The notes under the pieces are model-generated. The model worked only from the letters and a program-made list of their open reading frames with translations, was not told the origin of the DNA and made no database searches. The translations under genes were made by a program, and so were the position numbers. Below are positions 1 through 64,000 of a stretch of DNA of 64,000 bases, piece after piece; position 1 is the first letter of the stretch, and each line of letters opens with the position of its first letter. The stretch covers positions 124,001 through 188,000 of the forward strand of contig NZ_SJXD01000022.1 of assembly GCF_004336745.1 (NCBI RefSeq), read 5' to 3'. Source of the stretch: Roseococcus sp. SYP-B2431. GTDB lineage: Bacteria > Pseudomonadota > Alphaproteobacteria > Acetobacterales > Acetobacteraceae.

Positions 1-555
1 ATAGCCCCAGACCTCGCCCAGCAGCTCCGCCCGCGGCACCGCCCGCCCGCCCGCGCGATGCAGGTAGAGCAGGATCGCCGCCTCCTTCTCCGTCAGGCGG
101 ATCCGCTTCCCGCCGGGGCCGAGCATCAGCTTTCCCGCCGGATGGAAGGCGTAGCCGCCGAGCGGGATCGCCGCGTCCGGCGAGGCCTCGAAGGCCGCCA
201 GCAGGGCATGCAGCCGGGCCACCAGGTCGGGCAGCCGCACCGGCCGCGGCACGCGCTCGCTGATCCCGGGCGGCAGCACGTGCGGAGCCTCCTCCGTCGC
301 GGCCTGGCCGAGCAGCAGCACGGGCCGGCCGCCGCCCGCCTCGCGCAGCAGCGGCCCCCAATGCGAGGGCCCCGGCATCACGGCGGCGTCGAGCAACGTG
401 GCGTCGATGCGCCCGGCCGCCTCGGCCAGCCGCAGCTGCCCGGCCTCCGGCGCCGCGGCCTCCGCGGAGAAGTCGGTGCCCTGGGCAAGCTGAGGGGGCA
501 GCAGCGCGGCGAGCGCGGCGTCCGTGGTCACGAGCAGGAGTTTTCGGCCAGGCAT
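1..555 (-). CDS. OmpR/PhoB-type response regulator with degenerate receiver (partial)
   Basis: Translating the minus strand from the ATG at 553-555 gives an uninterrupted 185-residue reading frame that runs off the left edge. Residues 1 to about 115 resemble a receiver domain. The beta-3 Asp is present (LLDAAVMPG), but the N-terminal acidic pair is reduced (LLLVTTD) and the usual KP near the end is RP (VPRPVRLPDL). The remainder begins a winged-helix DNA-binding domain (KRIRLTEKEAAILLYLHRAGG, ending in GEVWGY). It is probably a transcription regulator with weak or atypical phosphorylation. The C-terminal recognition helix is outside the window, and it is divergent from ribA. Confidence 0.72.
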   Translation of the reverse strand, partial: MPGRKLLLVTTDAALAALLPPQLAQGTDFSAEAAAPEAGQLRLAEAAGRIDATLLDAAVMPGPSHWGPLLREAGGGRPVLLLGQAATEEAPHVLPPGISERVPRPVRLPDLVARLHALLAAFEASPDAAIPLGGYAFHPAGKLMLGPGGKRIRLTEKEAAILLYLHRAGGRAVPRAELLGEVWGY

Positions 556-735
556 GCGGGCCCATCGGTTACCAGCGTGCCTCGGGCATAGCACCCGCTC
601 TGCCGCCGGGGAAAGGTTCGCCGAAACCGGGCCCGCTTTGACAGGTTGAGAAACTTTGCTGACCACCCCCTGCGAGACTGCATCCGATCGCCACATTTGA
701 TTCGTATGTGGAAAGCGCCTCAGGATCACGGCTTC

Positions 736-1899
736 ATGAAAAGAAACGCCATTCAACCCTCGGCAAACCAGGCCCCGAAGCCCGCCTCCGCCGAGACCCT
801 GGCGCTGCGCGCGGTCCACCGCGCCGTCTCAGAGCTCCGTCGCGGCACGCCCGTCGTGCTGCGCGGCCTGGCCGGCCAGGCCCTCGCCGTCGCCGCCGCC
901 GAGACGGTGAGCGCCCCCGGCCTCGCGGAGATCTCCTCGCTGTCGGGCACCCCGCCCGTCCTGCTGCTCGCCCCGGTCCGCGCCGCCGCGGTGCTCCAGC
1001 GCCCCGTGCCGCTGACGGCACCGGAGGAGGGGGTCGTGGCGCTGCGCCTACCCCCTGCCCTGACCGCGCCCGACCGCCTTCGCAGCTTCGCCGATCCGAC
1101 GGGCGAGCTGCTGCTCGGCCCCGAGGGACAGGCCATGGAGCTCGCGCCGCAGCCGCCGCTGGCCGTCGCAGCCCTCGCCCTGGGCAAGCTGGGCCGGCTG
1201 CTGCCGGCCCTCGTCGCCGCGCCTGTACCCGACCGCGAGGTGCCCGGCCTGCTGAGCGTCACCGCCGCCGAGATCCTCGCCTATCCGGCCACCGCGGCGA
1301 CCACGCTGCGCGCCGTCGGCGAGGCCCGCGTGCCGCTCGAGGACGCGCCCGAAACCCGCATCACCGCCTTTCGCGCGGCCGATGGCGGGATCGAGCATCT
1401 GGCGATGACCGTCGGCGACCCCGCCGCCGTCCTGGCCGCCGGCGGCGCGCCGCTGGTCCGCCTGCATTCCGAATGCTTCACCGGCGACCTGCTGGGCTCG
1501 TTGCGCTGCGACTGCGGCCCGCAGCTGCGCGGCGCGCTGCGCCGCATGGCGGAGGATGGCGCGGGCGTGCTGCTCTATCTGGCGCAGGAGGGGCGCGGCA
1601 TCGGCCTCGTGAACAAGTTGCGCGCCTATGCGCTGCAGGACCAGGGCCTCGACACCCTCGATGCCAACCGCGCCCTCGGCTACGGCGCCGACGAGCGCAA
1701 TTTCCTGGTGGCCGCGACGATGCTGCGGCTGCTCGAGATCCCGCGCGTGCGGCTGTTGACCAATAATCCCGACAAGATCTCCGCCCTGTCCGCCTGCGGC
1801 ATCGAGATCGTCAGCCGGGAGCAGCACGCCTTCGCCGGCAACGGCGTGAACGACCGCTATCTCGCAACCAAGGCCGAGCGCTTCGGGCATATGTTTTAG
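736..1899 (+). CDS. ribA: GTP cyclohydrolase II (RibA) with extra N-terminal domain
   Basis: GTP cyclohydrolase II opens GTP to the pyrimidine precursor in the first committed step of riboflavin synthesis. The zinc motif is clear as C-x10-C-x-C (from HSEC to RCDCG), followed by EGRGIGL and the C-terminal NNPDKISAL. The catalytic domain occupies roughly the last 190 residues. The first 190 or so residues are not needed for that activity. They look faintly like a degenerate DHBP synthase (RibB) domain, a layout known in bifunctional RibBA proteins, but I see no RibB catalytic acidic motif. The ATG at 736 (MKRNAIQ) was chosen; in-frame upstream starts exist at 646 and 703. It converges on the DUF2891 gene. 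Confidence 0.9.
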   Translation: MKRNAIQPSANQAPKPASAETLALRAVHRAVSELRRGTPVVLRGLAGQALAVAAAETVSAPGLAEISSLSGTPPVLLLAPVRAAAVLQRPVPLTAPEEGVVALRLPPALTAPDRLRSFADPTGELLLGPEGQAMELAPQPPLAVAALALGKLGRLLPALVAAPVPDREVPGLLSVTAAEILAYPATAATTLRAVGEARVPLEDAPETRITAFRAADGGIEHLAMTVGDPAAVLAAGGAPLVRLHSECFTGDLLGSLRCDCGPQLRGALRRMAEDGAGVLLYLAQEGRGIGLVNKLRAYALQDQGLDTLDANRALGYGADERNFLVAATMLRLLEIPRVRLLTNNPDKISALSACGIEIVSREQHAFAGNGVNDRYLATKAERFGHMF

Positions 1900-1917
1900 C
1901 CCCCGGCCGGCTGGGGC

Positions 1918-2931
1918 TCAGTCGCCGTCCAGCGCCAGCGTCGCGAAGCTCGCCAGCCAGTGCTCGCCCATGTAGTCGCTCGCGATGGCCGGCAGGCCGG
2001 CGGCCAGATGGCGCCCGGCGGTCTCCAGGAGGAGGGGCCGCCGCGGATCCTCCGGCGGCAGGGCGGCCGCCAGCGAGCGCCAGCACCAGGCCCGGCTGAG
2101 GTTCAGCCCATCGAGATGCGCGATCTTGCCGTCCGTGCGGTCGCTGACCGTCGCCGTCCGGAACAGGGTGGCGGGCTCGGCCGAGGCGATCCGCGGCAGG
2201 AAGCGGTCGAACCAGGGCCCGAACTCCGCGGCCGGCAGGAGGCGCCGCATGCACTCGGCCTCGATGAGGGCGGAGGACAGGAAGTCGTCGCCGCCCGGCT
2301 CGCCCCAGGCCGGGCAGTCCGCATCCGCGCCGTACCAGCGCCGCGCCGTCGCCCGCAGCAGCCCCGCCAGCGCCTCGTCCCGCGTCGCGTCGGCATAGTC
2401 GGCCGCCATGCGCAGGCCGAAGGCGGTGTTGAAATGCGTGCCGACGCGCACCGCATAGGTCGCCCGCGGCAGGAAATCGCGGAAGCGCTGGGCGAAGACC
2501 TCCGCCAGCGGCGCCAAGCTCGCGGCCCAGCGCGGATCCTCGAGCCGAGTCAGTTCCTCGGCCAGCTTCAGCAGCCAGGCCCAGCCATAGGGCCGCTTGA
2601 AGCCAGCGGCCGAGGGCGCGGCCAGATAGGCGCATTCGCCCGCGACCTTCTCCGGCGTGAACTGCGAGTCGAACAGCGCGCGGATCGCGGCCGCGGAGGG
2701 CAGCCCGGGAAAGTGCCGCAGCAGGCGCGCCAGCATCCAGTGGCCATGGACGCAGGAATGCCAGTCGTAGCTGCCGTGGAAGATGGGATGCAGCGCCCTG
2801 GGAGCCCGCAGGTCGGCAGGACCGTCGAGCACATGGTCCGGCTTGTGGGGATACTCGCGCCGGACATGCCCGAGGGCGATGGCGGCGAAGGTCTCCGCGG
2901 TGGCGGCGGTGAGGCTCGAAGTCACCGGCAT
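1918..2931 (-). CDS. DUF2891 family protein
   Basis: This 337-residue soluble protein resembles the DUF2891 family. It has the hallmark early segment HPIFHGSYDWHSCVHGHW and later conserved blocks such as HFNTAFGLRMAADYA and FLSSALIEAECM. No signal peptide or membrane segment is seen. The family has no established biochemical role; the many aromatic and His residues and an apparent all-alpha pattern suggest an alpha/alpha toroid fold, which is inference. The ATG at 2929-2931 (MPVTSS) fits better than an in-frame GTG at 2956-2958. It lies 70 bases downstream of the Usp gene on the same strand and may belong to that operon. Confidence 0.75.
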   Translation of the reverse strand: MPVTSSLTAATAETFAAIALGHVRREYPHKPDHVLDGPADLRAPRALHPIFHGSYDWHSCVHGHWMLARLLRHFPGLPSAAAIRALFDSQFTPEKVAGECAYLAAPSAAGFKRPYGWAWLLKLAEELTRLEDPRWAASLAPLAEVFAQRFRDFLPRATYAVRVGTHFNTAFGLRMAADYADATRDEALAGLLRATARRWYGADADCPAWGEPGGDDFLSSALIEAECMRRLLPAAEFGPWFDRFLPRIASAEPATLFRTATVSDRTDGKIAHLDGLNLSRAWCWRSLAAALPPEDPRRPLLLETAGRHLAAGLPAIASDYMGEHWLASFATLALDGD

Positions 2932-3001
2932 CCCCTTCGCGCATTGGCGCACAGCCACTCGGTCCGGCAGGAGCGCCGGCCGGCAAGGCGGAAGCGCGCC
3001 G

Positions 3002-3490
3002 TCAGGTCACCCGGTCGAGCTCGGCATCGGACATCGTCCCCGGCACCACCGTCATCGGCACCGTCATCTTCGCGGCCAGCCGCCCGGTCAAGGCCTGGAT
3101 CAGCGGCCCCGGTCCCTTGCTGTCCGCGGCAGAGGCCAGCACCAGGATGGAGATGCGCGGATCCTCGGCCAGCAGCGCCAGGAGCTCGTCCGCCGTCCTG
3201 CCCTCGCGCGTGATGAGGATGGGCAGGCCGCCCGTGATCTCCTTCACCTGGGCGGCGAGGCCGGCCAGCATGGTCTCGGCCTCCTCGAGCCGCTCCTGCG
3301 CCATCAGCGCGCCGATGCCGGCCCATTCGGCCTGCTCCACCGGCTCCACCACGCGCAGCAGCGCCACCCGTCCGCCGGACTTCGCGGCGCGCAGCGCGGC
3401 GTAGCGCAACGCGACCGCGCGCTCCGGGCTGTCGTCCACCACGACCAGAAAGACGCGATCGCGCCTCGCTCGCTCCGCCGCCTCAGGCAT
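3002..3490 (-). CDS. Universal stress protein (UspA family)
   Basis: This 162-residue protein has one Usp domain. The N-terminal strand FLVVVDDSPERAVALRYA and the C-terminal segment SILVLASAADSKGPGPLIQALTG followed by MTVPMTVVPG fit the nucleotide-binding fold, although the classical G-2x-G-9x-G(S/T) loop is altered. Two ATG codons are adjacent. The inner one (3488-3490) is better spaced from the GGAGGGG ribosome-binding site. Its start overlaps the stop of the TIGR02186 gene (TGATG), implying translational coupling and a shared role with that membrane protein. Confidence 0.82.
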   Translation of the reverse strand: MPEAAERARRDRVFLVVVDDSPERAVALRYAALRAAKSGGRVALLRVVEPVEQAEWAGIGALMAQERLEEAETMLAGLAAQVKEITGGLPILITREGRTADELLALLAEDPRISILVLASAADSKGPGPLIQALTGRLAAKMTVPMTVVPGTMSDAELDRVT

Positions 3491-4221
3491 CATCCCCTCC
3501 GGAAGACCACGCTCCCCGCCCAGCCGGCGAAGCCCGCCGCCAGGATGCAGAGGAGAGCGTAGAGCACCGGCTGCCCATGCGCGACCTTCTCGATCTCGGC
3601 CGCCGATCCGGTCCTTTCCACGATGAAGCCGAGCTGCTCCGTCGCCACGATCCGCCGGGCGCGGACCAGCATCACCTCCACGCGGTAGCTGCCCGGCTGC
3701 ACCGTGGAGGGCAGGAAGAGGCGGAAATTGAACAGCCGCGAGCCGGCGATCTCGATCGGCGAGGGATCCTCCTGCCAGAGGCGGGAGCTGCGCTTGAGCT
3801 CCACCAGCGCGCGGCGGAAGCCGGGCGCCCGGGCGCCGGTGAATTCGAGCGGGATGGAGTCGATGCCGATCCCGCGCTCCCGCCGGACCTGCTCGGGCAG
3901 GAGCTGCCAGGCCGGGCGCGTGCCGGCGACGGCGTAGAAGACCGGCACGTCCCCGAAGCGCGCCGAAGGCCCGTTGAGCCAGAGCCCGAGCACGTTGACC
4001 TTCCGCCGCACGACGAAAGGCCCCTGCGGCCCGCGCGCCATGACGATCACCTCGTCGCCGCCCGGGCCCAGCGGCTGCTCGGTGCTGCCGAAGACCAGGA
4101 TGCTCTCTCCGATGAAGGCGGTGGTGATGGCGACCCGCTCGGTCGAGAGGCGGGCGACCAGCTCGGCGGGCTGGGCCGAAGCGGGCGCCAGCCAGGAGCC
4201 ACCAGCCAGGAGCAGCAGCAT
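3490..4221 (-). CDS. TIGR02186 family membrane-anchored protein
   Basis: This 243-residue protein matches the TIGR02186 family of alphaproteobacterial conserved hypotheticals. It has an N-terminal signal-like stretch (MLLLLAGGSWLAPASAQ), a roughly 190-residue extracytoplasmic region (IGESILVFGSTEQPLGPGGD, LGLWLNGPSARFGDVPVFYAV) and a single C-terminal helix (LYALLCILAAGFAGWAGSVVF). The family is usually found beside TauE/SafE-like transporters, as here, so a periplasmic partner of that transporter is plausible but unproven. The ATG at 4219-4221 has GGAG close upstream; a TTG start 39 bases further up would add positive residues to the signal peptide. Its stop overlaps the Usp start. Confidence 0.8.
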   Translation of the reverse strand: MLLLLAGGSWLAPASAQPAELVARLSTERVAITTAFIGESILVFGSTEQPLGPGGDEVIVMARGPQGPFVVRRKVNVLGLWLNGPSARFGDVPVFYAVAGTRPAWQLLPEQVRRERGIGIDSIPLEFTGARAPGFRRALVELKRSSRLWQEDPSPIEIAGSRLFNFRLFLPSTVQPGSYRVEVMLVRARRIVATEQLGFIVERTGSAAEIEKVAHGQPVLYALLCILAAGFAGWAGSVVFRRG

Positions 4222-4337
4222 CGCTCCGAGAATCCGGCCGCACCGCGGACGGCGCGCCAAGACCGGCCTGCCGGCTGGCGCACCCGGGAAGGCGCGAAGC
4301 CAAGCACGCGGAGCGCGCGCCCGGCGTTTGAGGGCAC

Positions 4338-4370
4338 AAAAAAAACTCCCGCGCGCACTCACAGCGCGGG
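4338..4370 (-). terminator. Rho-independent terminator at the end of the TauE/SafE gene
   Basis: On the minus strand the arm CCCGCGC (4370-4364) pairs with GCGCGGG (4354-4348), followed after two bases by eight T residues (4345-4338). The stop codon of the TauE/SafE gene (4361-4359) lies in the loop. This is the clearest intrinsic terminator in the window. It lies between two genes that otherwise look like one operon. Confidence 0.85.
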
Positions 4371-5300
4371 ACCCACGCTGAAGAGGCTCGCGGGCACGCG
4401 CAGCAGATCCCAGAGCAGCGAGGCCGCCACCGCCAGCACCAGCGCACCCAGCAGCGCCCGCGTCTCCTCGCCCCGCAGCCGCGTGCCCATGGAGGCGCCG
4501 AACTGCGCGCCCGCCACGCCGCCCAGCAGCAGCAGCAGCGTCAGCACGATGTCCACGCCACCCACCTGGATCGCCTGCAGGAAGGTCACCGAGGCAGTCA
4601 CGCAGACCACCTGGAACAGCGAGGTGCCGATCACGACCGCCGTCGGCATGCCGAGGATGTAGATCATCGCCGGCACCAGCATGAAGCCGCCGCCCACACC
4701 CATCACGGCCGAGAGCACGCCGATCACGAAGCCCACGCCCAACGGCGGGATCACGGAGATGTAGAGGCGGCTCTTGCGGAAGCGGATCTTGAAGGGCAGC
4801 CCGTGCGCCCAGCTGTGATTGTGCAGGCGATGCGCGTCGCCATGGCGGCGCCGGCGGAAGATGGCGCGCACGCTCTCCATCACCATCAGCATGCCAACCG
4901 AGCCGAGCACCACGACGTAAAAGATGGCGACCGCGGCATCCACCTGGCCGAGCCGCCTCAGCATGGCGAAGAGCTGCACGCCGGCGACGCTGCCGACCAG
5001 GCCGCCGGCCACCAGCACGCCGCCCATCTGCCAGTCGACATTGCCGCGCCGCGCCTGCGCCATCAGCCCCGAGACCGAGGCCCCCAGCGTCTGATTGGCG
5101 CCCGAGGCGACGGCGACGGTGGAAGGAATCCCGAGAAGGATCAGCACCGGCGTCAGCAGGAATCCGCCGCCCACGCCGAACAATCCCGACAGCCAGCCCA
5201 CGGCGAAGCCGACGCCCACCAGGAGGAAGGCGTCCACGCTCATCTCGGCAATGGGCAGATAGACCTGCAATGAAACAAACCAAGCGAGGGACGCGGCCAC
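4359..5300 (-). CDS. TauE/SafE family membrane transporter (sulfite exporter-like)
   Basis: This 313-residue polytopic protein has about eight hydrophobic segments. The family's duplicated glycine-rich loops are present as GLFGVGGGFLLTPVLILLGIP in the first half and AVMGVGGGFMLVPAMIYILG in the second. TauE/SafE proteins are proposed exporters of sulfite or organosulfonates; the substrate here is unknown. A GTG at 5298-5300 follows AGGTGAAGG. Homologues typically start near LQVYLPIAEMSV, so the TTG at 5268-5270 is an alternative. It is divergent from the 5'-nucleotidase gene and upstream of the TIGR02186 and Usp genes. Confidence 0.85.
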   Translation of the reverse strand: MAASLAWFVSLQVYLPIAEMSVDAFLLVGVGFAVGWLSGLFGVGGGFLLTPVLILLGIPSTVAVASGANQTLGASVSGLMAQARRGNVDWQMGGVLVAGGLVGSVAGVQLFAMLRRLGQVDAAVAIFYVVVLGSVGMLMVMESVRAIFRRRRHGDAHRLHNHSWAHGLPFKIRFRKSRLYISVIPPLGVGFVIGVLSAVMGVGGGFMLVPAMIYILGMPTAVVIGTSLFQVVCVTASVTFLQAIQVGGVDIVLTLLLLLGGVAGAQFGASMGTRLRGEETRALLGALVLAVAASLLWDLLRVPASLFSVGPAL

Positions 5301-5425
5301 CCTTCACCTGTAAAAATGGCATGGCAAGGGCAGGCCGGATGCGTTGCCGGATCACCTTGCGTAACCGCATCTTTCACGTCCGGCCTGTGGCCAGACAGGC
5401 GCAGGAGGCGCAGAACAGGCCCGCC

Positions 5426-6946
5426 ATGATCAGCCGCCGATCGCTCCCCGCGCTGCTCGCCGCCCCCGTCTTGTACGCGCCGGCGTTGCGCGCCTACGCC
5501 CAGCCCGCCACCCAGGTCTCGCTGGTCCATCTCAACGACTTCCATTCGCGCCACGAGCCGATCGCCCCGACCTCCGCCGCCTGCCGCGCAGGCGAGGCCT
5601 GCTTCGGCGGCTCGGCGCGGATCGCGACCGCCATCGCCGAGGCGCGCGAGGCCGCGCGGGCGGAGGGCCGCGCCTCGCTGCTGCTCGATGCCGGCGACAC
5701 CTTCCTCGGCAGCCTCTTCTTCACCCAGCACGAGGGCATGGCCGAGGCGGCGGTGCAGAAGGAATGGGGCGTGCAAGCCTTCACCCTGGGCAACCACGAG
5801 TTCGATCTCGGGCCCGAGAAGCTTGCCAGATACCTAGCCGCCGTGCCCTTCCCGGTGCTCTGCGCCAATATCGACGTAACGCAGGAGCCGGCGCTGGCCG
5901 GAAAGCTGGCGCCCACCATCGCCTTCCGGCGCGAGAACCTGCGCGTGGTCGTCGTGGGCCTGACCACGCCCGAGACGCCGATCCTCTCGGCCCCCGGGCC
6001 GAACGTGCGCTTCACCGACCCGCTGGAGGCCGCGAACCGCGCCGTCTGGGAGGCCCGGCGCGAGGGGCCGGCCACCGTCGTGGCGCTGTCCCATCTGGGC
6101 GTCGGCGCCGACCGGCGGCTGGCCGCCGAGGTCGCCGGCGTGGACGTGATCCTGGGCGGGCATTCGCACACGCTGGTGGCGCCGCCCATCGTCGTCGAGG
6201 GCAAGGACCGGCCGGTGCTGATCGCCCAGGCCCAGGCCTTCGGGAAGTATCTGGACCGCTTCGACCTGGACCTGGCCGCCGATGGCCGCATCGCCGCCTC
6301 GCAGCAGCACATGCGCGAGCTGACGGCGGACATCCACGAGGATCCCGGCGTGGCCGCGATCGTCGCGCGCTTCGCCGAGCCGCTGGAGGCGCTGCGCCGG
6401 CGCGTCGTGGGCCGGCTGCCCGCGCCGCTGGACAACCGCACCTGCTACCTCGCCCCCTGCGCGCTCGGCGAAACCGTGGCGGAGGCGATGCGCAAGGCCG
6501 TCGACGCCGAGATCGGATGGCAGAACGGCGGCGGGCTGCGGGCGGGACTGTCCGCGGGCGAGATCTCGGTGGGCGACCTGCTGACCGTGCTGCCCTTCGG
6601 CAACACGGTCTCGCGCGTTCGGCTGCGCGGCACGACGATCAGGGCGGCGCTGGAGAACGGGCTGTCGCGGCTGCCGCAGGCCTCGGGGCGCTTCCCGCAG
6701 CTTGCCGGGCTGCGCTTCACCGCGGATGCCGCCCGCCCGTCCGGGGAACGCGTGGCGAGTGCCGAGGCGCGCGAGCCGGACGGAAGCTGGAAGCCGCTCG
6801 ACCCGGCGCGCGCCTATCTGGTCGCGACCAACGACTTCCTCCGCCGCGGCGGCGACGGCTACGCCATGTTCACCGAGGCGGCGCTGGAAGCGCGGGACGA
6901 TGGGCCACTGGTCAGCGACGCGGTGGAGCGGGCGCTGGGCGGCTGA
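5426..6946 (+). CDS. Secreted bifunctional metallophosphatase/5'-nucleotidase
   Basis: This 506-residue protein belongs to the UshA/5'-nucleotidase family, which removes phosphate from extracellular nucleotides. The N-terminus MISRRSLPALLAAP is a twin-arginine-like signal with likely cleavage after AYA. Metallophosphatase motifs appear in order: HLNDFHSR, DAGDTFLGS, TLGNHEFDLG, SHLGVGADRRLA and GGHSHT. The C-terminal nucleotide-binding domain contains WQNGGGLRAG and LTVLPFGNTVSRVRLRG. The ATG at 5426 starts the signal peptide; the frame is open further upstream, but only the signal peptide start makes sense. It acts in the periplasm. Confidence 0.9.
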   Translation: MISRRSLPALLAAPVLYAPALRAYAQPATQVSLVHLNDFHSRHEPIAPTSAACRAGEACFGGSARIATAIAEAREAARAEGRASLLLDAGDTFLGSLFFTQHEGMAEAAVQKEWGVQAFTLGNHEFDLGPEKLARYLAAVPFPVLCANIDVTQEPALAGKLAPTIAFRRENLRVVVVGLTTPETPILSAPGPNVRFTDPLEAANRAVWEARREGPATVVALSHLGVGADRRLAAEVAGVDVILGGHSHTLVAPPIVVEGKDRPVLIAQAQAFGKYLDRFDLDLAADGRIAASQQHMRELTADIHEDPGVAAIVARFAEPLEALRRRVVGRLPAPLDNRTCYLAPCALGETVAEAMRKAVDAEIGWQNGGGLRAGLSAGEISVGDLLTVLPFGNTVSRVRLRGTTIRAALENGLSRLPQASGRFPQLAGLRFTADAARPSGERVASAEAREPDGSWKPLDPARAYLVATNDFLRRGGDGYAMFTEAALEARDDGPLVSDAVERALGG

Positions 6947-6971
6947 GCGGGCGATCCGCCCCCCGGGCCGG

Positions 6972-7301
6972 TCAGTGGCCGGTGCTCTTCGAGAAGAGGT
7001 TCATGACCAGGACCCCGGCGACGATCAGCGCCATGCCGACCATCGCCGGCACGTCCAGCTTCTGCCCCTGCCAGAGCCAGGCGGCGGCCGCGATCAGCAC
7101 GATGCCCACGCCGGACCAGATGGCATAGGCGATGCCCGTGGGGATCGTTCGCAGCGTCAGGGACAGGCAGAAGAAGGCCAGCAGATAGGCCGCCGCGCAG
7201 ACCAGGCTCGGCCCCAGCTTCGTGAAGCCGTCGGCCCTCTTCAGAAAGGTCGTGCCGACGACCTCGGCCAGGATGGCGACCGCCAGGTAGAGGTAGTTCA
7301 C
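6972..7301 (-). CDS. emrE: EmrE-like small multidrug resistance (SMR) transporter
   Basis: This 109-residue protein has four hydrophobic helices and aligns closely to EmrE by eye. The essential membrane Glu lies in AILAEVVGTTFLKRADGF, and the signature IPTGIAYAIWSGVGIVLI is intact, as is the end GVLVMNLFSKSTGH. SMR dimers exchange protons for cationic drugs or quaternary ammonium compounds at the inner membrane. Having a QAC-type rather than Gdx/SugE-type sequence suggests drug export. It stands alone, convergent with the 5'-nucleotidase gene and 49 bases after trpS on the same strand. Confidence 0.9.
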   Translation of the reverse strand: MNYLYLAVAILAEVVGTTFLKRADGFTKLGPSLVCAAAYLLAFFCLSLTLRTIPTGIAYAIWSGVGIVLIAAAAWLWQGQKLDVPAMVGMALIVAGVLVMNLFSKSTGH

Positions 7302-7350
7302 GGACGGGCTCCCGAAAGCCGTTGGGGGACGCGCCAGGCGGGCGAAGGCG

Positions 7351-8352
7351 TCACGCCCGCGGCAGGAAGCCCACGATCCGCTTCGCCTCGGTGACGATCG
7401 GCTGCGCGATCGCCTCGGCCTTCTCCGCCCCCTTCCGCAGCTCGGCGTCGAGCGTCGGCAGGTCCTCCAGATAGCGCAGCATCTCCGCGCGGATCGGCCC
7501 GAGATGGGCGATCAGCGCATCCGCCAGGATCTCCTTGAAGGGGCCGAAGCCCTTGCCGCCATGCTCCCGCAGTACGGTCTCGGGGGTGCTCCCGGTGATC
7601 GCCGCCAGCATGCCGACGAGGTTGCGCGCCTCCGCCCGCCCCTCGAAGCCCAGCACGTTCTCCGGCAGCGGCTCCGGATCGGTCTTCGCGCGCTTGATCT
7701 TGTTGCGGATCGTGTCGGCATCGTCGTTGAGGTTGATGCGCGACTGGTCGGAAGCGTCCGACTTGCTCATCTTCTTCGTGCCGTCGCGCAGCGACATCAC
7801 CCGCGCGGCTACGCCCAGGATATGCGGCTCGATGCGGGGGAAGAACTCCACGCCGTAATCGTGGTTGAACTTCTGGGCGATGTCGTTGGCGAGCTCGAGA
7901 TGCTGCTTCTGGTCGTCGCCGACCGGAACCGAGGTCGCCTTGTAGGTCAGGATGTCGGCCGCCATGAGGTTCGGATAGACGTAGAGGCCCGAGGACATTG
8001 CCTCCGAGTTCTTGCCGGCCTTGTCCTTGAACTGCGTCATGCGGTTCAGCCAGCCGAGCCGCGCCACGCAGTTGAAGATCCAGGCGAGCTCGGCATGCGC
8101 GGGCACATGGCTCTGGACGAAGAGCGTGCACTTGCCGAGGTCAAGGCCGCAGGCCAGCAGCGTCGCCGCCATCTCGCGCGTCTGGGCGAGGAGCTGGGCG
8201 GGCTCCTGGAAGACGGTGATGGCGTGCATGTCCACCACGCAAAAGAGGCACTCATGCTCGTCCTGCATGGGCACCCAGTTCCGGATCGCGCCCAGGTAGT
8301 TGCCCAGGGTGGGCACGCCGGAGGGTTGGATGCCGGAAAACACGCGCTGCAT
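7351..8352 (-). CDS. trpS: Tryptophanyl-tRNA synthetase
   Basis: This 333-residue class I synthetase charges tRNA-Trp. It has the HIGH-like motif in [18 protein letters not shown], the KMSKS motif ([13 protein letters not shown]) and the characteristic [15 protein letters not shown]. Length is normal for bacterial TrpS. The ATG at 8350-8352 (MQRVFSG) is the canonical family start; the frame is open upstream but has no homology. In relatives trpS commonly follows murJ directly; here an ABC solute-binding protein gene and a deacylase gene separate them. Confidence 0.95.
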
Positions 8353-8408
8353 AGCCGATGACCTGTTCGATGTCGCGGGCCAGTGGTTCGCGCTCCCCGG
8401 CGCCCAGG

Positions 8409-9992
8409 TCAAGCCCGGCGGACCCCCGTGAAGTTCGAGAGGCCGTCGGGGATGTCCACCAGGCTCCGGTGGTGTGCGATGACCCGGTAGTATTCCCCGA
8501 GCGGCATATAGGGCACGTCCTGGAAGAACTGGGTCTGCAGCTGCCGCGCGACCGCCTGTTGCGCGGGCTGGTCGGGGGCGGCCATCCACTCCTGCCGCAG
8601 GCGCTCCAACGGCTCGCTGGTCGGCCAGCCGAACCAGGCGCGGCTGCCGGTGGCCCGCAGGCCGAGATTGGCCACGGGGTTGATCAGCCCGGCGGCGCTG
8701 AAGCCCGTGATGAACACGCTCCAGCCGCCGCGCTCCACCGGCTCGCGCGAGCCGCGGCGCTGGATGACGCTGCCCCAGTCGGCCGAATAGGCCTCGGCGT
8801 TCATGCCGGCGCGCTGGAACATGTCCACCGCGACATCGGCCATGGCCTTCAGATAGGCCATGTCCATGGGCTGCAGCACCACGACCTTCTCGCCGCTATA
8901 GCCGGCGGCGGCGAGGTCGCGCTTGACCTTGTCCATGTCGCGTGGGCCGCGCAGCACGTCCAGGCCGGCGTCGTTCGCCATGGGCGTGTTGGGCAGGAAA
9001 AGGCCCACATCGTTGCGCCAGAGGCTTTTGTCCTCGCTGAAGCCGGCGGTCATATAGGCCGACTGGTCGAGGGCTCCGAGCATCGCGCGGCGGATCGCCG
9101 GATTGTCGAAGGGCGCATGCAGGTGGTTGAAGCGCAGCACGCTGATGCTGCTGTCGTCCGTCACCTTCACGACGTTGTTGCGCGAGCGGCGCAGGAGCGG
9201 CAGCAGGTCGTTCGGCGCATATTCCAGCCAGTCCACCTCGCCCTGCTGCAAAGCGGCGGCGGCCGTGGCGGGGTCGGGCAGGACGTGCCACTCGACGCGA
9301 TCCATATGCGCGACCTTGGGCCCGGCCGAGCGGCTGGCGACGCCATCGGGGCGGGGCACATAGCCCTCGAACCGGCGATAGACGACGCGGCTGCCGGAGA
9401 CGCGCTCCTCGGGAACGAAGCGATAGGGGCCGCTGCCCACCATCTCCGCCACGGCGCGCGAGGGGTCGGTCAGGGCCAGGCGCTCGGGCATGATGGCCGG
9501 CATCGCGGCCGTCACCTTGCCCAACGCCTCTGCCAGCAGGGGGAAGGGCCGCTTGAAGCGGAAGCGGATGGTGCGGTCGCTCGGCGCGGTCAGTTCGTCG
9601 AGATTGGCGAGCATCTCCTGGCCGAACATGTCGCGCGCGGCCCAGCGGCGGATGCTGGCCACGCAGTCGCGGCCGCGCACCGGCTCGCCGTCGTGGAAGC
9701 GCAGGCCCTCGCGCAGGGTGATGACCCAGCTGCGGCCGTCGTCCTCGACGACGTGGCCGGCGGCCATCTGCGGCCGCACGTTGTAGTGGGCATCCAGGCC
9801 GTAGAGCGTGTCGAAGACCATGAAGCCGTGGACCAGCGTCACCGTGGCGGTGTTGAACACGGGGTCGAGCACCGTCAGGTCGGCCTGCGGCACGAAGCGG
9901 ATTATGCGCGAGGCGGCGCCCTGCGCCCCGACGACGCGCGGCGCGGCAATGAGCGCGCCGGAGGCGCCGAGCAGCTGGCGGCGGGTGGTCAT
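8409..9992 (-). CDS. ABC transporter substrate-binding protein, family 5 (peptide/opine/nickel type)
   Basis: This 527-residue periplasmic protein has a twin-arginine-like signal peptide ([24 protein letters not shown]). Family 5 features include [21 protein letters not shown], the [17 protein letters not shown] block and VGSGPYRFV. Such proteins deliver oligopeptides or related ligands to an ABC permease. The ATG at 9990-9992 is set by AGGAGA seven bases upstream. No permease or ATPase gene lies nearby, so it is an orphan component. It is divergent from the D-aminoacylase-like gene across 118 bases, which suggests co-regulation and an N-acylated amino acid or peptide ligand (inference). Confidence 0.88.
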
Positions 9993-10110
9993 GGATCGGT
10001 CTCCTGGGAAGTCGGTCCGCAGGATGCCGCAGCGGCGAGGATCCGGGGAGGGGTTCCGTCGCGCTTTCCGGCGACGCATCATCCGGAATTCCTTATCGAG
10101 ACGGATTTCC

Positions 10111-11562
10111 ATGGCCCTGCGCTGCGACCTCATCATCCGCGATGCCACCCTGATCGACGGCACGGGCGCCCCGCGCCGTCGCGGCGACATCGGCGTGAAG
10201 GGCGATCGCATCGCGGCGGTGGGCGACCTCTCGGGCATGAGCGCCGACCGCGAGGTGATGGCCCAGGGCCGCGTCGTCGCGCCCGGCTTCATCGACGCGC
10301 ATACCCATGACGACCAGGCCGTGCTCTGCGGCCCCGCCTGCATGCTCTGCAAGACCAGCCAGGGCGTCACCACCGTCGTCGTGGGCAATTGCGGCATCAG
10401 CCTCGCGCCCTTGACCATGAGCGAGCGCCCGCCCGCCCCGCTCGATTCGGTGGGCGAGCTGGAATGGTGGCGCTTCGGCAGCTTCGCCGAATATGCCGAG
10501 CGCCTGCGCGTCGAGCCCTCCTCGGTCAACACGCTCGCGCTCATCGGCCACATGTCCCTGCGCGTCGGCGCCATGGGCCGCGACCTCGACCGTCCCGCGA
10601 CGGACAAGGAAGCCGAGCGCATGCGCCAGCAGCTCGCCGAGGCGCTGGGCGAGGGCGCGGCGGGCCTGTCCACCGGCCTCTTCTACCCGCCCAGCAAGCA
10701 TGCGCCGACGGACGAGGTCATCGCGGTGGCCGAGGCGCTGCGCGAGACGGGCGGGCTCTACGTCACCCATATGCGCGACGAGGCTGATCATGTGCTGGAA
10801 AGCATCGAGGAGACGCTGAAGATCGGCGCCGCCGTGGGCGCGCCCGTGGTGATCAGCCACCACAAATGCGCCCAGCCGGAAAATCACGGCCGCTCGGTGC
10901 AGACCCTGCCGCTGATCGAGCAGCATGCGGAAAGATATCCGGTGGCCTTCGACGTGTATCCTTACGCGGCGGCCTCCACCTCGCTCGCCGCGCGTAAGCC
11001 GCGCCCGGACGTGCCCATCACGGTCGCCAATTCCGTGCCGCATCCGGAGATGGCCGGCCGCGCGTTGAAGGACATCGCGGAGGAATGGGGCGTGGGCCTG
11101 GAGGAGGCGGCGAACCGCCTGCTGCCGGCCGGCGGCGTCTTCCACAACATGTCCGAGGACGACGTGCGCCGCATCATGGCGCATCGCCTGTCCATGATCG
11201 GCAGCGATGGCGGGCCGCTCGCCAAGCACCCGCATCCGCGCCTCTGGGGCACCTTCCCCCGCGTGCTCGGCCATTACAGCCGCGAGCTCGGCCTCTTCGA
11301 CCTCGAGACCGCCGTGCACAAGATGACAGGCCGCACCGCGAAGGTCTTCGGCATCGTCGATCGCGGGACGCTGACCGAGGGCGCCTATGCCGACCTCGTG
11401 ATGTTCGACGCAGCGACCGTGAAGGACCGCGCCACCTTCGCCGAGCCACGCCAGGTGGCCGACGGCATCGTCGAGACCTGGGTGAACGGCCAGTCCGTCT
11501 ACACCCACGCCGAGGGCGCGAGCGACACCCCGGCCGGACGCCTGCTGCAACGCGCGGCGTGA
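10111..11562 (+). CDS. N-acyl-D-amino-acid deacylase family amidohydrolase
   Basis: This 483-residue protein belongs to the amidohydrolase superfamily, D-aminoacylase branch. Visible metal and active-site motifs are IDAHTHDD, the Cys in VVVGNCGISLAP, the His pair in VISHHKCAQ, VTHMRDEADH and the Asp in MIGSDGGPLAKHPHPR. Family members hydrolyse N-acyl-D-amino acids or cyclic amides to free amino acids. The C-terminus carries the usual metal-independent beta sandwich segment (GAYADLVMFD). The ATG at 10111 begins the conserved MALRCDLIIRDATLIDG. It is paired divergently with the solute-binding protein gene. Confidence 0.88.
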   Translation: MALRCDLIIRDATLIDGTGAPRRRGDIGVKGDRIAAVGDLSGMSADREVMAQGRVVAPGFIDAHTHDDQAVLCGPACMLCKTSQGVTTVVVGNCGISLAPLTMSERPPAPLDSVGELEWWRFGSFAEYAERLRVEPSSVNTLALIGHMSLRVGAMGRDLDRPATDKEAERMRQQLAEALGEGAAGLSTGLFYPPSKHAPTDEVIAVAEALRETGGLYVTHMRDEADHVLESIEETLKIGAAVGAPVVISHHKCAQPENHGRSVQTLPLIEQHAERYPVAFDVYPYAAASTSLAARKPRPDVPITVANSVPHPEMAGRALKDIAEEWGVGLEEAANRLLPAGGVFHNMSEDDVRRIMAHRLSMIGSDGGPLAKHPHPRLWGTFPRVLGHYSRELGLFDLETAVHKMTGRTAKVFGIVDRGTLTEGAYADLVMFDAATVKDRATFAEPRQVADGIVETWVNGQSVYTHAEGASDTPAGRLLQRAA

Positions 11563-11566
11563 CGCT

Positions 11567-11599
11567 GCGGCCGGGCGCATCGTCGCCCGCCCCGGCCGC
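11567..11599. terminator. Hairpin between convergent deacylase and murJ genes
   Basis: GCGGCCGG (11567-11574) pairs with CCGGCCGC (11592-11599), with further pairing possible inside. The hairpin sits just after the deacylase stop and just before the murJ stop. No U-tract follows in either direction, so assignment as a bidirectional terminator rests on position and stem strength. Confidence 0.5.
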
Positions 11600-11600
11600 T

Positions 11601-13130
11601 TCAGCGCCTGAGGCTGCGCTTCAGCTCGCGCAGGTTCAGCCCGCCCGAGAGCTGCGCCACGAGGAAGTAGCAGGCGCCGCCCATGGCGCAGACCAAGCCC
11701 AGCAGCGCGATGCCGATCAGCCCCGGGCCCGGCGCCAGCGCCCAGCTCAGCCCGGCCAGCACGACGCCCATGACGGCAGCCGCGGCAAGGAGCCGCGGCG
11801 CCGCGCGGCGCAGGCGGTGGTCCCAATGCAGCTGGCCCCGGCGCGACAGCAGCCAGGCCAGCAGCCCCGCATTCACCCAGGCCGAGACGACCGTCGAAAG
11901 CGCCACGCCCACATGCTGGAGTGGCCCCATCAGCAGCAGGTTCAGCCCGAGGTTCAGCGCCACGCAGCAGATGCCGATCTTCACCGGCGTCGCCGTGTCG
12001 CCGCGCGCGAAGAATCCCGGCACGAAGACCTTCACCAGCACGAAGGCCGGCAGGCCGAGGGAATAGGCGACGAGCGCATGCGAGGTGAGCCGCGCCTCCT
12101 CCGCGCCGAAGGCGCCGCGCTGGAACAGCGCCGCCAGGATGGGCAGGGCCAGCACCGCCAGCGCGACCGCCGCCGGCACCGCCAGCGCGATGGAGATCTC
12201 GATGGCACGGTTGATGCTGCGATGGGCCGAGAGCGGCTGGCCCGCATGGATCTGCTTCGCGAGCAGCGGCAGCAGCGCCGTCGCCACCGCCGCCCCGATC
12301 ACGCCCAGCGGCAGCTGCGCCACGCGGTCGGCATAGTAGAGGTAGGAGACCGAGCCCGAGGGCAGAAAGGAGGCGATGATCACGTCCACCGCGAGGTTGA
12401 CCTGGGTCACGCCCGCGCCGATCAGCCCCGGCCCCATTCGCCGCAGCACCATCCTCACCTCGGGCGGCAGGGTGGGCGCGTGGAACAGGTTCAGCGCCAT
12501 GCCCGCCCGCGCGCAGGCCCACATCACGAGGCCCAGCTGCACCCCGCCGGAGAGGGTGACGCCCCAGGCGAGCGCATGCGCGGGCGTCGCCACGAAGGGC
12601 GCCAGCGCGAAGAGCGCGATCATGGAGAGCAGGTTGAAGAAGATCGGCGCTGCCGCCGCCGCCGCGAATTTGCCGAGCCCGTTCAGCACGCCGCTCACCA
12701 GCGCCGTCAGGCAGATCAGCAGCAGATAGGGGAAGGTGATGCGCGTCAGCTCGACCGCCAGCTCGAACTTGCCGGGGTCGTCCCGGAAGCCGGGCGCCAG
12801 CACCTGCATGACCTGCGGCATGAAGAGGAGCCCCAGCCCGGTCAGGATCGCGAGCCACAGCGTCAGCAGCATCGCCATCCGCTCCGCCAGCGCCTTGGCC
12901 GCCGCCGGGCCGCGCTGCGTCAGCGCCTGGGCGAAGGCGGGCACGAAGGCGGCGTTGAAGGCGCCCTCGCCGAAGAGCCGGCGGAACAGGTTGGGAAGCT
13001 TGAGCGCGACGAAGAAGGCATCGGCCATGGGGCCCGCGCCCAGCTTCGAGGCGATCAGCATGTCCCGGAGGAAGCCGAGCACGCGGCTCGCCATGGTCCA
13101 GGCGCCGACGGTGGCGATGGAGCGGAGCAT
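11601..13130 (-). CDS. murJ: Lipid II flippase MurJ (MviN)
   Basis: This 509-residue polytopic membrane protein of the MOP superfamily flips lipid II across the inner membrane for peptidoglycan synthesis. The N-terminus is typical (TMASRVLGFLRDMLIASKLGAG, ADAFFVALKLPNLFRRLFGEGAFNAAFVP), and about 14 hydrophobic segments follow. Charged residues in the early helices, needed for transport in characterised MurJ, are present. It begins 15 bases after the glnD stop, in an apparent mutS-glnD-murJ operon. Confidence 0.94.
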   Translation of the reverse strand: MLRSIATVGAWTMASRVLGFLRDMLIASKLGAGPMADAFFVALKLPNLFRRLFGEGAFNAAFVPAFAQALTQRGPAAAKALAERMAMLLTLWLAILTGLGLLFMPQVMQVLAPGFRDDPGKFELAVELTRITFPYLLLICLTALVSGVLNGLGKFAAAAAAPIFFNLLSMIALFALAPFVATPAHALAWGVTLSGGVQLGLVMWACARAGMALNLFHAPTLPPEVRMVLRRMGPGLIGAGVTQVNLAVDVIIASFLPSGSVSYLYYADRVAQLPLGVIGAAVATALLPLLAKQIHAGQPLSAHRSINRAIEISIALAVPAAVALAVLALPILAALFQRGAFGAEEARLTSHALVAYSLGLPAFVLVKVFVPGFFARGDTATPVKIGICCVALNLGLNLLLMGPLQHVGVALSTVVSAWVNAGLLAWLLSRRGQLHWDHRLRRAAPRLLAAAAVMGVVLAGLSWALAPGPGLIGIALLGLVCAMGGACYFLVAQLSGGLNLRELKRSLRR

Positions 13131-13145
13131 GCGCCGCCGGCGGCG

Positions 13146-15899
13146 TCAGGCGGCTTCGCGGTAGGGCGTCGGCCCGCCGCCGCCGGGGGCCGGGGGCGGC
13201 GTCAGCGCCTCCAGCAGCGCCGAGCGCAACGGCGCCAGCTTGCGCTCGTTCTCCACCTTCAGGCCGAAGACGTCCTTCACGTAGAACACGTCGACCGCCC
13301 GCACCCCGTAGGTGGTGATATGCGCCGAGGCGATCTGCAGCCCCTGCTCGCTGATCGCGGCCGTCACGTCGTGCAGCAGGCCCGGCCGGTCGCGGCCGTT
13401 CACCTCGATGACGGTGTGGGTATTGGAGGCGAAGTTGTCGACGACCACGCGCGGGGGCACCGTGACGGCGGCGAGCCGCGCGGGCTCGCGCCGCACCTTG
13501 CGGATCTCCGCGGCGAGCTTGAGCCGGCCGGACAGCGCCTGCTCGATCAGGACGGACAGCCGCGCCAGCCGGTGCGGCGCCTCGAAGGCGCCGCCCGCAC
13601 TGTCCTGCACCCAGAAGGTGTCGAGCGCCATCCCGTTGGTGAGCGTGTGGATGCGCGCATCCACGATGGAGGCGCCCGCCACGGCCAGCGCGCCCGAGAT
13701 GCGGCTGAACAGGCCCGGATGGTCGCTGCAATAGACGGTCACCTCGGTCACCGCGCGGTCCGGCAGCACGCGGGTGCGCACGGTGAGCGGCGCGCGGTCG
13801 GCCTCGGCCTCGCGAATGATGGCGGCATGGCGGGCATGCGTCTCGGAATCGAAGGACAGCCAGTAGCCGGGATAGCCGAGCGACATGAAGAGGTCGGCCT
13901 CGGCCTTGCTGAAGCCGGGCAGCATGGCGGCCGCTGCCTCCTTGGCGCGGGCCACGCGCACATCGCGCTCGGGCACGGTCATGCCGCCGGCGAGCACCTC
14001 GGAGACGCGCCAATAGACCTCGCGCAGCAGCGTCGCCTTCCAGGCGTTCCAGACACGCGGGCCGACGGCGCGCATGTCGGCCACCGTCAGCACCAGCAGC
14101 AGGCGGAGCCGCTCGGGCGACTGCACCTGGTCGGCGATGTCGAGGATGGTCTTGGGGTCCTCGATGTCGCGCTTGAAGGCCGTCTGCGAGACGAGGAGGT
14201 GGTGCAGGATCAGCCAGGAGACGGTTTCCGTCTCCTCCGCGCTCATGCCTAGCCGCGGGCAGATCTCCTGGGCGAAGCGGGCGCCGAGCTCGCTGTGGTC
14301 GCCGCCGCGGCCCTTGGCGATGTCGTGCAGCAGGGTCGCGACATAGAGCGCGCGGCGCGACTGCAGCTGGGTCATCAGCTCGGTGGCGACGGGCGCCACC
14401 TCGTTCAGCTCGCCGCGGTCGATCTGCTGCAGCACGTCGATGGCCTCGATCGTGTGCTCGTCCACGGTGAAGACGTGATAGGTGTCGAACTGCATCAGCC
14501 CGACGATGCGCGCCCATTCCGGGATGAAGCGCCCGAGGAAGCCGGCCTCGTTCAGCAGCCGCAGCCACTTCGCCGCATCCTTGCCGGTCAGCAGGTCGAG
14601 GAAGAGGGTGCTGGCCTCCGGATCGCCGCGCAGGCGATCGGCCTGCCGCGAATGGCGGATCAGCGCGCGGATGGCCAGCGGATGGATCTCGAGGTTGCGG
14701 TCGCGCGCGGCCTTCACCATGCGCAGCATGAGCACCGGCTCGCGCGAGAAGTCGCGATCGGGCGGGGCCGCGACCAGCTTGCCGTCGGCGAAGGCCAGGC
14801 CGAGGGCCGCCAGCCCGTCGTCGCCGCCCTTGCGCGTGGCGGGCGGGCCGAGGGCCGCGCGCTCGATCGCCGGCTCCAGCACGCGGGAGAGGCGCACCAC
14901 CTCGCGCGAGGTGAGGAAGAGATGCTTCATCAGCCGCTCGGCCCCGTCCTGCGGACCGTGGCGGGTGTAGCCCATGCGCGCGGCGACGACCGGCTGGAGG
15001 TCGAAGGTCAGGCGTTCCTCCGCGCGGCCGGTGACGTAGTGCAGGTGGAAGCGGAGCGTCCAGAGGAAGTCCCAGGCGCGGGCGATGGCCCGGACCTCGC
15101 CCTCGGTGAGCAGCCCGCCGCCGGGGCTGTCGGGGCCGACCAGCTCCTGCATGCGCCGGATTCCGAAGGCGTAGCGGGCCAGCCAGTACAAGGTCTGCAG
15201 GTCGCGCAGGCCGCCCCGCCCTTCCTTCACATGCGGCTCGACGAGAAAGGGGCTCTCGCCGTAGCGGGCGTGGCGCGTGGCGCGCTCGGCGCGCTTGGCG
15301 GCGAGAAAGGGCGCCAGGCCCTGCGACCGAAGCGCGTTGAAATCGGCCAGGAAGGCGGTGAACAGCGCCTCCTCGCCGGAGAGGAAGCGCGCATCCACCA
15401 GGGCGGTGAGGATCGTCGCGTCCTTCAACCCTTCGGTGATGCATTCCTTCACGCTGCGCGTGGCATGGCCGACCTTCAGGCCGAGATCCCACAGCAGGTA
15501 GAGCATGAACTCGACCATGCGGCGCGTGCGCGGCCCGGGCTCGCGCTCGGTCAGGAAAAGCAGGTCGATGTCGGAATGCGGGGCGAGGACGCCGCGGCCA
15601 TAGCCGCCCGTGGCGACGAGCGCGAAGTCCACCCCGCGCGCCCCGGCCGCCGGCGGCACCATCGCGGCGGCGTAGTTCTGGATGTTGTAGAGCATCCCGT
15701 CCATGTGCTGGCTGAGCTGCCTTGCGGCGCCGAGCCCATGAATCGCCTGGCTCTCGAAGGATTTCTGAACCTGGGCCTGGAAGCGCCCGAGTTCGCGGCG
15801 CAGCAGCCCAAGCGCGACATCGCGCGCGATCGGCACGCCGCCGGGGAGCAACGTGTCCTGCAAGCTCAACTCGGCCCGTGCGGCCGTCGCCATCCTCAT
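13146..15899 (-). CDS. glnD: PII uridylyltransferase/uridylyl-removing enzyme
   Basis: This 917-residue GlnD is the nitrogen sensor that uridylylates PII proteins when glutamine is low and removes UMP when it is high. Domains in order are a nucleotidyltransferase (VATGGYGRGVLAPHSDIDLLFL, around residues 90-115), an HD hydrolase domain (ATLLHDIAKGRGGDHSELG, around 520-540) and two C-terminal ACT domains (CSDHPGLFSRISGALAVAG and GRDRPGLLHDVTAAIS). All key motifs look intact. The start is ATG 15897-15899, or the second in-frame ATG two codons later. It is 10 bases from the mutS stop. Confidence 0.95.
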   Translation of the reverse strand: MRMATAARAELSLQDTLLPGGVPIARDVALGLLRRELGRFQAQVQKSFESQAIHGLGAARQLSQHMDGMLYNIQNYAAAMVPPAAGARGVDFALVATGGYGRGVLAPHSDIDLLFLTEREPGPRTRRMVEFMLYLLWDLGLKVGHATRSVKECITEGLKDATILTALVDARFLSGEEALFTAFLADFNALRSQGLAPFLAAKRAERATRHARYGESPFLVEPHVKEGRGGLRDLQTLYWLARYAFGIRRMQELVGPDSPGGGLLTEGEVRAIARAWDFLWTLRFHLHYVTGRAEERLTFDLQPVVAARMGYTRHGPQDGAERLMKHLFLTSREVVRLSRVLEPAIERAALGPPATRKGGDDGLAALGLAFADGKLVAAPPDRDFSREPVLMLRMVKAARDRNLEIHPLAIRALIRHSRQADRLRGDPEASTLFLDLLTGKDAAKWLRLLNEAGFLGRFIPEWARIVGLMQFDTYHVFTVDEHTIEAIDVLQQIDRGELNEVAPVATELMTQLQSRRALYVATLLHDIAKGRGGDHSELGARFAQEICPRLGMSAEETETVSWLILHHLLVSQTAFKRDIEDPKTILDIADQVQSPERLRLLLVLTVADMRAVGPRVWNAWKATLLREVYWRVSEVLAGGMTVPERDVRVARAKEAAAAMLPGFSKAEADLFMSLGYPGYWLSFDSETHARHAAIIREAEADRAPLTVRTRVLPDRAVTEVTVYCSDHPGLFSRISGALAVAGASIVDARIHTLTNGMALDTFWVQDSAGGAFEAPHRLARLSVLIEQALSGRLKLAAEIRKVRREPARLAAVTVPPRVVVDNFASNTHTVIEVNGRDRPGLLHDVTAAISEQGLQIASAHITTYGVRAVDVFYVKDVFGLKVENERKLAPLRSALLEALTPPPAPGGGGPTPYREAA

Positions 15900-15909
15900 G
15901 TCAAACAGC

Positions 15910-18474
15910 CTACAGAGCTTCCGTTCCGGCCGCGAGGGCCTTGAGGTGGTAAAGCGCGTCCTGCGCCTCGCGGGGAGAGAGCTGGTCCGGTTCCAGCTTC
16001 GCGAGGGCGTCGAGCACCGGGTTGCCCGGGACGACCGGGGCGCGCGCGAAGAGCGGCATCTCGGCGGTGAGCGGGTCGGCCGCCTCGCGCGAGCGCTCCT
16101 CCAGGGAGGCGAGCACGGCGGCCGCGCGCTTCAGCACGGGCGCCGGAACGCCGGCCAGCTTGGCGACATGCACACCCCAGCTCTTCTCGGCGGCGCCGGC
16201 GGCGACGCTGTGCTGGAAGATCACCTCGCCGCGCCATTCGCGCACCTGCATGGCGGCCAGCCGCATCTCCGGCAGCCGGTCGGCCATGACGGTGAGCTCG
16301 TGGAAATGCGTGGCGAAAAGGGTGCGGCAGCGGATGCGGTCGTGCAGCGCCTCCAGCACGGCGGTGGCGATGGCGAGGCCGTCCCAGGTCGCGGTGCCGC
16401 GGCCCACCTCGTCCAGCACGACGAGGCTGCGCGGGCCGGCGAGGTTGAGGATCGCCGCCGTCTCCGTCATCTCGACCATGAAGGTGGAGCGCCCGCCGGC
16501 GAGGTCGTCGGCGGCGCCGACGCGGCTGAAGAGCCGGTCGACCAGGCCGATGCGCGCGGCCGTCGCCGGCAGGAAGAGCCCGGCCTGGGCCAGGATCACC
16601 ATCAGCGCGTTCTGCCGCAGCCAGGTGGACTTGCCGGCCATGTTCGGGCCGGTCAGCAGACAGAGGCGATGGCCGGGCGAGAGGTCGCAGTCGTTGGGCA
16701 CGAAGCCCGGGCCCTTGGCCTTGCGCAGCGCGGCCTCCACCACGGGATGGCGCCCGGCCTCGATCGCGAAGTCCGGCCGCTCGGTAAGCTCGGGGCGGCA
16801 CCAGACGCCTTCGGTGGCGAGCTCGGCCGAGGCGGCAAGGACGTCGATGGCGGCCATCTCGCGCGCGGCGGCGGCGATGGGCTCGGCCTCGGTCAGTATG
16901 ATCTTGCGGAGGTGCGCGACGACGAGGCGCTCGCGCCGGCCGGCCTGATCGCCGGCCTCGGACAGGCGCCGGTCGAGATTCGCCAGCGCCGCGCAGGTGA
17001 AGCGATGCGCGCTCGCCATGCTCTGGCGGTGGATGGGGGCGAGGTCGCCCACGGCCTTGGGGGGCGCGCCGCGCAGCAGCTTCTCGCCGGCCGCGGAGGG
17101 CACCTCCGCGAGATAGCCGAGCTGCTGGTGGTGGCGGATCTTCAGCGCGGCCACGCCCCAGGCCTGGGCGAGGTCCACCTGCATGGCCGCGATGGCGCCG
17201 CGCGCATCGTCGCGCAGCCGGCGCAGGGCATCGAGCTCGCCGTCGTAGCCGGCCGCGATGACGGCGCCGTCGTCGAGCCGCGCGGGCAGCTCGGCGGCCA
17301 GCGCGCGCGCGAGCTCCGTCGCCGTGGCCGAGGACGCCGAAAGGGGCGCGATCGCCTGCGCCAACAGGGCGGGCCCGGCCCCTTCCAAGGCGGCGGCGAG
17401 CTTGGCCGCGCGCTGCAGCCCGTCGCGGATGGCGCCGAGATCCCGGGGGAAGAAGCGCTCCAGGCTGATGCGGGCCAGCGCGCGCGCCATATCGGGCGCG
17501 CCCTTCAGCGCGGCCCGCACGGCGGCACGGCGCGGCTTGTCCTCGCGCAGCGCCGCCACGGCCTCGTGCCGCGCGCGGATGGCGGGCAGGTCGTCCAGCG
17601 GGCAGGCCAGCCGCGCGGCCAGCTCGCGCGCGCCGGCGCCGGTCAGGGTGCGGTCCACGGCGCCGAGCAGCGAGGCGCCGCGCGGGCCTTCCAGGATATC
17701 GAGGCTGCGACGGGTCGCGGCATCCAGCAGCAGCACGCCCCTGGCCCCCTCGGCGACCGGGGGCGAGAGGCGCGGCAGCGCGCCGTTGTTCACCGAGCGC
17801 ACATATTCGACGGCCATGGCCGCCGCCGCGACCTCTGCCTCGCCGAAGCTGCCGAAGCCGTCCAGCGCGGCCACGCCCAGCGCGCCCGCCAGACGCGCGG
17901 GCGCGTCGCGCGGCGGGATCGCGGAGACCGCGCCCTCGATGCGCAGCGCCTCCTCGGCCAGGATCTCCGAGGGATCGAGGCGGGCGATCAGCGCTGCCGG
18001 ATCCGCGCCGGACTGGGTGAAGAAGAGCCCCGTGGTCACGTCGAGCCAGGCGGCGCCGCCCTGCACCAGGGCGAGCAGCCAGGCCGGGCGCGCGGCGTCG
18101 AGCAGCGCCTCCTCGGTGGCCGTGCCGGGGGTGACGATGCGGACGATCTCGCGGCGGAGGGTCGGCGCGCGGCGGGCCTTGGCCTCCTCCGGCGTCTCCA
18201 GCTGATCGCAGATGGCGACCCGGAATCCGCGCCGGATCAGTCGCGCCAGATAGGCCTCGTGGCTATGCGCGGGCACGCCGCACATGCGGATCGGCCGCCC
18301 CTGGTGCTCGCCGCGATGCGTGAGCGCGAGGCCGAGGGCCTCGCTCGCCGCCTCCGCATCCTCATGGAACATCTCGAAGAAGTCGCCCATGCGGAAGAAG
18401 ACGAGCGCCGACCCGGCCGCGGCCTTCGCCGCGAACCACTGGGCCATGGCGGGGGTGGCGCCCTCCGCAGTCAT
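15910..18474 (-). CDS. mutS: DNA mismatch repair protein MutS
   Basis: This 854-residue MutS has the mismatch-binding N-terminus with the Phe-x-Glu wedge (FFRMGDFFEMFHEDAEAAS). It also has the Walker A loop GPNMAGKSTWLRQNALM and the signature DEVGRGTATWDGLAIA, which is DE(I)GRGTST in most homologues. The ATG at 18472-18474 (MTAEGATPAMAQW) is preceded by GGAG with suitable spacing; the frame is open upstream without homology. It is divergent from maeB and first in a mutS-glnD-murJ transcription unit. Confidence 0.95.
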   Translation of the reverse strand: MTAEGATPAMAQWFAAKAAAGSALVFFRMGDFFEMFHEDAEAASEALGLALTHRGEHQGRPIRMCGVPAHSHEAYLARLIRRGFRVAICDQLETPEEAKARRAPTLRREIVRIVTPGTATEEALLDAARPAWLLALVQGGAAWLDVTTGLFFTQSGADPAALIARLDPSEILAEEALRIEGAVSAIPPRDAPARLAGALGVAALDGFGSFGEAEVAAAAMAVEYVRSVNNGALPRLSPPVAEGARGVLLLDAATRRSLDILEGPRGASLLGAVDRTLTGAGARELAARLACPLDDLPAIRARHEAVAALREDKPRRAAVRAALKGAPDMARALARISLERFFPRDLGAIRDGLQRAAKLAAALEGAGPALLAQAIAPLSASSATATELARALAAELPARLDDGAVIAAGYDGELDALRRLRDDARGAIAAMQVDLAQAWGVAALKIRHHQQLGYLAEVPSAAGEKLLRGAPPKAVGDLAPIHRQSMASAHRFTCAALANLDRRLSEAGDQAGRRERLVVAHLRKIILTEAEPIAAAAREMAAIDVLAASAELATEGVWCRPELTERPDFAIEAGRHPVVEAALRKAKGPGFVPNDCDLSPGHRLCLLTGPNMAGKSTWLRQNALMVILAQAGLFLPATAARIGLVDRLFSRVGAADDLAGGRSTFMVEMTETAAILNLAGPRSLVVLDEVGRGTATWDGLAIATAVLEALHDRIRCRTLFATHFHELTVMADRLPEMRLAAMQVREWRGEVIFQHSVAAGAAEKSWGVHVAKLAGVPAPVLKRAAAVLASLEERSREAADPLTAEMPLFARAPVVPGNPVLDALAKLEPDQLSPREAQDALYHLKALAAGTEAL

Positions 18475-18609
18475 CCTTCGCTCCACTGGGCTTTGCTCCA
18501 CGAAGCTTGCATAGCCGAGCGTTTCGCACCCGCGAAGGGGCCTCCTTGCGGGGCACCTTGCCAATCGACAAGGTGCGCCTCGGCAACTGGTTTTTCAGGA
18601 CGAACGACG

Positions 18610-20904
18610 ATGGACGATGTGCGCAAGGACGGGCTGGTGGATACGCGGACGGCGCGCATCACGGGGGAGGAAGCGCTGGCGATGCATGCCGAGGGCCGCC
18701 CCGGCAAGCTGGAGATCCGCCTCACCAAGCCGCTGGTCACGGCCCGCGACCTCAGCCTCGCCTACTCGCCCGGCGTCGCCGAGCCCTGCCTGCACATCCA
18801 CCGCGACCCCGCGCTCGCCTACGACTATACGAGCAAGGGAAACTTCGTCGCCGTGGTCTCCAACGGCACGGCCGTGCTGGGCCTCGGCAATCTCGGCGCG
18901 CTCGCCGGCAAGCCGGTGATGGAGGGCAAGGTCGCGCTGTTCAAGCGCTTCGCCGACGTGGACGGCATGGACCTTTGCCTCAACACCGAGGACGTGGACG
19001 AGTTCGTGAACTGCGTCCGCTTCCTCGGCCCGAGCTTCGGCGGCATCAATCTCGAGGACATCAAGGCGCCCGAGTGCTTCGTCATCGAGAGCCGCCTGCG
19101 CGAGCTGATGGACATCCCCGTCTTCCACGACGACCAGCACGGAACGGCGATCGTCGCGGCGGCGGGCCTCATCAACGCGGCCCATCTGACCGGGCGTGAC
19201 CTTAAGACGACTAAGCTCGTCATCAACGGCGCCGGCGCGGCGGCCATCGCCTGCGCCGAGCTGGTGAAGGCCATGGGCATGAGCCCGCAGAACGTGATCC
19301 TCTGCGACACCAAGGGCGTCGTCTATCGCGGCCGCTCCGAGGGCATGAACCAGTGGAAGTCCGCCCATGCGATCGAGACGGATCGCCGGACGCTGAGCCA
19401 GGCGCTGGACGGCGCGGACTGCTTCTTCGGCCTCTCGGTGAAGGGCGCGCTGACGCCCGAGATGCTTCAGGCGATGGCGCCGAACCCCATCATCTTCGCC
19501 ATGGCCAATCCGGATCCCGAGATCACCCCGGACGAGGCCAAGGCCGCGCGGCCGGACTGCATCATCGCCACGGGCCGCTCGGACTATCCCAACCAGGTCA
19601 ATAACGTCCTGGGCTTCCCCTTCATCTTCCGTGGCGCGCTGGACGTGCGGGCCTCGACCATCAACGACCCGATGAAGATCGCCGCCGCCAACGCCCTCGC
19701 CGAACTGGCGCGCGAGGAGGTGCCGGAGGAGGTGGCGCGCTCAGGGGCGGGCAAGCAGCTCGTCTTCGGGCCGGAATACATCATCCCCAATGCCTTCGAC
19801 CCGCGGCTGATCGCCCGCGTGCCGGTGGCGGTCGCCGAGGCGGCCGTGCGTTCCGGCGTGGCGCGGAAGCCGCTGATCGACCCGCAGCGGTACGGTCGCG
19901 AGCTGGCCAGCCGGCTCGACGTGGCAGTGAACGCGCTGGAGGCCATTCACGAGCGCGTGCGCGAGAATCCCCAGCGCGTGGTCTTCGCCGAGGGAGAGGA
20001 CGAGACGGTCATCCGGGCGGCGATCAATTTCCGGAACGCGGGCTATGGCTATCCCGTCCTGGTGGGCCGGGAGGAGCGGATCAACGCGACCGTCGCGGCG
20101 CTCGGCGTGCGGCTGCCGGACGGGATCGAGATCCACAATGCGCGGCTCTCCTCGCAGAACCGCCGCTATGCCGAATGGCTCTATGCCCGCAAGCAGCGCG
20201 ACGGCTTCCTCTTCCGCGACTGCCAGCGGCTGGTGAACCTGGACCGCAACGTCTTCGCCGCCTGCATGCTGGCGATGGGCGATGCGGATGCGCTGCTGAC
20301 CGGCGAGACGCGGAGCTATTCCGTCACGCTCGACGGCCTGAACATGGCGCTGGACCAGGACGGCGTGCTCTTCGGCCTGACCATGATGATCGCGCGGCGC
20401 TCCGGCACGGTGCTGGTGGCCGATACGGCGATCCACGAGCGGCCGGACGCGGCGACGCTGGCCGAGATCGCCATCCGCAGCGCCGCCACGGCGCGGCGGC
20501 TGGGTCTGACGCCGCGCGTCGCCTTCCTCTCCTTCTCCACCTTCGGCGACCCGAAGGGCAGCATCCCCGGCAGCCTGCGCGACGCGGTGAAGCTGCTGGA
20601 CGCGAAGGGGGTGGATTTCGAGTATGACGGCGAGATGGGCGCGGACGTGGCCCTGGACGCGAACCTGCGCGCGAACCTCTATCCCTTCTGCCGGCTCACC
20701 GGCCCGGCCAATGTGCTGGTGATGCCCGGCCTGCATGCCGCGCACATCCTCACCAAGGCCGTGCCGCATCTGACCTCGGCGACGACGATCGGACCGGTGC
20801 TGATGGGGCTGCGCCAGCCGGCGCAGATCGTGCCGACGGGGGCGGGGGTGAACCAGCTGCTCGATATGGCGGCGCTGGCGGCCTATCAGGCCATCGTGAA
20901 GTAA
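18610..20904 (+). CDS. maeB: NADP-dependent malic enzyme, MaeB type (malic enzyme + phosphotransacetylase-like domain)
   Basis: This 764-residue enzyme converts malate to pyruvate and CO2, yielding NADPH. Residues 1 to about 430 form the malic enzyme domain (LAYSPGVAEPC, VFHDDQHGTAIV, NGAGAAAIACAELV, FAMANPDPEI). The rest resembles phosphate acetyltransferase (VVFAEGEDETVIRAA, FLSFSTFGDPKGS, CRLTGPANVLVMPGLHAA). In characterised MaeB proteins the latter is regulatory, responding to acetyl-CoA, and not catalytic. The ATG at 18610 has AGGA upstream. It is divergent from mutS by 135 bases and is followed by hairpins. Confidence 0.95.
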   Translation: MDDVRKDGLVDTRTARITGEEALAMHAEGRPGKLEIRLTKPLVTARDLSLAYSPGVAEPCLHIHRDPALAYDYTSKGNFVAVVSNGTAVLGLGNLGALAGKPVMEGKVALFKRFADVDGMDLCLNTEDVDEFVNCVRFLGPSFGGINLEDIKAPECFVIESRLRELMDIPVFHDDQHGTAIVAAAGLINAAHLTGRDLKTTKLVINGAGAAAIACAELVKAMGMSPQNVILCDTKGVVYRGRSEGMNQWKSAHAIETDRRTLSQALDGADCFFGLSVKGALTPEMLQAMAPNPIIFAMANPDPEITPDEAKAARPDCIIATGRSDYPNQVNNVLGFPFIFRGALDVRASTINDPMKIAAANALAELAREEVPEEVARSGAGKQLVFGPEYIIPNAFDPRLIARVPVAVAEAAVRSGVARKPLIDPQRYGRELASRLDVAVNALEAIHERVRENPQRVVFAEGEDETVIRAAINFRNAGYGYPVLVGREERINATVAALGVRLPDGIEIHNARLSSQNRRYAEWLYARKQRDGFLFRDCQRLVNLDRNVFAACMLAMGDADALLTGETRSYSVTLDGLNMALDQDGVLFGLTMMIARRSGTVLVADTAIHERPDAATLAEIAIRSAATARRLGLTPRVAFLSFSTFGDPKGSIPGSLRDAVKLLDAKGVDFEYDGEMGADVALDANLRANLYPFCRLTGPANVLVMPGLHAAHILTKAVPHLTSATTIGPVLMGLRQPAQIVPTGAGVNQLLDMAALAAYQAIVK

Positions 20905-20912
20905 GGTGACGG

Positions 20913-20931
20913 CGAGGGGCTCGGCCCCTCG
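20913..20931 (+). terminator. Hairpin after maeB
   Basis: CGAGGGGC (20913-20920) and GCCCCTCG (20924-20931) form a perfect 8-bp stem with a 3-base loop nine bases after the maeB stop, followed by TTGTCTCC. The T-run is weak but the position suits a maeB terminator. Confidence 0.6.
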
Positions 20932-20960
20932 TTGTCTCCGCTTCGCGGTCAACCCCGCCA

Positions 20961-20990
20961 GGGCCCAGGGGCCAGTGGCCCCCTGGGCCC
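20961..20990. repeat. Long GC-rich inverted repeat between maeB and grpE
   Basis: GGGCCCAGGGGCC (20961-20973) pairs with GGCCCCCTGGGCCC (20977-20990) around a 3-base loop with one bulged base. It lies in the convergent maeB/grpE gap between two smaller hairpins. A transcription barrier in either direction or a genome-dispersed palindrome are both possible. Confidence 0.55.
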
Positions 20991-21011
20991 GGGTGCCATG
21001 GGACGTCGGGA

Positions 21012-21029
21012 GAGGGGCGAAGCCCCCTC
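21012..21029 (-). terminator. Hairpin at the grpE stop
   Basis: On the minus strand GAGGGG (21029-21024) pairs with CCCCTC (21017-21012) with loop GCTTCG, overlapping the grpE stop codon. There is no U-tract. It is a possible end-of-operon structure for hrcA-grpE. Confidence 0.4.
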
Positions 21030-21591
21030 AGTTCGCCTTCGCCGCCACGACCACCATGGCCGGCTTCAGCAGCCGTCCGTTCAGCGTCCAGGCACTCGAC
21101 CACGCCTGCAGCACCGTCCCCGGCGCCACGCCGTCCGGCGCCGGTGCCTCGCTCATCGCCTGGTGCAGCTCGGGGTCGAAGGCCTGCCCGTCGGCCGGCT
21201 TGCGGACGACGCCGTTGGCCTCCATGCGCTGGAGCAGGAAGCGCTCCACGCCCTCGAAGCCCTCGCGCATCTTGCCGATGACCTCGGGCTCGCCCTCGGT
21301 CGCCGGCGGCAGCATCGTCACCCCGCGGTGCAGGTTCTCGAAGGCCTCGACCACATCGCCCGCGAACTTCTGGACGGCGTAGTTGCGGGCCTTCTCCACC
21401 TCGTCCTTGGCGCGGGTCCGCACGTTCTGGGTCTCCGCCTCGGCGCGGAGCCAGCGGTCCTTCATCTCGGCGAGCTCGGTCTCGAGGGCCGCGATGCGCT
21501 CCTCGGGCGTCGTGGCCGGCGAGGCATCGGGCGTCGCATCGGCGTTGTCCGGCGCGAGATCGGCCGGGTTCGGGGTCTGCTGGTCGTTCAT
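21028..21591 (-). CDS. grpE: Nucleotide exchange factor GrpE
   Basis: This 187-residue co-chaperone releases ADP from DnaK. It has an acidic disordered N-terminus, a long coiled coil (EERIAALETELAEMKDRWLR to RTRAKDEVEKARNYAVQKFA), the segment LLPPATEG-type linker to EGFEGVERFLLQRMEANGV, and the beta domain FDPELHQAMSEAP ending GRLLKPAMVVVA. It is immediately downstream of hrcA on the same strand (32 bases), a classical heat-shock operon order. Confidence 0.95.
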   Translation of the reverse strand: MNDQQTPNPADLAPDNADATPDASPATTPEERIAALETELAEMKDRWLRAEAETQNVRTRAKDEVEKARNYAVQKFAGDVVEAFENLHRGVTMLPPATEGEPEVIGKMREGFEGVERFLLQRMEANGVVRKPADGQAFDPELHQAMSEAPAPDGVAPGTVLQAWSSAWTLNGRLLKPAMVVVAAKAN

Positions 21592-21623
21592 GGCTGTTCA
21601 GGTAATCGTCCGGTGACGCAGGA

Positions 21624-22712
21624 TCAACCCAGCAGGCGGCCGATCACGCGCGCCGTGTAGTCCACGACGGGGATGACCCGGCTGTAGTTGATCCGCGAGG
21701 GGCCGATCACGCCGATCGCGCCCACGATGTTCTGGTTGCTGCCCGCGGGCCCGCTGCGGAAGGGCGCGACCACGACGGAGAGGCCGGCCGAGGAAAACAG
21801 CCCGCTCTCGGCGCCGATGAAGATCTGCACGCCCTCCCCGCGCTGGGCGAGTTCCAGCAGCTTCAGCGTGGTCTCCTGCGCCTCCAGCCGCTCGAACAGC
21901 GCCTGGATCTCGGAGACGGCGGCGAGGTTCTCCATGTTCTGGAGCAGCCGCGCCTGGCCGCGCAGGATCAGCGAGCCGCTCCCGCCGCCGGCCCAGGTGG
22001 CCAGCCCGGCCTCGATGACCTGATGCGTCAGGGCGTCGAGCGCGGTGCGGTTGGCCGCGATCTCCTCGGTGACATTGGCGCGGGTCTCGTCGAGCGTCCG
22101 GCCGGCGAGGCGGGCATTGAGGTAATTGCCGGCCTGGACAAGCGCCGAGGGCGGCAGCTCGGCCGGCACCTCGATGACGCGGTTCTCGACCCTTCCGTCG
22201 CCCTGGACCAGCACGACCAGCGCCCGGCCGGGCCCGAGGGGCACGAATTCGATGTGGCGCAGCGGCGCCTCGCCCTTGGGGGCGACGACCAGCCCGGCGG
22301 CGCCGGCCAGGCCCGAGAGCATCTGGCCCGCCTCGGCCAGGGTGTCCTGCAGGGAGCGGCCATGGGCAGCGCAGCGGGCGGCGATTTCGGTCCGCTCCTC
22401 CTCGCCGAGGTCGCCGAATTCCAGCAGCCCGTCCACGAAGAGGCGCAGCCCCTGCTGCGTCGGCAGGCGGCCGGCGCTGGTATGGGGGGCGTAGAGGAGG
22501 CCGGCCTCCTCGAGGTCCGCCATGACGTTGCGGATCGAGGCCGGCGAGAGATTCAGCGGCAGGCGGCGCGAAAGGGTGCGGCTGCCCACGGGCTCGCCGG
22601 TCGCGACATAGACCTCCACCAGCTCTCGCAGAACGGCCGTGGATCGGGCGTCGAGCGCGCTGGAAGCGATCCCGGGAACGGTGAACAAAGGCGATTTCAG
22701 GGGGGTGTGCAT
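21624..22712 (-). CDS. hrcA: Heat-inducible transcription repressor HrcA
   Basis: This 362-residue repressor binds CIRCE operators at groESL/dnaK genes and is titrated by GroEL. It has an N-terminal winged helix (STAVLRELVEVYVATGEPVGSR, SPASIRNVMADLEEAGLL, HTSAGRLPT) and a C-terminal inducer-like domain (GPSRINYSRVIPVVDYTARVIGRLL). The ATG at 22710-22712 was chosen because homology begins just inside it. No CIRCE inverted repeat is visible in the hrcA/rph gap, so auto-regulation through CIRCE is not supported here. Confidence 0.93.
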   Translation of the reverse strand: MHTPLKSPLFTVPGIASSALDARSTAVLRELVEVYVATGEPVGSRTLSRRLPLNLSPASIRNVMADLEEAGLLYAPHTSAGRLPTQQGLRLFVDGLLEFGDLGEEERTEIAARCAAHGRSLQDTLAEAGQMLSGLAGAAGLVVAPKGEAPLRHIEFVPLGPGRALVVLVQGDGRVENRVIEVPAELPPSALVQAGNYLNARLAGRTLDETRANVTEEIAANRTALDALTHQVIEAGLATWAGGGSGSLILRGQARLLQNMENLAAVSEIQALFERLEAQETTLKLLELAQRGEGVQIFIGAESGLFSSAGLSVVVAPFRSGPAGSNQNIVGAIGVIGPSRINYSRVIPVVDYTARVIGRLLG

Positions 22713-22827
22713 CGCTTGTGACAGCTTGGGTACGGGGGGGCGCCGGGTCAACCGTTGATTGACGCACCCCTGGTCACCGCCGCGCGCTGTGGCTATTGCG
22801 CGGGCAGAATCACGAGGAATCCAGCCC

Positions 22828-23544
22828 ATGCGCCCATCCGGCCGCGCGTCCGACGCCCTGCGCACCGTCTCGATCGAGACGGGGATCTCCAAGCACGCGG
22901 AAGGCTCCTGCCTCATCCGCATGGGCAACACCGAGGTGCTCTGCGCCGCCAGCGTGGAGGGCCGGGTGCCCCCCTTCATGCGCAACCAGGGCCTCGGCTG
23001 GGTCACGGCCGAGTACGGCATGCTGCCCCGGGCCACCCACACCCGCGGCGACCGCGAGGCGGCGCGGGGCAAGCAGTCCGGCCGGACCCAGGAGATCCAG
23101 CGCCTCATCGGCCGCAGCCTGCGCGCCGTGGTGGACCGCAAGGCGATGGGCGAGATGACGGTCACGCTCGACTGCGACGTGATCAACGCCGATGCCGGCA
23201 CGCGCTGCGCGGCCATCACCGGCGCCTGGGTCGCGCTGCACCTCGCATTCCGGCACTGCGTCAGCAACAACATCATGAAGGCCATCCCGCTGACGGACCA
23301 CGTGGCGGCCGTCTCCTGCGGCGTGGCCGGCGGCGAGGCGATCCTCGACCTCGACTATGCCGAGGACAGCGGCGCCGGGGCCGATGCGAACTTCGTGCTG
23401 ACGGGGGCGGGCAATCTCGTCGAGGTGCAGGCGACCGCCGAGGGCGCGCCCTTCAGCGAGGCGCAGTTCCTGGCGATGCTCGACCTGGCGCGCGACGGCG
23501 TGGCGGCGCTGGTGGCGAAGCAGAGGGAAGCCGTCGGGCTGTGA
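22828..23544 (+). CDS. rph: Ribonuclease PH
   Basis: This 238-residue phosphorolytic 3'-5' exoribonuclease trims tRNA 3' ends. Family signatures are [18 protein letters not shown] at the start, [17 protein letters not shown], the basic segment [19 protein letters not shown], and [12 protein letters not shown] with the catalytic acidic residues. The ATG at 22828 has GAGGAA upstream. Its stop overlaps the rdgB start (GTGA), a common rph-rdgB pairing, and it is divergent from hrcA. Confidence 0.96.
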
Positions 23545-24140
23545 GAAAGCTGCAGCCCGGCAAGCTCGTCCTGGCCAGCCACAACAAGGGGAAGCTGCGC
23601 GAGTTCGCCGGGCTGCTGGCACCCCATGGGATGGAGCTGATCTCGGCCGGGGAGTTCGGCCTGCCGGAGCCGGAGGAGACGGGCGACACTTTCCTCGCCA
23701 ACGCCACCCTCAAGGCGATGGCAGCAGCGCGGGCGACGGGGCTGCCGGCGCTGGCGGACGACAGCGGGCTCGAGGTCGCGGCGCTGGGCGGCCAACCCGG
23801 GGTCCGTACGGCCGACTGGGCCATGCGGCCGGACGGGACGCGCGACTATCCCGCGGCGATGGCGCGGATCGCCAGCCTCGACGGCTCCGCGGACCGCCGC
23901 TGCGCCTTCGTGGCGGTGCTGGTCCTGGCCTGGCCGGATCGCCACACGGAATCTTTCGAAGGACGGGTGGAGGGCCGATGGGTGGCCCCGCCGCGCGGGC
24001 AGAGCGGCTTCGGCTATGACCCCATCTTTGTCCCGGACGGCGAAAGCGCGACCTTCGGCGAGATGACGGCGGAGCAGAAGGCGCGGCACAGCCATCGCGC
24101 CCGGGCCTTCGCCGCGCTGGCCGCCGCCAGCCTGGGTTGA
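23541..24140 (+). CDS. rdgB: Non-canonical purine NTP pyrophosphatase (RdgB/HAM1)
   Basis: This 199-residue enzyme cleanses the nucleotide pool of dITP and XTP. Motifs include [12 protein letters not shown] (substrate loop), [24 protein letters not shown] (catalytic Asp) and [11 protein letters not shown]. It starts at GTG 23541-23543, which overlaps the rph stop TGA. The frame is open far upstream through rph in another register, but there is no homology there. Confidence 0.94.
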
Positions 24141-24330
24141 GAGACCCGGACGCGGGCCCGAAGACCTGGCTCGCCGCCCGTCACCGTTCGTGATTTGCCG
24201 GTGGTCATAACCGTCGATTGCGGCGATTAGGGGCTGTTCCGCCTCTCCCTGCCAGCGTAGCGTTTCCGAAAGATGGCGAGCGCCCCGAACCAAGGGGTCC
24301 GCCGTACGGGAAACGATTGCGGGACCAGGA

Positions 24331-25200
24331 ATGACAGAGATCCGATACATCGCCCCCACGACGCTCGACGAGGCCGTGGGCGCCTATGCCGCCGCCGCCG
24401 GGGCGGCACGCATCCTGGCCGGCGGGACCGACCTTCTGGTGCAGATGCGCTCCGGCGCGGCCCAGCCCGGCACGATCATCGACATCAAGAAGATCGCCGA
24501 GACCACCAGCATCCAGGAGACGCCCGAAGGCGGCTTCGTGATCGGGGCCGCCGTCTCCGGCGCCGTGCTGGCCGAGCATCCGCGCCTCGGCCAGGCCTGG
24601 CCGGGGGTGCTGGAGGCGATCAACCTCATCGGCTCCACCCAGGTGCAGGGCCGCGCCTCGGCCGGCGGCAACCTGTGCAACGGCTCGCCGGCCGGCGACA
24701 GCGTTCCGGCCATGGTCGCGGCCGGCGCCGTCGTGAACCTCCAGGGTCCGAACGGCCGCCGCACCATGCCGGTCGAGGCCTTCCCGGCCGGGCCGGGCCG
24801 CACCAACCTCGCGCCCGGCGAGATCCTGGTCAGCTTCACCCTGCCGCCGCGGCCCAAGGGCTCGGGCGACGCCTATCTGCGCATGATCCCGCGCACCGAG
24901 ATGGACATCGCGGTGGTGGGCGTCGGCGTCAGCCTGACGCTGGAGAACGGCACCGTCACCGCCGCCCGCGTGGGGCTGGGCGCGGTGGCGCCGACCGTCC
25001 TGCTGGTGGAGGATGCGGCGAAGGCGCTGATCGGCTCGAAGCTGGAGGACGCCGCGCTGGAGGCCGCGGCTGCCGCCTGCTCCGCCGCCTGCAAGCCCAT
25101 CAACGACAAGCGTGGGACCATCGCCTACCGCATCAAGGTGGCCGGGGTGCTGCTGAAGCGCGCCGTCGCCATCGCCGCCGAACGCGCCGGGAGGAACTGA
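24331..25200 (+). CDS. Molybdenum hydroxylase FAD-binding (medium) subunit
   Basis: This 289-residue subunit of the xanthine dehydrogenase/CO dehydrogenase family carries FAD. The FAD-binding motifs ARILAGGTDLLVQMR and NLIGSTQVQGRASAGGNLCNGSPAGDSVPA are clear. The C-terminal domain ends in KRGTIAYRIKVAGVLLKRA. It transfers electrons from the iron-sulfur subunit to an external acceptor in the cytoplasm. The ATG at 24331 follows AGGA. It is the first gene of a medium-small-large operon, with only 3 bases to the next gene. Confidence 0.92.
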   Translation: MTEIRYIAPTTLDEAVGAYAAAAGAARILAGGTDLLVQMRSGAAQPGTIIDIKKIAETTSIQETPEGGFVIGAAVSGAVLAEHPRLGQAWPGVLEAINLIGSTQVQGRASAGGNLCNGSPAGDSVPAMVAAGAVVNLQGPNGRRTMPVEAFPAGPGRTNLAPGEILVSFTLPPRPKGSGDAYLRMIPRTEMDIAVVGVGVSLTLENGTVTAARVGLGAVAPTVLLVEDAAKALIGSKLEDAALEAAAAACSAACKPINDKRGTIAYRIKVAGVLLKRAVAIAAERAGRN

Positions 25201-25203
25201 TCC

Positions 25204-25686
25204 ATGGCCAAGATGCACGTCACCACCACCATCAACGGCGAGCCGGAGGAATTTCTCTGCGACCCGCATGACAGCATGCTCGACATGCTGCGCGGCGCGC
25301 TGGGCCTGACCGGGGCCAAGGAGGGCTGCGGCACCGGCGATTGCGGCGCCTGCTCCATCATGCTGGACGGCCGCCTCGTCTGCTCCTGCCTGATGCTGGC
25401 CCCCGAGGCCGAGGGCAAGAAGATCGACACCATCGAGGGCATGGCACGGGGCGAGACGCTGCACCCGCTCCAGCAGAAGTTCCTCGAGATGGCCGCGCTC
25501 CAATGCGGCATCTGCACGCCCGGCGTGCTCATGGCCTCGCGCGCGCTGCTGGAGCGTAATCCCGATCCGACCGAGTCCGAGGTGCGCTTCTGGCTCGCCG
25601 GCAACCTCTGCCGCTGCACCGGCTACGACAAGATCGTCCGCGCCGTGATGGAAACCGCCGCCGAGATGAGGGGAGCCGCCCGATGA
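25204..25686 (+). CDS. Molybdenum hydroxylase [2Fe-2S] (small) subunit
   Basis: This 160-residue protein carries two [2Fe-2S] clusters. The N-terminal plant-type ferredoxin site is C-x4-C-x2-C (GCGTGDCGACS) plus the Cys pair in RLVCSC. The C-terminal four-helix domain has QCGICTPG and NLCRCTGYDKI. It links the molybdenum site to FAD. The stop overlaps the large-subunit start (ATGA at 25683), so the two chains are translationally coupled. Confidence 0.94.
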   Translation: MAKMHVTTTINGEPEEFLCDPHDSMLDMLRGALGLTGAKEGCGTGDCGACSIMLDGRLVCSCLMLAPEAEGKKIDTIEGMARGETLHPLQQKFLEMAALQCGICTPGVLMASRALLERNPDPTESEVRFWLAGNLCRCTGYDKIVRAVMETAAEMRGAAR

Positions 25687-27917
25687 ACGTCATCAACAAC
25701 AAATGGATCGGCCAGAGCACCATCCGTCCGGATGGCGCCGACAAGGTCACGGGCCGCGCCTCCTATTCGGCCGACACCACCATGCCCGGCATGATCTGGG
25801 GCAAGGTGCTGCGCAGCCCGCATGCGCATGCCCGGATCGTCTCCATCGACACCTCCAGGGCCGAGGCGCTGCCGGGCGTGAAGGCGGTGGTGACCCACAA
25901 GGACATCGTGGACTTCCCCCTCGACAAGTCCGTGATGCTCGGCATCCAGGACATGCGCTGGATGTGCCGCAACGTCATGGCGCGCGAGAAGGCGCTGTTC
26001 CACGGCCACCCCATCGCGGCCGTCGCCGCCATGTCGGAGCGGATCGCGGCCGAGGCGTGCAGGCTCATCGAGGTCGAGTACGAGGTGCTGCCGCACGTCA
26101 TCGAAATCGAGGACGCGATCAAGCCCGACGCGCCCATCCTGCATGATTTCGTAAGCTTCGAGGGCAGGCCCTCGAACATCGCGGGCAAGCTGGAGCACAA
26201 GCTGGGCGAGGTCGAGGCCGGCTTCGCCGCCGCCGACGTGGTCATCGAGCGCAGCTTCACCACGCGCCCCGTCCACCAGGGCTATATCGAGCCGCATTCC
26301 TGCCTGGTCAGCGTCGTGGACGGCAAGGCCACGATCTGGAGTTCCAGCCAGGGCCAATTCATGGTGCGCGCCATGACCTCGCTGCTGACGGGCATCCCGC
26401 AGAGCGACATCCGCGCCATCCCCGCCGAGATCGGCGGCGGCTTCGGCGGCAAGACCATCATCTATCTGGAGCCGGTGGCGACCATCCTCGCCAAGAAGAC
26501 GGGCCGGCCGGTGAAGATGGTCATGTCGCGCGAGGAGGTGATGCGCGCGACGGGCCCCACCTCCGGCTCGATGAGCACGGTGAAGATCGGCGCGAAGAAG
26601 GACGGCACCATCGTGGCCGCCCAGGGCACCTTCTACCTCCAGGCCGGCGGGCTGCCGGGCTCGCCGATCCGTGGCGCGGCGGGCTGCGCCTTCGCGCCCT
26701 ACAACATCCCGAACGTGCTCTCGACGGGCTTCGACGTGGTGTCCAACCGCTCCAAGGTCGCGGCCTATCGCGCGCCGGGCGCGCCGATCGGCGCCTATGC
26801 CGTCGAATGCGTGCTCGACGAGGTGGCCGAGGCGCTGAAGATGGACCCGCTCGCGCTGCGCCTGAAGAATGCGGCCCGGCAGGGCACCAAGGCGGCGCAT
26901 GGGCCGGTCTATCCCGTCATCGGCTTCGTCGAGACGATCGAGGCCGCGATGGCGCATCCGCACAGCCAGGCGCCGCTCGGCAAGCATCAGGGGCGCGGCG
27001 TGGCCAGCGGCTTCTGGTTCAACGCGGGCGGCGAATCCAGCGCGCAGGTGAACGTCACCGAGGACGGCAACGTGGTCGTGACCACCGGCCATCCGGATAT
27101 CGGCGGCTCGCGCGCCTCGATCGCCAATATCACGGCCGAGCTGCTCGGCATCGACTACAAGCGCGTCTCCGTGCTGATCGGCGACACGGCGACCATCGGC
27201 TATTCCAACCTCACGGGAGGCAGCCGCGTGCTCTTCGCCTCGGCGATGGTGGTCACGCAATCGACGGAGAAAGTCATCAAGACCCTCTGCGAGCGGGCGG
27301 CGAAGATCTGGAAGATTGATCCCGAGGCCGTGGTCTGGGAGGATGGCGAGGCCAAGCCCGCCGGCGAGAATGCGGGCAAGTTCCCTGGCCTGAGCCTCGC
27401 GCAGATCGCCGCCAAGGCGAGCGAGACGGGCGGCCCGATCGGCGCCGGCGTGCAGCAGAACACCCAGGGCGCCGAGGGCGGCTTCGCCACCCATGTCTGC
27501 GACGTGGAGGTGGACGTGGACCTCGGGATCGTGCGGGTGCTGCGCTACACCTCCTTCCAGGATGTCGGGCGGGCGGTGCATCCGGCCTATGTCGAGGGGC
27601 AGATGCAGGGCGGCGCCGCCCAGGGCATCGGCTGGGCGCTCAGCGAGGAATATCTCTACGACAAGAACGGCAAGGTCGATAACGCCAGCTTCCTGGACTA
27701 CCGGATGCCGGTCTGCTCCGACCTGCCGATGCTGGACGCGGTGATGATCGAGGTGCCGAACCCCAAGCATCCGCAGGGCGTGCGCGGCGTGGGCGAGGTG
27801 CCGCTGGTCCCGCCGCTCGCGGCCGTCGCCAACGCCGTGGCGAATGCCCTGGGCAAGCGCTTCTACAGCCTGCCCATGTCGCCGCCGCGCGTGCTGGAAG
27901 TGCTCGACGGGGCCTGA
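25683..27917 (+). CDS. Molybdenum hydroxylase large (molybdopterin-binding) subunit
   Basis: This 744-residue catalytic subunit binds the molybdenum-cytosine or -guanine dinucleotide cofactor. Visible features are the cofactor loop GGGFGGK (about residues 251-257), the active-site loop AYRAPGAP (about 361-368) and GVGEVPLVPP with the catalytic Glu near 705. The loop lacks the Cys of form I CO dehydrogenase (AYRCSFR), so true CO oxidation is unlikely. Hydroxylation of an aromatic, aldehyde or N-heterocyclic substrate is more likely, but the substrate cannot be named. No maturation gene (coxF, xdhC, mobA type) is in the window. Confidence 0.9.
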   Translation: MNVINNKWIGQSTIRPDGADKVTGRASYSADTTMPGMIWGKVLRSPHAHARIVSIDTSRAEALPGVKAVVTHKDIVDFPLDKSVMLGIQDMRWMCRNVMAREKALFHGHPIAAVAAMSERIAAEACRLIEVEYEVLPHVIEIEDAIKPDAPILHDFVSFEGRPSNIAGKLEHKLGEVEAGFAAADVVIERSFTTRPVHQGYIEPHSCLVSVVDGKATIWSSSQGQFMVRAMTSLLTGIPQSDIRAIPAEIGGGFGGKTIIYLEPVATILAKKTGRPVKMVMSREEVMRATGPTSGSMSTVKIGAKKDGTIVAAQGTFYLQAGGLPGSPIRGAAGCAFAPYNIPNVLSTGFDVVSNRSKVAAYRAPGAPIGAYAVECVLDEVAEALKMDPLALRLKNAARQGTKAAHGPVYPVIGFVETIEAAMAHPHSQAPLGKHQGRGVASGFWFNAGGESSAQVNVTEDGNVVVTTGHPDIGGSRASIANITAELLGIDYKRVSVLIGDTATIGYSNLTGGSRVLFASAMVVTQSTEKVIKTLCERAAKIWKIDPEAVVWEDGEAKPAGENAGKFPGLSLAQIAAKASETGGPIGAGVQQNTQGAEGGFATHVCDVEVDVDLGIVRVLRYTSFQDVGRAVHPAYVEGQMQGGAAQGIGWALSEEYLYDKNGKVDNASFLDYRMPVCSDLPMLDAVMIEVPNPKHPQGVRGVGEVPLVPPLAAVANAVANALGKRFYSLPMSPPRVLEVLDGA

Positions 27918-27942
27918 CGGCTCCGCCGGGAGCGCGATGCAT

Positions 27943-27960
27943 TTCGGCGGTATCGCCGAA
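27943..27960. terminator. Hairpin between molybdenum hydroxylase operon and GMC gene
   Basis: TTCGGCG (27943-27949) and CGCCGAA (27954-27960) form a perfect 7-bp stem with loop GTAT between convergent stops. No U-tract is seen. Its position fits a shared terminator. Confidence 0.55.
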
Positions 27961-27985
27961 GTGGTGAATCGCCCTCCCGGAAGGC

Positions 27986-29590
27986 TCAGGCGGCGAGGTC
28001 CTCCAGGATCATCGCCGCCGCCTTCTCGCCGATCATGATCGCGGGCGCGTTGGTGTTGCCCGAAGTCAGTGTCGGCATGATCGAGGCATCGGCCACGCGC
28101 AGGCCCGCGATGCCATGCACCCGCAGCCGCGCATCCACGACCGCCATCGGGTCCGCGCCCATCCTGCAGGTGCCGACCGGGTGATAGGTGGTCTCCCCCG
28201 CCGCGCGCACCCAATCCAGGATCTCGTCATCCGTCTGCCGCGCCGGGCCCGGCGCGATCTCGGTCAGCCGGAGCGGCGCCAAGGCGGGCGCGGCCATCAC
28301 GGCCCGCGCGATCCGGACGGCGCGCACCGTCAGCTCCGCATCAACGGGCGAGGAGAGGAAGTTGAAGGTGATCGCGGGCGGCTGGCGCGGATCGGCCGAG
28401 GTGACGTGAATGTGGCCCTTGCTCTCCGGCCGCATGGGATGCGCGTAGCAGGTCATACCGGACTGGCTCGCGATCCTCGGCCCCGCCGGGCCGGGCTCGG
28501 TCAGCATCGGCACCCAGCCGAGCAGCAGGTCCGGCGCCTCCAGCCCCTCGCGGGACCGCACGAAGGCGCGCAGCGGCGCCCCCACCATGGCCAGCAGGCC
28601 TTGGCCGAACAGCGCATAGCGCATCGCCTGCTTCACCAGCCCGAGACCGCGTCCCCGGTCGTTGAAGGTCCAGCCTTTCGCGCCGACGGCCCAGCGCGTT
28701 CGCGGCGCGTAGTGGTCGCGGAGGTTCTCGCCGACGCCGGGCAGCGCGTAGCGCGGCTCGATGCCGAGGGCGCGCAGCCGCTCGGGCTGGCCGATGCCGG
28801 AGAGCTCCAGCAGCTGCGGCGAGTTGATGGAGCCGCCGCAGACCACCACCTCGCGCCCCGCCCGTGCCTCCTGCGATGCGCCCGCCGTGGTGTATCGCAC
28901 GCCGGTGCAGCGACTCCCCTCGAAGAGCAGCGATTCCGTCAGCGCCCCGGTCTCGATCCGCAGGTTCGGGCGCTTGCGGATGGGCTCCAGATAGCAATGC
29001 GCCGTGCTCATCCGCCGGCGCGAGGCGATCGTCGCCTGGCTCATGGCGATGCCGTCCTGCCGGGCGCCGTTGTAATCGGCGTTGTGCGGGATCCCGACCT
29101 CGCCGGCGGCCTTGATCACAGCGGCGTAGAGGGGATCGCTCGCCGGCGGGTCGGTGACGCGAAGCGGGCCCTCGCGGCCGCGATAGGCATCGTCCCCGCC
29201 GCCCTCGTAGCGCTCCATCCGCTTGAAGAAGGGCAGGACATCGGCATAGCTCCAGCCGGGATTGCCCATCTGCGCCCAGGTGTCGAAGTCCTGGGCCTGG
29301 CCGCGCACGAAGGCGAGGCCGTTGATCGCGCTGGAGCCGCCCAGCATCCGCCCGCGGGGAACGGGCAGCCGGCGGCCGTTGGTGCCGGCCTCAGGCTCGC
29401 CGCTGTAGAGCCAGTTGACGGCCGGGTTGGCGATCAGCTTGGCGTAGCCGACGGGAATGCGCGACCAGGGGTGGCCGGGCGGCCCGGCCTCCAGCAGCAG
29501 CACGCTGCGGCGCGGATCGGCCGAGAGGCGGTTCGCGACGACCGCGCCGGCCGACCCCGCACCCACCACGATGTAGTCGTAGCTCCGCAT
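27986..29590 (-). CDS. GMC family FAD-dependent oxidoreductase
   Basis: This 534-residue protein resembles choline dehydrogenase and related alcohol oxidoreductases. It has the N-terminal Rossmann motif [16 protein letters not shown], the GMC signatures [15 protein letters not shown] and [16 protein letters not shown], the catalytic His region [10 protein letters not shown], and the C-terminal [18 protein letters not shown]. The start ATG at 29588-29590 follows GGAAGGGGCGGG. The substrate is likely an alcohol, unspecified. It is divergent from the MDR dehydrogenase gene. Confidence 0.9.
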
Positions 29591-29723
29591 CCCGCCCCTT
29601 CCTCCGCTCGCTGCCGCAAGGCGCGATTCTTGAGGGGTCGATGAACCCACGCCGCGCTCCGCGCCGCAAGACGGGGCGGCCTGCCGCTTGGGGCTTGCCC
29701 CGAACCCTGCTACTGCGCCGGAA

Positions 29724-30746
29724 ATGCGCGCCCTCCAGCTTCTGGCCGACCGTGATCTCCGCCTCATGGAGATCGACCCGCCCCCGCCTCCCGGCCCCGG
29801 CGAGGTTCAGATCGCCATGCGCGCGGTCGCGCTGAACCACATAGACGTGTGGGGTTGGCGGGGCATGGCCTTCGCCAAGCGAAGCCTGCCGATCAGCGTC
29901 GGTGCCGAGGGCGTGGGCGACGTGGCGGCGATCGGGCCCGGCGTCACCGGCTTCGCCCAGGGCCAGATGGTCGTCCCCTATGGCGGGCTGACCTGCGGCC
30001 AGTGCAAGGCCTGCCGCGCCGGCCGCGACAATCTCTGCGAAAACGTGGCCGGCGTGCGCGGCTTCCATGTGGACGGCTTCGCGCGCGGCCTCATCAACGT
30101 CCCCGCCCGGCAGGTCGTTCGGGTGCCGCCCGGGGTGACGGTGGAGGACGCGGCCTGTGCCGGCATCACCTATTCCACCGTCCAGCACATGCTCTTCGAC
30201 AATGCCCGGCTGGAGCCGGGCGAGACCGTGCTGGTGCATGCGGCGGGCTCGGGCATCGGCACCATCGCGGTGCGCATGGCCAAGGCGCTGGGCTGCACGG
30301 TCATCGGCACGGTCGGCGACCAGGCCAAGGCGGACAAGGCCAAGGCGCTCGGCGTCGACCATGTCGTGAACTACAACACCGACCGCTTCGAGAGCGTCGC
30401 CCGCCGCGTCACCGGCAAGCGCGGGGTGGACGTGGTCTTCGAGCATGTGGGCGCCGCCACCTGGGCGGGCTCGCTGCTGTCCATGCGGATGGGCGGGCGG
30501 CTGGTGACCTGCGGCAGCACCAGCGGGATGTCGGCCGAGACCAACCTCATGATGATCTTCCAGCGTCAGCTGAAGATTCAGGGCAGCTTCGGCTCGACCA
30601 TCCAGAACATCGCCGAGGGGCTGGCCAAGATGTCCCAAGGCATCCGCCCGGTGATCGACACGGTGCTGGCCGCGGACCGATTCCAGGAGGGGCTGGCGCG
30701 GCTCGAGGCGCGCAACGTCTTCGGGAAGATCGTCATCAAGCTGTGA
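29724..30746 (+). CDS. MDR family zinc-binding dehydrogenase / quinone oxidoreductase-like
   Basis: This 340-residue medium-chain dehydrogenase/reductase has the nucleotide-binding segment VLVHAAGSGIGTIAVRMAKALG. It retains the four-Cys structural zinc lobe (Cys 91, 94, 97 and 105 in LTCGQCKACRAGRDNLCEN). The usual catalytic zinc ligands are not seen: NHIDVWGWRG has no Cys, and GHE is GAE (residues 60-62). It may therefore be a zinc-stabilised but quinone-reductase-like enzyme. The ATG at 29724 (MRALQLL) fits the family start. Its stop overlaps the next start (GTGA). Confidence 0.85.
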   Translation: MRALQLLADRDLRLMEIDPPPPPGPGEVQIAMRAVALNHIDVWGWRGMAFAKRSLPISVGAEGVGDVAAIGPGVTGFAQGQMVVPYGGLTCGQCKACRAGRDNLCENVAGVRGFHVDGFARGLINVPARQVVRVPPGVTVEDAACAGITYSTVQHMLFDNARLEPGETVLVHAAGSGIGTIAVRMAKALGCTVIGTVGDQAKADKAKALGVDHVVNYNTDRFESVARRVTGKRGVDVVFEHVGAATWAGSLLSMRMGGRLVTCGSTSGMSAETNLMMIFQRQLKIQGSFGSTIQNIAEGLAKMSQGIRPVIDTVLAADRFQEGLARLEARNVFGKIVIKL

Positions 30747-31627
30747 AGCGGCTTCAGACCTTTGGGCAGTGGGCGGTCGCGCAGCTCGTCCGGCTGATCT
30801 TCGCGGCGCTGCGGGCGCTGGGGCCGGACCGCGCCTCGAATCTGGGGGCCTGTGTCGGGCCGCGGGTCGGCGTCTGGACCCGCAACCACGAGCAGATGAT
30901 GGAGAATCTGCGCCTCGCCTTCCCGGAGAAGACCGAGGCCGAGCGCCTGGCCATCGCCCGGGACGCCTGGGCCAATCTCGGCCGCACGGTCTGCGAGTAT
31001 CCGCATCTGGAGGCGCTGTTCGACGTCGAGGGCGGCCGCGTGGAGGCCGACGAGGCCACGCATGCCCGCTTCGAGGCGCTGCGCCTCTCCGGCAGGCCGG
31101 CGCTGGTCTTCGCCGCGCATATGGGCAATTGGGAGCTGCCGGCGGTCGCGGCCTTCAAGCTCGGCCAGCCGGCGGCCATTCTCTACCGCACGCCCAACAA
31201 CCCCTTCATCGCCGCCGATATCGTGGCGATGCGCGAGCCCATCATGGGTCGGCTCATCGCGGCCGGGATGACGGCGCCGATCCGCATGGCCGAGGCGCTC
31301 GACCAGGGGCTGACGCTCGGCATGCTAGTGGACCAGCGCTTCGGCCGCGGTCCGCGCGTGCCCTTCTTCGGGCACCCCGTGGCAGCGAACCCTTTTCTCG
31401 CGCGGCTGGCGAAGCGGTTCGAGGCGCCGGTCCATGGGCTGCGCGCCATCCGCCTGCCGAACAACCGCTTCCGACTGGAGCTCACCGAGGCGCTGGAACT
31501 GCCGCGCGACGCGAAAGGGCAGGTCGATGTGGAGGCGGGCACCGCGCTGGTGAACCGCATCATCGAAGGCTGGGTGCGGGAGACGCCGGGGCAGTGGCTC
31601 TGGATGCACCGGCGCTGGCGGGCATGA
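30743..31627 (+). CDS. LpxL/HtrB-type lysophospholipid (lipid A) acyltransferase
   Basis: This 294-residue membrane-associated acyltransferase has the catalytic H-x4-E motif (AAHMGNWELPA). It also has MLVDQRFGRGPRVPFFGHPVAANPF and the C-terminal ETPGQWLWMHRRWR typical of lauroyl/myristoyl transferases, with an N-terminal hydrophobic helix. It would add a secondary acyl chain to lipid A or acylate an ornithine- or lysolipid at the inner membrane. It starts at GTG 30743, overlapping the upstream stop, and converges on exoD. Confidence 0.88.
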   Translation: MKRLQTFGQWAVAQLVRLIFAALRALGPDRASNLGACVGPRVGVWTRNHEQMMENLRLAFPEKTEAERLAIARDAWANLGRTVCEYPHLEALFDVEGGRVEADEATHARFEALRLSGRPALVFAAHMGNWELPAVAAFKLGQPAAILYRTPNNPFIAADIVAMREPIMGRLIAAGMTAPIRMAEALDQGLTLGMLVDQRFGRGPRVPFFGHPVAANPFLARLAKRFEAPVHGLRAIRLPNNRFRLELTEALELPRDAKGQVDVEAGTALVNRIIEGWVRETPGQWLWMHRRWRA

Positions 31628-31634
31628 GCCCGCC

Positions 31635-32270
31635 TCAGAAAATCCAGCCCAGCGCCTGAATGCCCATCCAGGCGAGCGCGCCGAGCACGCAGGTGGCGAA
31701 GAGGCACCCTGCGAGGGTGAGCGCCACGCCGATTCCCACCACCCGGCTGTCCGCCTCCACGACGCCCAGGGCCATGACGATGGTGCCGAAGGCCGGTGGG
31801 CCATTGGTGCCGGGCCCGGGCAGGATGAGCATCGCCGCGGTATAGACGGTCAGCCAGCCGACCAGCCGGTCACCCATCGGGCTGATGAAGAACCCCTCGC
31901 GCGGCTTCACGAAACGCTCGATGCGGTTGAGCCATTTCGAGGAGGCGCCGGCCAGCCGGAGCAGATCCTCCCGCTTGATGGACTGGCGCGCGATGAAGCC
32001 AGGCAGCTTCGGCTCGCGCCGGCCCATGCCCATCTGCAGGCCCAGGATCAGCATGGGAATGCCGAAGACGGAGGCCATGCCCGGCAACATCGATGGCAGG
32101 CAAAGCAGCAGGATCAGCAGGCCGAAGGCGCGGTCCCCGAAGGCCTCGCCCATTTCGCCGAGCGTGATCCGGGCTCCGGGAAACTGGGCGGCCACCTCGG
32201 AGACGATGCGCGAGATGGGCGCCTGATGCTCGTGGTGCAGGTCGGTCGGAGTATGCGCGAGGCCGTCCAA
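31635..32270 (-). CDS. exoD: ExoD family exopolysaccharide synthesis membrane protein
   Basis: This 211-residue protein matches ExoD. It has a soluble N-terminus (TLGEMGEAFGDRAFGLLILLLCLPSMLP) and then several membrane helices, with the conserved LILGLQMGMGRREPKLPGFIARQSI block. ExoD is linked to exopolysaccharide production and alkaline tolerance in rhizobia; the exact biochemical role is unknown. It starts at an unusual TTG (32268-32270), supported by AGGA seven bases upstream and the lack of any ATG before the conserved region. Confidence 0.88.
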   Translation of the reverse strand: MDGLAHTPTDLHHEHQAPISRIVSEVAAQFPGARITLGEMGEAFGDRAFGLLILLLCLPSMLPGMASVFGIPMLILGLQMGMGRREPKLPGFIARQSIKREDLLRLAGASSKWLNRIERFVKPREGFFISPMGDRLVGWLTVYTAAMLILPGPGTNGPPAFGTIVMALGVVEADSRVVGIGVALTLAGCLFATCVLGALAWMGIQALGWIF

Positions 32271-32430
32271 ACGATTTTTCCTTGTAGCGACCGACCCGGA
32301 AGCGAACGGTCCGCGCGGAAGCTAACGCGGTGCGCGGGTGAATCCAGTGAAATGTTTTGCCGGCGGTGCGTAACCGGCGCGCGAGCACGATTTTTCCCGC
32401 GCGGGTTGCTCCGGACCACCGTCGGTTGCA

Positions 32431-33237
32431 TTACGCTCCGGTAAAGATCGGCCTGCGCTTCTCCATGAAGGCGCGGCGGCCTTCGCGGTAGTCGGCGCTG
32501 TCGAAGCAGGCGCTCTGCGCCGCTTCGATCGCGGCCGTGTCGCGGGCCCCTGCATCGGCGAGCACGGCGCGGACCGTGCGCTTATTGGCGAGCAGGGAAA
32601 GCGGCGCGTTCACGGCGATGGTCGACGTGACCTTCGCCACCTCGGCATCCAGCGCCTCGGCCGGGTGGAGCTTGTTGATGAGGCCCATGCGCTCGGCCTC
32701 CTCGGCCGGAAGGCGGCCGCCGGTCATCAGGATGAAATGCGCATGGGCCGGGCCGACCAGATCCACCAGGTTGGTCACCATGTCGAAGCCATAGGCGATG
32801 CCGAGCTTCGCCGCCGGGATGCCGAACTCGCTGCCCGCGCCGGCGATGCGCATGTCGCAGGACATGGCGATGCCGAGGCCGCCGCCCATGCAGAAGCCCT
32901 GGATCTTCGCGATGACCGGCTTCGAGAACTCGGCCAGCCGCCTCCGGCCGTGGCTGGTCTTCTCGTTGTAGTGCTTCTGCGCCTCGGCATCGGAGCGGTT
33001 CTTCTCGAACTGGCTGATATCCGCGCCCGAGACGAAGGCCTTGCCGCCGGCGCCTTCCAGCACGACGCAGCGGATGGCGGGGTCGGCCTCGAAGGCGTCC
33101 AGCGCCTCGGCCATGCCGTCCCACATCGCGATGCTCATCGCGTTGCGCTTCTCGGGCTGGTTGAACACGATCGTGCCCACGCCGTCCGCGCTGCGGGCGA
33201 GAATCTTGCCGTCGGCGAAACTCATCTCAGTCATCAT
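32431..33237 (-). CDS. Enoyl-CoA hydratase/isomerase family protein
   Basis: This 268-residue crotonase-fold protein has the oxyanion-hole segments KAFVSGADISQF and GFCMGGGLGIAMSCDMRIAG and the following SEFGIPAAKLGI. It ends in EGRRAFMEKRRPIFTG, typical of the family. It hydrates or isomerises a CoA thioester in the cytoplasm; the chain type is not evident. Two adjacent ATG codons (33237, 33234) follow the CoA-transferase stop with no gap, and GGGAG precedes them. The partnership with a CaiB-type transferase suggests catabolism of an organic acid. Confidence 0.9.
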   Translation of the reverse strand: MMTEMSFADGKILARSADGVGTIVFNQPEKRNAMSIAMWDGMAEALDAFEADPAIRCVVLEGAGGKAFVSGADISQFEKNRSDAEAQKHYNEKTSHGRRRLAEFSKPVIAKIQGFCMGGGLGIAMSCDMRIAGAGSEFGIPAAKLGIAYGFDMVTNLVDLVGPAHAHFILMTGGRLPAEEAERMGLINKLHPAEALDAEVAKVTSTIAVNAPLSLLANKRTVRAVLADAGARDTAAIEAAQSACFDSADYREGRRAFMEKRRPIFTGA

Positions 33238-34449
33238 TCAGCTCCCCAGAACACCTTTCGCGCGCAGCGCGGAAATCTCGTCGCCGGACAGGCCGGCCTC
33301 GGTCAGAATCTCGTCGGCATGCTCGCCGAGCCCCGGCACGGAGCGCCGGATGCCGGGCTTCAGGCCCTCGATGTTGATCGGCGTGCGGACCACGCCCGCC
33401 TCGCCGAGCTTCGCATGCGGCACCTTCCAGACCATGTCCAGATGCTCCACCTGCGGATCCTCGAAGACCTCCTGGATATTGTTCACCGGGCCGCAGGGGA
33501 TGCCGACCTCCTCGAGCTTCGCGATCCAATATTCGGAAGCCTGCTGGCTGGTCAGCTCGGCGATGGCGGCGTTGACCTCCGCACGGTGGCGCGTGCGGTC
33601 CTCGGAGGTCTTCCACTCCGGCCTCTCCAGCCAGTCCTCCTTGCCGACGGCGCGGCAGAAGACCGCCCAGAGCTTGGGCGAGGAGGCCGCGATGTTGATC
33701 GGCTTGTCGGCGCTCGGGAACACGCCCATCGGCGTGTTCACCGGATGGTCGTTGCCCGCCTGCCCCGCGATCTCGCCCTTCTGCAGCCAGCGCGTGGCCT
33801 GGAAGTCGAGCATGAAGACCTGCGCCTCCAGCAGGCTGGTATGGACCCAGCGGCCCTTGCCGGTCTTCTCGCGCTCGAACAGCGCCATCATCACGCCGAG
33901 CGCCAGCAGGTTGCCCGCCGTCAGGTCGTCGATGGGGATGCCGACGCGCATCGGCCCGCGCCCCTTCTCGCCGGTGATGGACATGAGGCCGCCGAGGCCC
34001 TGCGCGATCTGGTCCACGCCGCCGCGCTTGGAGTAGGGGCCGGTCTGGCCGAAGCCCGAGATGCTGGCATAGACCAGCCGCGGGTTGAGGGCGGAGAGCG
34101 TCTCGTAATCGACCTTCAGCCGGTACTTCACCTGCATGCGCATGTTCTCGACCACCACGTCGGCGGTCTGCGCCAGCTTCAGGAAGGCGGCGTGGCCCTC
34201 CGGCGTCTTGAGATCGAGCGCAATGCAGCGCTTGTTGCGGTGGAGGTTGGTGAAGTCAAAGCCATCGCGCGCGCCGGCCATGCCGTCATTGGCGACCGGC
34301 GGCTCGATGCGGATGATGTCGGCGCCCCAGTCGGCCAGGTGGCGCACGCAGGTGGGCCCCGCGCGGGCCAGGGTCAGGTCAAGGACGCGCAGCCCGTTGA
34401 GCGGCAGGCTGGTGGCAATCTGGGCGGCGGTCGCGCTGTCGTCCGGCAT
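33238..34449 (-). CDS. CaiB/BaiF family CoA-transferase
   Basis: This 403-residue family III CoA-transferase has the N-terminal LPLNGLRVLDLTLARAGP and HLADWGADIIRIEPP, ALDLKTPEGHAAFLKLA and ISGFGQTGPYSKRGGVDQIAQGLGGLMS. The Asp in GGVDQ corresponds to the catalytic Asp of formyl-CoA transferase. It activates a carboxylic acid by CoA exchange. The ATG follows AAGGGG. It abuts the enoyl-CoA hydratase gene and is 25 bases from the AbrB-type gene, all on the same strand. Confidence 0.92.
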   Translation of the reverse strand: MPDDSATAAQIATSLPLNGLRVLDLTLARAGPTCVRHLADWGADIIRIEPPVANDGMAGARDGFDFTNLHRNKRCIALDLKTPEGHAAFLKLAQTADVVVENMRMQVKYRLKVDYETLSALNPRLVYASISGFGQTGPYSKRGGVDQIAQGLGGLMSITGEKGRGPMRVGIPIDDLTAGNLLALGVMMALFEREKTGKGRWVHTSLLEAQVFMLDFQATRWLQKGEIAGQAGNDHPVNTPMGVFPSADKPINIAASSPKLWAVFCRAVGKEDWLERPEWKTSEDRTRHRAEVNAAIAELTSQQASEYWIAKLEEVGIPCGPVNNIQEVFEDPQVEHLDMVWKVPHAKLGEAGVVRTPINIEGLKPGIRRSVPGLGEHADEILTEAGLSGDEISALRAKGVLGS

Positions 34450-34474
34450 GGTTCGTTTCCCCTTCGGGTAAAAC

Positions 34475-35536
34475 CTAGGCCGCGGGGCCCGGCGTGAACA
34501 GACGCAGCCGGACCAGCAGCCCGAAGATGGGCTCCAACAGGAAGCTGCACAGCAGCGTGCGCGCGAGGTGGAAGCCCAGCACCAGCGGCACCGCGATGCC
34601 GAGCGTCTGCGCCGTGACGCCCATCTCCGGCATGCCGCCCGGCGCCATGCCGACCATCACCGCGCCCGCGGGCAGGCCGGCGATCCAGGCGAGGCCCACG
34701 GCCATCGCCATGCAGGCCGCGCTGAGCGCGACGGAGGAGAGGATGGACGCCCTCATCAGCCGCTTCGAGCTCAGCAGGAACTCCAGCGTCATGCGCTGGC
34801 CGAGCGCCGCGCCCATGCCGATCTGCGCCGCATCCACCATCCAGTGCGGCACGCCGGAGGGCAGCAGGCCGAAGGCCGAGGCGGAGATGGCCAGCAGGCA
34901 GGGGCCGATCATCCAGGGATTGGCCAGGCCCGCGCGACGCAGCACCAGCGCCGCGAGGACACCAGCCGCGATCATGCCCGCCAGCCCCAGCGCCTCGACC
35001 GCCACATGCGGGGCAAGGAAGGCGCCACTGCCGCCGCGCGGGGCGAAGGCGGTGAGCAGGGGCGGCATGATCAGCACCACCACCAGCACGCGCATGGTCT
35101 GGGCGAGGGTGACCGTCTGGATCGGCGCGCCGGCGCGCTGGGCCAGCACCGCCATCACCACCACGCCGCCAGGGATGGTCGAGAAGAAGCCGGCCTTTGC
35201 GTCGAGGCCGGCCATGCGGGTGAAGATCGGCACGGTCGCGATACCGGCGCCGATGGAGAGGAAGGCGGCGATGACGATCACGGGCAGCTCGCCGAGCAGC
35301 GCCTCCAGCACGGGGCCGGAAAAGGTCTGCCCGAAGGAGAGGCCGATCAGGATGAGCGCGGTCGGCCGCGCCACGGCCGGCACCTGAACCGGGCGCGTCC
35401 AGGACAGCGCCGCCGTGCCGAACATGGCGCCGATCATCCAGGCCAGGGGAACGTGCAGCAGGGAGAAGAGGAAACCGCCGGCGATGGCCGCGAGAAGCGT
35501 CAGGAGCTGGGTCAGGAGCGGGGCCGGAAGCGTCAC
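34475..35536 (-). CDS. AbrB-duplication family membrane protein
   Basis: This 353-residue protein with about ten hydrophobic segments matches the membrane AbrB family (PF05145), unrelated to the Bacillus AbrB regulator despite its usual database label. The duplicated motif appears as PLAWMIGAMFGTAAL in the first half and NPWMIGPCLLAISASAFG in the second; GGVVVMAVLAQRAGA and PGGMPEMGVTAQTLG are also typical. Some members are annotated as putative ammonia monooxygenase, without proof. A carrier role for an organic acid would suit its neighbours (inference). It starts at GTG 35534-35536. Confidence 0.85.
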   Translation of the reverse strand: MTLPAPLLTQLLTLLAAIAGGFLFSLLHVPLAWMIGAMFGTAALSWTRPVQVPAVARPTALILIGLSFGQTFSGPVLEALLGELPVIVIAAFLSIGAGIATVPIFTRMAGLDAKAGFFSTIPGGVVVMAVLAQRAGAPIQTVTLAQTMRVLVVVLIMPPLLTAFAPRGGSGAFLAPHVAVEALGLAGMIAAGVLAALVLRRAGLANPWMIGPCLLAISASAFGLLPSGVPHWMVDAAQIGMGAALGQRMTLEFLLSSKRLMRASILSSVALSAACMAMAVGLAWIAGLPAGAVMVGMAPGGMPEMGVTAQTLGIAVPLVLGFHLARTLLCSFLLEPIFGLLVRLRLFTPGPAA

Positions 35537-35725
35537 GGAGCGAAAGGATCGGCCCAGTTGTGCAGCGCGTCAAACCTGGATAGGGATTCATCGGGCCTTA
35601 ACCCAGGTCGTGGCTTCCAAGACGGTTCGAGACGGGAACTCCGTATAGGAACTTCACTCTCCCGGTGGGTGCCGCCGCCTGGATCCGGCCTGCGGCTTTC
35701 TCCGTCCCCGGCGCGGTCGGCACGA

Positions 35726-36445
35726 TCATGCGAAGAGGCGCCCATGGCCCGGCCGGACATGCTTAACGCCGGCGAGCCGAAACGCATTCCACGCCATGGC
35801 GGAGGCCGCCGAGATCACCGGCTTGCCCAGATCGTCCTCCAGGCTCTGAAGGGCCCCGACCGTCGGCATGCCGGTGCCGCTGAGGAAGACCGCATCCGCC
35901 TCGGGCCGGTCCACCGCGCGGGCGATGGCATAGGCACGCTCCTCGGTCTCCTCGTAGATGTTGCGCACGTTCGGCAGCATGCCGTGGCTCACCACCTCGA
36001 TGCCGTGCGCTTCGAGATGCCGCTTGCCCTGCAGGGTCGTGGCTTCGGAATAGGGCGTTCCATAGGCGATCCGCCGGCAGCCCAGATGCTCCAGCGCCGC
36101 CAGCGTGCTGCCGAAGGCAGTGATGAAACGCGCGCCCGTCAGCGCCTCCATTTCCGCCACCAGCGCCGCCTCGCGCTCCTGGCCCAGGGTATAGCTGGTC
36201 GCCGTATGGGCCAGGACGACGACGCGGGGCGAGACCATGGCCAGCAGCTTCACCGCGGCGGGCAGGCTGGCGACCTGGCTGAGGTTGCGCTCGTCCTGCC
36301 CGGCATGCGTGCCGGCCGGGCCCTCCGCATGCAGGCGCGTGAAGTGCACCGAGACCCCGGGCGGGCAGAGCGCGAACATCTCGGGCTCCACGGTCGGGTT
36401 GCCGGGCGGCACCAGGAAGCCGATCCGTGCGCGCCAACCCTTCAT
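35726..36445 (-). CDS. Asp/Glu racemase superfamily protein (maleate isomerase / arylmalonate decarboxylase-like)
   Basis: This 239-residue protein has the family start RIGFLVPPGNPTVEPEMFALCPPGVSVHFTR-like N-terminus, then RIAYGTPYSEA and the C-terminal GKPVISAASAMAWNAFR. The start is fixed by GGAGGAA six bases before the ATG at 36443-36445. The two positions that hold catalytic Cys in racemases or isomerases read AHTATS (79-84) and LSGTGMPT (188-195), with no Cys. The only Cys residues are 27 and 123. The protein therefore may bind ligand without classical racemase chemistry. It lies upstream of the AbrB, CaiB and hydratase genes on the same strand. Confidence 0.82.
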   Translation of the reverse strand: MKGWRARIGFLVPPGNPTVEPEMFALCPPGVSVHFTRLHAEGPAGTHAGQDERNLSQVASLPAAVKLLAMVSPRVVVLAHTATSYTLGQEREAALVAEMEALTGARFITAFGSTLAALEHLGCRRIAYGTPYSEATTLQGKRHLEAHGIEVVSHGMLPNVRNIYEETEERAYAIARAVDRPEADAVFLSGTGMPTVGALQSLEDDLGKPVISAASAMAWNAFRLAGVKHVRPGHGRLFA

Positions 36446-36521
36446 GCCGAGTTCCTCCCGTCCGCTTCCGCCCGGCGCGCAGCCTGCACCATTGCCGCGA
36501 CGCGGCCCAGCCCGGATCCGC

Positions 36522-37274
36522 TCAGGCGCTGAAAGCGCCGGGCCAGCCGAGCAGCGCGAGCGAGCTGGCACCGCTGATGCCGGCCTCGTTCATCGCGACA
36601 TTCGCGAGGTAACGCTCGGCAAGGCGCTGCACCTCGCGCGGATTGTCCAGCTTGTCGAGCTTGAGCCGCGCCTGCACGGCGCGCGCCTGCGTCTCCACGG
36701 GCTGCACCGCGATGGATTCGGGCAGGCCCAGCGCCCCGGTGATGACGCGTCGCAGAACGGGATCGCCCAGCACCGCATAGACATTGCCGTCCACCGCGGC
36801 CGCGCGCTCCTGGAAGACGACCGCGTCGCCGAGCCCGGCCTGCTTCGTCTCGAGGTCGTCCTGCCAGCGCGCGCGCTGCAGCCCCTCCTTCAGCGTCGCC
36901 TGCACCTTCGGATCGCGCAGCGCGTCGAGGCCCTTGGTGCCGAGCTGCAGGGCCTCCGCCGCCGCCTTCCAGCGCGTATCGGCGAGGCGGTTCACCAGGC
37001 TCTTGGTGTCCTTCGGATCGGAGAGCAGCGCCTGGACCGCGAGGCCCGGCCGGGACGCGCCATCCGGGATGCCGAGCGCCGTGGCGACGACCTGCAGCAC
37101 CCGCTGATCCTTTAGCGCGGTCCGGATGTCGGGCGCCTTCGCCACGGCCTTTTGGAACTGGTCCATGGCGCGCTTCTGCATCGGCTCGGTGGCGATGCGC
37201 GCGAGCGCCTTGGCTTCCTCGCCGGGCTGGAGCGCGCGCCGTAGCGCCGCGATGGCGCCGCCTACGTCGCCCAT
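36522..37274 (-). CDS. DUF1217 family flagellar-associated protein
   Basis: This 250-residue protein is DUF1217-like, with repeated helical units (RALQPGEEAKALARIATEP, LLSDPKDTKSLVNRLADTRW, LDKLDNPREVQRLAERYLA). DUF1217 proteins are encoded in alphaproteobacterial flagellar clusters, but their function is not known. It is the last gene of the leftward flagellar operon, 6 bases after flbT. No signal peptide or membrane segment is seen. An accessory role in hook or rod assembly is inference from position. Confidence 0.78.
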   Translation of the reverse strand: MGDVGGAIAALRRALQPGEEAKALARIATEPMQKRAMDQFQKAVAKAPDIRTALKDQRVLQVVATALGIPDGASRPGLAVQALLSDPKDTKSLVNRLADTRWKAAAEALQLGTKGLDALRDPKVQATLKEGLQRARWQDDLETKQAGLGDAVVFQERAAAVDGNVYAVLGDPVLRRVITGALGLPESIAVQPVETQARAVQARLKLDKLDNPREVQRLAERYLANVAMNEAGISGASSLALLGWPGAFSA

Positions 37275-37280
37275 GGGACA

Positions 37281-37724
37281 TCACCCATAGCCGGCCGTGT
37301 CCGGCAGATCCCGCCGCGGCGCCGGCAGCGGCGGCAGGCCGAGCACCTCCTCCTCATGGCGCATCACGCGCCGCGCGATCTTCAGCGCGAGGTAGCAGTC
37401 ATCCGCCTCGGCCGCCTCGAGCGAGCGGGCCAGCATCTCGCGCACCGTGGCCGAGGTGGTCGCCTCCATGAACTCGGCGATGAGCCGGCGGGCGGAGGAG
37501 AGGCCGGGCTCGCGCTCGTCGTCGCCGCCGATATAGGCGGTCTGCAGCGCGAAATAGATGCGCCGCGCCGGTGTGTTCGCCGCGTCCGGCGCCATGATCT
37601 GCTTGCCGAAGAGGAAGCGGGCCTTGGCCGCCAGCTCGATGCGCGCCCGGTTGCGGAAGCGGATCGGCGCCCCGTTGACCACCATGAGATCGCCCTGACG
37701 CAGTTCCAACACGAGCGTGGACAT
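37281..37724 (-). CDS. flbT: Flagellar biosynthesis repressor FlbT
   Basis: This 147-residue FlbT-like protein has the characteristic start LVLELRQGDLMVVNGAPIRF, FLFGKQIMAP, ARRIYFALQTAYIG and a C-terminal MRHEEEVLGLP. In Caulobacter, FlbT binds flagellin mRNA and blocks its translation until the hook is finished. The ATG at 37722-37724 follows AAGGGGAAC. Its usual partner flaF and the flagellin genes are not in the window. It lies between flgL and the DUF1217 gene in the same operon. Confidence 0.9.
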   Translation of the reverse strand: MSTLVLELRQGDLMVVNGAPIRFRNRARIELAAKARFLFGKQIMAPDAANTPARRIYFALQTAYIGGDDEREPGLSSARRLIAEFMEATTSATVREMLARSLEAAEADDCYLALKIARRVMRHEEEVLGLPPLPAPRRDLPDTAGYG

Positions 37725-37885
37725 CTTGTTCCCCTTGAGATCCGGACCGGAAGGCGCGCCGCAGCCGCGGCCGGCGAGCGCCCTCCTGGCGTCGTGCCGA
37801 GCCTCCGGCGGCGAGATCCTTCCCGCCGCCGCGGCATCTTGGCGCCGCGAGGTTAACGTCGCTTGAAGATCGGCGATCCCCGCGC

Positions 37886-38956
37886 TCACCGCAGGAAATT
37901 CGCCAGGTTGAGGTCGCTCAGCGAGCCGATCGCGCGGTAGCTGGCGTCCAGCGTCGTCTTCGTGGCCTGCAGCAGGGAGAGCGTCTCGGCCATGTCGACA
38001 TACTGGATGTCCGCGAGCTGGCCCTCCAGCACCGTCGAGAGCTGGCCGTGCCGCTTCTGGGCGGCTTCCATCCGCGCCTCCACATGGCCCAGCGCGCCGG
38101 CCTCCTCGCCCAGCGCCGCCTCGGCCGCGCCAAAGCCGTCGCGGATCGTGGTCACCAGCTTGTCGAACTCGAGCGGATCGGCCGCCATCTGCGCCGGCGT
38201 CAGCGCGGAGAGGCTCATCAGATTGCGCATCATGTCGCGCACCCAGCTGCCCGTGGTCTCGCCGGAGCTGACCGCCTCCGCATTGGCATTGGCCTTGATG
38301 CCGTAGCCGATGATCTCGCCGTCGGCCGAAGGCACGCCGCGCCGGGCCTCCGGGCTGGCCGCCGTCTCGTCGGCCGTCAGGAAGGCCGAGAAGGGCGTGA
38401 CGCCGGCCGCCGTGCTCTGCGCGATGCCGCGCGTGGCGGCCGAGACCGTGGCCGCGTCGGTGGCGGCCAGGTTGCCGATCGCGGCCGCGACATCCTGCGC
38501 CATCTGCCCCGTCGCCAGCCCGTCAGGATCGGGGATGGGCGGATGCGCGAGGTCCGTGCCGCCGAAGAGGTACTCGCCGGCATGCTGCGTGTTCAGCAGA
38601 TGCGCCATCTCGGTCAGCGCCGCGCGCGCCTGCGCCTGCACCGTGGTCAGCGAGCCCGGATCCTGGCTGGTGATCCGCTGCGTCACGGTGGAATGGAAGT
38701 CGCGCGCGATCTGGGTCAGCCGGCCCAGCGCCTCCTGCATGAGGCCGGTGCGGCCCAGTGCCTGGTCCATGGAGCTCGCATAGGCCTCACGCCGCGCCAC
38801 CTCGCCGCGCAGCGAGACAAGCCGCGAGACCTCCGGCCCGAGATCGCCGAGGTTCTGGGCGCGCAGCCCGTCCGCCGATTGGCGCGTCAGCGTCGCGAGG
38901 CGCGTGCGCAGGATCGCCGTCTCCCGCGCCACGCTGCCGAGCAGGTCGATGGTCAT
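37886..38956 (-). CDS. flgL: Flagellar hook-associated protein 3 (FlgL)
   Basis: This 356-residue hook-filament junction protein has flagellin-like alpha-helical ends. The N-terminal helix is around TRLATLTRQSADGLRAQNLGDLG, followed by NTQHAGEYLFGGT. The C-terminal helix is ADIQYVDMAETLSLLQATKTTLDASYRAIGSL-like and ends in LNLANFLR. It is secreted by the flagellar type III system and assembles after FlgK. It lies 48 bases downstream of flgK. FlgL rather than flagellin is preferred because of the flgE-flgK-flgL order. Confidence 0.9.
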   Translation of the reverse strand: MTIDLLGSVARETAILRTRLATLTRQSADGLRAQNLGDLGPEVSRLVSLRGEVARREAYASSMDQALGRTGLMQEALGRLTQIARDFHSTVTQRITSQDPGSLTTVQAQARAALTEMAHLLNTQHAGEYLFGGTDLAHPPIPDPDGLATGQMAQDVAAAIGNLAATDAATVSAATRGIAQSTAAGVTPFSAFLTADETAASPEARRGVPSADGEIIGYGIKANANAEAVSSGETTGSWVRDMMRNLMSLSALTPAQMAADPLEFDKLVTTIRDGFGAAEAALGEEAGALGHVEARMEAAQKRHGQLSTVLEGQLADIQYVDMAETLSLLQATKTTLDASYRAIGSLSDLNLANFLR

Positions 38957-39004
38957 GCCCTATGGCCCCCCTGTTGAGCGTGCGATCCCGACCCTGGCCA
39001 CGCG

Positions 39005-40540
39005 CTACCGCCCGACGCCCTGCAGCGCGTCCCACATCTGCTGCGCCGTGGTCATGACGCGGGCATTCGCCGCATAGGCGTTCTGCAGCTTGATGAGCGC
39101 CGCCACCTCGGCGTCCGGGTCGACGCCGGACTCGTTCTGGAAGCGCGCGTCCAACCCGGCCTTCAGCCCCTCCGCGCGCGCCCTGGCCGCGGTCGCCGCG
39201 GCGCGGTCGGCGGTCTGCGCGCCGGTGAGCGTCGCGGCATAGGCCTCGACCGAGCGCGCGGGGATGAAGGGCGAGCTGAGGCTGCCGTCGGGGCCCAGCC
39301 CGCCGGACGGGATCGGGGCCCAGCTGGTGCCGTCGCGCACCGCCTCGCCCAGGCTATGATCGATGATGCGGTCGAGCAGCGTGGCGAAGCCGGAGGGCCC
39401 GCCGGCAGGGTTGGTCGTGAAGCCGGTGGGCCCGCCCGGCGTGTCCACGACGTCGTGCGTGCCATCGCGCAGCAGGGCGGGGTTGGTGGCGACGGCGGCG
39501 CTGATCCGGATCTGGTTGGCGAAGCCGATCTGCCCACCAGTCGGATCGGAATAGCCCAGCGAGACATCCGGCACCGTTCCGGAGCTGCCGGTGAAGAGCG
39601 TGAGGCCCTGTGCATTGAAACGGCTCGCGAGCTGGGACGCCGCGACGTCCAGCTCGGCCTGGTAGCGCGGCAGGGTCGAATCCCGCAGGTTGATGTACTC
39701 GCCGAGGCGCCCGCCCACGAGCTGCCGTGTGACGTCCACGCCGCCCAGGGTGATGCCGGGGATCGTGCCGCCGGCGCCATGGAAGGAGCTGGGGCCGATC
39801 GTGGCCATCTCCGACGAGAGCGCGTCCCCGCGGGGGTCCAGCGCCAGGCCGAGGCCGCCCCTGGTCACCAGCACGAGGCCGCCATCGGACTGGTGCAGCG
39901 CCTGGACCGGCAGGCTTTCCGACAGCCGGGACAGCGCCATGTCGCGCTGGTCCTCGAGGTCGCCCGTGGGCAGGCCCCGCACGGTGTCGCCCTTGATGAG
40001 GGTGGTGAGGTCGGCGATCTGGCGCAGGCCCGCATTGATCCTCTGCACCTCCTCCAGGATGCCGTCCTGCGCCTGCTGCCGCGCATCGCCCACCGCCTCC
40101 GCGACCTCGTTGAAGCGGGTCGCGACCGTCATCGCGGCCTGGGCGGCGTCGCGCTGCAGGCCCGTGTCGCCGGGCGAGCCGCGCAGCCCCGTGAGGCTGC
40201 TGCGCAGCGCCGCGATGGTGTCTCCCAGGCTGTCGCCGGCATCGGTGGCGCCGTGCACCGCCTCGATGCCGGCGAGCAGGCGCTCCCGCACGGTGGCGGC
40301 GGCCGCCTCGGCGCCGCGGGAGTCGCGCTCGGCGGTCAGGGCGGCGTCCACATGGCGCTGCGCCTCGCCGAGCCGGACGCCGAGCGGCATGCCATTGGTG
40401 GTGAGCGCGATCGCCGTCGCGGACTTGCGCGTGTAGCCCGGCGTCTCGGCATTGGTGATGTTCTGCGCGACATTGGCCAGCGCCCGCTGGGTGGCGAGCA
40501 GACCATTGCGCGCGATGCCGAAGGCGAGGTCGAGACTCAT
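39005..40540 (-). CDS. flgK: Flagellar hook-associated protein 1 (FlgK)
   Basis: This 511-residue FlgK has the rod/hook N-terminal motif LLATQRALANVAQNITNAETPGYTRK and the C-terminal coiled coil VDPDAEVAALIKLQNAYAANARVMTTAQQMWDAL-type segment. It forms the first hook-filament junction ring. It follows flgE by 45 bases and precedes flgL, probably on one transcript from the sigma-54-like site upstream of flgE. Confidence 0.94.
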   Translation of the reverse strand: MSLDLAFGIARNGLLATQRALANVAQNITNAETPGYTRKSATAIALTTNGMPLGVRLGEAQRHVDAALTAERDSRGAEAAAATVRERLLAGIEAVHGATDAGDSLGDTIAALRSSLTGLRGSPGDTGLQRDAAQAAMTVATRFNEVAEAVGDARQQAQDGILEEVQRINAGLRQIADLTTLIKGDTVRGLPTGDLEDQRDMALSRLSESLPVQALHQSDGGLVLVTRGGLGLALDPRGDALSSEMATIGPSSFHGAGGTIPGITLGGVDVTRQLVGGRLGEYINLRDSTLPRYQAELDVAASQLASRFNAQGLTLFTGSSGTVPDVSLGYSDPTGGQIGFANQIRISAAVATNPALLRDGTHDVVDTPGGPTGFTTNPAGGPSGFATLLDRIIDHSLGEAVRDGTSWAPIPSGGLGPDGSLSSPFIPARSVEAYAATLTGAQTADRAAATAARARAEGLKAGLDARFQNESGVDPDAEVAALIKLQNAYAANARVMTTAQQMWDALQGVGR

Positions 40541-40585
40541 GGCCGGGCCACCTTATCGAGACGAGGGTTAACGAGAGGTTGCTCG

Positions 40586-41887
40586 TCACCGCTTCATATT
40601 GATCGTGTCCTGCAGCATCTCGTCCGAGGTGGTGACGACGCGCGTATTCGCCGTATAGGCGCGCTGGGCGACGATGAGCTTGGTGAACTCCGTGCCGATA
40701 TCGACGTTGGATCCCTCCTCCGCGCCCACCACCAGCTTGCCGACGCCGTTGGTCGCGGCATCCATCACCTGGGCCTCGCCGCTCTCGATGGTGCGCATGA
40801 AGGCCTGGCCGTCGAGCCGCTGGAGCTTGTCCGGATCGCTGAAGGAGACCAGCGGCACGCGCGCGATCACGCGGGACTCGCCGTTGTCGTAGTTCACCGC
40901 GACGTCGCCGTTCTCGCGGATCGCGAGGCCGGAATAGGAGCCCGGCGGCACGCCGTTCTGGTGCAGCGTGCGCAGCGAGAAGTCATTGCCGGCCTGCTGC
41001 GTGATCCCCTGCGCGACGTCGAACCGGCCGAGGTTCAGGTTGATGTCCTGGTTGCCCAGGCCGAAATCCATCTGGAAGTTCAGGTCCACCACGGCGTTGG
41101 TCGTGCCGGTCACGCCGTCGAAGCTCTCGATGGTGCCATTGGTGCCGAAGACGATCGGGATGCTCACCGCGCCGCCCACCGGGCTGGGCGAGATGCTCAT
41201 CTGCCAGCTCCGCGCCGGGCCCGCCGTGGGCGGCGGCCCGGCGGTGCCCGGGGTCTGCGCGAAGGTCAGGGTGAGCGCATGGCGGTTGCCGAGCTGGTCG
41301 TAGACCGGCACCTGCGTGCTGAAGCTCCTCGCATCGGCCGGCGTCGCCGGCGGGTCGATCGCCGGCAGGTTGGCCGCGATCTCGACGGCGGAGGTGGCGA
41401 TGGGGTTGAAGACCTGCTGGCTCACGCGGAGCGGCGCGAGCGTGGTCCGGTCGACATTGCCGTTGGAATCCACCGGCCAGCCCTGGAGGAAGTAGTCCGA
41501 GCCGTTCACCAGATAGCCGTCCCGATCCATCCGGAAATCGCCGGCGCGGGTGTAGAACTGCCGCTCGTCGAAGGCGGGCAGCCCGTTGGAGCTGCCGCGC
41601 GCCTGCGCGACGGAGAAGAAGCCCTGGCCGCCGATGGCCAGCGAGAGCGGGTTGTCGCTCTGCTCGATCGTGCCCTGGATGGAGTTGGTGTAGTCCGGCC
41701 GCGCCATCACCGAGCCGGGGGCGTGCATGGTCTGGGTGGATTGCGTGACGAGATTGGTGAAGTTGGTGTCGACGCGCTTGTAGCCGGCGCTCTGGCTGTT
41801 CGCGAGGTTGTCGGAGATGTGGCCGAGGGAGCGGGATTGGGCGTTGAGGCCCGAGATCGCCGTGGTCATCGCACCAAACAGGGACAT
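40586..41887 (-). CDS. flgE: Flagellar hook protein FlgE
   Basis: This 433-residue hook subunit has the N-terminal SLFGAMTTAISGLNAQSRSL and HISDNLANSQSAGYKRVDT, the mid-domain FYTRAGDFRMDRDGYLVNG, and the C-terminal NVDIGTEFTKLIVAQRAYTA. It polymerises into the hook after export. The ATG at 41885-41887 has GAGG upstream. It is first in the leftward flagellar operon. A strong sigma-54-type promoter match lies about 57 bases upstream of the start codon. Confidence 0.95.
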   Translation of the reverse strand: MSLFGAMTTAISGLNAQSRSLGHISDNLANSQSAGYKRVDTNFTNLVTQSTQTMHAPGSVMARPDYTNSIQGTIEQSDNPLSLAIGGQGFFSVAQARGSSNGLPAFDERQFYTRAGDFRMDRDGYLVNGSDYFLQGWPVDSNGNVDRTTLAPLRVSQQVFNPIATSAVEIAANLPAIDPPATPADARSFSTQVPVYDQLGNRHALTLTFAQTPGTAGPPPTAGPARSWQMSISPSPVGGAVSIPIVFGTNGTIESFDGVTGTTNAVVDLNFQMDFGLGNQDINLNLGRFDVAQGITQQAGNDFSLRTLHQNGVPPGSYSGLAIRENGDVAVNYDNGESRVIARVPLVSFSDPDKLQRLDGQAFMRTIESGEAQVMDAATNGVGKLVVGAEEGSNVDIGTEFTKLIVAQRAYTANTRVVTTSDEMLQDTINMKR

Positions 41888-41943
41888 GGGGGCCTCGCGC
41901 CAGGGATCGCGTGCCCGGGGCATTCCGGGCCGCGGCGGGGCAA

Positions 41944-41960
41944 GGCATGCGGCGTGCCAA
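41944..41960 (-). promoter_or_regulatory. Sigma-54 (-24/-12) promoter candidate for flgE-flgK-flgL-flbT
   Basis: Minus strand, 41960 to 41944, reads TTGGCACGCCGCATGCC. It matches the sigma-54 consensus TGGCACG-N4-TTGC exactly in the -24 block and in three of four bases at -12, with GG and GC ten bases apart. Transcription would start near 41933, giving a 46-base leader to flgE. The encoded FlbD is the expected activator. The plus-strand reading of the same palindrome is a weaker -24/-12 match. Confidence 0.7.
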
Positions 41961-41989
41961 GGTCGGGGCCGGGATTCGCCCGACCCGGG

Positions 41990-42004
41990 CGGCAGGGTTT
42001 GCCG
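41990..42004. promoter_or_regulatory. Inverted repeat, candidate FlbD (activator) binding site
   Basis: CGGCA (41990-41994) and TGCCG (42000-42004) form a perfect inverted repeat with a 5-base spacer, GGGTT. It lies between the two divergent sigma-54-like sites, 29 bases upstream of one and directly beside the other. A near copy occurs before fliF at 44196-44210. Operator function is inference. Confidence 0.45.
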
Positions 42005-42006
42005 GT

Positions 42007-42023
42007 TGGGGGCGGCGATTGCC
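42007..42023 (+). promoter_or_regulatory. Sigma-54 (-24/-12) promoter candidate for fliK operon
   Basis: The plus strand reads TGGGGGCGGCGATTGCC. GG (42009-42010) and GC (42021-42022) are exactly ten bases apart, and the -12 block TTGC is perfect. The -24 block matches GG and the following CG but lacks the CA. Transcription would begin near 42034, leaving about 112 bases before the fliK ATG. It is a weaker match than the flgE site. Confidence 0.45.
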
Positions 42024-42145
42024 GGATCTCCGCCCCGCCTTGCCGGGCCGGGCGGGCCATGGGCTGGCCCGGGCCTTGCGGAGGGCGGGGGCCGGGCATG
42101 GAGCCAGGCACCGGAGCGGGCCGGAGGCGCCGCGAGGGATCCGCG

Positions 42146-43459
42146 ATGGATGCCGCCTTTCCCCTGGCCACGCCGATGTCCGCCGCGCTTCCGGCCACAG
42201 GCTCGGCCGCGGCAGAGCCCGACGGCGAGGCCGGCTTCGCGGCGGCGCTGACGCGGAGCTTGAGCGCGACCGCGGAGGCAGTTCCGGCTACGGCTGCTCC
42301 GGCCGTGCCCGTGGTTGCGACGAGCGGTTCCTTTGTGCCCGCTTCCGTTCTGCCCGCGTCCGTCCCGGCCAGCCTTTCCCTGGCGCCGACGCCAGGAACG
42401 GCAGCAGCCGCCCCGGCCGCGACGGCCTCGCCGATCCCCGGACCCGCGCCAGCGCCGGTGGAGATGCCGGTGCCGGCCCTGCCAGAGGCGCCCCTGCCAG
42501 AGGCCATCGGGCCGGAACCCCCGATCATCCGTGCTCAACTCGCCGCGGAGGAGCCTATCGCAAAGGAGGAACGCGGCGCGGATCGGCCGATCGACTTCCA
42601 GGCGCTGCCCGCACTCCTCCTGCCGGCGATCCCGGCGCTGGCCCAGCCGTCGCGACCGCAGCCCACCGCCAAAGCCGCCGCCGCCCCCCTCTTGGAAGAA
42701 GGCGGGGACGAGGCGGGCCCGCCCGTCCCGGGTCCGGCGCCGCTGCCCATCCTGCCGCCCATGCCGCTCCCTTCGAATTCGCCGGAGATCGCGTCGGGCG
42801 GCGCCTCGAAGGCTGCCGCGCCGGAGGCCGAGGTCGCGGCCACGGCGCCCCTGCCTGATGCACCGGCGCCGTCCGGGCCCGCGCGCGCCGAGTTCCCCTC
42901 CGGGACCGCGGAACGTCCTGCATGGTCCCCGGCCGGCCCGGTGCAGACCGGCATGCCGGCTTTCGCGCCCGAGCTGGCGGCGCTCCAGGCCGCGCCCCGC
43001 GCCGCCGTCCTCGACAGCCCGGCGCCCAGCGCCTCGCCGTCGCCGTCTCCTGCCCGCCAGGTCTCCTCCGTCGCGATCGCGCTGGCCTTCGCCCCAGGTG
43101 GATCCGGCGGCTTCAGCCTATCGCTCGAGCCGGCCGAGCTGGGCCGCATAGAAATCCGCGTGCAGCGCGAGGGCGACGGCCACAACGTCCGCGTGACGGC
43201 GGAGCGGCCGGAGACGCTGGCCCTGCTCCAGCGCGACCGGCACGAGCTCGATCGCGGCCTCGCGGAGGCCGGGCTGCGCGTGGATCCGGCCGGAATCGAC
43301 TTCTCGCTCGACATGCGGGACGGCGGCGGCGGCCAGGAGGCCGGGACGGGCCAGCGCAACGAGCCGCGGGGCCATGCCGGCGCCGCGCGCGCCCTCACCA
43401 TGCCCGAGCGCGAGGCGCCGCCGCGCGTGCCGCGCAGCCTGCTCGACCTCAACATCTGA
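42146..43459 (+). CDS. fliK: Flagellar hook-length control protein FliK
   Basis: This 437-residue protein has a long Pro/Ala-rich, low-complexity N-terminal two thirds. The conserved FliK C-terminal domain (about residues 310-390) includes FSLSLEPAELGRIEIRVQREG, VRVTAERPETLALLQRDRHE and LDRGLAEAGLRVDPAGIDFS. FliK is the secreted molecular ruler that switches export from hook to filament. The ATG at 42146 follows GAGGGA; the frame is open far upstream but is low-quality there. It is first in the rightward operon, with flgD 18 bases downstream. Confidence 0.88.
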   Translation: MDAAFPLATPMSAALPATGSAAAEPDGEAGFAAALTRSLSATAEAVPATAAPAVPVVATSGSFVPASVLPASVPASLSLAPTPGTAAAAPAATASPIPGPAPAPVEMPVPALPEAPLPEAIGPEPPIIRAQLAAEEPIAKEERGADRPIDFQALPALLLPAIPALAQPSRPQPTAKAAAAPLLEEGGDEAGPPVPGPAPLPILPPMPLPSNSPEIASGGASKAAAPEAEVAATAPLPDAPAPSGPARAEFPSGTAERPAWSPAGPVQTGMPAFAPELAALQAAPRAAVLDSPAPSASPSPSPARQVSSVAIALAFAPGGSGGFSLSLEPAELGRIEIRVQREGDGHNVRVTAERPETLALLQRDRHELDRGLAEAGLRVDPAGIDFSLDMRDGGGGQEAGTGQRNEPRGHAGAARALTMPEREAPPRVPRSLLDLNI

Positions 43460-43477
43460 CGGAAAGGAACGCCCTCC

Positions 43478-44149
43478 ATGAGCGGCACGGTCCAAGGCAC
43501 GAACGGGACGGGCAGCTCCGCCGCCCCGCGCAGCACCAGCCCCACCACCGGCTTCGGCGCCGACTTCAACACCTTTCTCACGCTGCTAACGACGCAGCTG
43601 AGGAACCAGGATCCGACCAATGCCATGGATCCGAACGAGATGACGCAGCAGCTCGTGCAATTCGCCGGGGTGGAGCAGCAGCTGCGGACGAACACGAATC
43701 TCGAATCGCTGATCTCGGTGCAGCAGGGCACGCAGCTTGTCGGCGCGGCGCCGCTCATGGGGCGGCTGGTCGAAGTGGAGAGCGACCGCCTCGCGCTGCA
43801 GGGCGGCCAGGCCACCCTGCGGCTGCCCGCCGCCGGCGAGGCGCGCCGCGTCGGCATCGGCGTGCTGGATCCGCAGGGCAACCTGATCCGCTCGGCGCAG
43901 GTGGATCTTGGTGGCGCGACCCAGGACTGGGTCTGGGACGGCAAGGACGTGGAGGGCGTGCAGCGGCCGGACGGGGCCTACAGCTACGTGCTGGTGGGCG
44001 CCGCCTCGGATGGCACCGAGGTGGAAGTGACCGGCACCGTGCTGGCCCGCGCGACCGGCGTGGAGCGGCGCGAGGGCGAGGTGCGGCTGAACCTAGGCGC
44101 ACTGACGGTGGCGTTCGACAGGTTGCGCGGCCTGCCGGGCGGGAACTGA
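43478..44149 (+). CDS. flgD: Flagellar hook assembly scaffold FlgD
   Basis: This 223-residue hook cap protein has the N-terminal export and capping region FNTFLTLLTTQLRNQDPTNAMDPNEMTQQLVQFAGVEQQL. This is the FlgD hallmark. A FlgD Ig-like C-terminal domain follows (GVQRPDGAYSYVLVG). AAAGGAA precedes the ATG at 43478. It lies between fliK and fliF; the 125-base gap to fliF may hold a separate regulatory element. Confidence 0.95.
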   Translation: MSGTVQGTNGTGSSAAPRSTSPTTGFGADFNTFLTLLTTQLRNQDPTNAMDPNEMTQQLVQFAGVEQQLRTNTNLESLISVQQGTQLVGAAPLMGRLVEVESDRLALQGGQATLRLPAAGEARRVGIGVLDPQGNLIRSAQVDLGGATQDWVWDGKDVEGVQRPDGAYSYVLVGAASDGTEVEVTGTVLARATGVERREGEVRLNLGALTVAFDRLRGLPGGN

Positions 44150-44195
44150 GGGCCTGAATCGCCGCTTCCGTTAATCCTTCCGCAAGAGGTCCGGC

Positions 44196-44210
44196 GGCAA
44201 GTTCTGCCCA
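44196..44210. promoter_or_regulatory. Inverted repeat upstream of fliF, second candidate FlbD site
   Basis: CGGCA (44196-44200), spacer AGTTC and TGCCC (44206-44210) repeat the architecture of the site at 41990-42004, with one mismatch in the outer base. It lies 65 bases upstream of the fliF start. In Caulobacter the fliF operon promoter is bound by FlbD, so a control role is plausible but unproven. Confidence 0.4.
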
Positions 44211-44274
44211 GGGCGCAGGAGGCGCTCCGGGAGAGTTCCATGTTGCCTTGCCATGCGCCACGTCCGGGCGGGCC

Positions 44275-45921
44275 GTGCAGAAGCTGATCGAGCAGCTCCG
44301 CGGCCTCGGGCGCGTGCAGCTCGGCGCGCTGGCGGGCGTGGGCATCGGCGTTCTGGGGCTGATCGCCTGGCTCGTGCTGCGCGCCGGAACGCCGCCCATG
44401 GGCCTGCTCTACGGCGAGCTGGAGGCGCGTGACGCGGGCGCCGTGGTGGCCTCGCTGGACCGGCAGCGCGTGACCTACCGCCTGGCCGCGAATGGCACGC
44501 AGGTGCTCGTGCCGGCCGAGGACGTGCCGCGCCTGCGGCTTTCCCTGGCGCGCGAGGGGCTTCCGGCGGGCGGCTCCATCGGCAACGAGATCTTCGACCG
44601 CGGTGCGAGCCTCACCACCACGCCCTTCCAGCAGGAGATGAACCGCCTCCGCGCGCTGGAGGGCGAGCTGGCGCGCAGCATCCGCGCCTTGCAGGGCGTG
44701 CGGGCCGCGCGCGTGCATCTCGTGCTGCCGCGCCGCGAGGCCTTTTCCCGCGAGCGCGCCGAGGCGCAGGCCAGCGTGCTGCTCACCATGCAGGGCGTCC
44801 AGCGACTGGACCGCGAGGGCGTGCAGGCGGTGCTGCACCTCGTGGTGACGGCGGTGTCCGGGCTGCGGCCGCAGAACGTCTCGATCGTGGACAGCCGCGG
44901 CGAGCTGCTGGCGCGCGGCGGCCAGCCGCTCACGGGGCCGGCGGGTGCGCAGACGCAGGACGAGCTGCGGCGCGGCCAGGAGGCGCGGCTGGCGCGCGGC
45001 GTGGAGGAGATGCTGGAGCGCGTGCTCGGCCCCGGCCGCGTCCGGGCCGAGGTGGCGATGGAGATGGATTTCGACCGGGTGGAGACGCGCGAGGAGCGCT
45101 TCGACCCGGACAACCAGGTGGCGCGCAGCATCCAGTCCACCACCGAGAACAACCGCACGCAGGAGAATGGCCTGGTCAGCGTCGGCAACAACCTGCCGGG
45201 CGCCGAGCCCCCGGGCGGCGGCAATGGCAACACCGAGAGCAAGCAGGAGGAGACGACCAACTACGAGATCGGCCGCTCCACCCGCAACGTGCTGCGCGAG
45301 CATCCGGTGGTGCGCCGCCTGACCGTCGCGGTGCTGGTGGACGGCGTCACGGAATCGCAGCCGGAGGGCCCGCCCACGCATCGCGAGCGGACGCCGGAGG
45401 AGCTGGCGCGCATTTCCGCGCTCGTCCGCAACGCCGTCGGCTTCAATGAGCAGCGCGGCGACCGGGTGGAGGTGGTCTCCATGCGCTTCGCCGAAGCCGA
45501 GGCGACGACGCGCGAGACCGGGCCGCTGGGCCTCGACATCTCCCAGGCCACGCTGGCGCGGCTGATGGAGACGGCGGTGATCGGGCTGCTGATCCTGCTC
45601 ACGCTGCTGCTGGTGGCCCGGCCGGTCGCGCGGAAGCTGGCGATCTCGATGAATCCCATGCCTGCCCTGGCGGGGACGGGCGGCGGCACCGTCGCGCTCG
45701 ACGCGAGCGGCCTGCCGGTCGCGATCTCCGGCGACGCGCCGGTCATGCTGCCGCCCGGCGTCGAGCCCGGTTCGGAGGAGGAGCGGATGATCCATCTCGC
45801 CCATGTGCAGGGCCAGATGCGCGCCTCGTCGATCGCGCGGATCACCGCGCTGGTGGAGGAGAATCCCGAACAGGCGCTCCTGGTCATCCGCCGCTGGCTC
45901 ACGCCGGAGGATGGGGAATGA
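44275..45921 (+). CDS. fliF: Flagellar MS-ring protein FliF
   Basis: This 548-residue MS-ring subunit has two membrane helices (about residues 15-37 and 428-450). Between them is the periplasmic YscJ-like region ([58 protein letters not shown]). The C-terminus contains [19 protein letters not shown], which contacts FliG. The GTG at 44275 was chosen because homology begins there; a TTG at 44248 is possible. A short out-of-frame ATG frame at 44240-44287 with a good ribosome-binding site overlaps the start. The stop overlaps fliG (ATGA). Confidence 0.92.
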
Positions 45922-46922
45922 GCGTCACGCGATCCCTGCGCGGACCGCAAAAGGCGGCGGTGCTCATGCTGGCGCTCGGGGAGGAGCATGCGACCCGGCT
46001 CTTCGCGCGCATGCATGAGGACGAGATCCGCGATCTCTCCCACGCGATGTCGCAGCTCGGCACCATTCCCGCGCTGACTGTCGAGCAGATCTGCGACGAG
46101 TTCGCGACCCATCTCGGCAAGGCGGGCCATCTCGTCGGCTCGTTCGAGAGCACCGAGCGGCTGCTGCTCAAGACGCTGCCGCGCGAGCGCGTGGCCCAGA
46201 TCATGGAGGAGATCCGCGGGCCCGCGGGCCGCACCATGTGGGACAAGCTCGGCAATGTGAACGAGACGGTGCTCGCGAACTACCTAAAGAACGAGTACCC
46301 GCAGACCGTCGCGGTGGTGCTCACCAAGGTGAAGCCCGACCACGCCGCGCGCGTGCTCTCCATCCTGCCGGACGGCTTCGCGATGGAGGTGGTGATGCGC
46401 ATGCTCCGCATGGAGAACGTGCAGAAGGAGGCGCTGGAAGGCGTCGAGCGCACGCTGAAGATGGAGTTCATGTCGAACCTCGCGCGCTCCACGCGCCGCG
46501 ATGCGCACGAAATGATGGCCGAGATCTTCAACGGGCTCGACCGCCAGGCCGAGGGCCGCATCATGGCCGCGCTGGAAGAACGCAACCTGGAGGCGGCCGA
46601 GCGCATCCGCGCCCTCATGTTCACCTTCGACGACCTCCGCCGCCTCGACGCGCAGGGGCTGCAGGTGCTGCTACGCGCCGTCGAGAAGGACAAGCTGACG
46701 CTGGCGCTGAAGGGCGCGGCCGAAGAGATGCGCGAGCTCTTCTTCCGCAACATGACCGAGCGCGCGGCCAAGCTGCTGCGCGACGACATCGCCGCGCTCG
46801 GGCCGGTGCGGCTCAAGGATGTGGACGAGGCGCAGGCGGCGGTCGTCGTCGCCGCGAAGGACCTCGCCTCGCAGGGGCAGATTCAGCTCTCGGAGGGCAA
46901 GGATGACCAGCTTGTGGAGTAG
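45918..46922 (+). CDS. fliG: Flagellar motor switch protein FliG
   Basis: This 334-residue FliG has the N-terminal FliF-binding domain ([24 protein letters not shown]), the middle domain with [30 protein letters not shown]-type ARM repeat, and the C-terminal torque-generating domain ([41 protein letters not shown]). It sits on the MS ring and switches rotation direction. It is translationally coupled to fliF through ATGA. Confidence 0.96.
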
Positions 46923-46925
46923 GCG

Positions 46926-47246
46926 ATGAGCGAGAGCCTGGATTTCGAGCCGACGCCGCCCGGCGCGACGCCCCCCGTGGAGCGCGCGCCGGTGCAGCGG
47001 GATCTGGAGGCGGTCTACGACATCCCCGTCCAGGTCAGCGCCGTGCTGGGGCGCGCGACGATGCAGGTGAGCCAGCTCCTCAAGCTCGGCCGCGGCGCGG
47101 TGGTGGAGCTGGACCGCAAGCTAGGCGAGGCGGTGGACATCTACGTCAACAACCGCCTCGTCGCGCGCGGCGAGGTGGTGATGGTGGAGGACAATCGCCT
47201 CGGCATCACCATGACGGAGATCGTCAAGGCGGATCGCGGCATATGA
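46926..47246 (+). CDS. fliN: Flagellar motor switch protein FliN
   Basis: This 106-residue C-ring protein has a single SpoA domain (YDIPVQVSAVLGRATMQVSQLLKLGRGAVVEL, YVNNRLVARGEVVMVEDNRLGITMTEI). It is of normal length for FliN. It forms the base of the C-ring with FliM, whose gene is not in the window. It lies 3 bases after fliG, and its stop overlaps flbD (ATGA). Confidence 0.95.
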   Translation: MSESLDFEPTPPGATPPVERAPVQRDLEAVYDIPVQVSAVLGRATMQVSQLLKLGRGAVVELDRKLGEAVDIYVNNRLVARGEVVMVEDNRLGITMTEIVKADRGI

Positions 47247-48613
47247 CCCGGCTGCTCCTCATCGGCTCGCTCTCCGGCGAATTGGGGCAGGCGGCGCGGA
47301 TCGCCAATGCGCGCGGCGCGGCGCTGGCGCAGGCGGATGGCGTGGCCTCGGGCCTCGCGCATCTGCGCGGCGAAGGCGCCGACCTCGTGCTGGCCGATGT
47401 CATCCACGATCTGCCCTGGCTGCTGGAGCGCCTCGCCGAGGAGCGCATCGCGACCCCGATCGTCGCCTGCGGCCTGGATGCGGATGCCGAGGCCGTGCTG
47501 CGCGCCATCCGCGCCGGCGCGCGCGAGTTTCTGCCCCTGCCGCCGGACGCCGAGCTGATCGCGGCGATGCTGGAGGCCGTGACCGCGAAGGACGGCGCGC
47601 CGGTCTGCCGCGATCCGGGGATGCGCGCGCTGCTGGCCCGGGCCGAGCAGCTCGCCCGCTCCGAGGCCTCGGTGCTCATCAGCGGCGAGAGCGGGACGGG
47701 CAAGGAGGTGCTGGCGCGCCACATCCACGGCGCCTCGCGCCGGTCGCGCGGCCCCTTCGTCGCGCTGAACTGCGCGGCCCTGCCGGAGAACCTGCTGGAG
47801 AGCGAGCTCTTCGGCCACGAGAAGGGTGCCTTCAGCGGCGCCGTCGCCGCGCGGAAGGGCAAGTTCGAGCAGGCCGAGCGCGGCACGCTGCTGCTCGACG
47901 AGATCGGCGAGATGGACCCGCGACTCCAGGCCAAGCTGTTGCGCGCCATCCAGGAGCGCGAGGTGGACCGGCTCGGCGGCACGCATGCGGTGAAGGTGGA
48001 TGTCCGCATCCTCGCCGCGACCAACCGCGACCTGCCGGCCGAGGTGCGGGCCGGACGCTTCCGCGAGGACCTCTATTTCCGGCTGAACGTGGTGCAGCTC
48101 CGCATCCCGCCGCTGCGCGAGCGGGTGGAGGACATCCTGCCGCTGGCCACGCATTTCGCCACCCGCTACTCGGCCGCCAACGGCCTGCCGGACAGGGCCA
48201 TCGCTCCGCCGGCGCTGGCCCGGCTGATGGCACATTCCTGGCCCGGCAACGTTCGCGAGCTGGAGAACGCCATGCACCGCGCGGTCCTGCTCGCCTCCGG
48301 CCGCGAGATCGGCGCCGAGGCGATCGAGGTCGCCGCGATGCCCGATGCACCCGCCGTGGAGACCGTCGCTCCCGCCCTCCCCGTTCCGGCGCAGCCCGCC
48401 ATCGCCGCCCTGGTGGGCCGCCGCATGGAGGAGGTGGAGCGCGAGCTCATCCTCGAGACGCTCGGGCGTTGCCTCGGCAACCGCACGCGGGCCGCCGAGA
48501 TCCTCGGCATCTCCATCCGCACCTTGCGCAACAAGCTCTCCGAATACCGTGGCCAGGGCCTCGCCGTGCCGCCGGCACCCGGCCAGATGCCCGAAGCCTG
48601 GAAAGTGGCGTGA
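47243..48613 (+). CDS. flbD: Sigma-54-dependent flagellar regulator FlbD
   Basis: This 456-residue activator closely resembles Caulobacter FlbD. It has an N-terminal atypical receiver ([33 protein letters not shown]-type region, about 1-115) and an AAA+ domain with Walker A GESGTGKE (148-155) and Walker B GTLLLDE (214-220). A Fis-type HTH lies at the C-terminus ([20 protein letters not shown]). The sigma-54 contact loop reads GAFSGA (195-200) instead of GAFTGA. It would activate late flagellar operons and possibly repress fliF. Its stop overlaps flhA (GTGA). Confidence 0.93.
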
Positions 48614-50670
48614 AGGCCATCGCGCTCCCTCCCTGGCTGGCCGGGCTTCGCGTCTCTTCCGAGGCCGCGCTGGTCCTGGGCATCGTGCTGGTCCTCGTCA
48701 TCCTGATCGTGCCTCTGCCGGGCCCGCTGCTCGACGCGGCCTCGGCGCTGAACATCACCGTCTCGGTGCTGATGCTCATGGTGACGCTGCTGCTGGCCCG
48801 GCCGCTCGACTTCCAGTCCTTCCCGCAGCTGCTGCTCATCACCACGCTGTTCCGCCTCGGCCTGAACGTCGGCACCACGCGCGCCATCCTGGCGAGCGGG
48901 CACGAGGGGCCGGAGGCGGCGGGCGCGGTCATCGCCACCTTCGGCCGTTACCTGATGGGCGGCGACATCCTGGTCGGCCTGATTGTCTTCGCCATCCTGC
49001 TGCTGGTGAACCACGTCGTGGTCTCCAAGGGCGCGGGGCGCGTCGCCGAGGTCGCGGCGCGCTTCCACCTCGACGCCATGCCGGGCAAGCAGATGGCCAT
49101 CGACGCCGACCTCAATGCCGGCACCATCGACGAGAACCAGGCGCGCGAACGCCGCCGCGAACTCCAGGAGGAGAGCGGCTTCCACGGCGCCATGGACGGC
49201 GCCGCGAAATTCGTGAAGGGCGACGCGATCGCGGGGCTGGTCTCCACCTTCATCAACCTGCTGGGCGGTCTCGCGATCGGCGTGGGCCGGCATGGCATGG
49301 GTTTCATGGACGCCGTCGAGACCTATTCCATCCTGACCGTCGGCGACGGGCTGGTGGGGCAGATCCCCGCGCTGCTCGTCTCGGTCGCGGCCGCGATCAT
49401 CGTCACCAAGGCGGCGCGCGAGGAGCAGGCCGACCAGCTCATGGCGCGCGAGCTCGCCGGGTGGAAGCCGCTGGCCATCGCCTCGGCCGCCTCGCTGTTC
49501 CTGGGGCTGATGCCGGGCATGCCGCTGGTTCCCTTCGTTGTCGCCGCGGGCGCGACGGGCGCGGCCGCCTGGTTCCAGCGCAAGGCCTCGCTGGTCCCGC
49601 CGCCCGAGCCCGACACGCCGCCCCCCGTGCCGACCGAGCCCGCCGTTTCCGAGGCGCTGCGCATGGACCTGCTGCGGCTGGAGCTGGGCTACGGCCTGCT
49701 CTCGCTCGCCTCGGGCGACGCGCCGCGGCTCACCGAGCAGATCCGCGGCCTGCGCCGGAGCATCGCGCAGGAGATGGGCTTCGTGCTGCCCTCCGTGCGC
49801 ATCCAGGACAATCTGGACCTGCCGCCCGACACCTACATCCTGCGCGTGAAGGAGATCGAGGCCGCGCGGGGCGTCTTGCGCCCGCCGCTGCATCTCGCAA
49901 TCAACCCCGAGGGTGGCACGCCCGACATGCCCGGCGAGAAGACCAGCGAGCCCGCCTTCGGCCTGCCCGCCCTCTGGATAGAGGAGAAGCTGCGCGACGA
50001 GGCGCTGATGCGCGGCTGCACGGTGGTGGACTGCGCCGGTGTGCTGGCCACCCATCTCACCGAGGTGGTGCGGGAGAACATGAGCGAGCTGCTCTCCTAT
50101 GCCGAAACGCAGAAGCTGCTGGACGAGCTGCCGAAGGAGCAGCAGAAGCTCGTCTCGGACCTCATCCCGACGCAGGTGAGCGTGGGCGTGTTGCAGCGGC
50201 TGCTCCAGGCGCTCCTGGCCGAGCGCGTCTCCATCCGCGACCTGCCGACCATCCTAGAGGGCTTGCAGGAGGCGGCGACGGCCAATCTCCGCGCGATCCC
50301 CCAGATGCTCGGCATCGTGCGCATGCGGCTGGCGCGGCAGCTCTCCGAATCCGCGCGCGGGCCGCAGGGCTACGTGCCCCTGGTCACGCTCTCGCCGGAA
50401 TGGGAGGTGGCCTTCGCCGAATGCCTCAGCGGCCCCCTTGAGGACCGGCAGCTCGTCATGGATCCCGGCCGCCTCCAGGCCTTCATGCAGCGCCTGCGCG
50501 ACGTGCTCGACGCCCAGGCCGCGCAGGGCGAGCATGCCATCCTGCTCTGCTCGGGCGCGCTGCGGCCGCATCTGCGCGCCATCGTCGAGCGCTTCCGGCC
50601 GAGCACCTCCGTGCTCTCGCAATCCGAGATCCACCCGCGCGCGCGGATCCGCACGCTGGGCAGCGTCTAA
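48610..50670 (+). CDS. flhA: Flagellar export gate protein FlhA
   Basis: This 686-residue FlhA has eight N-terminal membrane helices, the FHIPEP-family signature (LLLITTLFRLGLNVGTTRAIL, ARFHLDAMPGKQMAIDADLNAG), and a large cytoplasmic domain (VREDMSELL-like VRENMSELLSYAETQKLLDEL, LSQSEIHP). It forms the nonameric gate of the flagellar type III export system and uses proton motive force. It starts at GTG 48610, overlapping the flbD stop. Confidence 0.96.
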   Translation: MKAIALPPWLAGLRVSSEAALVLGIVLVLVILIVPLPGPLLDAASALNITVSVLMLMVTLLLARPLDFQSFPQLLLITTLFRLGLNVGTTRAILASGHEGPEAAGAVIATFGRYLMGGDILVGLIVFAILLLVNHVVVSKGAGRVAEVAARFHLDAMPGKQMAIDADLNAGTIDENQARERRRELQEESGFHGAMDGAAKFVKGDAIAGLVSTFINLLGGLAIGVGRHGMGFMDAVETYSILTVGDGLVGQIPALLVSVAAAIIVTKAAREEQADQLMARELAGWKPLAIASAASLFLGLMPGMPLVPFVVAAGATGAAAWFQRKASLVPPPEPDTPPPVPTEPAVSEALRMDLLRLELGYGLLSLASGDAPRLTEQIRGLRRSIAQEMGFVLPSVRIQDNLDLPPDTYILRVKEIEAARGVLRPPLHLAINPEGGTPDMPGEKTSEPAFGLPALWIEEKLRDEALMRGCTVVDCAGVLATHLTEVVRENMSELLSYAETQKLLDELPKEQQKLVSDLIPTQVSVGVLQRLLQALLAERVSIRDLPTILEGLQEAATANLRAIPQMLGIVRMRLARQLSESARGPQGYVPLVTLSPEWEVAFAECLSGPLEDRQLVMDPGRLQAFMQRLRDVLDAQAAQGEHAILLCSGALRPHLRAIVERFRPSTSVLSQSEIHPRARIRTLGSV

Positions 50671-50673
50671 CGG

Positions 50674-51549
50674 ATGCGCCTGCGCGTCTTTCAGGCCCGA
50701 AGCGCCTCCCTCGCCATCGCCGCCGCGCGCGAGGCGATGGGCGAGGAGGCGGTGGTCCTCGGCACGCGGCGCGTGGCGGGCGGGGTGGAGCTCACCGTCG
50801 CGCTGGAAGCCGCCGAGCCCGAGCTGATCCCCCCCGTCGCGACGCCGCGCTTCGAGCTTGCGCGGCACAACCTGCCACCGGCGCTGCGCTTCGCCGGCGC
50901 CGACCTCCCGGAGGCCCTGGCCGCCCGGCTGGATTTCGCACCGCTGCCCCAGGACCGGCCGATCCTGCTCGTCGGCCCGCCCGGCGCCGGCAAGACGCTG
51001 AGCTGCGCCAAGCTGGCCGCGCGCGCGGCCATGGCGGGACGGCCGCCGCTCGTCGTCACGGCTGATGGCGCAAGGGCCGGCGCGGTGGAGCAGCTCGCCG
51101 CCTTCACGCGGCTGCTGGGCCTGACCCTCGCGGTGGCCGCGCAGCCGGAGGTGCTGGCCAAGGCGATGCAGGCCCGCAAGACCGGCCAGCCCGCCTTCAT
51201 CGACGGCATGGGCTGCGACCCCTTCGACGCCGCGCAGGCCGGGCACCTGCACCGTCTCATCCAAGCCGCCGGCGCCGCGCCGGTTCTCGTCCTTCCCGCC
51301 GGCCTCGACGCGGAGGAATCGGCCGAGCTGGCACGGGCCTTCCATCTGCTCGGAGCACGGCATCTGCTGCCGACGCGCCTCGACATGGCGCGGCGGCTGG
51401 GCGGCGTGCTCGCCGCCGGAGCGGCCGGCCTCGCGCTGACCGAGGCCGGGATCGGCCTGCAGGTCGCGGCCGGGCTCCAACCGCTCACCCCCGCCTGGCT
51501 GGCCCATCGCCTCGCCGGCGGAACTCCAAGGGAAACCGCGCCATGCTGA
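50674..51549 (+). CDS. flhF: FlhF-like SRP-family GTPase, divergent
   Basis: This 291-residue protein has an FlhF N-terminus (MRLRVFQARSASLAIAAARE) and an SRP-type P-loop, GPPGAGKT (101-108). Other G motifs are altered: DTYRxGAVEQL reads DGARAGAVEQL, DTAGR reads DGMGC (177-181), and TKLD reads TRLD (234-237). FlhF positions polar flagella by recruiting FliF. Its location between flhA and the MinD-like flhG is classical. GTP hydrolysis may be impaired or FlhG-dependent (inference). It overlaps flhG by 7 bases. Confidence 0.85.
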   Translation: MRLRVFQARSASLAIAAAREAMGEEAVVLGTRRVAGGVELTVALEAAEPELIPPVATPRFELARHNLPPALRFAGADLPEALAARLDFAPLPQDRPILLVGPPGAGKTLSCAKLAARAAMAGRPPLVVTADGARAGAVEQLAAFTRLLGLTLAVAAQPEVLAKAMQARKTGQPAFIDGMGCDPFDAAQAGHLHRLIQAAGAAPVLVLPAGLDAEESAELARAFHLLGARHLLPTRLDMARRLGGVLAAGAAGLALTEAGIGLQVAAGLQPLTPAWLAHRLAGGTPRETAPC

Positions 51550-52271
51550 TCGCGATCGCCTCCGGAAAGGGCGGCGTGGGCAAGACCTGCCTGGCCATCG
51601 GCCTCGCCCAGGCGCTCGCCGAGGCGGGGCGCGACGTCCTGCTGGTGGATGGCGATCTCGGCCTGGCCAATGTGGATGTGCAGCTCGGCCTGCATCCAGG
51701 GCGCGACCTCGGCGACGTGCTGTCCGGACGCTGCGGGATCGGTGAGGCGGCGATCCCGCACCCAGCCGGCTTCGGCGTGCTGCCCGGGCGCTCAGGCTCC
51801 ACGATGCTGGCGGCGCTGGATGGGAGCGCCCTGATCGGCCTGCTGCGGCGCCAGGGACGCGAGGTGGTGCTGGACCTCGGGGCCGGCCTCGGCGCGGCAC
51901 AGCGGCATCTCGCCGCGCGAGCCGACCTCCTGGTCGTCGTCGCGACAGAGGAGCCGACGAGCCTCACCGATGCCTATGCCGTGCTCAAGCTGCATCGCGG
52001 CGACGCGCCGGCCGCGCGGGCGGGCGTGGTGGTGAACATGGTGGCACAGCGCGCCCAGGCCCTGAAGGTGCATGCGGCGCTGGATTCCGCCTGCCGCAAT
52101 TTCCTGGGGAGCGGCGTGCCGCTGCTGGGGGCCGTCCGGCGCGATCCGAAGGTGCCGGCCGCGATCCGGGCGCAGATCCCGCTGCTCACCCGCCATCCGT
52201 CCAGCCCCGCCGCGCAGGATCTGCGGGAGCTCGCCGCGCGCCTCGCGCCGGGCCAGACGGCATTCGCGTGA
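51543..52271 (+). CDS. flhG: FlhG (MinD-like flagellar number ATPase)
   Basis: This 242-residue ParA/MinD-family ATPase has the deviant Walker A ASGKGGVGKT at residues 6-15, the Walker A' VLLVDGDLGLANVDVQLGL and later ADLLVVVATEEPTSLTDAYAVLK. FlhG limits flagellar number by activating FlhF GTPase and binding the C-ring. The short length and lack of an obvious C-terminal amphipathic helix are notable. It is the last gene of the rightward flagellar operon and is followed by a perfect hairpin. Confidence 0.92.
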   Translation: MLIAIASGKGGVGKTCLAIGLAQALAEAGRDVLLVDGDLGLANVDVQLGLHPGRDLGDVLSGRCGIGEAAIPHPAGFGVLPGRSGSTMLAALDGSALIGLLRRQGREVVLDLGAGLGAAQRHLAARADLLVVVATEEPTSLTDAYAVLKLHRGDAPAARAGVVVNMVAQRAQALKVHAALDSACRNFLGSGVPLLGAVRRDPKVPAAIRAQIPLLTRHPSSPAAQDLRELAARLAPGQTAFA

Positions 52272-52283
52272 ACAGAATGCGTC

Positions 52284-52307
52284 CCCTCAGGCCTTTGGGC
52301 CTGAGGG
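52284..52307. terminator. Hairpin between flhG and NIPSNAP gene
   Basis: CCCTCAGGCC (52284-52293) and GGCCTGAGGG (52298-52307) make a perfect 10-bp stem with loop TTTG in the convergent gap. There is no clear U-tract. It is a probable bidirectional terminator that closes the flagellar operon. Confidence 0.65.
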
Positions 52308-52317
52308 TCGGCTCACC

Positions 52318-52641
52318 CTAATCCTGCCACTTCACCGTGAGGAAGGGCGCCGGGATGAGCAGCTTGCTTTCCTGCGTCGCGATGAAGCTGCGCACCTTGC
52401 CCAGATAGTCGAGCCAGCTCTGATCGGCGAAGAGCTTCGTCCTGCGCTCGGCGCGCTCGGCGAGGCTTTCATAGGCCCACATGTGGATCACCTGGTTCAG
52501 CGGCCCGAACTCGGTCGTGTAGTAGCCCACGAGACGGCCCAGGATGGGCTTCTGGATCGCGAGCCCCTCGGCCGCATAGGCCTTCACGTAATGGCCGATC
52601 TGGCCCGGATGCATGGTGTAGATGCGCTCTTCGACGATCAT
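52318..52641 (-). CDS. NIPSNAP family protein
   Basis: This 107-residue protein has one NIPSNAP/ferredoxin-like alpha-beta domain (MIVEERIYTMHPGQIGHYVKAY, LVGYYTTEFGPLNQVIHMWAYESLAERAERR). Function is not established for bacterial members; they are often encoded beside catabolic genes. AGAGGG lies upstream of the ATG. It stands between the flagellar operon and otsA with no obvious functional link to either. Confidence 0.85.
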   Translation of the reverse strand: MIVEERIYTMHPGQIGHYVKAYAAEGLAIQKPILGRLVGYYTTEFGPLNQVIHMWAYESLAERAERRTKLFADQSWLDYLGKVRSFIATQESKLLIPAPFLTVKWQD

Positions 52642-52711
52642 GGCGTGCCCTCTTTGACGGGGCGACGCTACAGCGCCCGCGCCGATCGCGGAAGGAGGCC
52701 CGCCCGGCCGG

Positions 52712-54067
52712 TCACTTCCACGCGCCCTCGCCGCTCGGGGAGAACTCCGCCCGGTTCAGGCTCGCCAGGAAGTCGCGCGACCAGCCGCTCGCCCCTGCCT
52801 CGGCGAGCCGGTCGTAGTCCATCCGCCAGCGCTCACGCCGCTCGGCGATGGGCATGTTGATCGCGAGATCCAGCGCCTCGGCGATCTCGTCCGGATCGTT
52901 GGGGTTCACCTTCACCGCGCCCTCCATCTCCCGCGCCGCGCCGGCGAATTGCGAGAGGATGAGCACGCCCGGATCCTCGGGCGGCTGCGCCGCGACGAAC
53001 TCCTTCGCCACCAGGTTCATGCCGTCGCGCAGCGGGGTCACCAGCGCGATATTCGCCATCCGGAGGAAGCCCGCGAGCGTCCGCCGCTGGATGGGCCGCG
53101 TCGTCCAGCGCAGCGGCACCCAGTCGACCTCGGCGTATTCGCCGTTGATGCGGCCGACCAGCTCGTCCATCTCCCGGCGGAGCATGCGGTACTGCGTCAC
53201 CTCGCCGCGCGAGATCGGCGCCGCCTGCAGGAAGGTCACCTTGCCGCGATGCTGCGGGTAGCGCTTCAGCAGGTCGGCGAAGCCCAGCACGCGCTGCGGC
53301 AGGCCCTTGCTGTAGTCCAGCCGGTCCACGCCGAAGATGAGCTCGCGGCCGGCCAGGCTCTCGCGGAAGCGCTGCGCATCCTTTCGGGAGGCCGCCTGTG
53401 CCGCGGCGCGGCCGAAGGCCTCCGCGTTGATGCCGACCGGGAAGACCCCGACCTGCGCGCTCACCCCTTCCCTCCGCAGCGCGTCGGAAAGGTGCTCCGC
53501 GTCCTCAGCGGTCTGGGTGCCGATCAGGTCGATGGCCTGGAGGTCGCGCAGCAGGGCCGCGGCGCGTGGCAGGGCGGCGAAGAGCGCGGGGGGCGGGAAG
53601 GGAACGTGAAGGAAGAAGCCGATCTTCTGCCGCACGCCCAGGTCGCGCAGCGCGGCCGCCAGCGGGAACAGATGGAAATCATGGATCCAGATGGTGTCGT
53701 CCTCGCGCAGCAGCGGCGCCAGCTGCTCCGCGAAGCGGCGGTTCACCGCCCGCCAGCCCTCCTCCTCGGCGCGGCGGAACTGCGCCAGCCCGAAGCGGTA
53801 GTGCAGCAGCGGCCAGAGCATGCCGTTGCAGAACCCCGCATAGTACAGCTTGTGCTCCTGCGCGGTGAGATCGATCACGGCATGCGTGCGGTTGCCCGTG
53901 CTCGCGATGCGCGGCTCGCGCCGGTCGGAGCTCTCGCCGGACCAGCCGAACCACAGCAGTTCCCGCCGCTTCACCGCTTCCTCCAGCGAGACCGTGAGGC
54001 CGCCGGCCATCGGGCCGGATTCCTTCAGCGGCGGAACACGGTTCGAGACGATTACAAGGCGCGCCAA
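52712..54067 (-). CDS. otsA: Trehalose-6-phosphate synthase OtsA
   Basis: This 451-residue GT20 glycosyltransferase joins glucose from UDP-glucose (or GDP-glucose) to glucose-6-phosphate. Motifs include LVIVSNRVPP, GGLTVSLEEA, DTIWIHDFHLFPLAA, GVDRLDYSKGLPQRVLGF and PLRDGMNLVAKEF. It starts at TTG 54065-54067, preceded by GGGAGG at good spacing; family homology begins exactly there. The 147-base gap to otsB holds a GCCCGC/GCGGGC hairpin (54151-54167) that could act as an attenuator. Product trehalose would protect against osmotic stress or drying. Confidence 0.95.
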   Translation of the reverse strand: MARLVIVSNRVPPLKESGPMAGGLTVSLEEAVKRRELLWFGWSGESSDRREPRIASTGNRTHAVIDLTAQEHKLYYAGFCNGMLWPLLHYRFGLAQFRRAEEEGWRAVNRRFAEQLAPLLREDDTIWIHDFHLFPLAAALRDLGVRQKIGFFLHVPFPPPALFAALPRAAALLRDLQAIDLIGTQTAEDAEHLSDALRREGVSAQVGVFPVGINAEAFGRAAAQAASRKDAQRFRESLAGRELIFGVDRLDYSKGLPQRVLGFADLLKRYPQHRGKVTFLQAAPISRGEVTQYRMLRREMDELVGRINGEYAEVDWVPLRWTTRPIQRRTLAGFLRMANIALVTPLRDGMNLVAKEFVAAQPPEDPGVLILSQFAGAAREMEGAVKVNPNDPDEIAEALDLAINMPIAERRERWRMDYDRLAEAGASGWSRDFLASLNRAEFSPSGEGAWK

Positions 54068-54214
54068 GGTCCATCCTCCCGGTTCTGGGACAGCCGCATG
54101 GCGAGAATGCCCTCCGGATTGTTCGGTCGCGGAACGGCGCAGACCGGCTCGCCCGCCCGGCGCGGGCGGCCCGTCCGGTCGGCGCGTCCGCCCCTCGTCA
54201 TGAGGGCGCCGGAA

Positions 54215-54970
54215 TCAGGTGGCTGGGTCATGCGCGCCCGCCAGAAGGGATGTGAGCCAGGCGCGAACGGCCTCCGGCTCGGGGAAGTCGTCAGGGACAC
54301 GATAGCCCATGCCGCCCAAGGCCTCGGCGGCGGCGATGCCGTCCTCGTCGGTCACGTCGTCGCCGATGAAGATGGGCAGGCGGCCGGCGAAGGGCGGCTC
54401 GCGCATCATCTCACGCACGGCCACGCCCTTGTGGATGCCGTGCGGGCGGACCTCCCAGGCCATCGAGGCGCGGAGGATCTCGAAATCGGGCATCGTGTTC
54501 ACGAGGGACGCCAGGAGGTCGAAGGCCGGATCGCCCAGGTCGGGCGCGAGGCGGTAGTGCAGGACGAAGCCGGCGGGCTTTTCCTCGAAGACGATGCCCT
54601 CGTGCCGCGCGGCGAAGGCGAGCGCGGTCCTGCGCCAGGGTTCGGGCGCGGCGGGCAGCACGGCACGGCGGGCCTCGCCGCCCGGCCGCGAGCGCATCAC
54701 GGCGCCATGCTCGGCGGCGACGGGCAGGCGAAGCGGGGCGAAGAGCTCCTCGACATCGGTCAGCGCGCGCCCGGTGACCAGGGCCAGCGCGCCGTCCATG
54801 GCCCCCAGCAGGGCTTCGAGGTCGATGCGCAGCGAGCCGGGGACCACCACCTCGTCCGGCCGCGGCGCCAGGTTGATCAGCGTCCCGTCGACATCGAGGA
54901 GAAGCGCACCGCGCGCCAGGACGTCCCGCGGGCTCGGCAGGGCACGCGGGTGATTTGACGGGGTTTCCAT
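54215..54970 (-). CDS. otsB: Trehalose-6-phosphate phosphatase OtsB
   Basis: This 251-residue HAD phosphatase completes trehalose synthesis. The nucleophile motif is ALLLDVDGTLINLAPRPD, motif II is ALVTGRAL, and motif III/IV is IFIGDDVTDEDGIAAAEALGG. The ATG at 54968-54970 has AGGG upstream. It precedes otsA on the same strand, making an otsB-otsA order. Confidence 0.94.
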   Translation of the reverse strand: METPSNHPRALPSPRDVLARGALLLDVDGTLINLAPRPDEVVVPGSLRIDLEALLGAMDGALALVTGRALTDVEELFAPLRLPVAAEHGAVMRSRPGGEARRAVLPAAPEPWRRTALAFAARHEGIVFEEKPAGFVLHYRLAPDLGDPAFDLLASLVNTMPDFEILRASMAWEVRPHGIHKGVAVREMMREPPFAGRLPIFIGDDVTDEDGIAAAEALGGMGYRVPDDFPEPEAVRAWLTSLLAGAHDPAT

Positions 54971-55039
54971 AGCGCTACCCTAACCATTGAGGGAAGCCTT
55001 GGTTGCTCCGCCGGAGTGATGAATTCCCTGGCAGGTATG

Positions 55040-55846
55040 CTACTTGGTAACGAAGGCTTTTTCCAGCGCGTAGCTGCCGGGGGCGTGGTTGGTGCCCTCG
55101 ACGAAGCCGCGGGCCTCGAGCAGCGCCTTCACATCGGCGTTCATGGCCTCGCTGCCGCAGATCATCACGCGGTCGAAGGCCGGGTCGAGCGGTTCGACGC
55201 CGGCCTGGCGCTCGGCCTCGCCGGATTCGAGGCGGGCGGTGATGCGGCCCTGGACCGGGAAGGGCTCGCGCGTCACGGCGGGGAGGTAGACCAGCTTCCC
55301 GGACACCATCTCGCCCAGCAGCTCGTGCTCGCGCAGCTCGCCGGTGATGTAGTCGCGATAGGCGAGCTCCTTCACCTCGCGCACGGTATGCGCGACGATG
55401 ACGCGGTCGTAGCGGTCATAGACCTCCGGGTCGCGGATCAGCGACATGAAGGGGGCGAGGCCGGTGCCGGTGGCGAGCATCCAGAGGTTGCGGCCAGGAA
55501 GGATGTTGTCGGTGATGAGCGTGCCGACGGGCTTGCGGCCGATCAGCACCCGCTCGCCGACCTGGATGTGCTGGAGGCGCGAGGTCAGCGGCCCATCCTG
55601 CACCTTGATGGAGAGGAATTCGAGATGATCCTCCCAGGCCGGGCTCACCATGGAATAGGCGCGGACCAGCGGCTTGCCGCCGACCAGCAGCCCGATCATG
55701 GCGAACTGGCCGGAGGTGAAGCGCAGCGCCGGGTCGCGGCCGCATTTGAAGCTGAAGAGGCTTTCGGTCCAATGATGGACCCAGGTGACTTCCTCGGCGA
55801 AAAATCCCGGGGGGGCGCTGACGATGGGTTCGACGTCGATGTCCAT
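55040..55846 (-). CDS. fpr: Ferredoxin/flavodoxin-NADP+ reductase
   Basis: This 268-residue flavoprotein exchanges electrons between NADPH and ferredoxin or flavodoxin. FAD-binding LVRAYSMVSPAWEDHLEFLSIKV contains the RxYS motif, NADP-binding LATGTGLAPFMSLIRDPEVYDRYD-type segment follows, and CGSEAMNADVKALLEARGF and the C-terminal YALEKAFVTK are typical of the bacterial FPR subclass. The ATG at 55844-55846 (MDIDVEP) was chosen; the frame extends upstream to 55918. It is divergent from an acetyltransferase gene. Confidence 0.92.
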   Translation of the reverse strand: MDIDVEPIVSAPPGFFAEEVTWVHHWTESLFSFKCGRDPALRFTSGQFAMIGLLVGGKPLVRAYSMVSPAWEDHLEFLSIKVQDGPLTSRLQHIQVGERVLIGRKPVGTLITDNILPGRNLWMLATGTGLAPFMSLIRDPEVYDRYDRVIVAHTVREVKELAYRDYITGELREHELLGEMVSGKLVYLPAVTREPFPVQGRITARLESGEAERQAGVEPLDPAFDRVMICGSEAMNADVKALLEARGFVEGTNHAPGSYALEKAFVTK

Positions 55847-55899
55847 CCGGCGGTTTTGGGGGCGGTTACGTTGCAGCGCAAGAAGAAGAACGGGAACGC

Positions 55900-56610
55900 A
55901 TGAGAGATTTTCAGCCACCGCATGATCCGGCGACCGAGCCGCCAGTCGGCCCCCAGGTCGACCCGACGCCGCGCCCGCTGCCGGCGCGCGTCGCGCACAA
56001 GGGCCGCAGCGTCGACCTGGAGCCGCTCCATCTCCGCCACGCTGCCGACCTCTGGATGGCCGCCCAGGCGGACAATGCCCCGGAAAGCTGGGCTTATATG
56101 GGCTACGGGCCCTTCTCCGACGAGGCGGCGCTGCGGAGCTTCGTGGGAAGCTTCGCCACGGCGCACGACCCCATGGCCTGGGCGGTGCGGCCGCACCGGA
56201 CCGGAACGGTCGATGGCTGGCTCTCGCTGATGGAGATCTTCCCGGCCCATGCGCATATCGAGATCGGCAATATCTGGTTCAGCCCGCGCATGCAGCGCAC
56301 CCGCGCCGCCACCGAGGCCATGTATCTCCTCATGCGCCACGCCATGGACGATCTCGGCTACCGGCGTCTCACCTGGAAGTGCAATGCGCTGAACGCGCCC
56401 TCCCGCGGGGCCGCCGCGCGGCTGGGCTTCACCTACGAGGGCACGCTGCGCGCCGTGCTGACCGTCAAGGGCCGCCGGCGCGACACCGCCTGGTTCTCCA
56501 TCCTGGAGGAGGAGTGGCCCGCCCGCCGCCAGGCCATCGAGTCCTGGCTGGACGATTCGAACTGGGACCAGCAGGGCCGTCCGAAGGCCTCGTTGCGCCG
56601 CAAGGATTAA
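55900..56610 (+). CDS. GNAT family N-acetyltransferase (RimJ/RimL-like)
   Basis: This 236-residue acetyltransferase has a GNAT fold with conserved SWAYMGYGPF, IGNIWFSPRMQRTRAATEAMYLLMRHA (acetyl-CoA loop region) and LTWKCNALNAPSRGAAARLGFTYEG. It resembles proteins labelled RimJ/RimL family. The acceptor is unknown; protein N-termini or small amines are possible. Its first 30 residues are Pro-rich and probably disordered. Confidence 0.85.
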   Translation: MRDFQPPHDPATEPPVGPQVDPTPRPLPARVAHKGRSVDLEPLHLRHAADLWMAAQADNAPESWAYMGYGPFSDEAALRSFVGSFATAHDPMAWAVRPHRTGTVDGWLSLMEIFPAHAHIEIGNIWFSPRMQRTRAATEAMYLLMRHAMDDLGYRRLTWKCNALNAPSRGAAARLGFTYEGTLRAVLTVKGRRRDTAWFSILEEEWPARRQAIESWLDDSNWDQQGRPKASLRRKD

Positions 56611-56673
56611 CCTGGATTCATTTCAGCTTCAGGATTATTCTGCTCCGACGACAATGCGTCGGGGAGGCTGGCG

Positions 56674-56832
56674 GTGGAATACATCGAATATGGCGACCTC
56701 TTCGCCTGGGCCCTCATCATCGGCGGCGGGGCCTTTGCCCTGTCCTACCGATGGATGCCTGTCGGCGCCGCGATCGGCACCGGCGTCCTGGCGGCGCTGC
56801 TGGCCAAGTCGCTGCTGCTCGAACTGGTTTGA
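56674..56832 (+). CDS. Small membrane protein, 52 residues (unrecognised)
   Basis: The plus strand from GTG 56674 to TGA 56832 encodes 52 residues, starting MEYIEYGDLFAWALIIGG and ending LLAKSLLLELV. A strong GGGGAGG lies seven bases before the GTG. Two hydrophobic segments (about 9-24 and 29-50) separated by a short SYRWMP turn suggest a helical hairpin in the inner membrane. It is short enough to be missed by length filters. It lies 63 bases after the acetyltransferase gene and upstream of the phytase-like gene. I do not recognise a family. Confidence 0.6.
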   Translation: MEYIEYGDLFAWALIIGGGAFALSYRWMPVGAAIGTGVLAALLAKSLLLELV

Positions 56833-56837
56833 CGGGA

Positions 56838-56866
56838 CTGACACCGGACTGTCAGCCAGGCGTCAC
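56838..56866 (+). promoter_or_regulatory. Pho-box-like triple direct repeat upstream of the phytase-like gene
   Basis: Three 7-base units recur every 11 bases: CTGACAC (56838-56844), CTGTCAG (56849-56855) and GCGTCAC (56860-56866). The PhoB consensus is two CTGTCAT-like units with 11-base periodicity, so phosphate-starvation control is plausible. The element ends 42 bases before the ATG. No convincing -10 hexamer was identified. Confidence 0.5.
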
Positions 56867-56908
56867 ACGGCGCTGTTAGGCCGTCCCCTCCAATAAGAGG
56901 GTTTGCCC

Positions 56909-58291
56909 ATGCGCCGTGTCCTGCTGCTCGCCACCATCGCCTCCCTGGGGGCCGCGAGCCTCACGCTTCCGGCCGCCGCGGAACAGCGCTTCGAGGCACG
57001 TCTCGCCGGCCACGCCATCCTGCCTGCCGCCACCTTCGTGCCCCCGCCCGAGGGCGCGCCGCCGGGCTTCTCCGTCTCCGGCCGCTTCGCCGGCGCCAAT
57101 GGCCTGCGCCTCCAGCAGCCCGGCAGCCTGATGGGCAATACCGGCGCCGCCTATGGCAGCCGCGAGACAGGCATCGCCCTCCCCTTCCAGGGCCAGCCGG
57201 TCCAGGGCTTCTCCGGCATCAAGCCGGCCGGCGACGGCAGCTACTGGGTGGTGACGGACAACGGCTTCGGCGCCCGCGCCAACAGCCCGGACGCCATGCT
57301 GATGTTCCACCGGGTCCGCCCCGACTTCGCGACCGGCCGCGTGGAGATGATGCGCACCATCTTCCTCAGCGATCCCAATGGCGTGGTCCCCTTCCGCATC
57401 ACCACCGAGGGCAGCCGCGAGCGCTACCTGACCGGCGCCGACTTCGACCCGGAGAGCATCCAGCCCCTGCCCGACGGCACCTTCTACATCGGCGAGGAGT
57501 TCGGCCCCTACCTGATCCAGGTGGATGCCGAGGGCCGCGTGATGCGCGTGGTCGAGACCCGGATCGACAACGAGGCGATCCGCTCCCCCGATCATCCCGC
57601 CTTTACCACGCCCGCCACGCCGGCCGGGACCGTGAATTTCCGCGCCCGTCGCTCGGGCGGCTACGAGGGCATGGCCCTGACGCCGGATGGCCAGACGCTC
57701 TGGGCCCTGCTGGAGCAGCCGCTCTTCGTGGCGGGGACCGATCGCCCGGAGGGCAGTTTCCTCCGCGTCCTGGAGTTCAGCCTGGCCCGCAACGAGTGGA
57801 CGGGCCGCAACCTCCGCTTCCAGCTCGCCGAGGGGGCGACCGCCATCGGCGACTTCAACTTCATCGATGCCACCCGCGCCCTGGTCATCGAGCGCGACAA
57901 CGGCCAGGGCGACCCGGGCCTCGAATGCCGCGAGGGGCAGCGTCCTCCCGCGTGCTTCGTCCAGCCCGCCCGCGTGAAGCGCGTCACCCTGGTCGACTTC
58001 AGTCAGGTGGACGCCGACGGCTTTGTCCGGAAGATCGGCCATATCGACCTGATGACCATGCAGGACCCGGACAACCGCGCCCGCCTGCGCGGCGACCTGC
58101 CGCAGGGCGCGGCTGCCGGCCGCTTCACCTTCCCGTTCTTCACCATCGAGAACGTGGCCATGGTCGACGGCGACCACATCATCGTGGCCAACGACAACAA
58201 CCTGCCCTTCAGCGCCGGCCGCCACCTGACGCGCGCGGACGACAACGAGTTCATCCTGCTGCGCGTGCCGGAGTTCCTCCGCGCGCGCTGA
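56909..58291 (+). CDS. Secreted phytase-like/esterase-like protein
   Basis: This 460-residue protein has a Sec signal peptide (MRRVLLLATIASLGAASLTLPAAA) and the phytase-like beta-propeller family (PF13449) motifs. These include FSGIKPAGDGSYWVVTDNGFG, DFDPESIQPLPDGTFYIGEEFGPYLIQVD, GGYEGMALTPDGQTLWALLEQPL and IVANDNNLPFS. Function in the family is mostly predicted (phosphoesterase or esterase). The ATG at 56909 follows AGAGGG. The Pho-box-like repeats upstream support phosphate scavenging. A hairpin terminator follows. Confidence 0.85.
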   Translation: MRRVLLLATIASLGAASLTLPAAAEQRFEARLAGHAILPAATFVPPPEGAPPGFSVSGRFAGANGLRLQQPGSLMGNTGAAYGSRETGIALPFQGQPVQGFSGIKPAGDGSYWVVTDNGFGARANSPDAMLMFHRVRPDFATGRVEMMRTIFLSDPNGVVPFRITTEGSRERYLTGADFDPESIQPLPDGTFYIGEEFGPYLIQVDAEGRVMRVVETRIDNEAIRSPDHPAFTTPATPAGTVNFRARRSGGYEGMALTPDGQTLWALLEQPLFVAGTDRPEGSFLRVLEFSLARNEWTGRNLRFQLAEGATAIGDFNFIDATRALVIERDNGQGDPGLECREGQRPPACFVQPARVKRVTLVDFSQVDADGFVRKIGHIDLMTMQDPDNRARLRGDLPQGAAAGRFTFPFFTIENVAMVDGDHIIVANDNNLPFSAGRHLTRADDNEFILLRVPEFLRAR

Positions 58292-58306
58292 GGGCGGCTC
58301 GGCGGG

Positions 58307-58335
58307 CGGGCGCATCCCCGGGTGGGATGCGCCCG
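58307..58335 (+). terminator. Hairpin terminator after the phytase-like gene
   Basis: CGGGCGCATCCC (58307-58318) and GGGATGCGCCCG (58324-58335) form a perfect 12-bp stem with a 5-base loop, 15 bases after the stop, followed by CTTCGATTCT. Its core is nearly the same as the hairpin at 63583-63612. Confidence 0.7.
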
Positions 58336-58437
58336 CTTCGATTCTAGGACCGCGCGCAGATCTCCGGACCGTCAGGCCGCTTGCGTGCGACCAGGACCGC
58401 CCTAGCATGCACATGGCCGACTCCGAGGTGAGGTCCG

Positions 58438-59625
58438 ATGCCGCAGAACGATGACGTGAAGGCCTTCATGCCCGGCGAGCGCGTAACGCTCGCGCCGCTC
58501 GGCACGGGCGCGCTCGACGGGCTGCATTTCGCAGTGAAGGATCTCTTCGACGTCGCCGGGGCGCCGACCACCTATGGCAATCCCGACTGGGCGCGGACCC
58601 ACCCCGTCGCGGCCGCGACCGCGCCCGTGGTGCTGGACCTGCTGGAGGCGGGCGCCGCCCTGGCGGGCAAGACCAAGACCGTCGAGCTCGCCTACGGCCT
58701 CACCGGCGAGAACGTCTGGTACGAGACGCCGGTCAACCCCCATGCGCCGGACCGCTTCCCGGGCGGCTCTTCCTGCGGCTCGGCCGCGGCGGTGGCGGCC
58801 GGGCTGGTGGATTTCGCGCTCGGCTCGGACACCGGCGGCAGCGTGCGGATTCCGGCCAGCTATTGCGGCGTCTTCGGCATCCGGCCGAGCTGGGGGGCGG
58901 TCAGCCTCGCCGGGGCCTGCGGGCTCGGGCCCAGCTTCGACACCTGCGGCTGGTTCGCCCGCTCCGCCGCGGTGATGGAGAAGGTCGGCTCCGTGCTGCT
59001 GCCGGCCGAGGGCCCAGGCCTGCCCGGCCCGATCCTCAAGGCCGAGGAGGCCTGGATCAACGCCGAGCCCGCCACCGCCCGCGCCCTGGGGCCGGCGATG
59101 AGCGCCCTGGAGGCGATCGCCGGCGCGCCCATGCGGGTGGAAGTCGCGCCCGAGGGGCTGCCGGCGCTCTACGAGCACTTCCGCTGCGTCCAGGCGCAGG
59201 AGGCCTGGGCCACCCTGGGGAGCTGGGTCGCCGCCACCGCGCCGCGCTTCGGGCCGGGCGTCGCCGAGCGCTTCGCCGCGGCGCGCGAGATGGACCCGGC
59301 CAAGGCCGCCGCCGGCCGGGCCTTCCGCCGCGCCTTCCGGCTGCGCATCGCGACCATGCTCGCCGGCGGCGCGGTGATGGCATACCCGACCAGCCCCTGC
59401 GCCGCGCCGAAGCTGAGCGTAAGCCTCGCCGGCCAGAATACCGTGCGCGAGGCGACCATGGGCGTCACCGCGATCGCCGGGCTGGGCGGGCTCTGCGAGG
59501 TCAGCCTGCCGGTCGCGAAGGTGGACGGGGCGCCGGTCGGGCTTTCGCTGGTCGCCGCCGCGGGGCGTGACCGCGCCTTGCTACGGCTGGCGGCCGCCCT
59601 CGCCTCGGAGCTCAGCCTGCCGTGA
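58438..59625 (+). CDS. Amidase signature family protein
   Basis: This 395-residue amidase has the Ser-cisSer-Lys triad motifs: Lys in LHFAVKDLFDVAG, first Ser in FPGGSSCGSAAAVAAG and nucleophile Ser in GSDTGGSVRIPASYCGVFG. It hydrolyses amides to acids; the substrate is unknown. It is shorter than many family members at the C-terminus but complete, ending in a typical GLSLVAAAGRDRALLRLA. The ATG follows GAGGTGAGG. The stop overlaps the next start (GTGA). Confidence 0.9.
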   Translation: MPQNDDVKAFMPGERVTLAPLGTGALDGLHFAVKDLFDVAGAPTTYGNPDWARTHPVAAATAPVVLDLLEAGAALAGKTKTVELAYGLTGENVWYETPVNPHAPDRFPGGSSCGSAAAVAAGLVDFALGSDTGGSVRIPASYCGVFGIRPSWGAVSLAGACGLGPSFDTCGWFARSAAVMEKVGSVLLPAEGPGLPGPILKAEEAWINAEPATARALGPAMSALEAIAGAPMRVEVAPEGLPALYEHFRCVQAQEAWATLGSWVAATAPRFGPGVAERFAAAREMDPAKAAAGRAFRRAFRLRIATMLAGGAVMAYPTSPCAAPKLSVSLAGQNTVREATMGVTAIAGLGGLCEVSLPVAKVDGAPVGLSLVAAAGRDRALLRLAAALASELSLP

Positions 59626-60140
59626 TCATCCGCGACGCCGCCGCCGGCGACCTGCCGGCGATCACCGCCATCTATGCTCACCACGTGCTGCACGGGACGG
59701 GCACCTTCGAGGAAGCGCCGCCAGGCGAGGCCGAGATCGCCGCGCGGGTGAGGAAGGTGCAGGAGGCCGGCTGCGCCTGGCTGGTGGCCGAGAACGAGGG
59801 CGAGATCGTCGGCTACGGGTATTTCGCCCAGATCCGCGACCGCAGCGCCTATCGCTTCACGGCCGAGGACAGCATCTATGTCCGGGACGACGTGCGCGGC
59901 ATGGGCGTGGGCAAGGCGCTGGTGCAGGAGCTTCTGAATCGCGCGACGGAGCGCGGCTTCCGCCAGATGATCGCGGTGATCGGCGACAGCGACAATGTGG
60001 GTTCCATCGGCCTGCACGCCTCGCTGGGCTTCCGCAACGTGGGCGTGATGAAGGCCGTCGGCCTGAAGTTCGGCCAATGGGTGGATGTCGTCACCATGCA
60101 GCGCCCCCTGGGCGAGGCCGAGCGCACCCTTCCCAACTGA
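59622..60140 (+). CDS. GNAT N-acetyltransferase, phosphinothricin acetyltransferase (Pat/MnaT)-like
   Basis: This 172-residue acetyltransferase resembles the Pat/Bar and MnaT group. It has an AITAIYAHHVLHGTGTFEEAPP start, YGYFAQIRDRSAYRFTAEDSIYV and the acetyl-CoA site DDVRGMGVGKALVQELL, with VGSIGLHASLGFRNVG. Related enzymes acetylate phosphinothricin or methionine sulfone/sulfoximine. It starts at GTG 59622, overlapping the amidase stop, so the pair may act on linked amide/amine substrates (inference). Confidence 0.86.
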   Translation: MIIRDAAAGDLPAITAIYAHHVLHGTGTFEEAPPGEAEIAARVRKVQEAGCAWLVAENEGEIVGYGYFAQIRDRSAYRFTAEDSIYVRDDVRGMGVGKALVQELLNRATERGFRQMIAVIGDSDNVGSIGLHASLGFRNVGVMKAVGLKFGQWVDVVTMQRPLGEAERTLPN

Positions 60141-60252
60141 GCCGAGACCGCGAGCGCCGCCGCACCGGACGGCGAGAGACGCGGGCTGGCCCCGTTGACT
60201 CTTCGGGCCGTCGAGGCGATGGCGGGTTCCAAGAATCTATCACGGAACCGCC

Positions 60253-61206
60253 ATGTCACTCGCTTTTGTGTTTCCCGGCCAGGGCAGCCAGGCCCCGGGC
60301 ATGGGCCGCGACCTCGCGGATGCCTTTCCGATTGCCCGCGAGACCTTTCAGGAAGTCGATGACGCGCTGGGGCAGAAGCTCTCGAAGCTGATGTTCGAGG
60401 GGCCCGCCGAGGAGCTGACGCTGACGGCCAATGCGCAGCCCGCGCTGATGGCCGTCTCTGTGGCGGTGTGCCGCGCCCTGGCGAAGGAGGGCGGGTTCGA
60501 GCTCTCGCGGGTCGTCTCGCTGGTGGCGGGGCATTCGCTCGGCGAGTACAGCGCGCTGACGGCGGCCGGCACCTTCGATCTCGCGACGGCGGCGCGGCTG
60601 CTGCGGCTGCGCGGCGATTCCATGCAGAAAGCGGTGCCGGCCGGGCAAGGCGCCATGGCGGCGCTGCTGGGGGCGGAGGCCGATCTGGCCGCCGCGATCT
60701 GCGCCGAGGCCGAGACGGGCGAGAAGGGCAAGGAGGTCGTCCAGGTGGCCAACGACAATGGCGGCGGCCAGGTGGTGATCTCGGGCGCCAAGGCGGCCGT
60801 CGAGCGCGGGGTCGAGATCGCGAAGGCCAGGGGCGTGAAGCGGGCGATGCTGCTGCCGGTCTCCGCGCCCTTCCACTGCGCGATGATGGCCCCGGCGGCC
60901 GGCGCCATGCGCGAGGCGCTGGAGAAGGCGGCGATGGCGCATCCGGCCGTGCCGGTGGTGGCGAACGTCACCGCCGCGCCGGTCAGCGAGCCCGCGGTGA
61001 TCCGCGACCTGCTGGTCAAGCAGGTGACCGGCACGGTGCGCTGGCGCGAATGCATCGCGGCCATGGTCGCGTCCGGCTGCACGCGCTTCGTCGAGGTCGG
61101 CTCGGGCAAGGTGCTGACGGGGCTGATGAAGCGCAACGCGCCGGAGGCGACGGCATCGGCGATCAACACGCCAGCCGACGTCGAAGCCTTCCTGAAGAGC
61201 CTGTGA
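60253..61206 (+). CDS. fabD: Malonyl-CoA:ACP transacylase FabD
   Basis: This 317-residue enzyme loads malonate onto acyl carrier protein for fatty-acid synthesis. The nucleophile elbow is GHSLGEYSALT, preceded by FVFPGQGSQAPGMGRDL, and the catalytic His is in VSAPFHCAMMAP. It heads a fabD-acetyltransferase-fabG arrangement. Its stop overlaps the acetyltransferase start (GTGA), which interrupts the usual fabD-fabG adjacency. Confidence 0.96.
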   Translation: MSLAFVFPGQGSQAPGMGRDLADAFPIARETFQEVDDALGQKLSKLMFEGPAEELTLTANAQPALMAVSVAVCRALAKEGGFELSRVVSLVAGHSLGEYSALTAAGTFDLATAARLLRLRGDSMQKAVPAGQGAMAALLGAEADLAAAICAEAETGEKGKEVVQVANDNGGGQVVISGAKAAVERGVEIAKARGVKRAMLLPVSAPFHCAMMAPAAGAMREALEKAAMAHPAVPVVANVTAAPVSEPAVIRDLLVKQVTGTVRWRECIAAMVASGCTRFVEVGSGKVLTGLMKRNAPEATASAINTPADVEAFLKSL

Positions 61207-61631
61207 GGACCAGCATCCTCATCACCGATTCCCCCTCCCGGGCGGAGACCGACGTCATTCTCCGGGGGCTGATCGGCTTCAACGAGGCGGCGACCCGCAC
61301 CCCCGGCGACGAGCAGAAGCACTTCGCCGCGCTGGTGCGCGACGAGGGCCGCAACACCATCGGCGGGGCCATCGGCAGCTCCTACTACGGCTGGCTGGTG
61401 ATCGACCTGCTCTGGCTGCCGGAATCGCTGCGCGGGACCGGGCTCGGCACGCAGGTGATGCGAATGGCCGAGCAGGAGGCCCGGGCGCGGGGCTGCGTCG
61501 GGATTCGGCTCGACACCTTCTCCTTCCAGGCCCGCGGCTTCTACGAGAAGCTCGGATTCAGCGTGTTCGGCACCTTGCCGGAGCATCCACCGGGCCATAC
61601 GCGCTACTGGCTTGCCAAGCGCTTCGGATAA
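61203..61631 (+). CDS. GNAT family N-acetyltransferase
   Basis: This 142-residue protein has one GNAT domain: the substrate strand GWLVIDLLWLPESLRGTGLGTQVMRMAEQEARARG holds the acetyl-CoA loop (RGTGLG), and LDTFSFQARGFYEKLGFSVFGTL follows. It starts at GTG 61203, overlapping the fabD stop. Its target is unknown; the coupling to fabD is unusual for a housekeeping fatty-acid cluster. Confidence 0.85.
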   Translation: MRTSILITDSPSRAETDVILRGLIGFNEAATRTPGDEQKHFAALVRDEGRNTIGGAIGSSYYGWLVIDLLWLPESLRGTGLGTQVMRMAEQEARARGCVGIRLDTFSFQARGFYEKLGFSVFGTLPEHPPGHTRYWLAKRFG

Positions 61632-61708
61632 CGCTTCCTGGCCCGCGTCTCCACGCCCTTGGCGGATCGCCTCGAAGGTGTTCCGCTCCTCAAGAGGAAC
61701 CCAGCACC

Positions 61709-62446
61709 ATGTTCGACCTGACCGGCAAGATTGCCCTCGTCACCGGCGCCTCCTCCGGGATCGGCATCGGCATCGCCGAGGCGCTGCACGCCCAGGGCGC
61801 CACGGTGGTGCTCACCGGCCGGCGCGAGGGGGAGCTGCAGGCCGTCGCCGGGAAGCTCGGCGAGCGGGTGGCCGTCATCCCGGCCGACCTGAACGATCCG
61901 GCTGCCCCCGCCGCGCTGGTGGAGAAGGTCGAGGCCGATCACGGCAAGCTCGACATCCTGGTCAACAATGCCGGCTTCACCCGCGACATGCTGGCGCTGC
62001 GCATGGCCGACGAGGACTGGAACGCCGTCCTCGAGGTGGACCTGAACGCGCCCTTCCGCCTGGCGCGCGCCGCGCTGCGCGGGATGATGAAGCGCCGCGC
62101 GGGGCGGATCGTCTCCATCGCCTCCATCGTGGGCGTGACCGGCAATGCGGGGCAGGCGAATTACGCCGCCGCCAAGGCCGGGCTGATCGGCATGAGCAAG
62201 GCGCTGGCCCAGGAGGTCGCGCCGCGCGGCGTGACGATCAACGTGGTGGCGCCCGGCTTCATCGCGACGCCGATGACCGACAAGCTGAACGAGCAGCAGA
62301 AGGCGGGCATCATGTCGCGCATCCCGCTGAACCGGATGGGCTCCGCGCAGGACGTGGCCTCGGCCGTGGCCTATCTCGCCTCCGACGAGGCGGCCTGGGT
62401 GACGGGCACCACCATTCACGTCAACGGCGGCATGCTGATGGTGTGA
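61709..62446 (+). CDS. fabG: 3-oxoacyl-ACP reductase FabG
   Basis: This 245-residue short-chain dehydrogenase reduces 3-oxoacyl-ACP with NADPH. It has the cofactor motif VTGASSGIGIGIAEAL, NNAGFTRDML, catalytic Ser in SIASIVGVTGN and Y-x3-K in ANYAAAKAGLIGMSKALA, and the C-terminal VTGTTIHVNGGMLMV. AGAGGA precedes the ATG. Context after fabD supports FabG over other SDRs. Its last 31 bases overlap the convergent hydrolase gene. Confidence 0.95.
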   Translation: MFDLTGKIALVTGASSGIGIGIAEALHAQGATVVLTGRREGELQAVAGKLGERVAVIPADLNDPAAPAALVEKVEADHGKLDILVNNAGFTRDMLALRMADEDWNAVLEVDLNAPFRLARAALRGMMKRRAGRIVSIASIVGVTGNAGQANYAAAKAGLIGMSKALAQEVAPRGVTINVVAPGFIATPMTDKLNEQQKAGIMSRIPLNRMGSAQDVASAVAYLASDEAAWVTGTTIHVNGGMLMV

Positions 62447-63453
62447 GGTTCCGCGCTCCCGCCCGCCGGGCGGACGCCTCCGCCGGCCTCGGCTTGGCCG
62501 GCGGGATCGGCCAGTCGGGAGCAGATCCAGGCATGGCCTCGCGCCAGGACCTTCGAGGCCATGCCGGTGTTGAAGTGAATGAAGCCGTGAGGCGCCTCCG
62601 GCAGCAGGTGCAGCTCGACCTCGGCCGCCTCGCGCCAGCGTTCCGCCATGCGGAGCGTGTCGTCCTGAAAGGGATCGAGCTCGCCCACGAACATCAGGGC
62701 CGGTGGAAGTCCGCGGAGATCGCCGTAGAGCGGCGACAGGGGCGGTTCGCGGCGCTGGTCGTCGCTCATTCCCGGCGTCAGCCGTTGCAGGCCGGTGATC
62801 AGCCTGGGCCCTTTCAGGACCAGGGTCGCCGGCCCCGCCCGTCGGGCGCTGTCCGTGCCCGCAAGGTCATAGACGCCGTAGTAGAGCACGGCGCCGGCCA
62901 CGCGACCGAGCAGGTCCGGCCATCGCTTCAGCTCCAGCAGGGTCGCGGCCGCCAGATGCGCGCCCGCGGACTCGCCGACCAGGACGACAGGCAGGCCGCG
63001 ATATTCCGGCAAGCCGCCGCCCAGCACCCAGCGCGCGGCGACAAGGCAATCCTCGATCAGTCCGGAGATGGGCGTGGCGCTGGCCAGCCGATAGTCCACG
63101 GACACGACGGCCACGCCGCAGGCCTCGGCCAGGGCGGCATTGAGCGCGTCGTTCATCCGCGCATTGCCGATGGCCCAGCCGCCGCCATGGATGTCGAGAA
63201 CGACTCCGCGCACCGGGGTCGAGGGGCGCAGCAGGCGCAGGGAGACCGTCGCGCCATCCGCCGCCGCGGTACGCGCTTCCACGCGGATGCCGGCGCGACG
63301 GAGCTTCCGGTCCGCGCCGGACTGCGACAGGACCAGCAGGGACTGCATCAGCCAGGCGCCCAGCCGGTGGGGAACCGGGAAGCGGGGGCTCCAGGCCAGC
63401 CTCCTGTTGAGGCGCCTCGCCTCCGACAGGTCATTCTGGTCGATGTTGATCAT
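62416..63453 (-). CDS. Alpha/beta hydrolase (hormone-sensitive lipase-like esterase)
   Basis: This 345-residue carboxylesterase-like protein has the HSL family oxyanion motif VLDIHGGGWAIGNA, the nucleophile elbow LVGESAGAHLAAATL, the acid region FVGELDPFQDDTLRMAE and the catalytic His in EAPHGFIHF. The substrate is unknown. The start is uncertain: ATG 63451-63453 (MINIDQN) is used, and a GTG at 63489 is in frame. Its 3' end overlaps fabG on the opposite strand by 31 bases, so the C-terminal tail (VRPAGGSAEPH) may be non-conserved. Confidence 0.83.
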   Translation of the reverse strand: MINIDQNDLSEARRLNRRLAWSPRFPVPHRLGAWLMQSLLVLSQSGADRKLRRAGIRVEARTAAADGATVSLRLLRPSTPVRGVVLDIHGGGWAIGNARMNDALNAALAEACGVAVVSVDYRLASATPISGLIEDCLVAARWVLGGGLPEYRGLPVVLVGESAGAHLAAATLLELKRWPDLLGRVAGAVLYYGVYDLAGTDSARRAGPATLVLKGPRLITGLQRLTPGMSDDQRREPPLSPLYGDLRGLPPALMFVGELDPFQDDTLRMAERWREAAEVELHLLPEAPHGFIHFNTGMASKVLARGHAWICSRLADPAGQAEAGGGVRPAGGSAEPHTISMPPLT

Positions 63454-63582
63454 GTCGCCGCAGTCCGGAATCACGCCGGCCGGGGACACCCCGCGCGCGG
63501 TCCGCTCATCAACGGAGCCGTGCGGGAAAGGTTACGCAGCGCGGGGCCGTAGGGAGCGGAGTCCCTTCAGGGCCAAACGAAA

Positions 63583-63612
63583 GGGCGCGCATCCCGTCCG
63601 GGATGCGCGCCC
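63583..63612 (-). terminator. Hairpin terminator after ahcY
   Basis: GGGCGCGCATCCC (63583-63595) and GGGATGCGCGCCC (63600-63612) make a perfect 13-bp stem with loop GTCC. On the minus strand it follows the ahcY stop by 19 bases and is followed by TTTCGTTT, a weak U-tract. Confidence 0.8.
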
Positions 63613-63631
63613 CCTCTTCCGCCGCGACGGC

Positions 63632-64000
63632 TCAGTAGCGGTAGGCTTCAGCCTTGAACGGACCCGCCTCCGGCACGCCGATGTAGCTCGCCTGGTCCGG
63701 ACGCAGCTTCGTCAGCTTCGCGCCCACCTTGTCGAGGTGCAGCATCGCCACCTTCTCGTCGAGGTGCTTCGGCAGCACGAACACGTCGTTCTTGTACTTG
63801 CCGGGGTTGGTCCAGAGGTCGATCTGCGCGAGCGTCTGGTTCGTGAAGCTCGCGGACATCACGAAGGACGGATGGCCCGTCGCATTGCCCAGGTTCACCA
63901 GACGGCCCTCGGAGAGCAGGATGATGCGCTTGCCGTCAGGGAACTCGATCTCGTCCACCTGGGGCTTCACGTTGTCCCACTTCAGGTTGCGCAGCGCCGC
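63632..64000 (-). CDS. ahcY: S-adenosylhomocysteine hydrolase, C-terminal part (partial)
   Basis: The last 122 codons of AhcY, running off the right edge. The sequence [35 protein letters not shown] and [26 protein letters not shown], ending in the invariant Lys-Tyr-like AEAYRY, is diagnostic. The enzyme splits S-adenosylhomocysteine to adenosine and homocysteine, relieving inhibition of methyltransferases. The NAD-binding and catalytic N-terminal regions are outside the window. Confidence 0.96.

Follow-up and report, generated by a model that had tools for sequence, protein, structure and literature searches.

Genes and features of the flgE-fliK region

The window analysed here is a stretch of 64,000 nucleotides from Roseococcus sp. 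SYP-B2431 (contig NZ_SJXD01000022.1), in which two flagellar operons diverge from a common intergenic gap (Table 1). The gap measures 258 bases, as originally predicted (41888-42145), is bounded by the ATG of flgE at 41887 on the minus strand and that of a fliK-like gene at 42146 on the plus strand, and has a G+C content of 80.6%. The fliK-like gene, for which no NCBIfam match was found, heads the rightward operon, and this operon does contain flbD as had been claimed. The order fliF-fliG-fliN ahead of flbD is also found in other alphaproteobacterial families. A terminator scan of 41800-44500 returned two weak terminator-like matches, both on the minus strand, and an Rfam search of 40500-48700 gave no match at gathering scores.

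Sigma-54 promoters require RpoN and an ATP-hydrolysing activator. The same genome contains an RpoN gene, a CtrA-like regulator (342.7 bits for a cut-off of 350) and FliX (PF10768, E 1.1e-18, at C1:1312883; in a control set of 14 genomes the model matched that of Caulobacter alone). For FlbD, NF050807 scored highest with 645 bits, 270 ahead of the next model (376), which is under its cut-off of 750. The encoded protein reads GAFSGA where the loop of enhancer-binding proteins is GAFTGA; among 80 FlbD loci, 72 had GAFSGA and 7 GAFTGA, and the loop was not found in 1.

Table 1. Genes and predicted sequence features of the two operons and of the gap between them (positions in the window)
Feature	Position	Strand	Evidence or remark
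flgK, leftward operon gene 2	39005-40540	-	TIGR02492, E 1.2e-62, over cut-off
flgE, hook protein, leftward operon gene 1	40586-41887	-	NCBIfam NF004242, E 6.8e-112, over cut-off
Predicted sigma-54 element of flgE, TGGCACG CCGC ATGC	41945-41959	-	10/11; predicted start about 41933
ftr-like palindrome, flgE-nearest slot, CGGCAGGGTTTGCCG	41990-42004	.	Exact; 30 bp from flgE element, 60 bp from fliK element
ftr-like palindrome, middle slot	42010-42024	.	2 mismatches; 40 bp from fliK element; 40-bp slot in relatives too
ftr-like palindrome, slot beside fliK promoter	42031-42045	.	2 mismatches; 19 bp from fliK element; 19-bp slot in relatives too
Predicted sigma-54 element of fliK, TGGCCCG GGCC TTGC	42065-42079	+	10/11; predicted start about 42091
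fliK-like gene, rightward operon gene 1	42146-43459	+	Name from position; C-terminal part matches relatives (tblastn)
flgD	43478-44149	+	Best NCBIfam FlgD-type models E 1.6e-33 and 1.3e-31, both below cut-offs
CtrA-like box upstream of fliF, TTAA-N7-GCAA	44171-44185	+	Motif read in window
ftr-like palindrome upstream of fliF	44195-44209	.	1 mismatch; at most 1 mismatch in 47/56 regions (1.4 expected)
fliF (start codon uncertain)	44248-45921	+	PF01514, PF08345
fliG	45918-46922	+	PF01706, PF14842, PF14841
fliN	46926-47246	+	PF01052
flbD, sigma-54 activator	47243-48613	+	PF00158; NF050807, E 5.7e-194, 645 bits, cut-off 750

Sigma-54 elements on the two strands

Sites were considered as candidate sigma-54 promoters when GG at -24 and GC at -12 occurred at a fixed spacing inside the pattern TGGCACG-N4-TTGC. 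By this sequence criterion both elements of Table 1 are predicted -24/-12 elements, and both are conserved in relatives. Conservation was assessed in 57 unique orthologous regions including the window, whose 56 promoter pairs form 33 sequence clusters; the shuffled controls preserved composition.

The minus-strand element of flgE was borne out, with 7/7 positions at -24, 3/4 at -12 and the correct spacing from GG to GC. When the gap was shuffled by dinucleotides 3000 times, a 10/11 site arose on this strand in 3 cases, and sites of at least 9/11 were found in 57/57 regions (2.9 expected). The same element had been read as fitting a -24/-12 pair in the other direction too. Its plus-strand fit is true in the window (8/11), but as a function it lacks conservation, the overlapping reading reaching at least 8/11 in only 12 of 56 regions, window included, and a two-way role was thus rejected.

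The plus-strand promoter had been placed at 42007-42023, where the match is at chance level and amounts to 8/11 only if shifted to 42008-42022. Equal or better sites occurred in 880 of 3000 shuffles (29%), and, counting the window itself, 4 of 56 regions have an element of at least 8/11 at this place. This candidate, which overlaps the middle ftr-like slot, was discarded. The conserved plus-strand site, missed by the original prediction, lies 57 bp further right. On this strand a 10/11 site was obtained in 3 of 3000 shuffles of the gap, and both strong sites together in none of the 3000.

One alternative is that only the flgE side is an FlbD/sigma-54 promoter, the fliK element being weak or unused and fliK-flgD-fliF-flbD being driven otherwise, by an internal fliF promoter or an unseen fliK promoter. 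The fliK-side element is indeed often TGGCCCG, one base off the consensus at -24, and 11/11 sites are rare on the plus strand (2/57 regions, against 17/57 on the minus strand). Nevertheless, plus-strand sites of at least 9/11 are present in 55/57 regions, window included (4.3 expected; the relative L027 has no plus-strand site in range), and the ftr-like slots stand in register with the fliK element. Among the 40 regions that make up the two most frequent spacing classes, TT precedes GC in 97-100% (GG and GC themselves being required by the scan), and a scan of 41800-44500 with an E. coli-type consensus found no sigma-70-like promoter. An flgE-only arrangement is unlikely on these grounds, and two opposed promoters are the preferred reading.

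Palindromes between the promoters

The stretch between the two elements contains a CGGCA-N5-TGCCG palindrome, present with at most one mismatch in 56/56 promoter pairs (0.84 expected). In a de novo count it was exact in 44 of the 56 stretches, whereas the best palindrome across 50 shuffles reached 5. The window holds one exact copy, a match found in 4 of 3000 shuffles of its gap, and two of its three slots carry two mismatches. The commonest distances between palindromes are 20/21 and 41/42 bp, and in the commonest spacing class the slots lie 19-20, 40 and 61 bp from one promoter and 60, 40 and 19 bp from the other. Distances from site to promoter cluster with a period of about 10.5 bp (at 10.5, R is 0.66 and 0.76 for the 33 sequence clusters, values that none of 5000 jittered sets reached for either promoter), it being understood that distances within an array are not independent and that the 33 clusters are still related. 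Promoter-to-promoter spacing was dropped as a phasing measure (best period 11.7 bp, with a non-canonical plus-strand site taken in L005, L012 and L018).

Common descent combined with very high G+C could produce such a pattern as a by-product, without selection on the sites, and both the composition of the gap and the non-independence of the relatives (56 pairs reduced to 33 clusters) speak in that direction. This explanation is very improbable, however, as the excess holds against composition-preserving shuffles and the elements are kept while spacer sequence varies widely among regions. Moreover, between the 95-bp and the 105-107-bp classes the flgE side lengthens by about one helical turn while the fliK-side slots stay near 60, 40 and 19 bp.

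The palindrome is most likely an FlbD (ftr) site; it is termed ftr-like on the basis of its placement. Genome-wide searches gave no enrichment of the exact palindrome (34 sites, 60 in the control) or of TGGCACG-N5-TGC (15 matches, 32 in the reversed control), a mild enrichment of the loose pattern TGGCNYG-N5-TGC (288 vs 206) and a clear one of the strict pattern TGGCAYG-N4-TTGC (9 vs 1). Paired patterns were in modest excess over control (19 vs 12 and 9 vs 3), and two paired matches examined beyond those at flgE, fliK, flgF and flgI (C12:525318 and C30:30145) lie in surroundings without a promoter-palindrome pair. Among nine sigma-54 sites elsewhere in the genome, the two flagellar ones (flgI and flgF) are preceded, within 200 nt, by an ftr-like site with at most one mismatch, and the remaining 7 have none in that interval; a further site, C29:10729, has none within 150 nt. 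Flagellin promoters did not emerge as further targets: in the 300 nt examined at the first ATG of each of the two genes there was neither an ftr site with at most one mismatch nor a sigma-54 match better than 8/11.

The palindromes might instead be bound by a different regulator, such as one that represses the two hook operons, given that we infer FlbD binding here and that the palindrome has no genome-wide enrichment. Such a regulator appears unlikely, as palindromes with at most one mismatch precede the sigma-54 sites of flgI and flgF but none of the 8 sites that are non-flagellar or unassigned (one of these has a copy downstream). In addition, the palindrome occurs again upstream of fliF, a gene described as repressed by FlbD in Caulobacter in the review PMC3930126, and the near-whole-turn spacing from both -24 elements is what a dual activator would need. 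FlbD is therefore kept as the probable ligand.

A probable divergent hook-stage switch and its proposed feedback

Taken together, the gap very probably acts, in this member of the Acetobacterales, as the switch for class III (hook-stage) genes in a flagellar hierarchy of the Caulobacter type, with divergent sigma-54 promoters served by an FlbD array. FlbD would bind the three slots, two helical turns apart, between the leftward flgE-flgK and the rightward fliK-flgD promoters and, when permitted by FliX, would activate RNA polymerase-sigma54 at both from one array. The earlier proposal that one region serves both hook operons, with FlbD acting back on its own operon, is supported by the two opposed sigma-54 elements conserved across the 57 regions, RpoN, FliX and the ftr-like palindromes, but its plus-strand promoter was misplaced.

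Transcription from the fliK promoter could continue into fliF-fliG-fliN-flbD. Upstream of fliF, within the rightward operon, a CtrA-like box is followed by a second ftr-like site; counting the window, 44 of 56 regions have TTAA 8-40 bp ahead of such a site (0.02 expected). The arrangement resembles the Caulobacter fliF promoter (CtrA and ftr4, FlbD-repressed), except that fliF here stands directly behind fliK-flgD, so that an FlbD-activated promoter could also read into fliF. Because of this second ftr-like site, as in Caulobacter, feedback by FlbD is likely two-sided. The box and the site before fliF suggest an internal promoter, so that FlbD may act on its own operon twice, as an activator at the upstream promoter and as a repressor at the putative internal one, and would thereby switch its gene from a CtrA promoter to FlbD's own promoter upstream.

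The switch logic predicted here is that of Caulobacter crescentus flaN/flbG (fliK), a known kind of switch, the compact array being a variant. The two systems are alike in their divergent sigma-54 hook-gene promoters (here as sequence elements), in FliX and a predicted FlbD, and in having flbD within the fliF-fliG-fliN operon. In the Caulobacter gene order, as here, fliK-flgD stand at the head of one side and flgK on the other. In contrast to flaN/flbG, flgE here lies on the flgK side, adjoining the promoter, and the ftr-like sites form a compact array with one promoter at each end. Mullin and Newton reportedly termed ftr2 and ftr3 downstream elements in 1993. For such downstream ftr elements, reported on the Caulobacter flaN side, there is no counterpart in the window, where no palindrome with at most one mismatch occurs from the flgE promoter downstream to 37316. 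Caulobacter flagellins are described as RpoN-dependent in PMC3930126, a dependence that the sequences within 300 nt of the first ATG of the two flagellin genes here do not reflect.

Divergent flagellar promoters also occur in the fla2 system of another alphaproteobacterium, Rhodobacter sphaeroides. According to PMC6180460, it is controlled by CtrA, with no RpoN protein involved in its expression (given there as unpublished), and none of the species compared has FlbD. Among open-licence papers, none was found on FlbD in Acetobacteraceae or on sigma-54 flagellar control in Roseomonas.

In the E. coli norVW system, PMC2941729 describes three enhancer sites of NorR as the scaffold for a higher-order oligomer. 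Both cases have three sites (here candidates) where an activator would bind ahead of a sigma-54 promoter; the NorR sites are described as belonging to the norVW promoter, whereas the present array lies between two sigma-54 promoters and FlbD would be the activator bound. It is conceivable, though doubtful, that the near mirror-symmetric array loads a single FlbD hexamer, made up of three dimers, at equal distance from both promoters. One hexamer would engage one promoter at a time, and the flgE-flgK and fliK-through-flbD operons would therefore fire alternately from a shared enhancer.

If this hexamer reading is true, the outputs of the two operons would be coupled by geometry rather than by separate sites, and the circuit would be self-sustaining through flbD on one side and self-limiting through the ftr site inside the operon at fliF. 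The region would also be a compact and widely conserved natural test case of one sigma-54 activator array acting on two promoters; as the distances to either promoter come close to an integral number of helical turns, insertions of 5 bp and of 10 bp are predicted to have opposite outcomes. For the Acetobacterales, the arrangement suggests a wiring of the Caulobacter flagellar checkpoint in which flgE occupies the opposite side of the divergent promoter pair and flbD follows two promoters, one of which FlbD should activate and the other repress.

Opposed sigma-54 elements in the flgE-fliK gap

The 258-base gap precedes a rightward series made up of the fliK-like gene, flgD, fliF, fliG, fliN and flbD, and a leftward one in which flgE is followed by flgK, a flgL- or flagellin-like gene and a flbT-like gene (the last two scoring under their models' cut-offs). 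RpoN and FliX are encoded in the same genome, as is a CtrA-like regulator (NF045991, 342.7 bits vs a cut-off of 350).

The minus-strand sigma-54 element originally predicted upstream of flgE was recovered, and matches the consensus TGGCACG-N4-TTGC at 10/11 positions. The plus-strand element proposed at 42007-42023 was not: its best alignment (42008-42022) scored 8/11, equalled or exceeded in 880 of 3000 dinucleotide shuffles of the gap, and a far better plus-strand site (10/11) lies closer to fliK. Sites of 10/11 arose in 3/3000 shuffles for each strand, and on both strands together in 0/3000; the gap supplies two of the three such sites in the whole window. Both promoters would be expected to fire, with predicted starts at ~41933 (flgE side) and ~42091 (fliK side) and leaders of ~46 and ~55 nt, respectively. 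No terminator-like site was found on the plus strand in 41800-44500, and the fliK transcript may extend to flbD.

Coordinates of the genes and candidate regulatory elements in the window
Feature	Position	Strand	Remark
flgE	40586-41887	minus	left border of gap
gap	41888-42145		between flgE and fliK-like gene
flgE sigma-54 element	41959-41945	minus	TGGCACG-CCGC-ATGC, 10/11
fliK sigma-54 element	42065-42079	plus	TGGCCCG-GGCC-TTGC, 10/11
fliK-like gene	42146-43459	plus	right border of gap
TTAA of CtrA-like box upstream of fliF	44171		
ftr-like palindrome upstream of fliF	44195-44209		

Regions upstream of flgE were collected from a search of 60 genomes (window's own included; 47 with any match, 30 loci among the matches listed) and from loci around flbD (best 80 of 483). 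Such a region was obtained from 67 of 111 loci, with divergence assumed in the 18/67 where the partner gene was unseen on the locus. Removal of four duplicates left 63 regions, the window's own being one, and 57 were kept after five with another layout (L031, L104, L107-L109) were set aside and L017 was dropped as too short. Counting in the first 330 nt of each region, window included, sites of at least 9/11 were present in 57/57 regions on the minus strand (2.9 expected) and 55/57 on the plus strand (4.3 expected); at 10/11 the regions numbered 50 (0.28 expected) and 43 (0.43 expected), respectively. Among the matches listed (best 80 of 483, records very near the window's own possibly excluded), the closest named genome was that of Roseococcus pinisoli, whose FlbD is 86% identical and which NCBI assigns to Acetobacterales, Roseomonadaceae.

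At its sigma-54 contact loop, FlbD has GAFSGA in 72 of these 80 loci (L032-L111; window flbD at 47243-48613) and GAFTGA in seven (L042, L076, L104, L105, L107-L109); it was not found in L103. In the top 20 FlbD loci of a 385-genome search, it reads GAFTGA (17) or GSFTGA (3).

A phased palindrome array between the promoters

Promoter pairs were taken from 56 regions, accepting plus sites down to 8/11 (none came from regions L017 and L027), and all 5+5 palindromes with gaps of 0-9 were counted between the promoters. CGGCA-N5-TGCCG ranked first, being exact in 44/56 (runner-up 18; maximum across 50 shuffles 5) and present with at most one mismatch in 56/56 (0.84 expected). Palindromes lie most commonly 21, 20, 41 or 42 bp apart. 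The commonest promoter spacing is 94-96 bp (27/56 pairs), a class in which most palindromes lie 19-20, 40 or 61-62 bp from the flgE element; measured from the fliK element, the values are 60-61, 40-41 and 19-20 bp, approximately a mirror image. Most regions carry one or two palindromes at this threshold; five fill all three slots (L022, L042, L053, L054, L073). The window belongs to a 105-bp class, about one turn longer on the flgE side, its fliK side staying at 60/40/19 bp with 0, 2 and 2 mismatches, respectively.

On both sides, site-to-promoter distances show a periodicity of about 10.5 bp (best-fitting values 10.8 and 10.5 bp; 33 sequence clusters, with 65 and 70 distances that are non-independent within one array). 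Promoter-to-promoter spacing gave a best period of 11.7 bp (R 0.79, vs 0.46 at 10.5), and in three regions (L005, L012, L018) the scan picked a non-canonical plus site; the phasing claim is therefore based on site-to-promoter distances.

Palindromes at fliF and elsewhere in the genome

Upstream of fliF, 56 unique Acetobacterales-like regions were compared (window included; L103-L109 left out). A palindrome (at most one mismatch) was found in 47 (1.4 expected) and TTAA in 50 (11 expected); TTAA stood 8-40 bp ahead of the palindrome in 44 (0.02 expected; at most 1 in 200 shuffles), and 32 of these 44 have the two 23-24 bp apart. The consensus, TTAACC-N5-G(C/T)AA, closely resembles the Caulobacter CtrA site TTAA-N7-TTAA (in a passage of PMC6180460). 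Caulobacter FlbD represses fliF via ftr4 (in part of a review, PMC3930126), and loss of fliX there raises a fliF reporter and lowers a fliK reporter (in an extract of PMC3096577). The palindrome upstream of fliF is thus a putative repressing site, part of a candidate promoter internal to the rightward operon.

FlbD would be the protein that binds these palindromes. Among window sites of at least 9/11, only the two promoters of the gap have a palindrome (at most one mismatch) within 110 bp upstream. Nine other sigma-54 sites in the genome were read with their surroundings: those of flgI and flgF have such palindromes at 19-70 bp from the -24 element, on its upstream side. In the remaining seven, the sites of a P-II gene and of a SIS/CBS-domain gene among them, the 200 nt upstream hold no such palindrome; one of the seven, C12:198947, has a palindrome downstream. 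The 150 nt upstream of a tenth site, C29:10729, likewise hold none. Genome-wide, neither the exact palindrome (34 vs 60 in control) nor TGGCACG-N5-TGC (15 vs 32) is enriched; enrichment is mild for the loose sigma-54 form (288 vs 206) and clear for the strict one (9 vs 1).

The flgI site (L114:2730-2744, L132) has two 1-mismatch palindromes upstream, and the FliX match starts ~140 bp away on the other strand, making a second divergent flagellar region. A consensus site (L113:5217-5231) lies 36 nt before a SIS/CBS-domain gene, ~5 kb from rpoN, with no palindrome within 200 nt upstream. At L112:1511-1527 (G000:C1:156910-156926) a pair of sigma-54-like sites on opposite strands overlaps (TGGCACGCGCCGTGC / TGGCACGGCGCGTGC), one pointing at a P-II gene 91 nt off and the other at a 396-aa gene 174 nt off; this is the kind of two-way element originally suspected at flgE. 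Consensus sites also stand before a PEP-CTERM protein gene (PF07589; site at L129:1555-1569) and before a gene whose 231-aa product has a start resembling a secretion signal (site at L188:1530-1544), and exported proteins may possibly be under sigma-54 control. Two flagellin genes on contigs other than the window's (L193, G000:C1:772811; L194, C28:174962) differ in this respect from Caulobacter flagellins: within 300 nt they have neither a palindrome (at most one mismatch) nor any sigma-54 site scoring above 8/11.

Wider distribution and overall reading

The 385-genome search (106 above the FlbD cut-off) also supplied 20 stretches lying upstream of flbD, all from genomes above that cut-off. 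A fliK-like gene precedes fliF on the same strand in 15/20, flgE shares that strand in 7/20, and flgK was recognised in 3/20, on the opposite strand. Palindromes (at most one mismatch) occur upstream of fliF in 7/20, one stretch beginning almost at fliF. Of the nine with a 10/11 sigma-54 site, six were looked at further: opposed elements of at least 9/11 are spaced 171-231 bp in four (L176 has a nearer one at 105), with palindromes (at most one mismatch) between them in L175 and L176 and downstream of the minus promoter in L175 and L179, and with none in L183. The divergent sigma-54 pair thus looks old, and the compact phased array was seen, among the regions examined, in the Acetobacterales-like set.

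Sites, spacing, conservation and gene content were established. NorR requires three enhancer sites, a scaffold for oligomer assembly (in a portion of PMC2941729), and by analogy the three slots could form one hexamer platform. As read from its sequence, the gap is probably an ordinary kind of switch, a Caulobacter-type FlbD/sigma-54 control of the hook, whose architecture is unusual and conserved.
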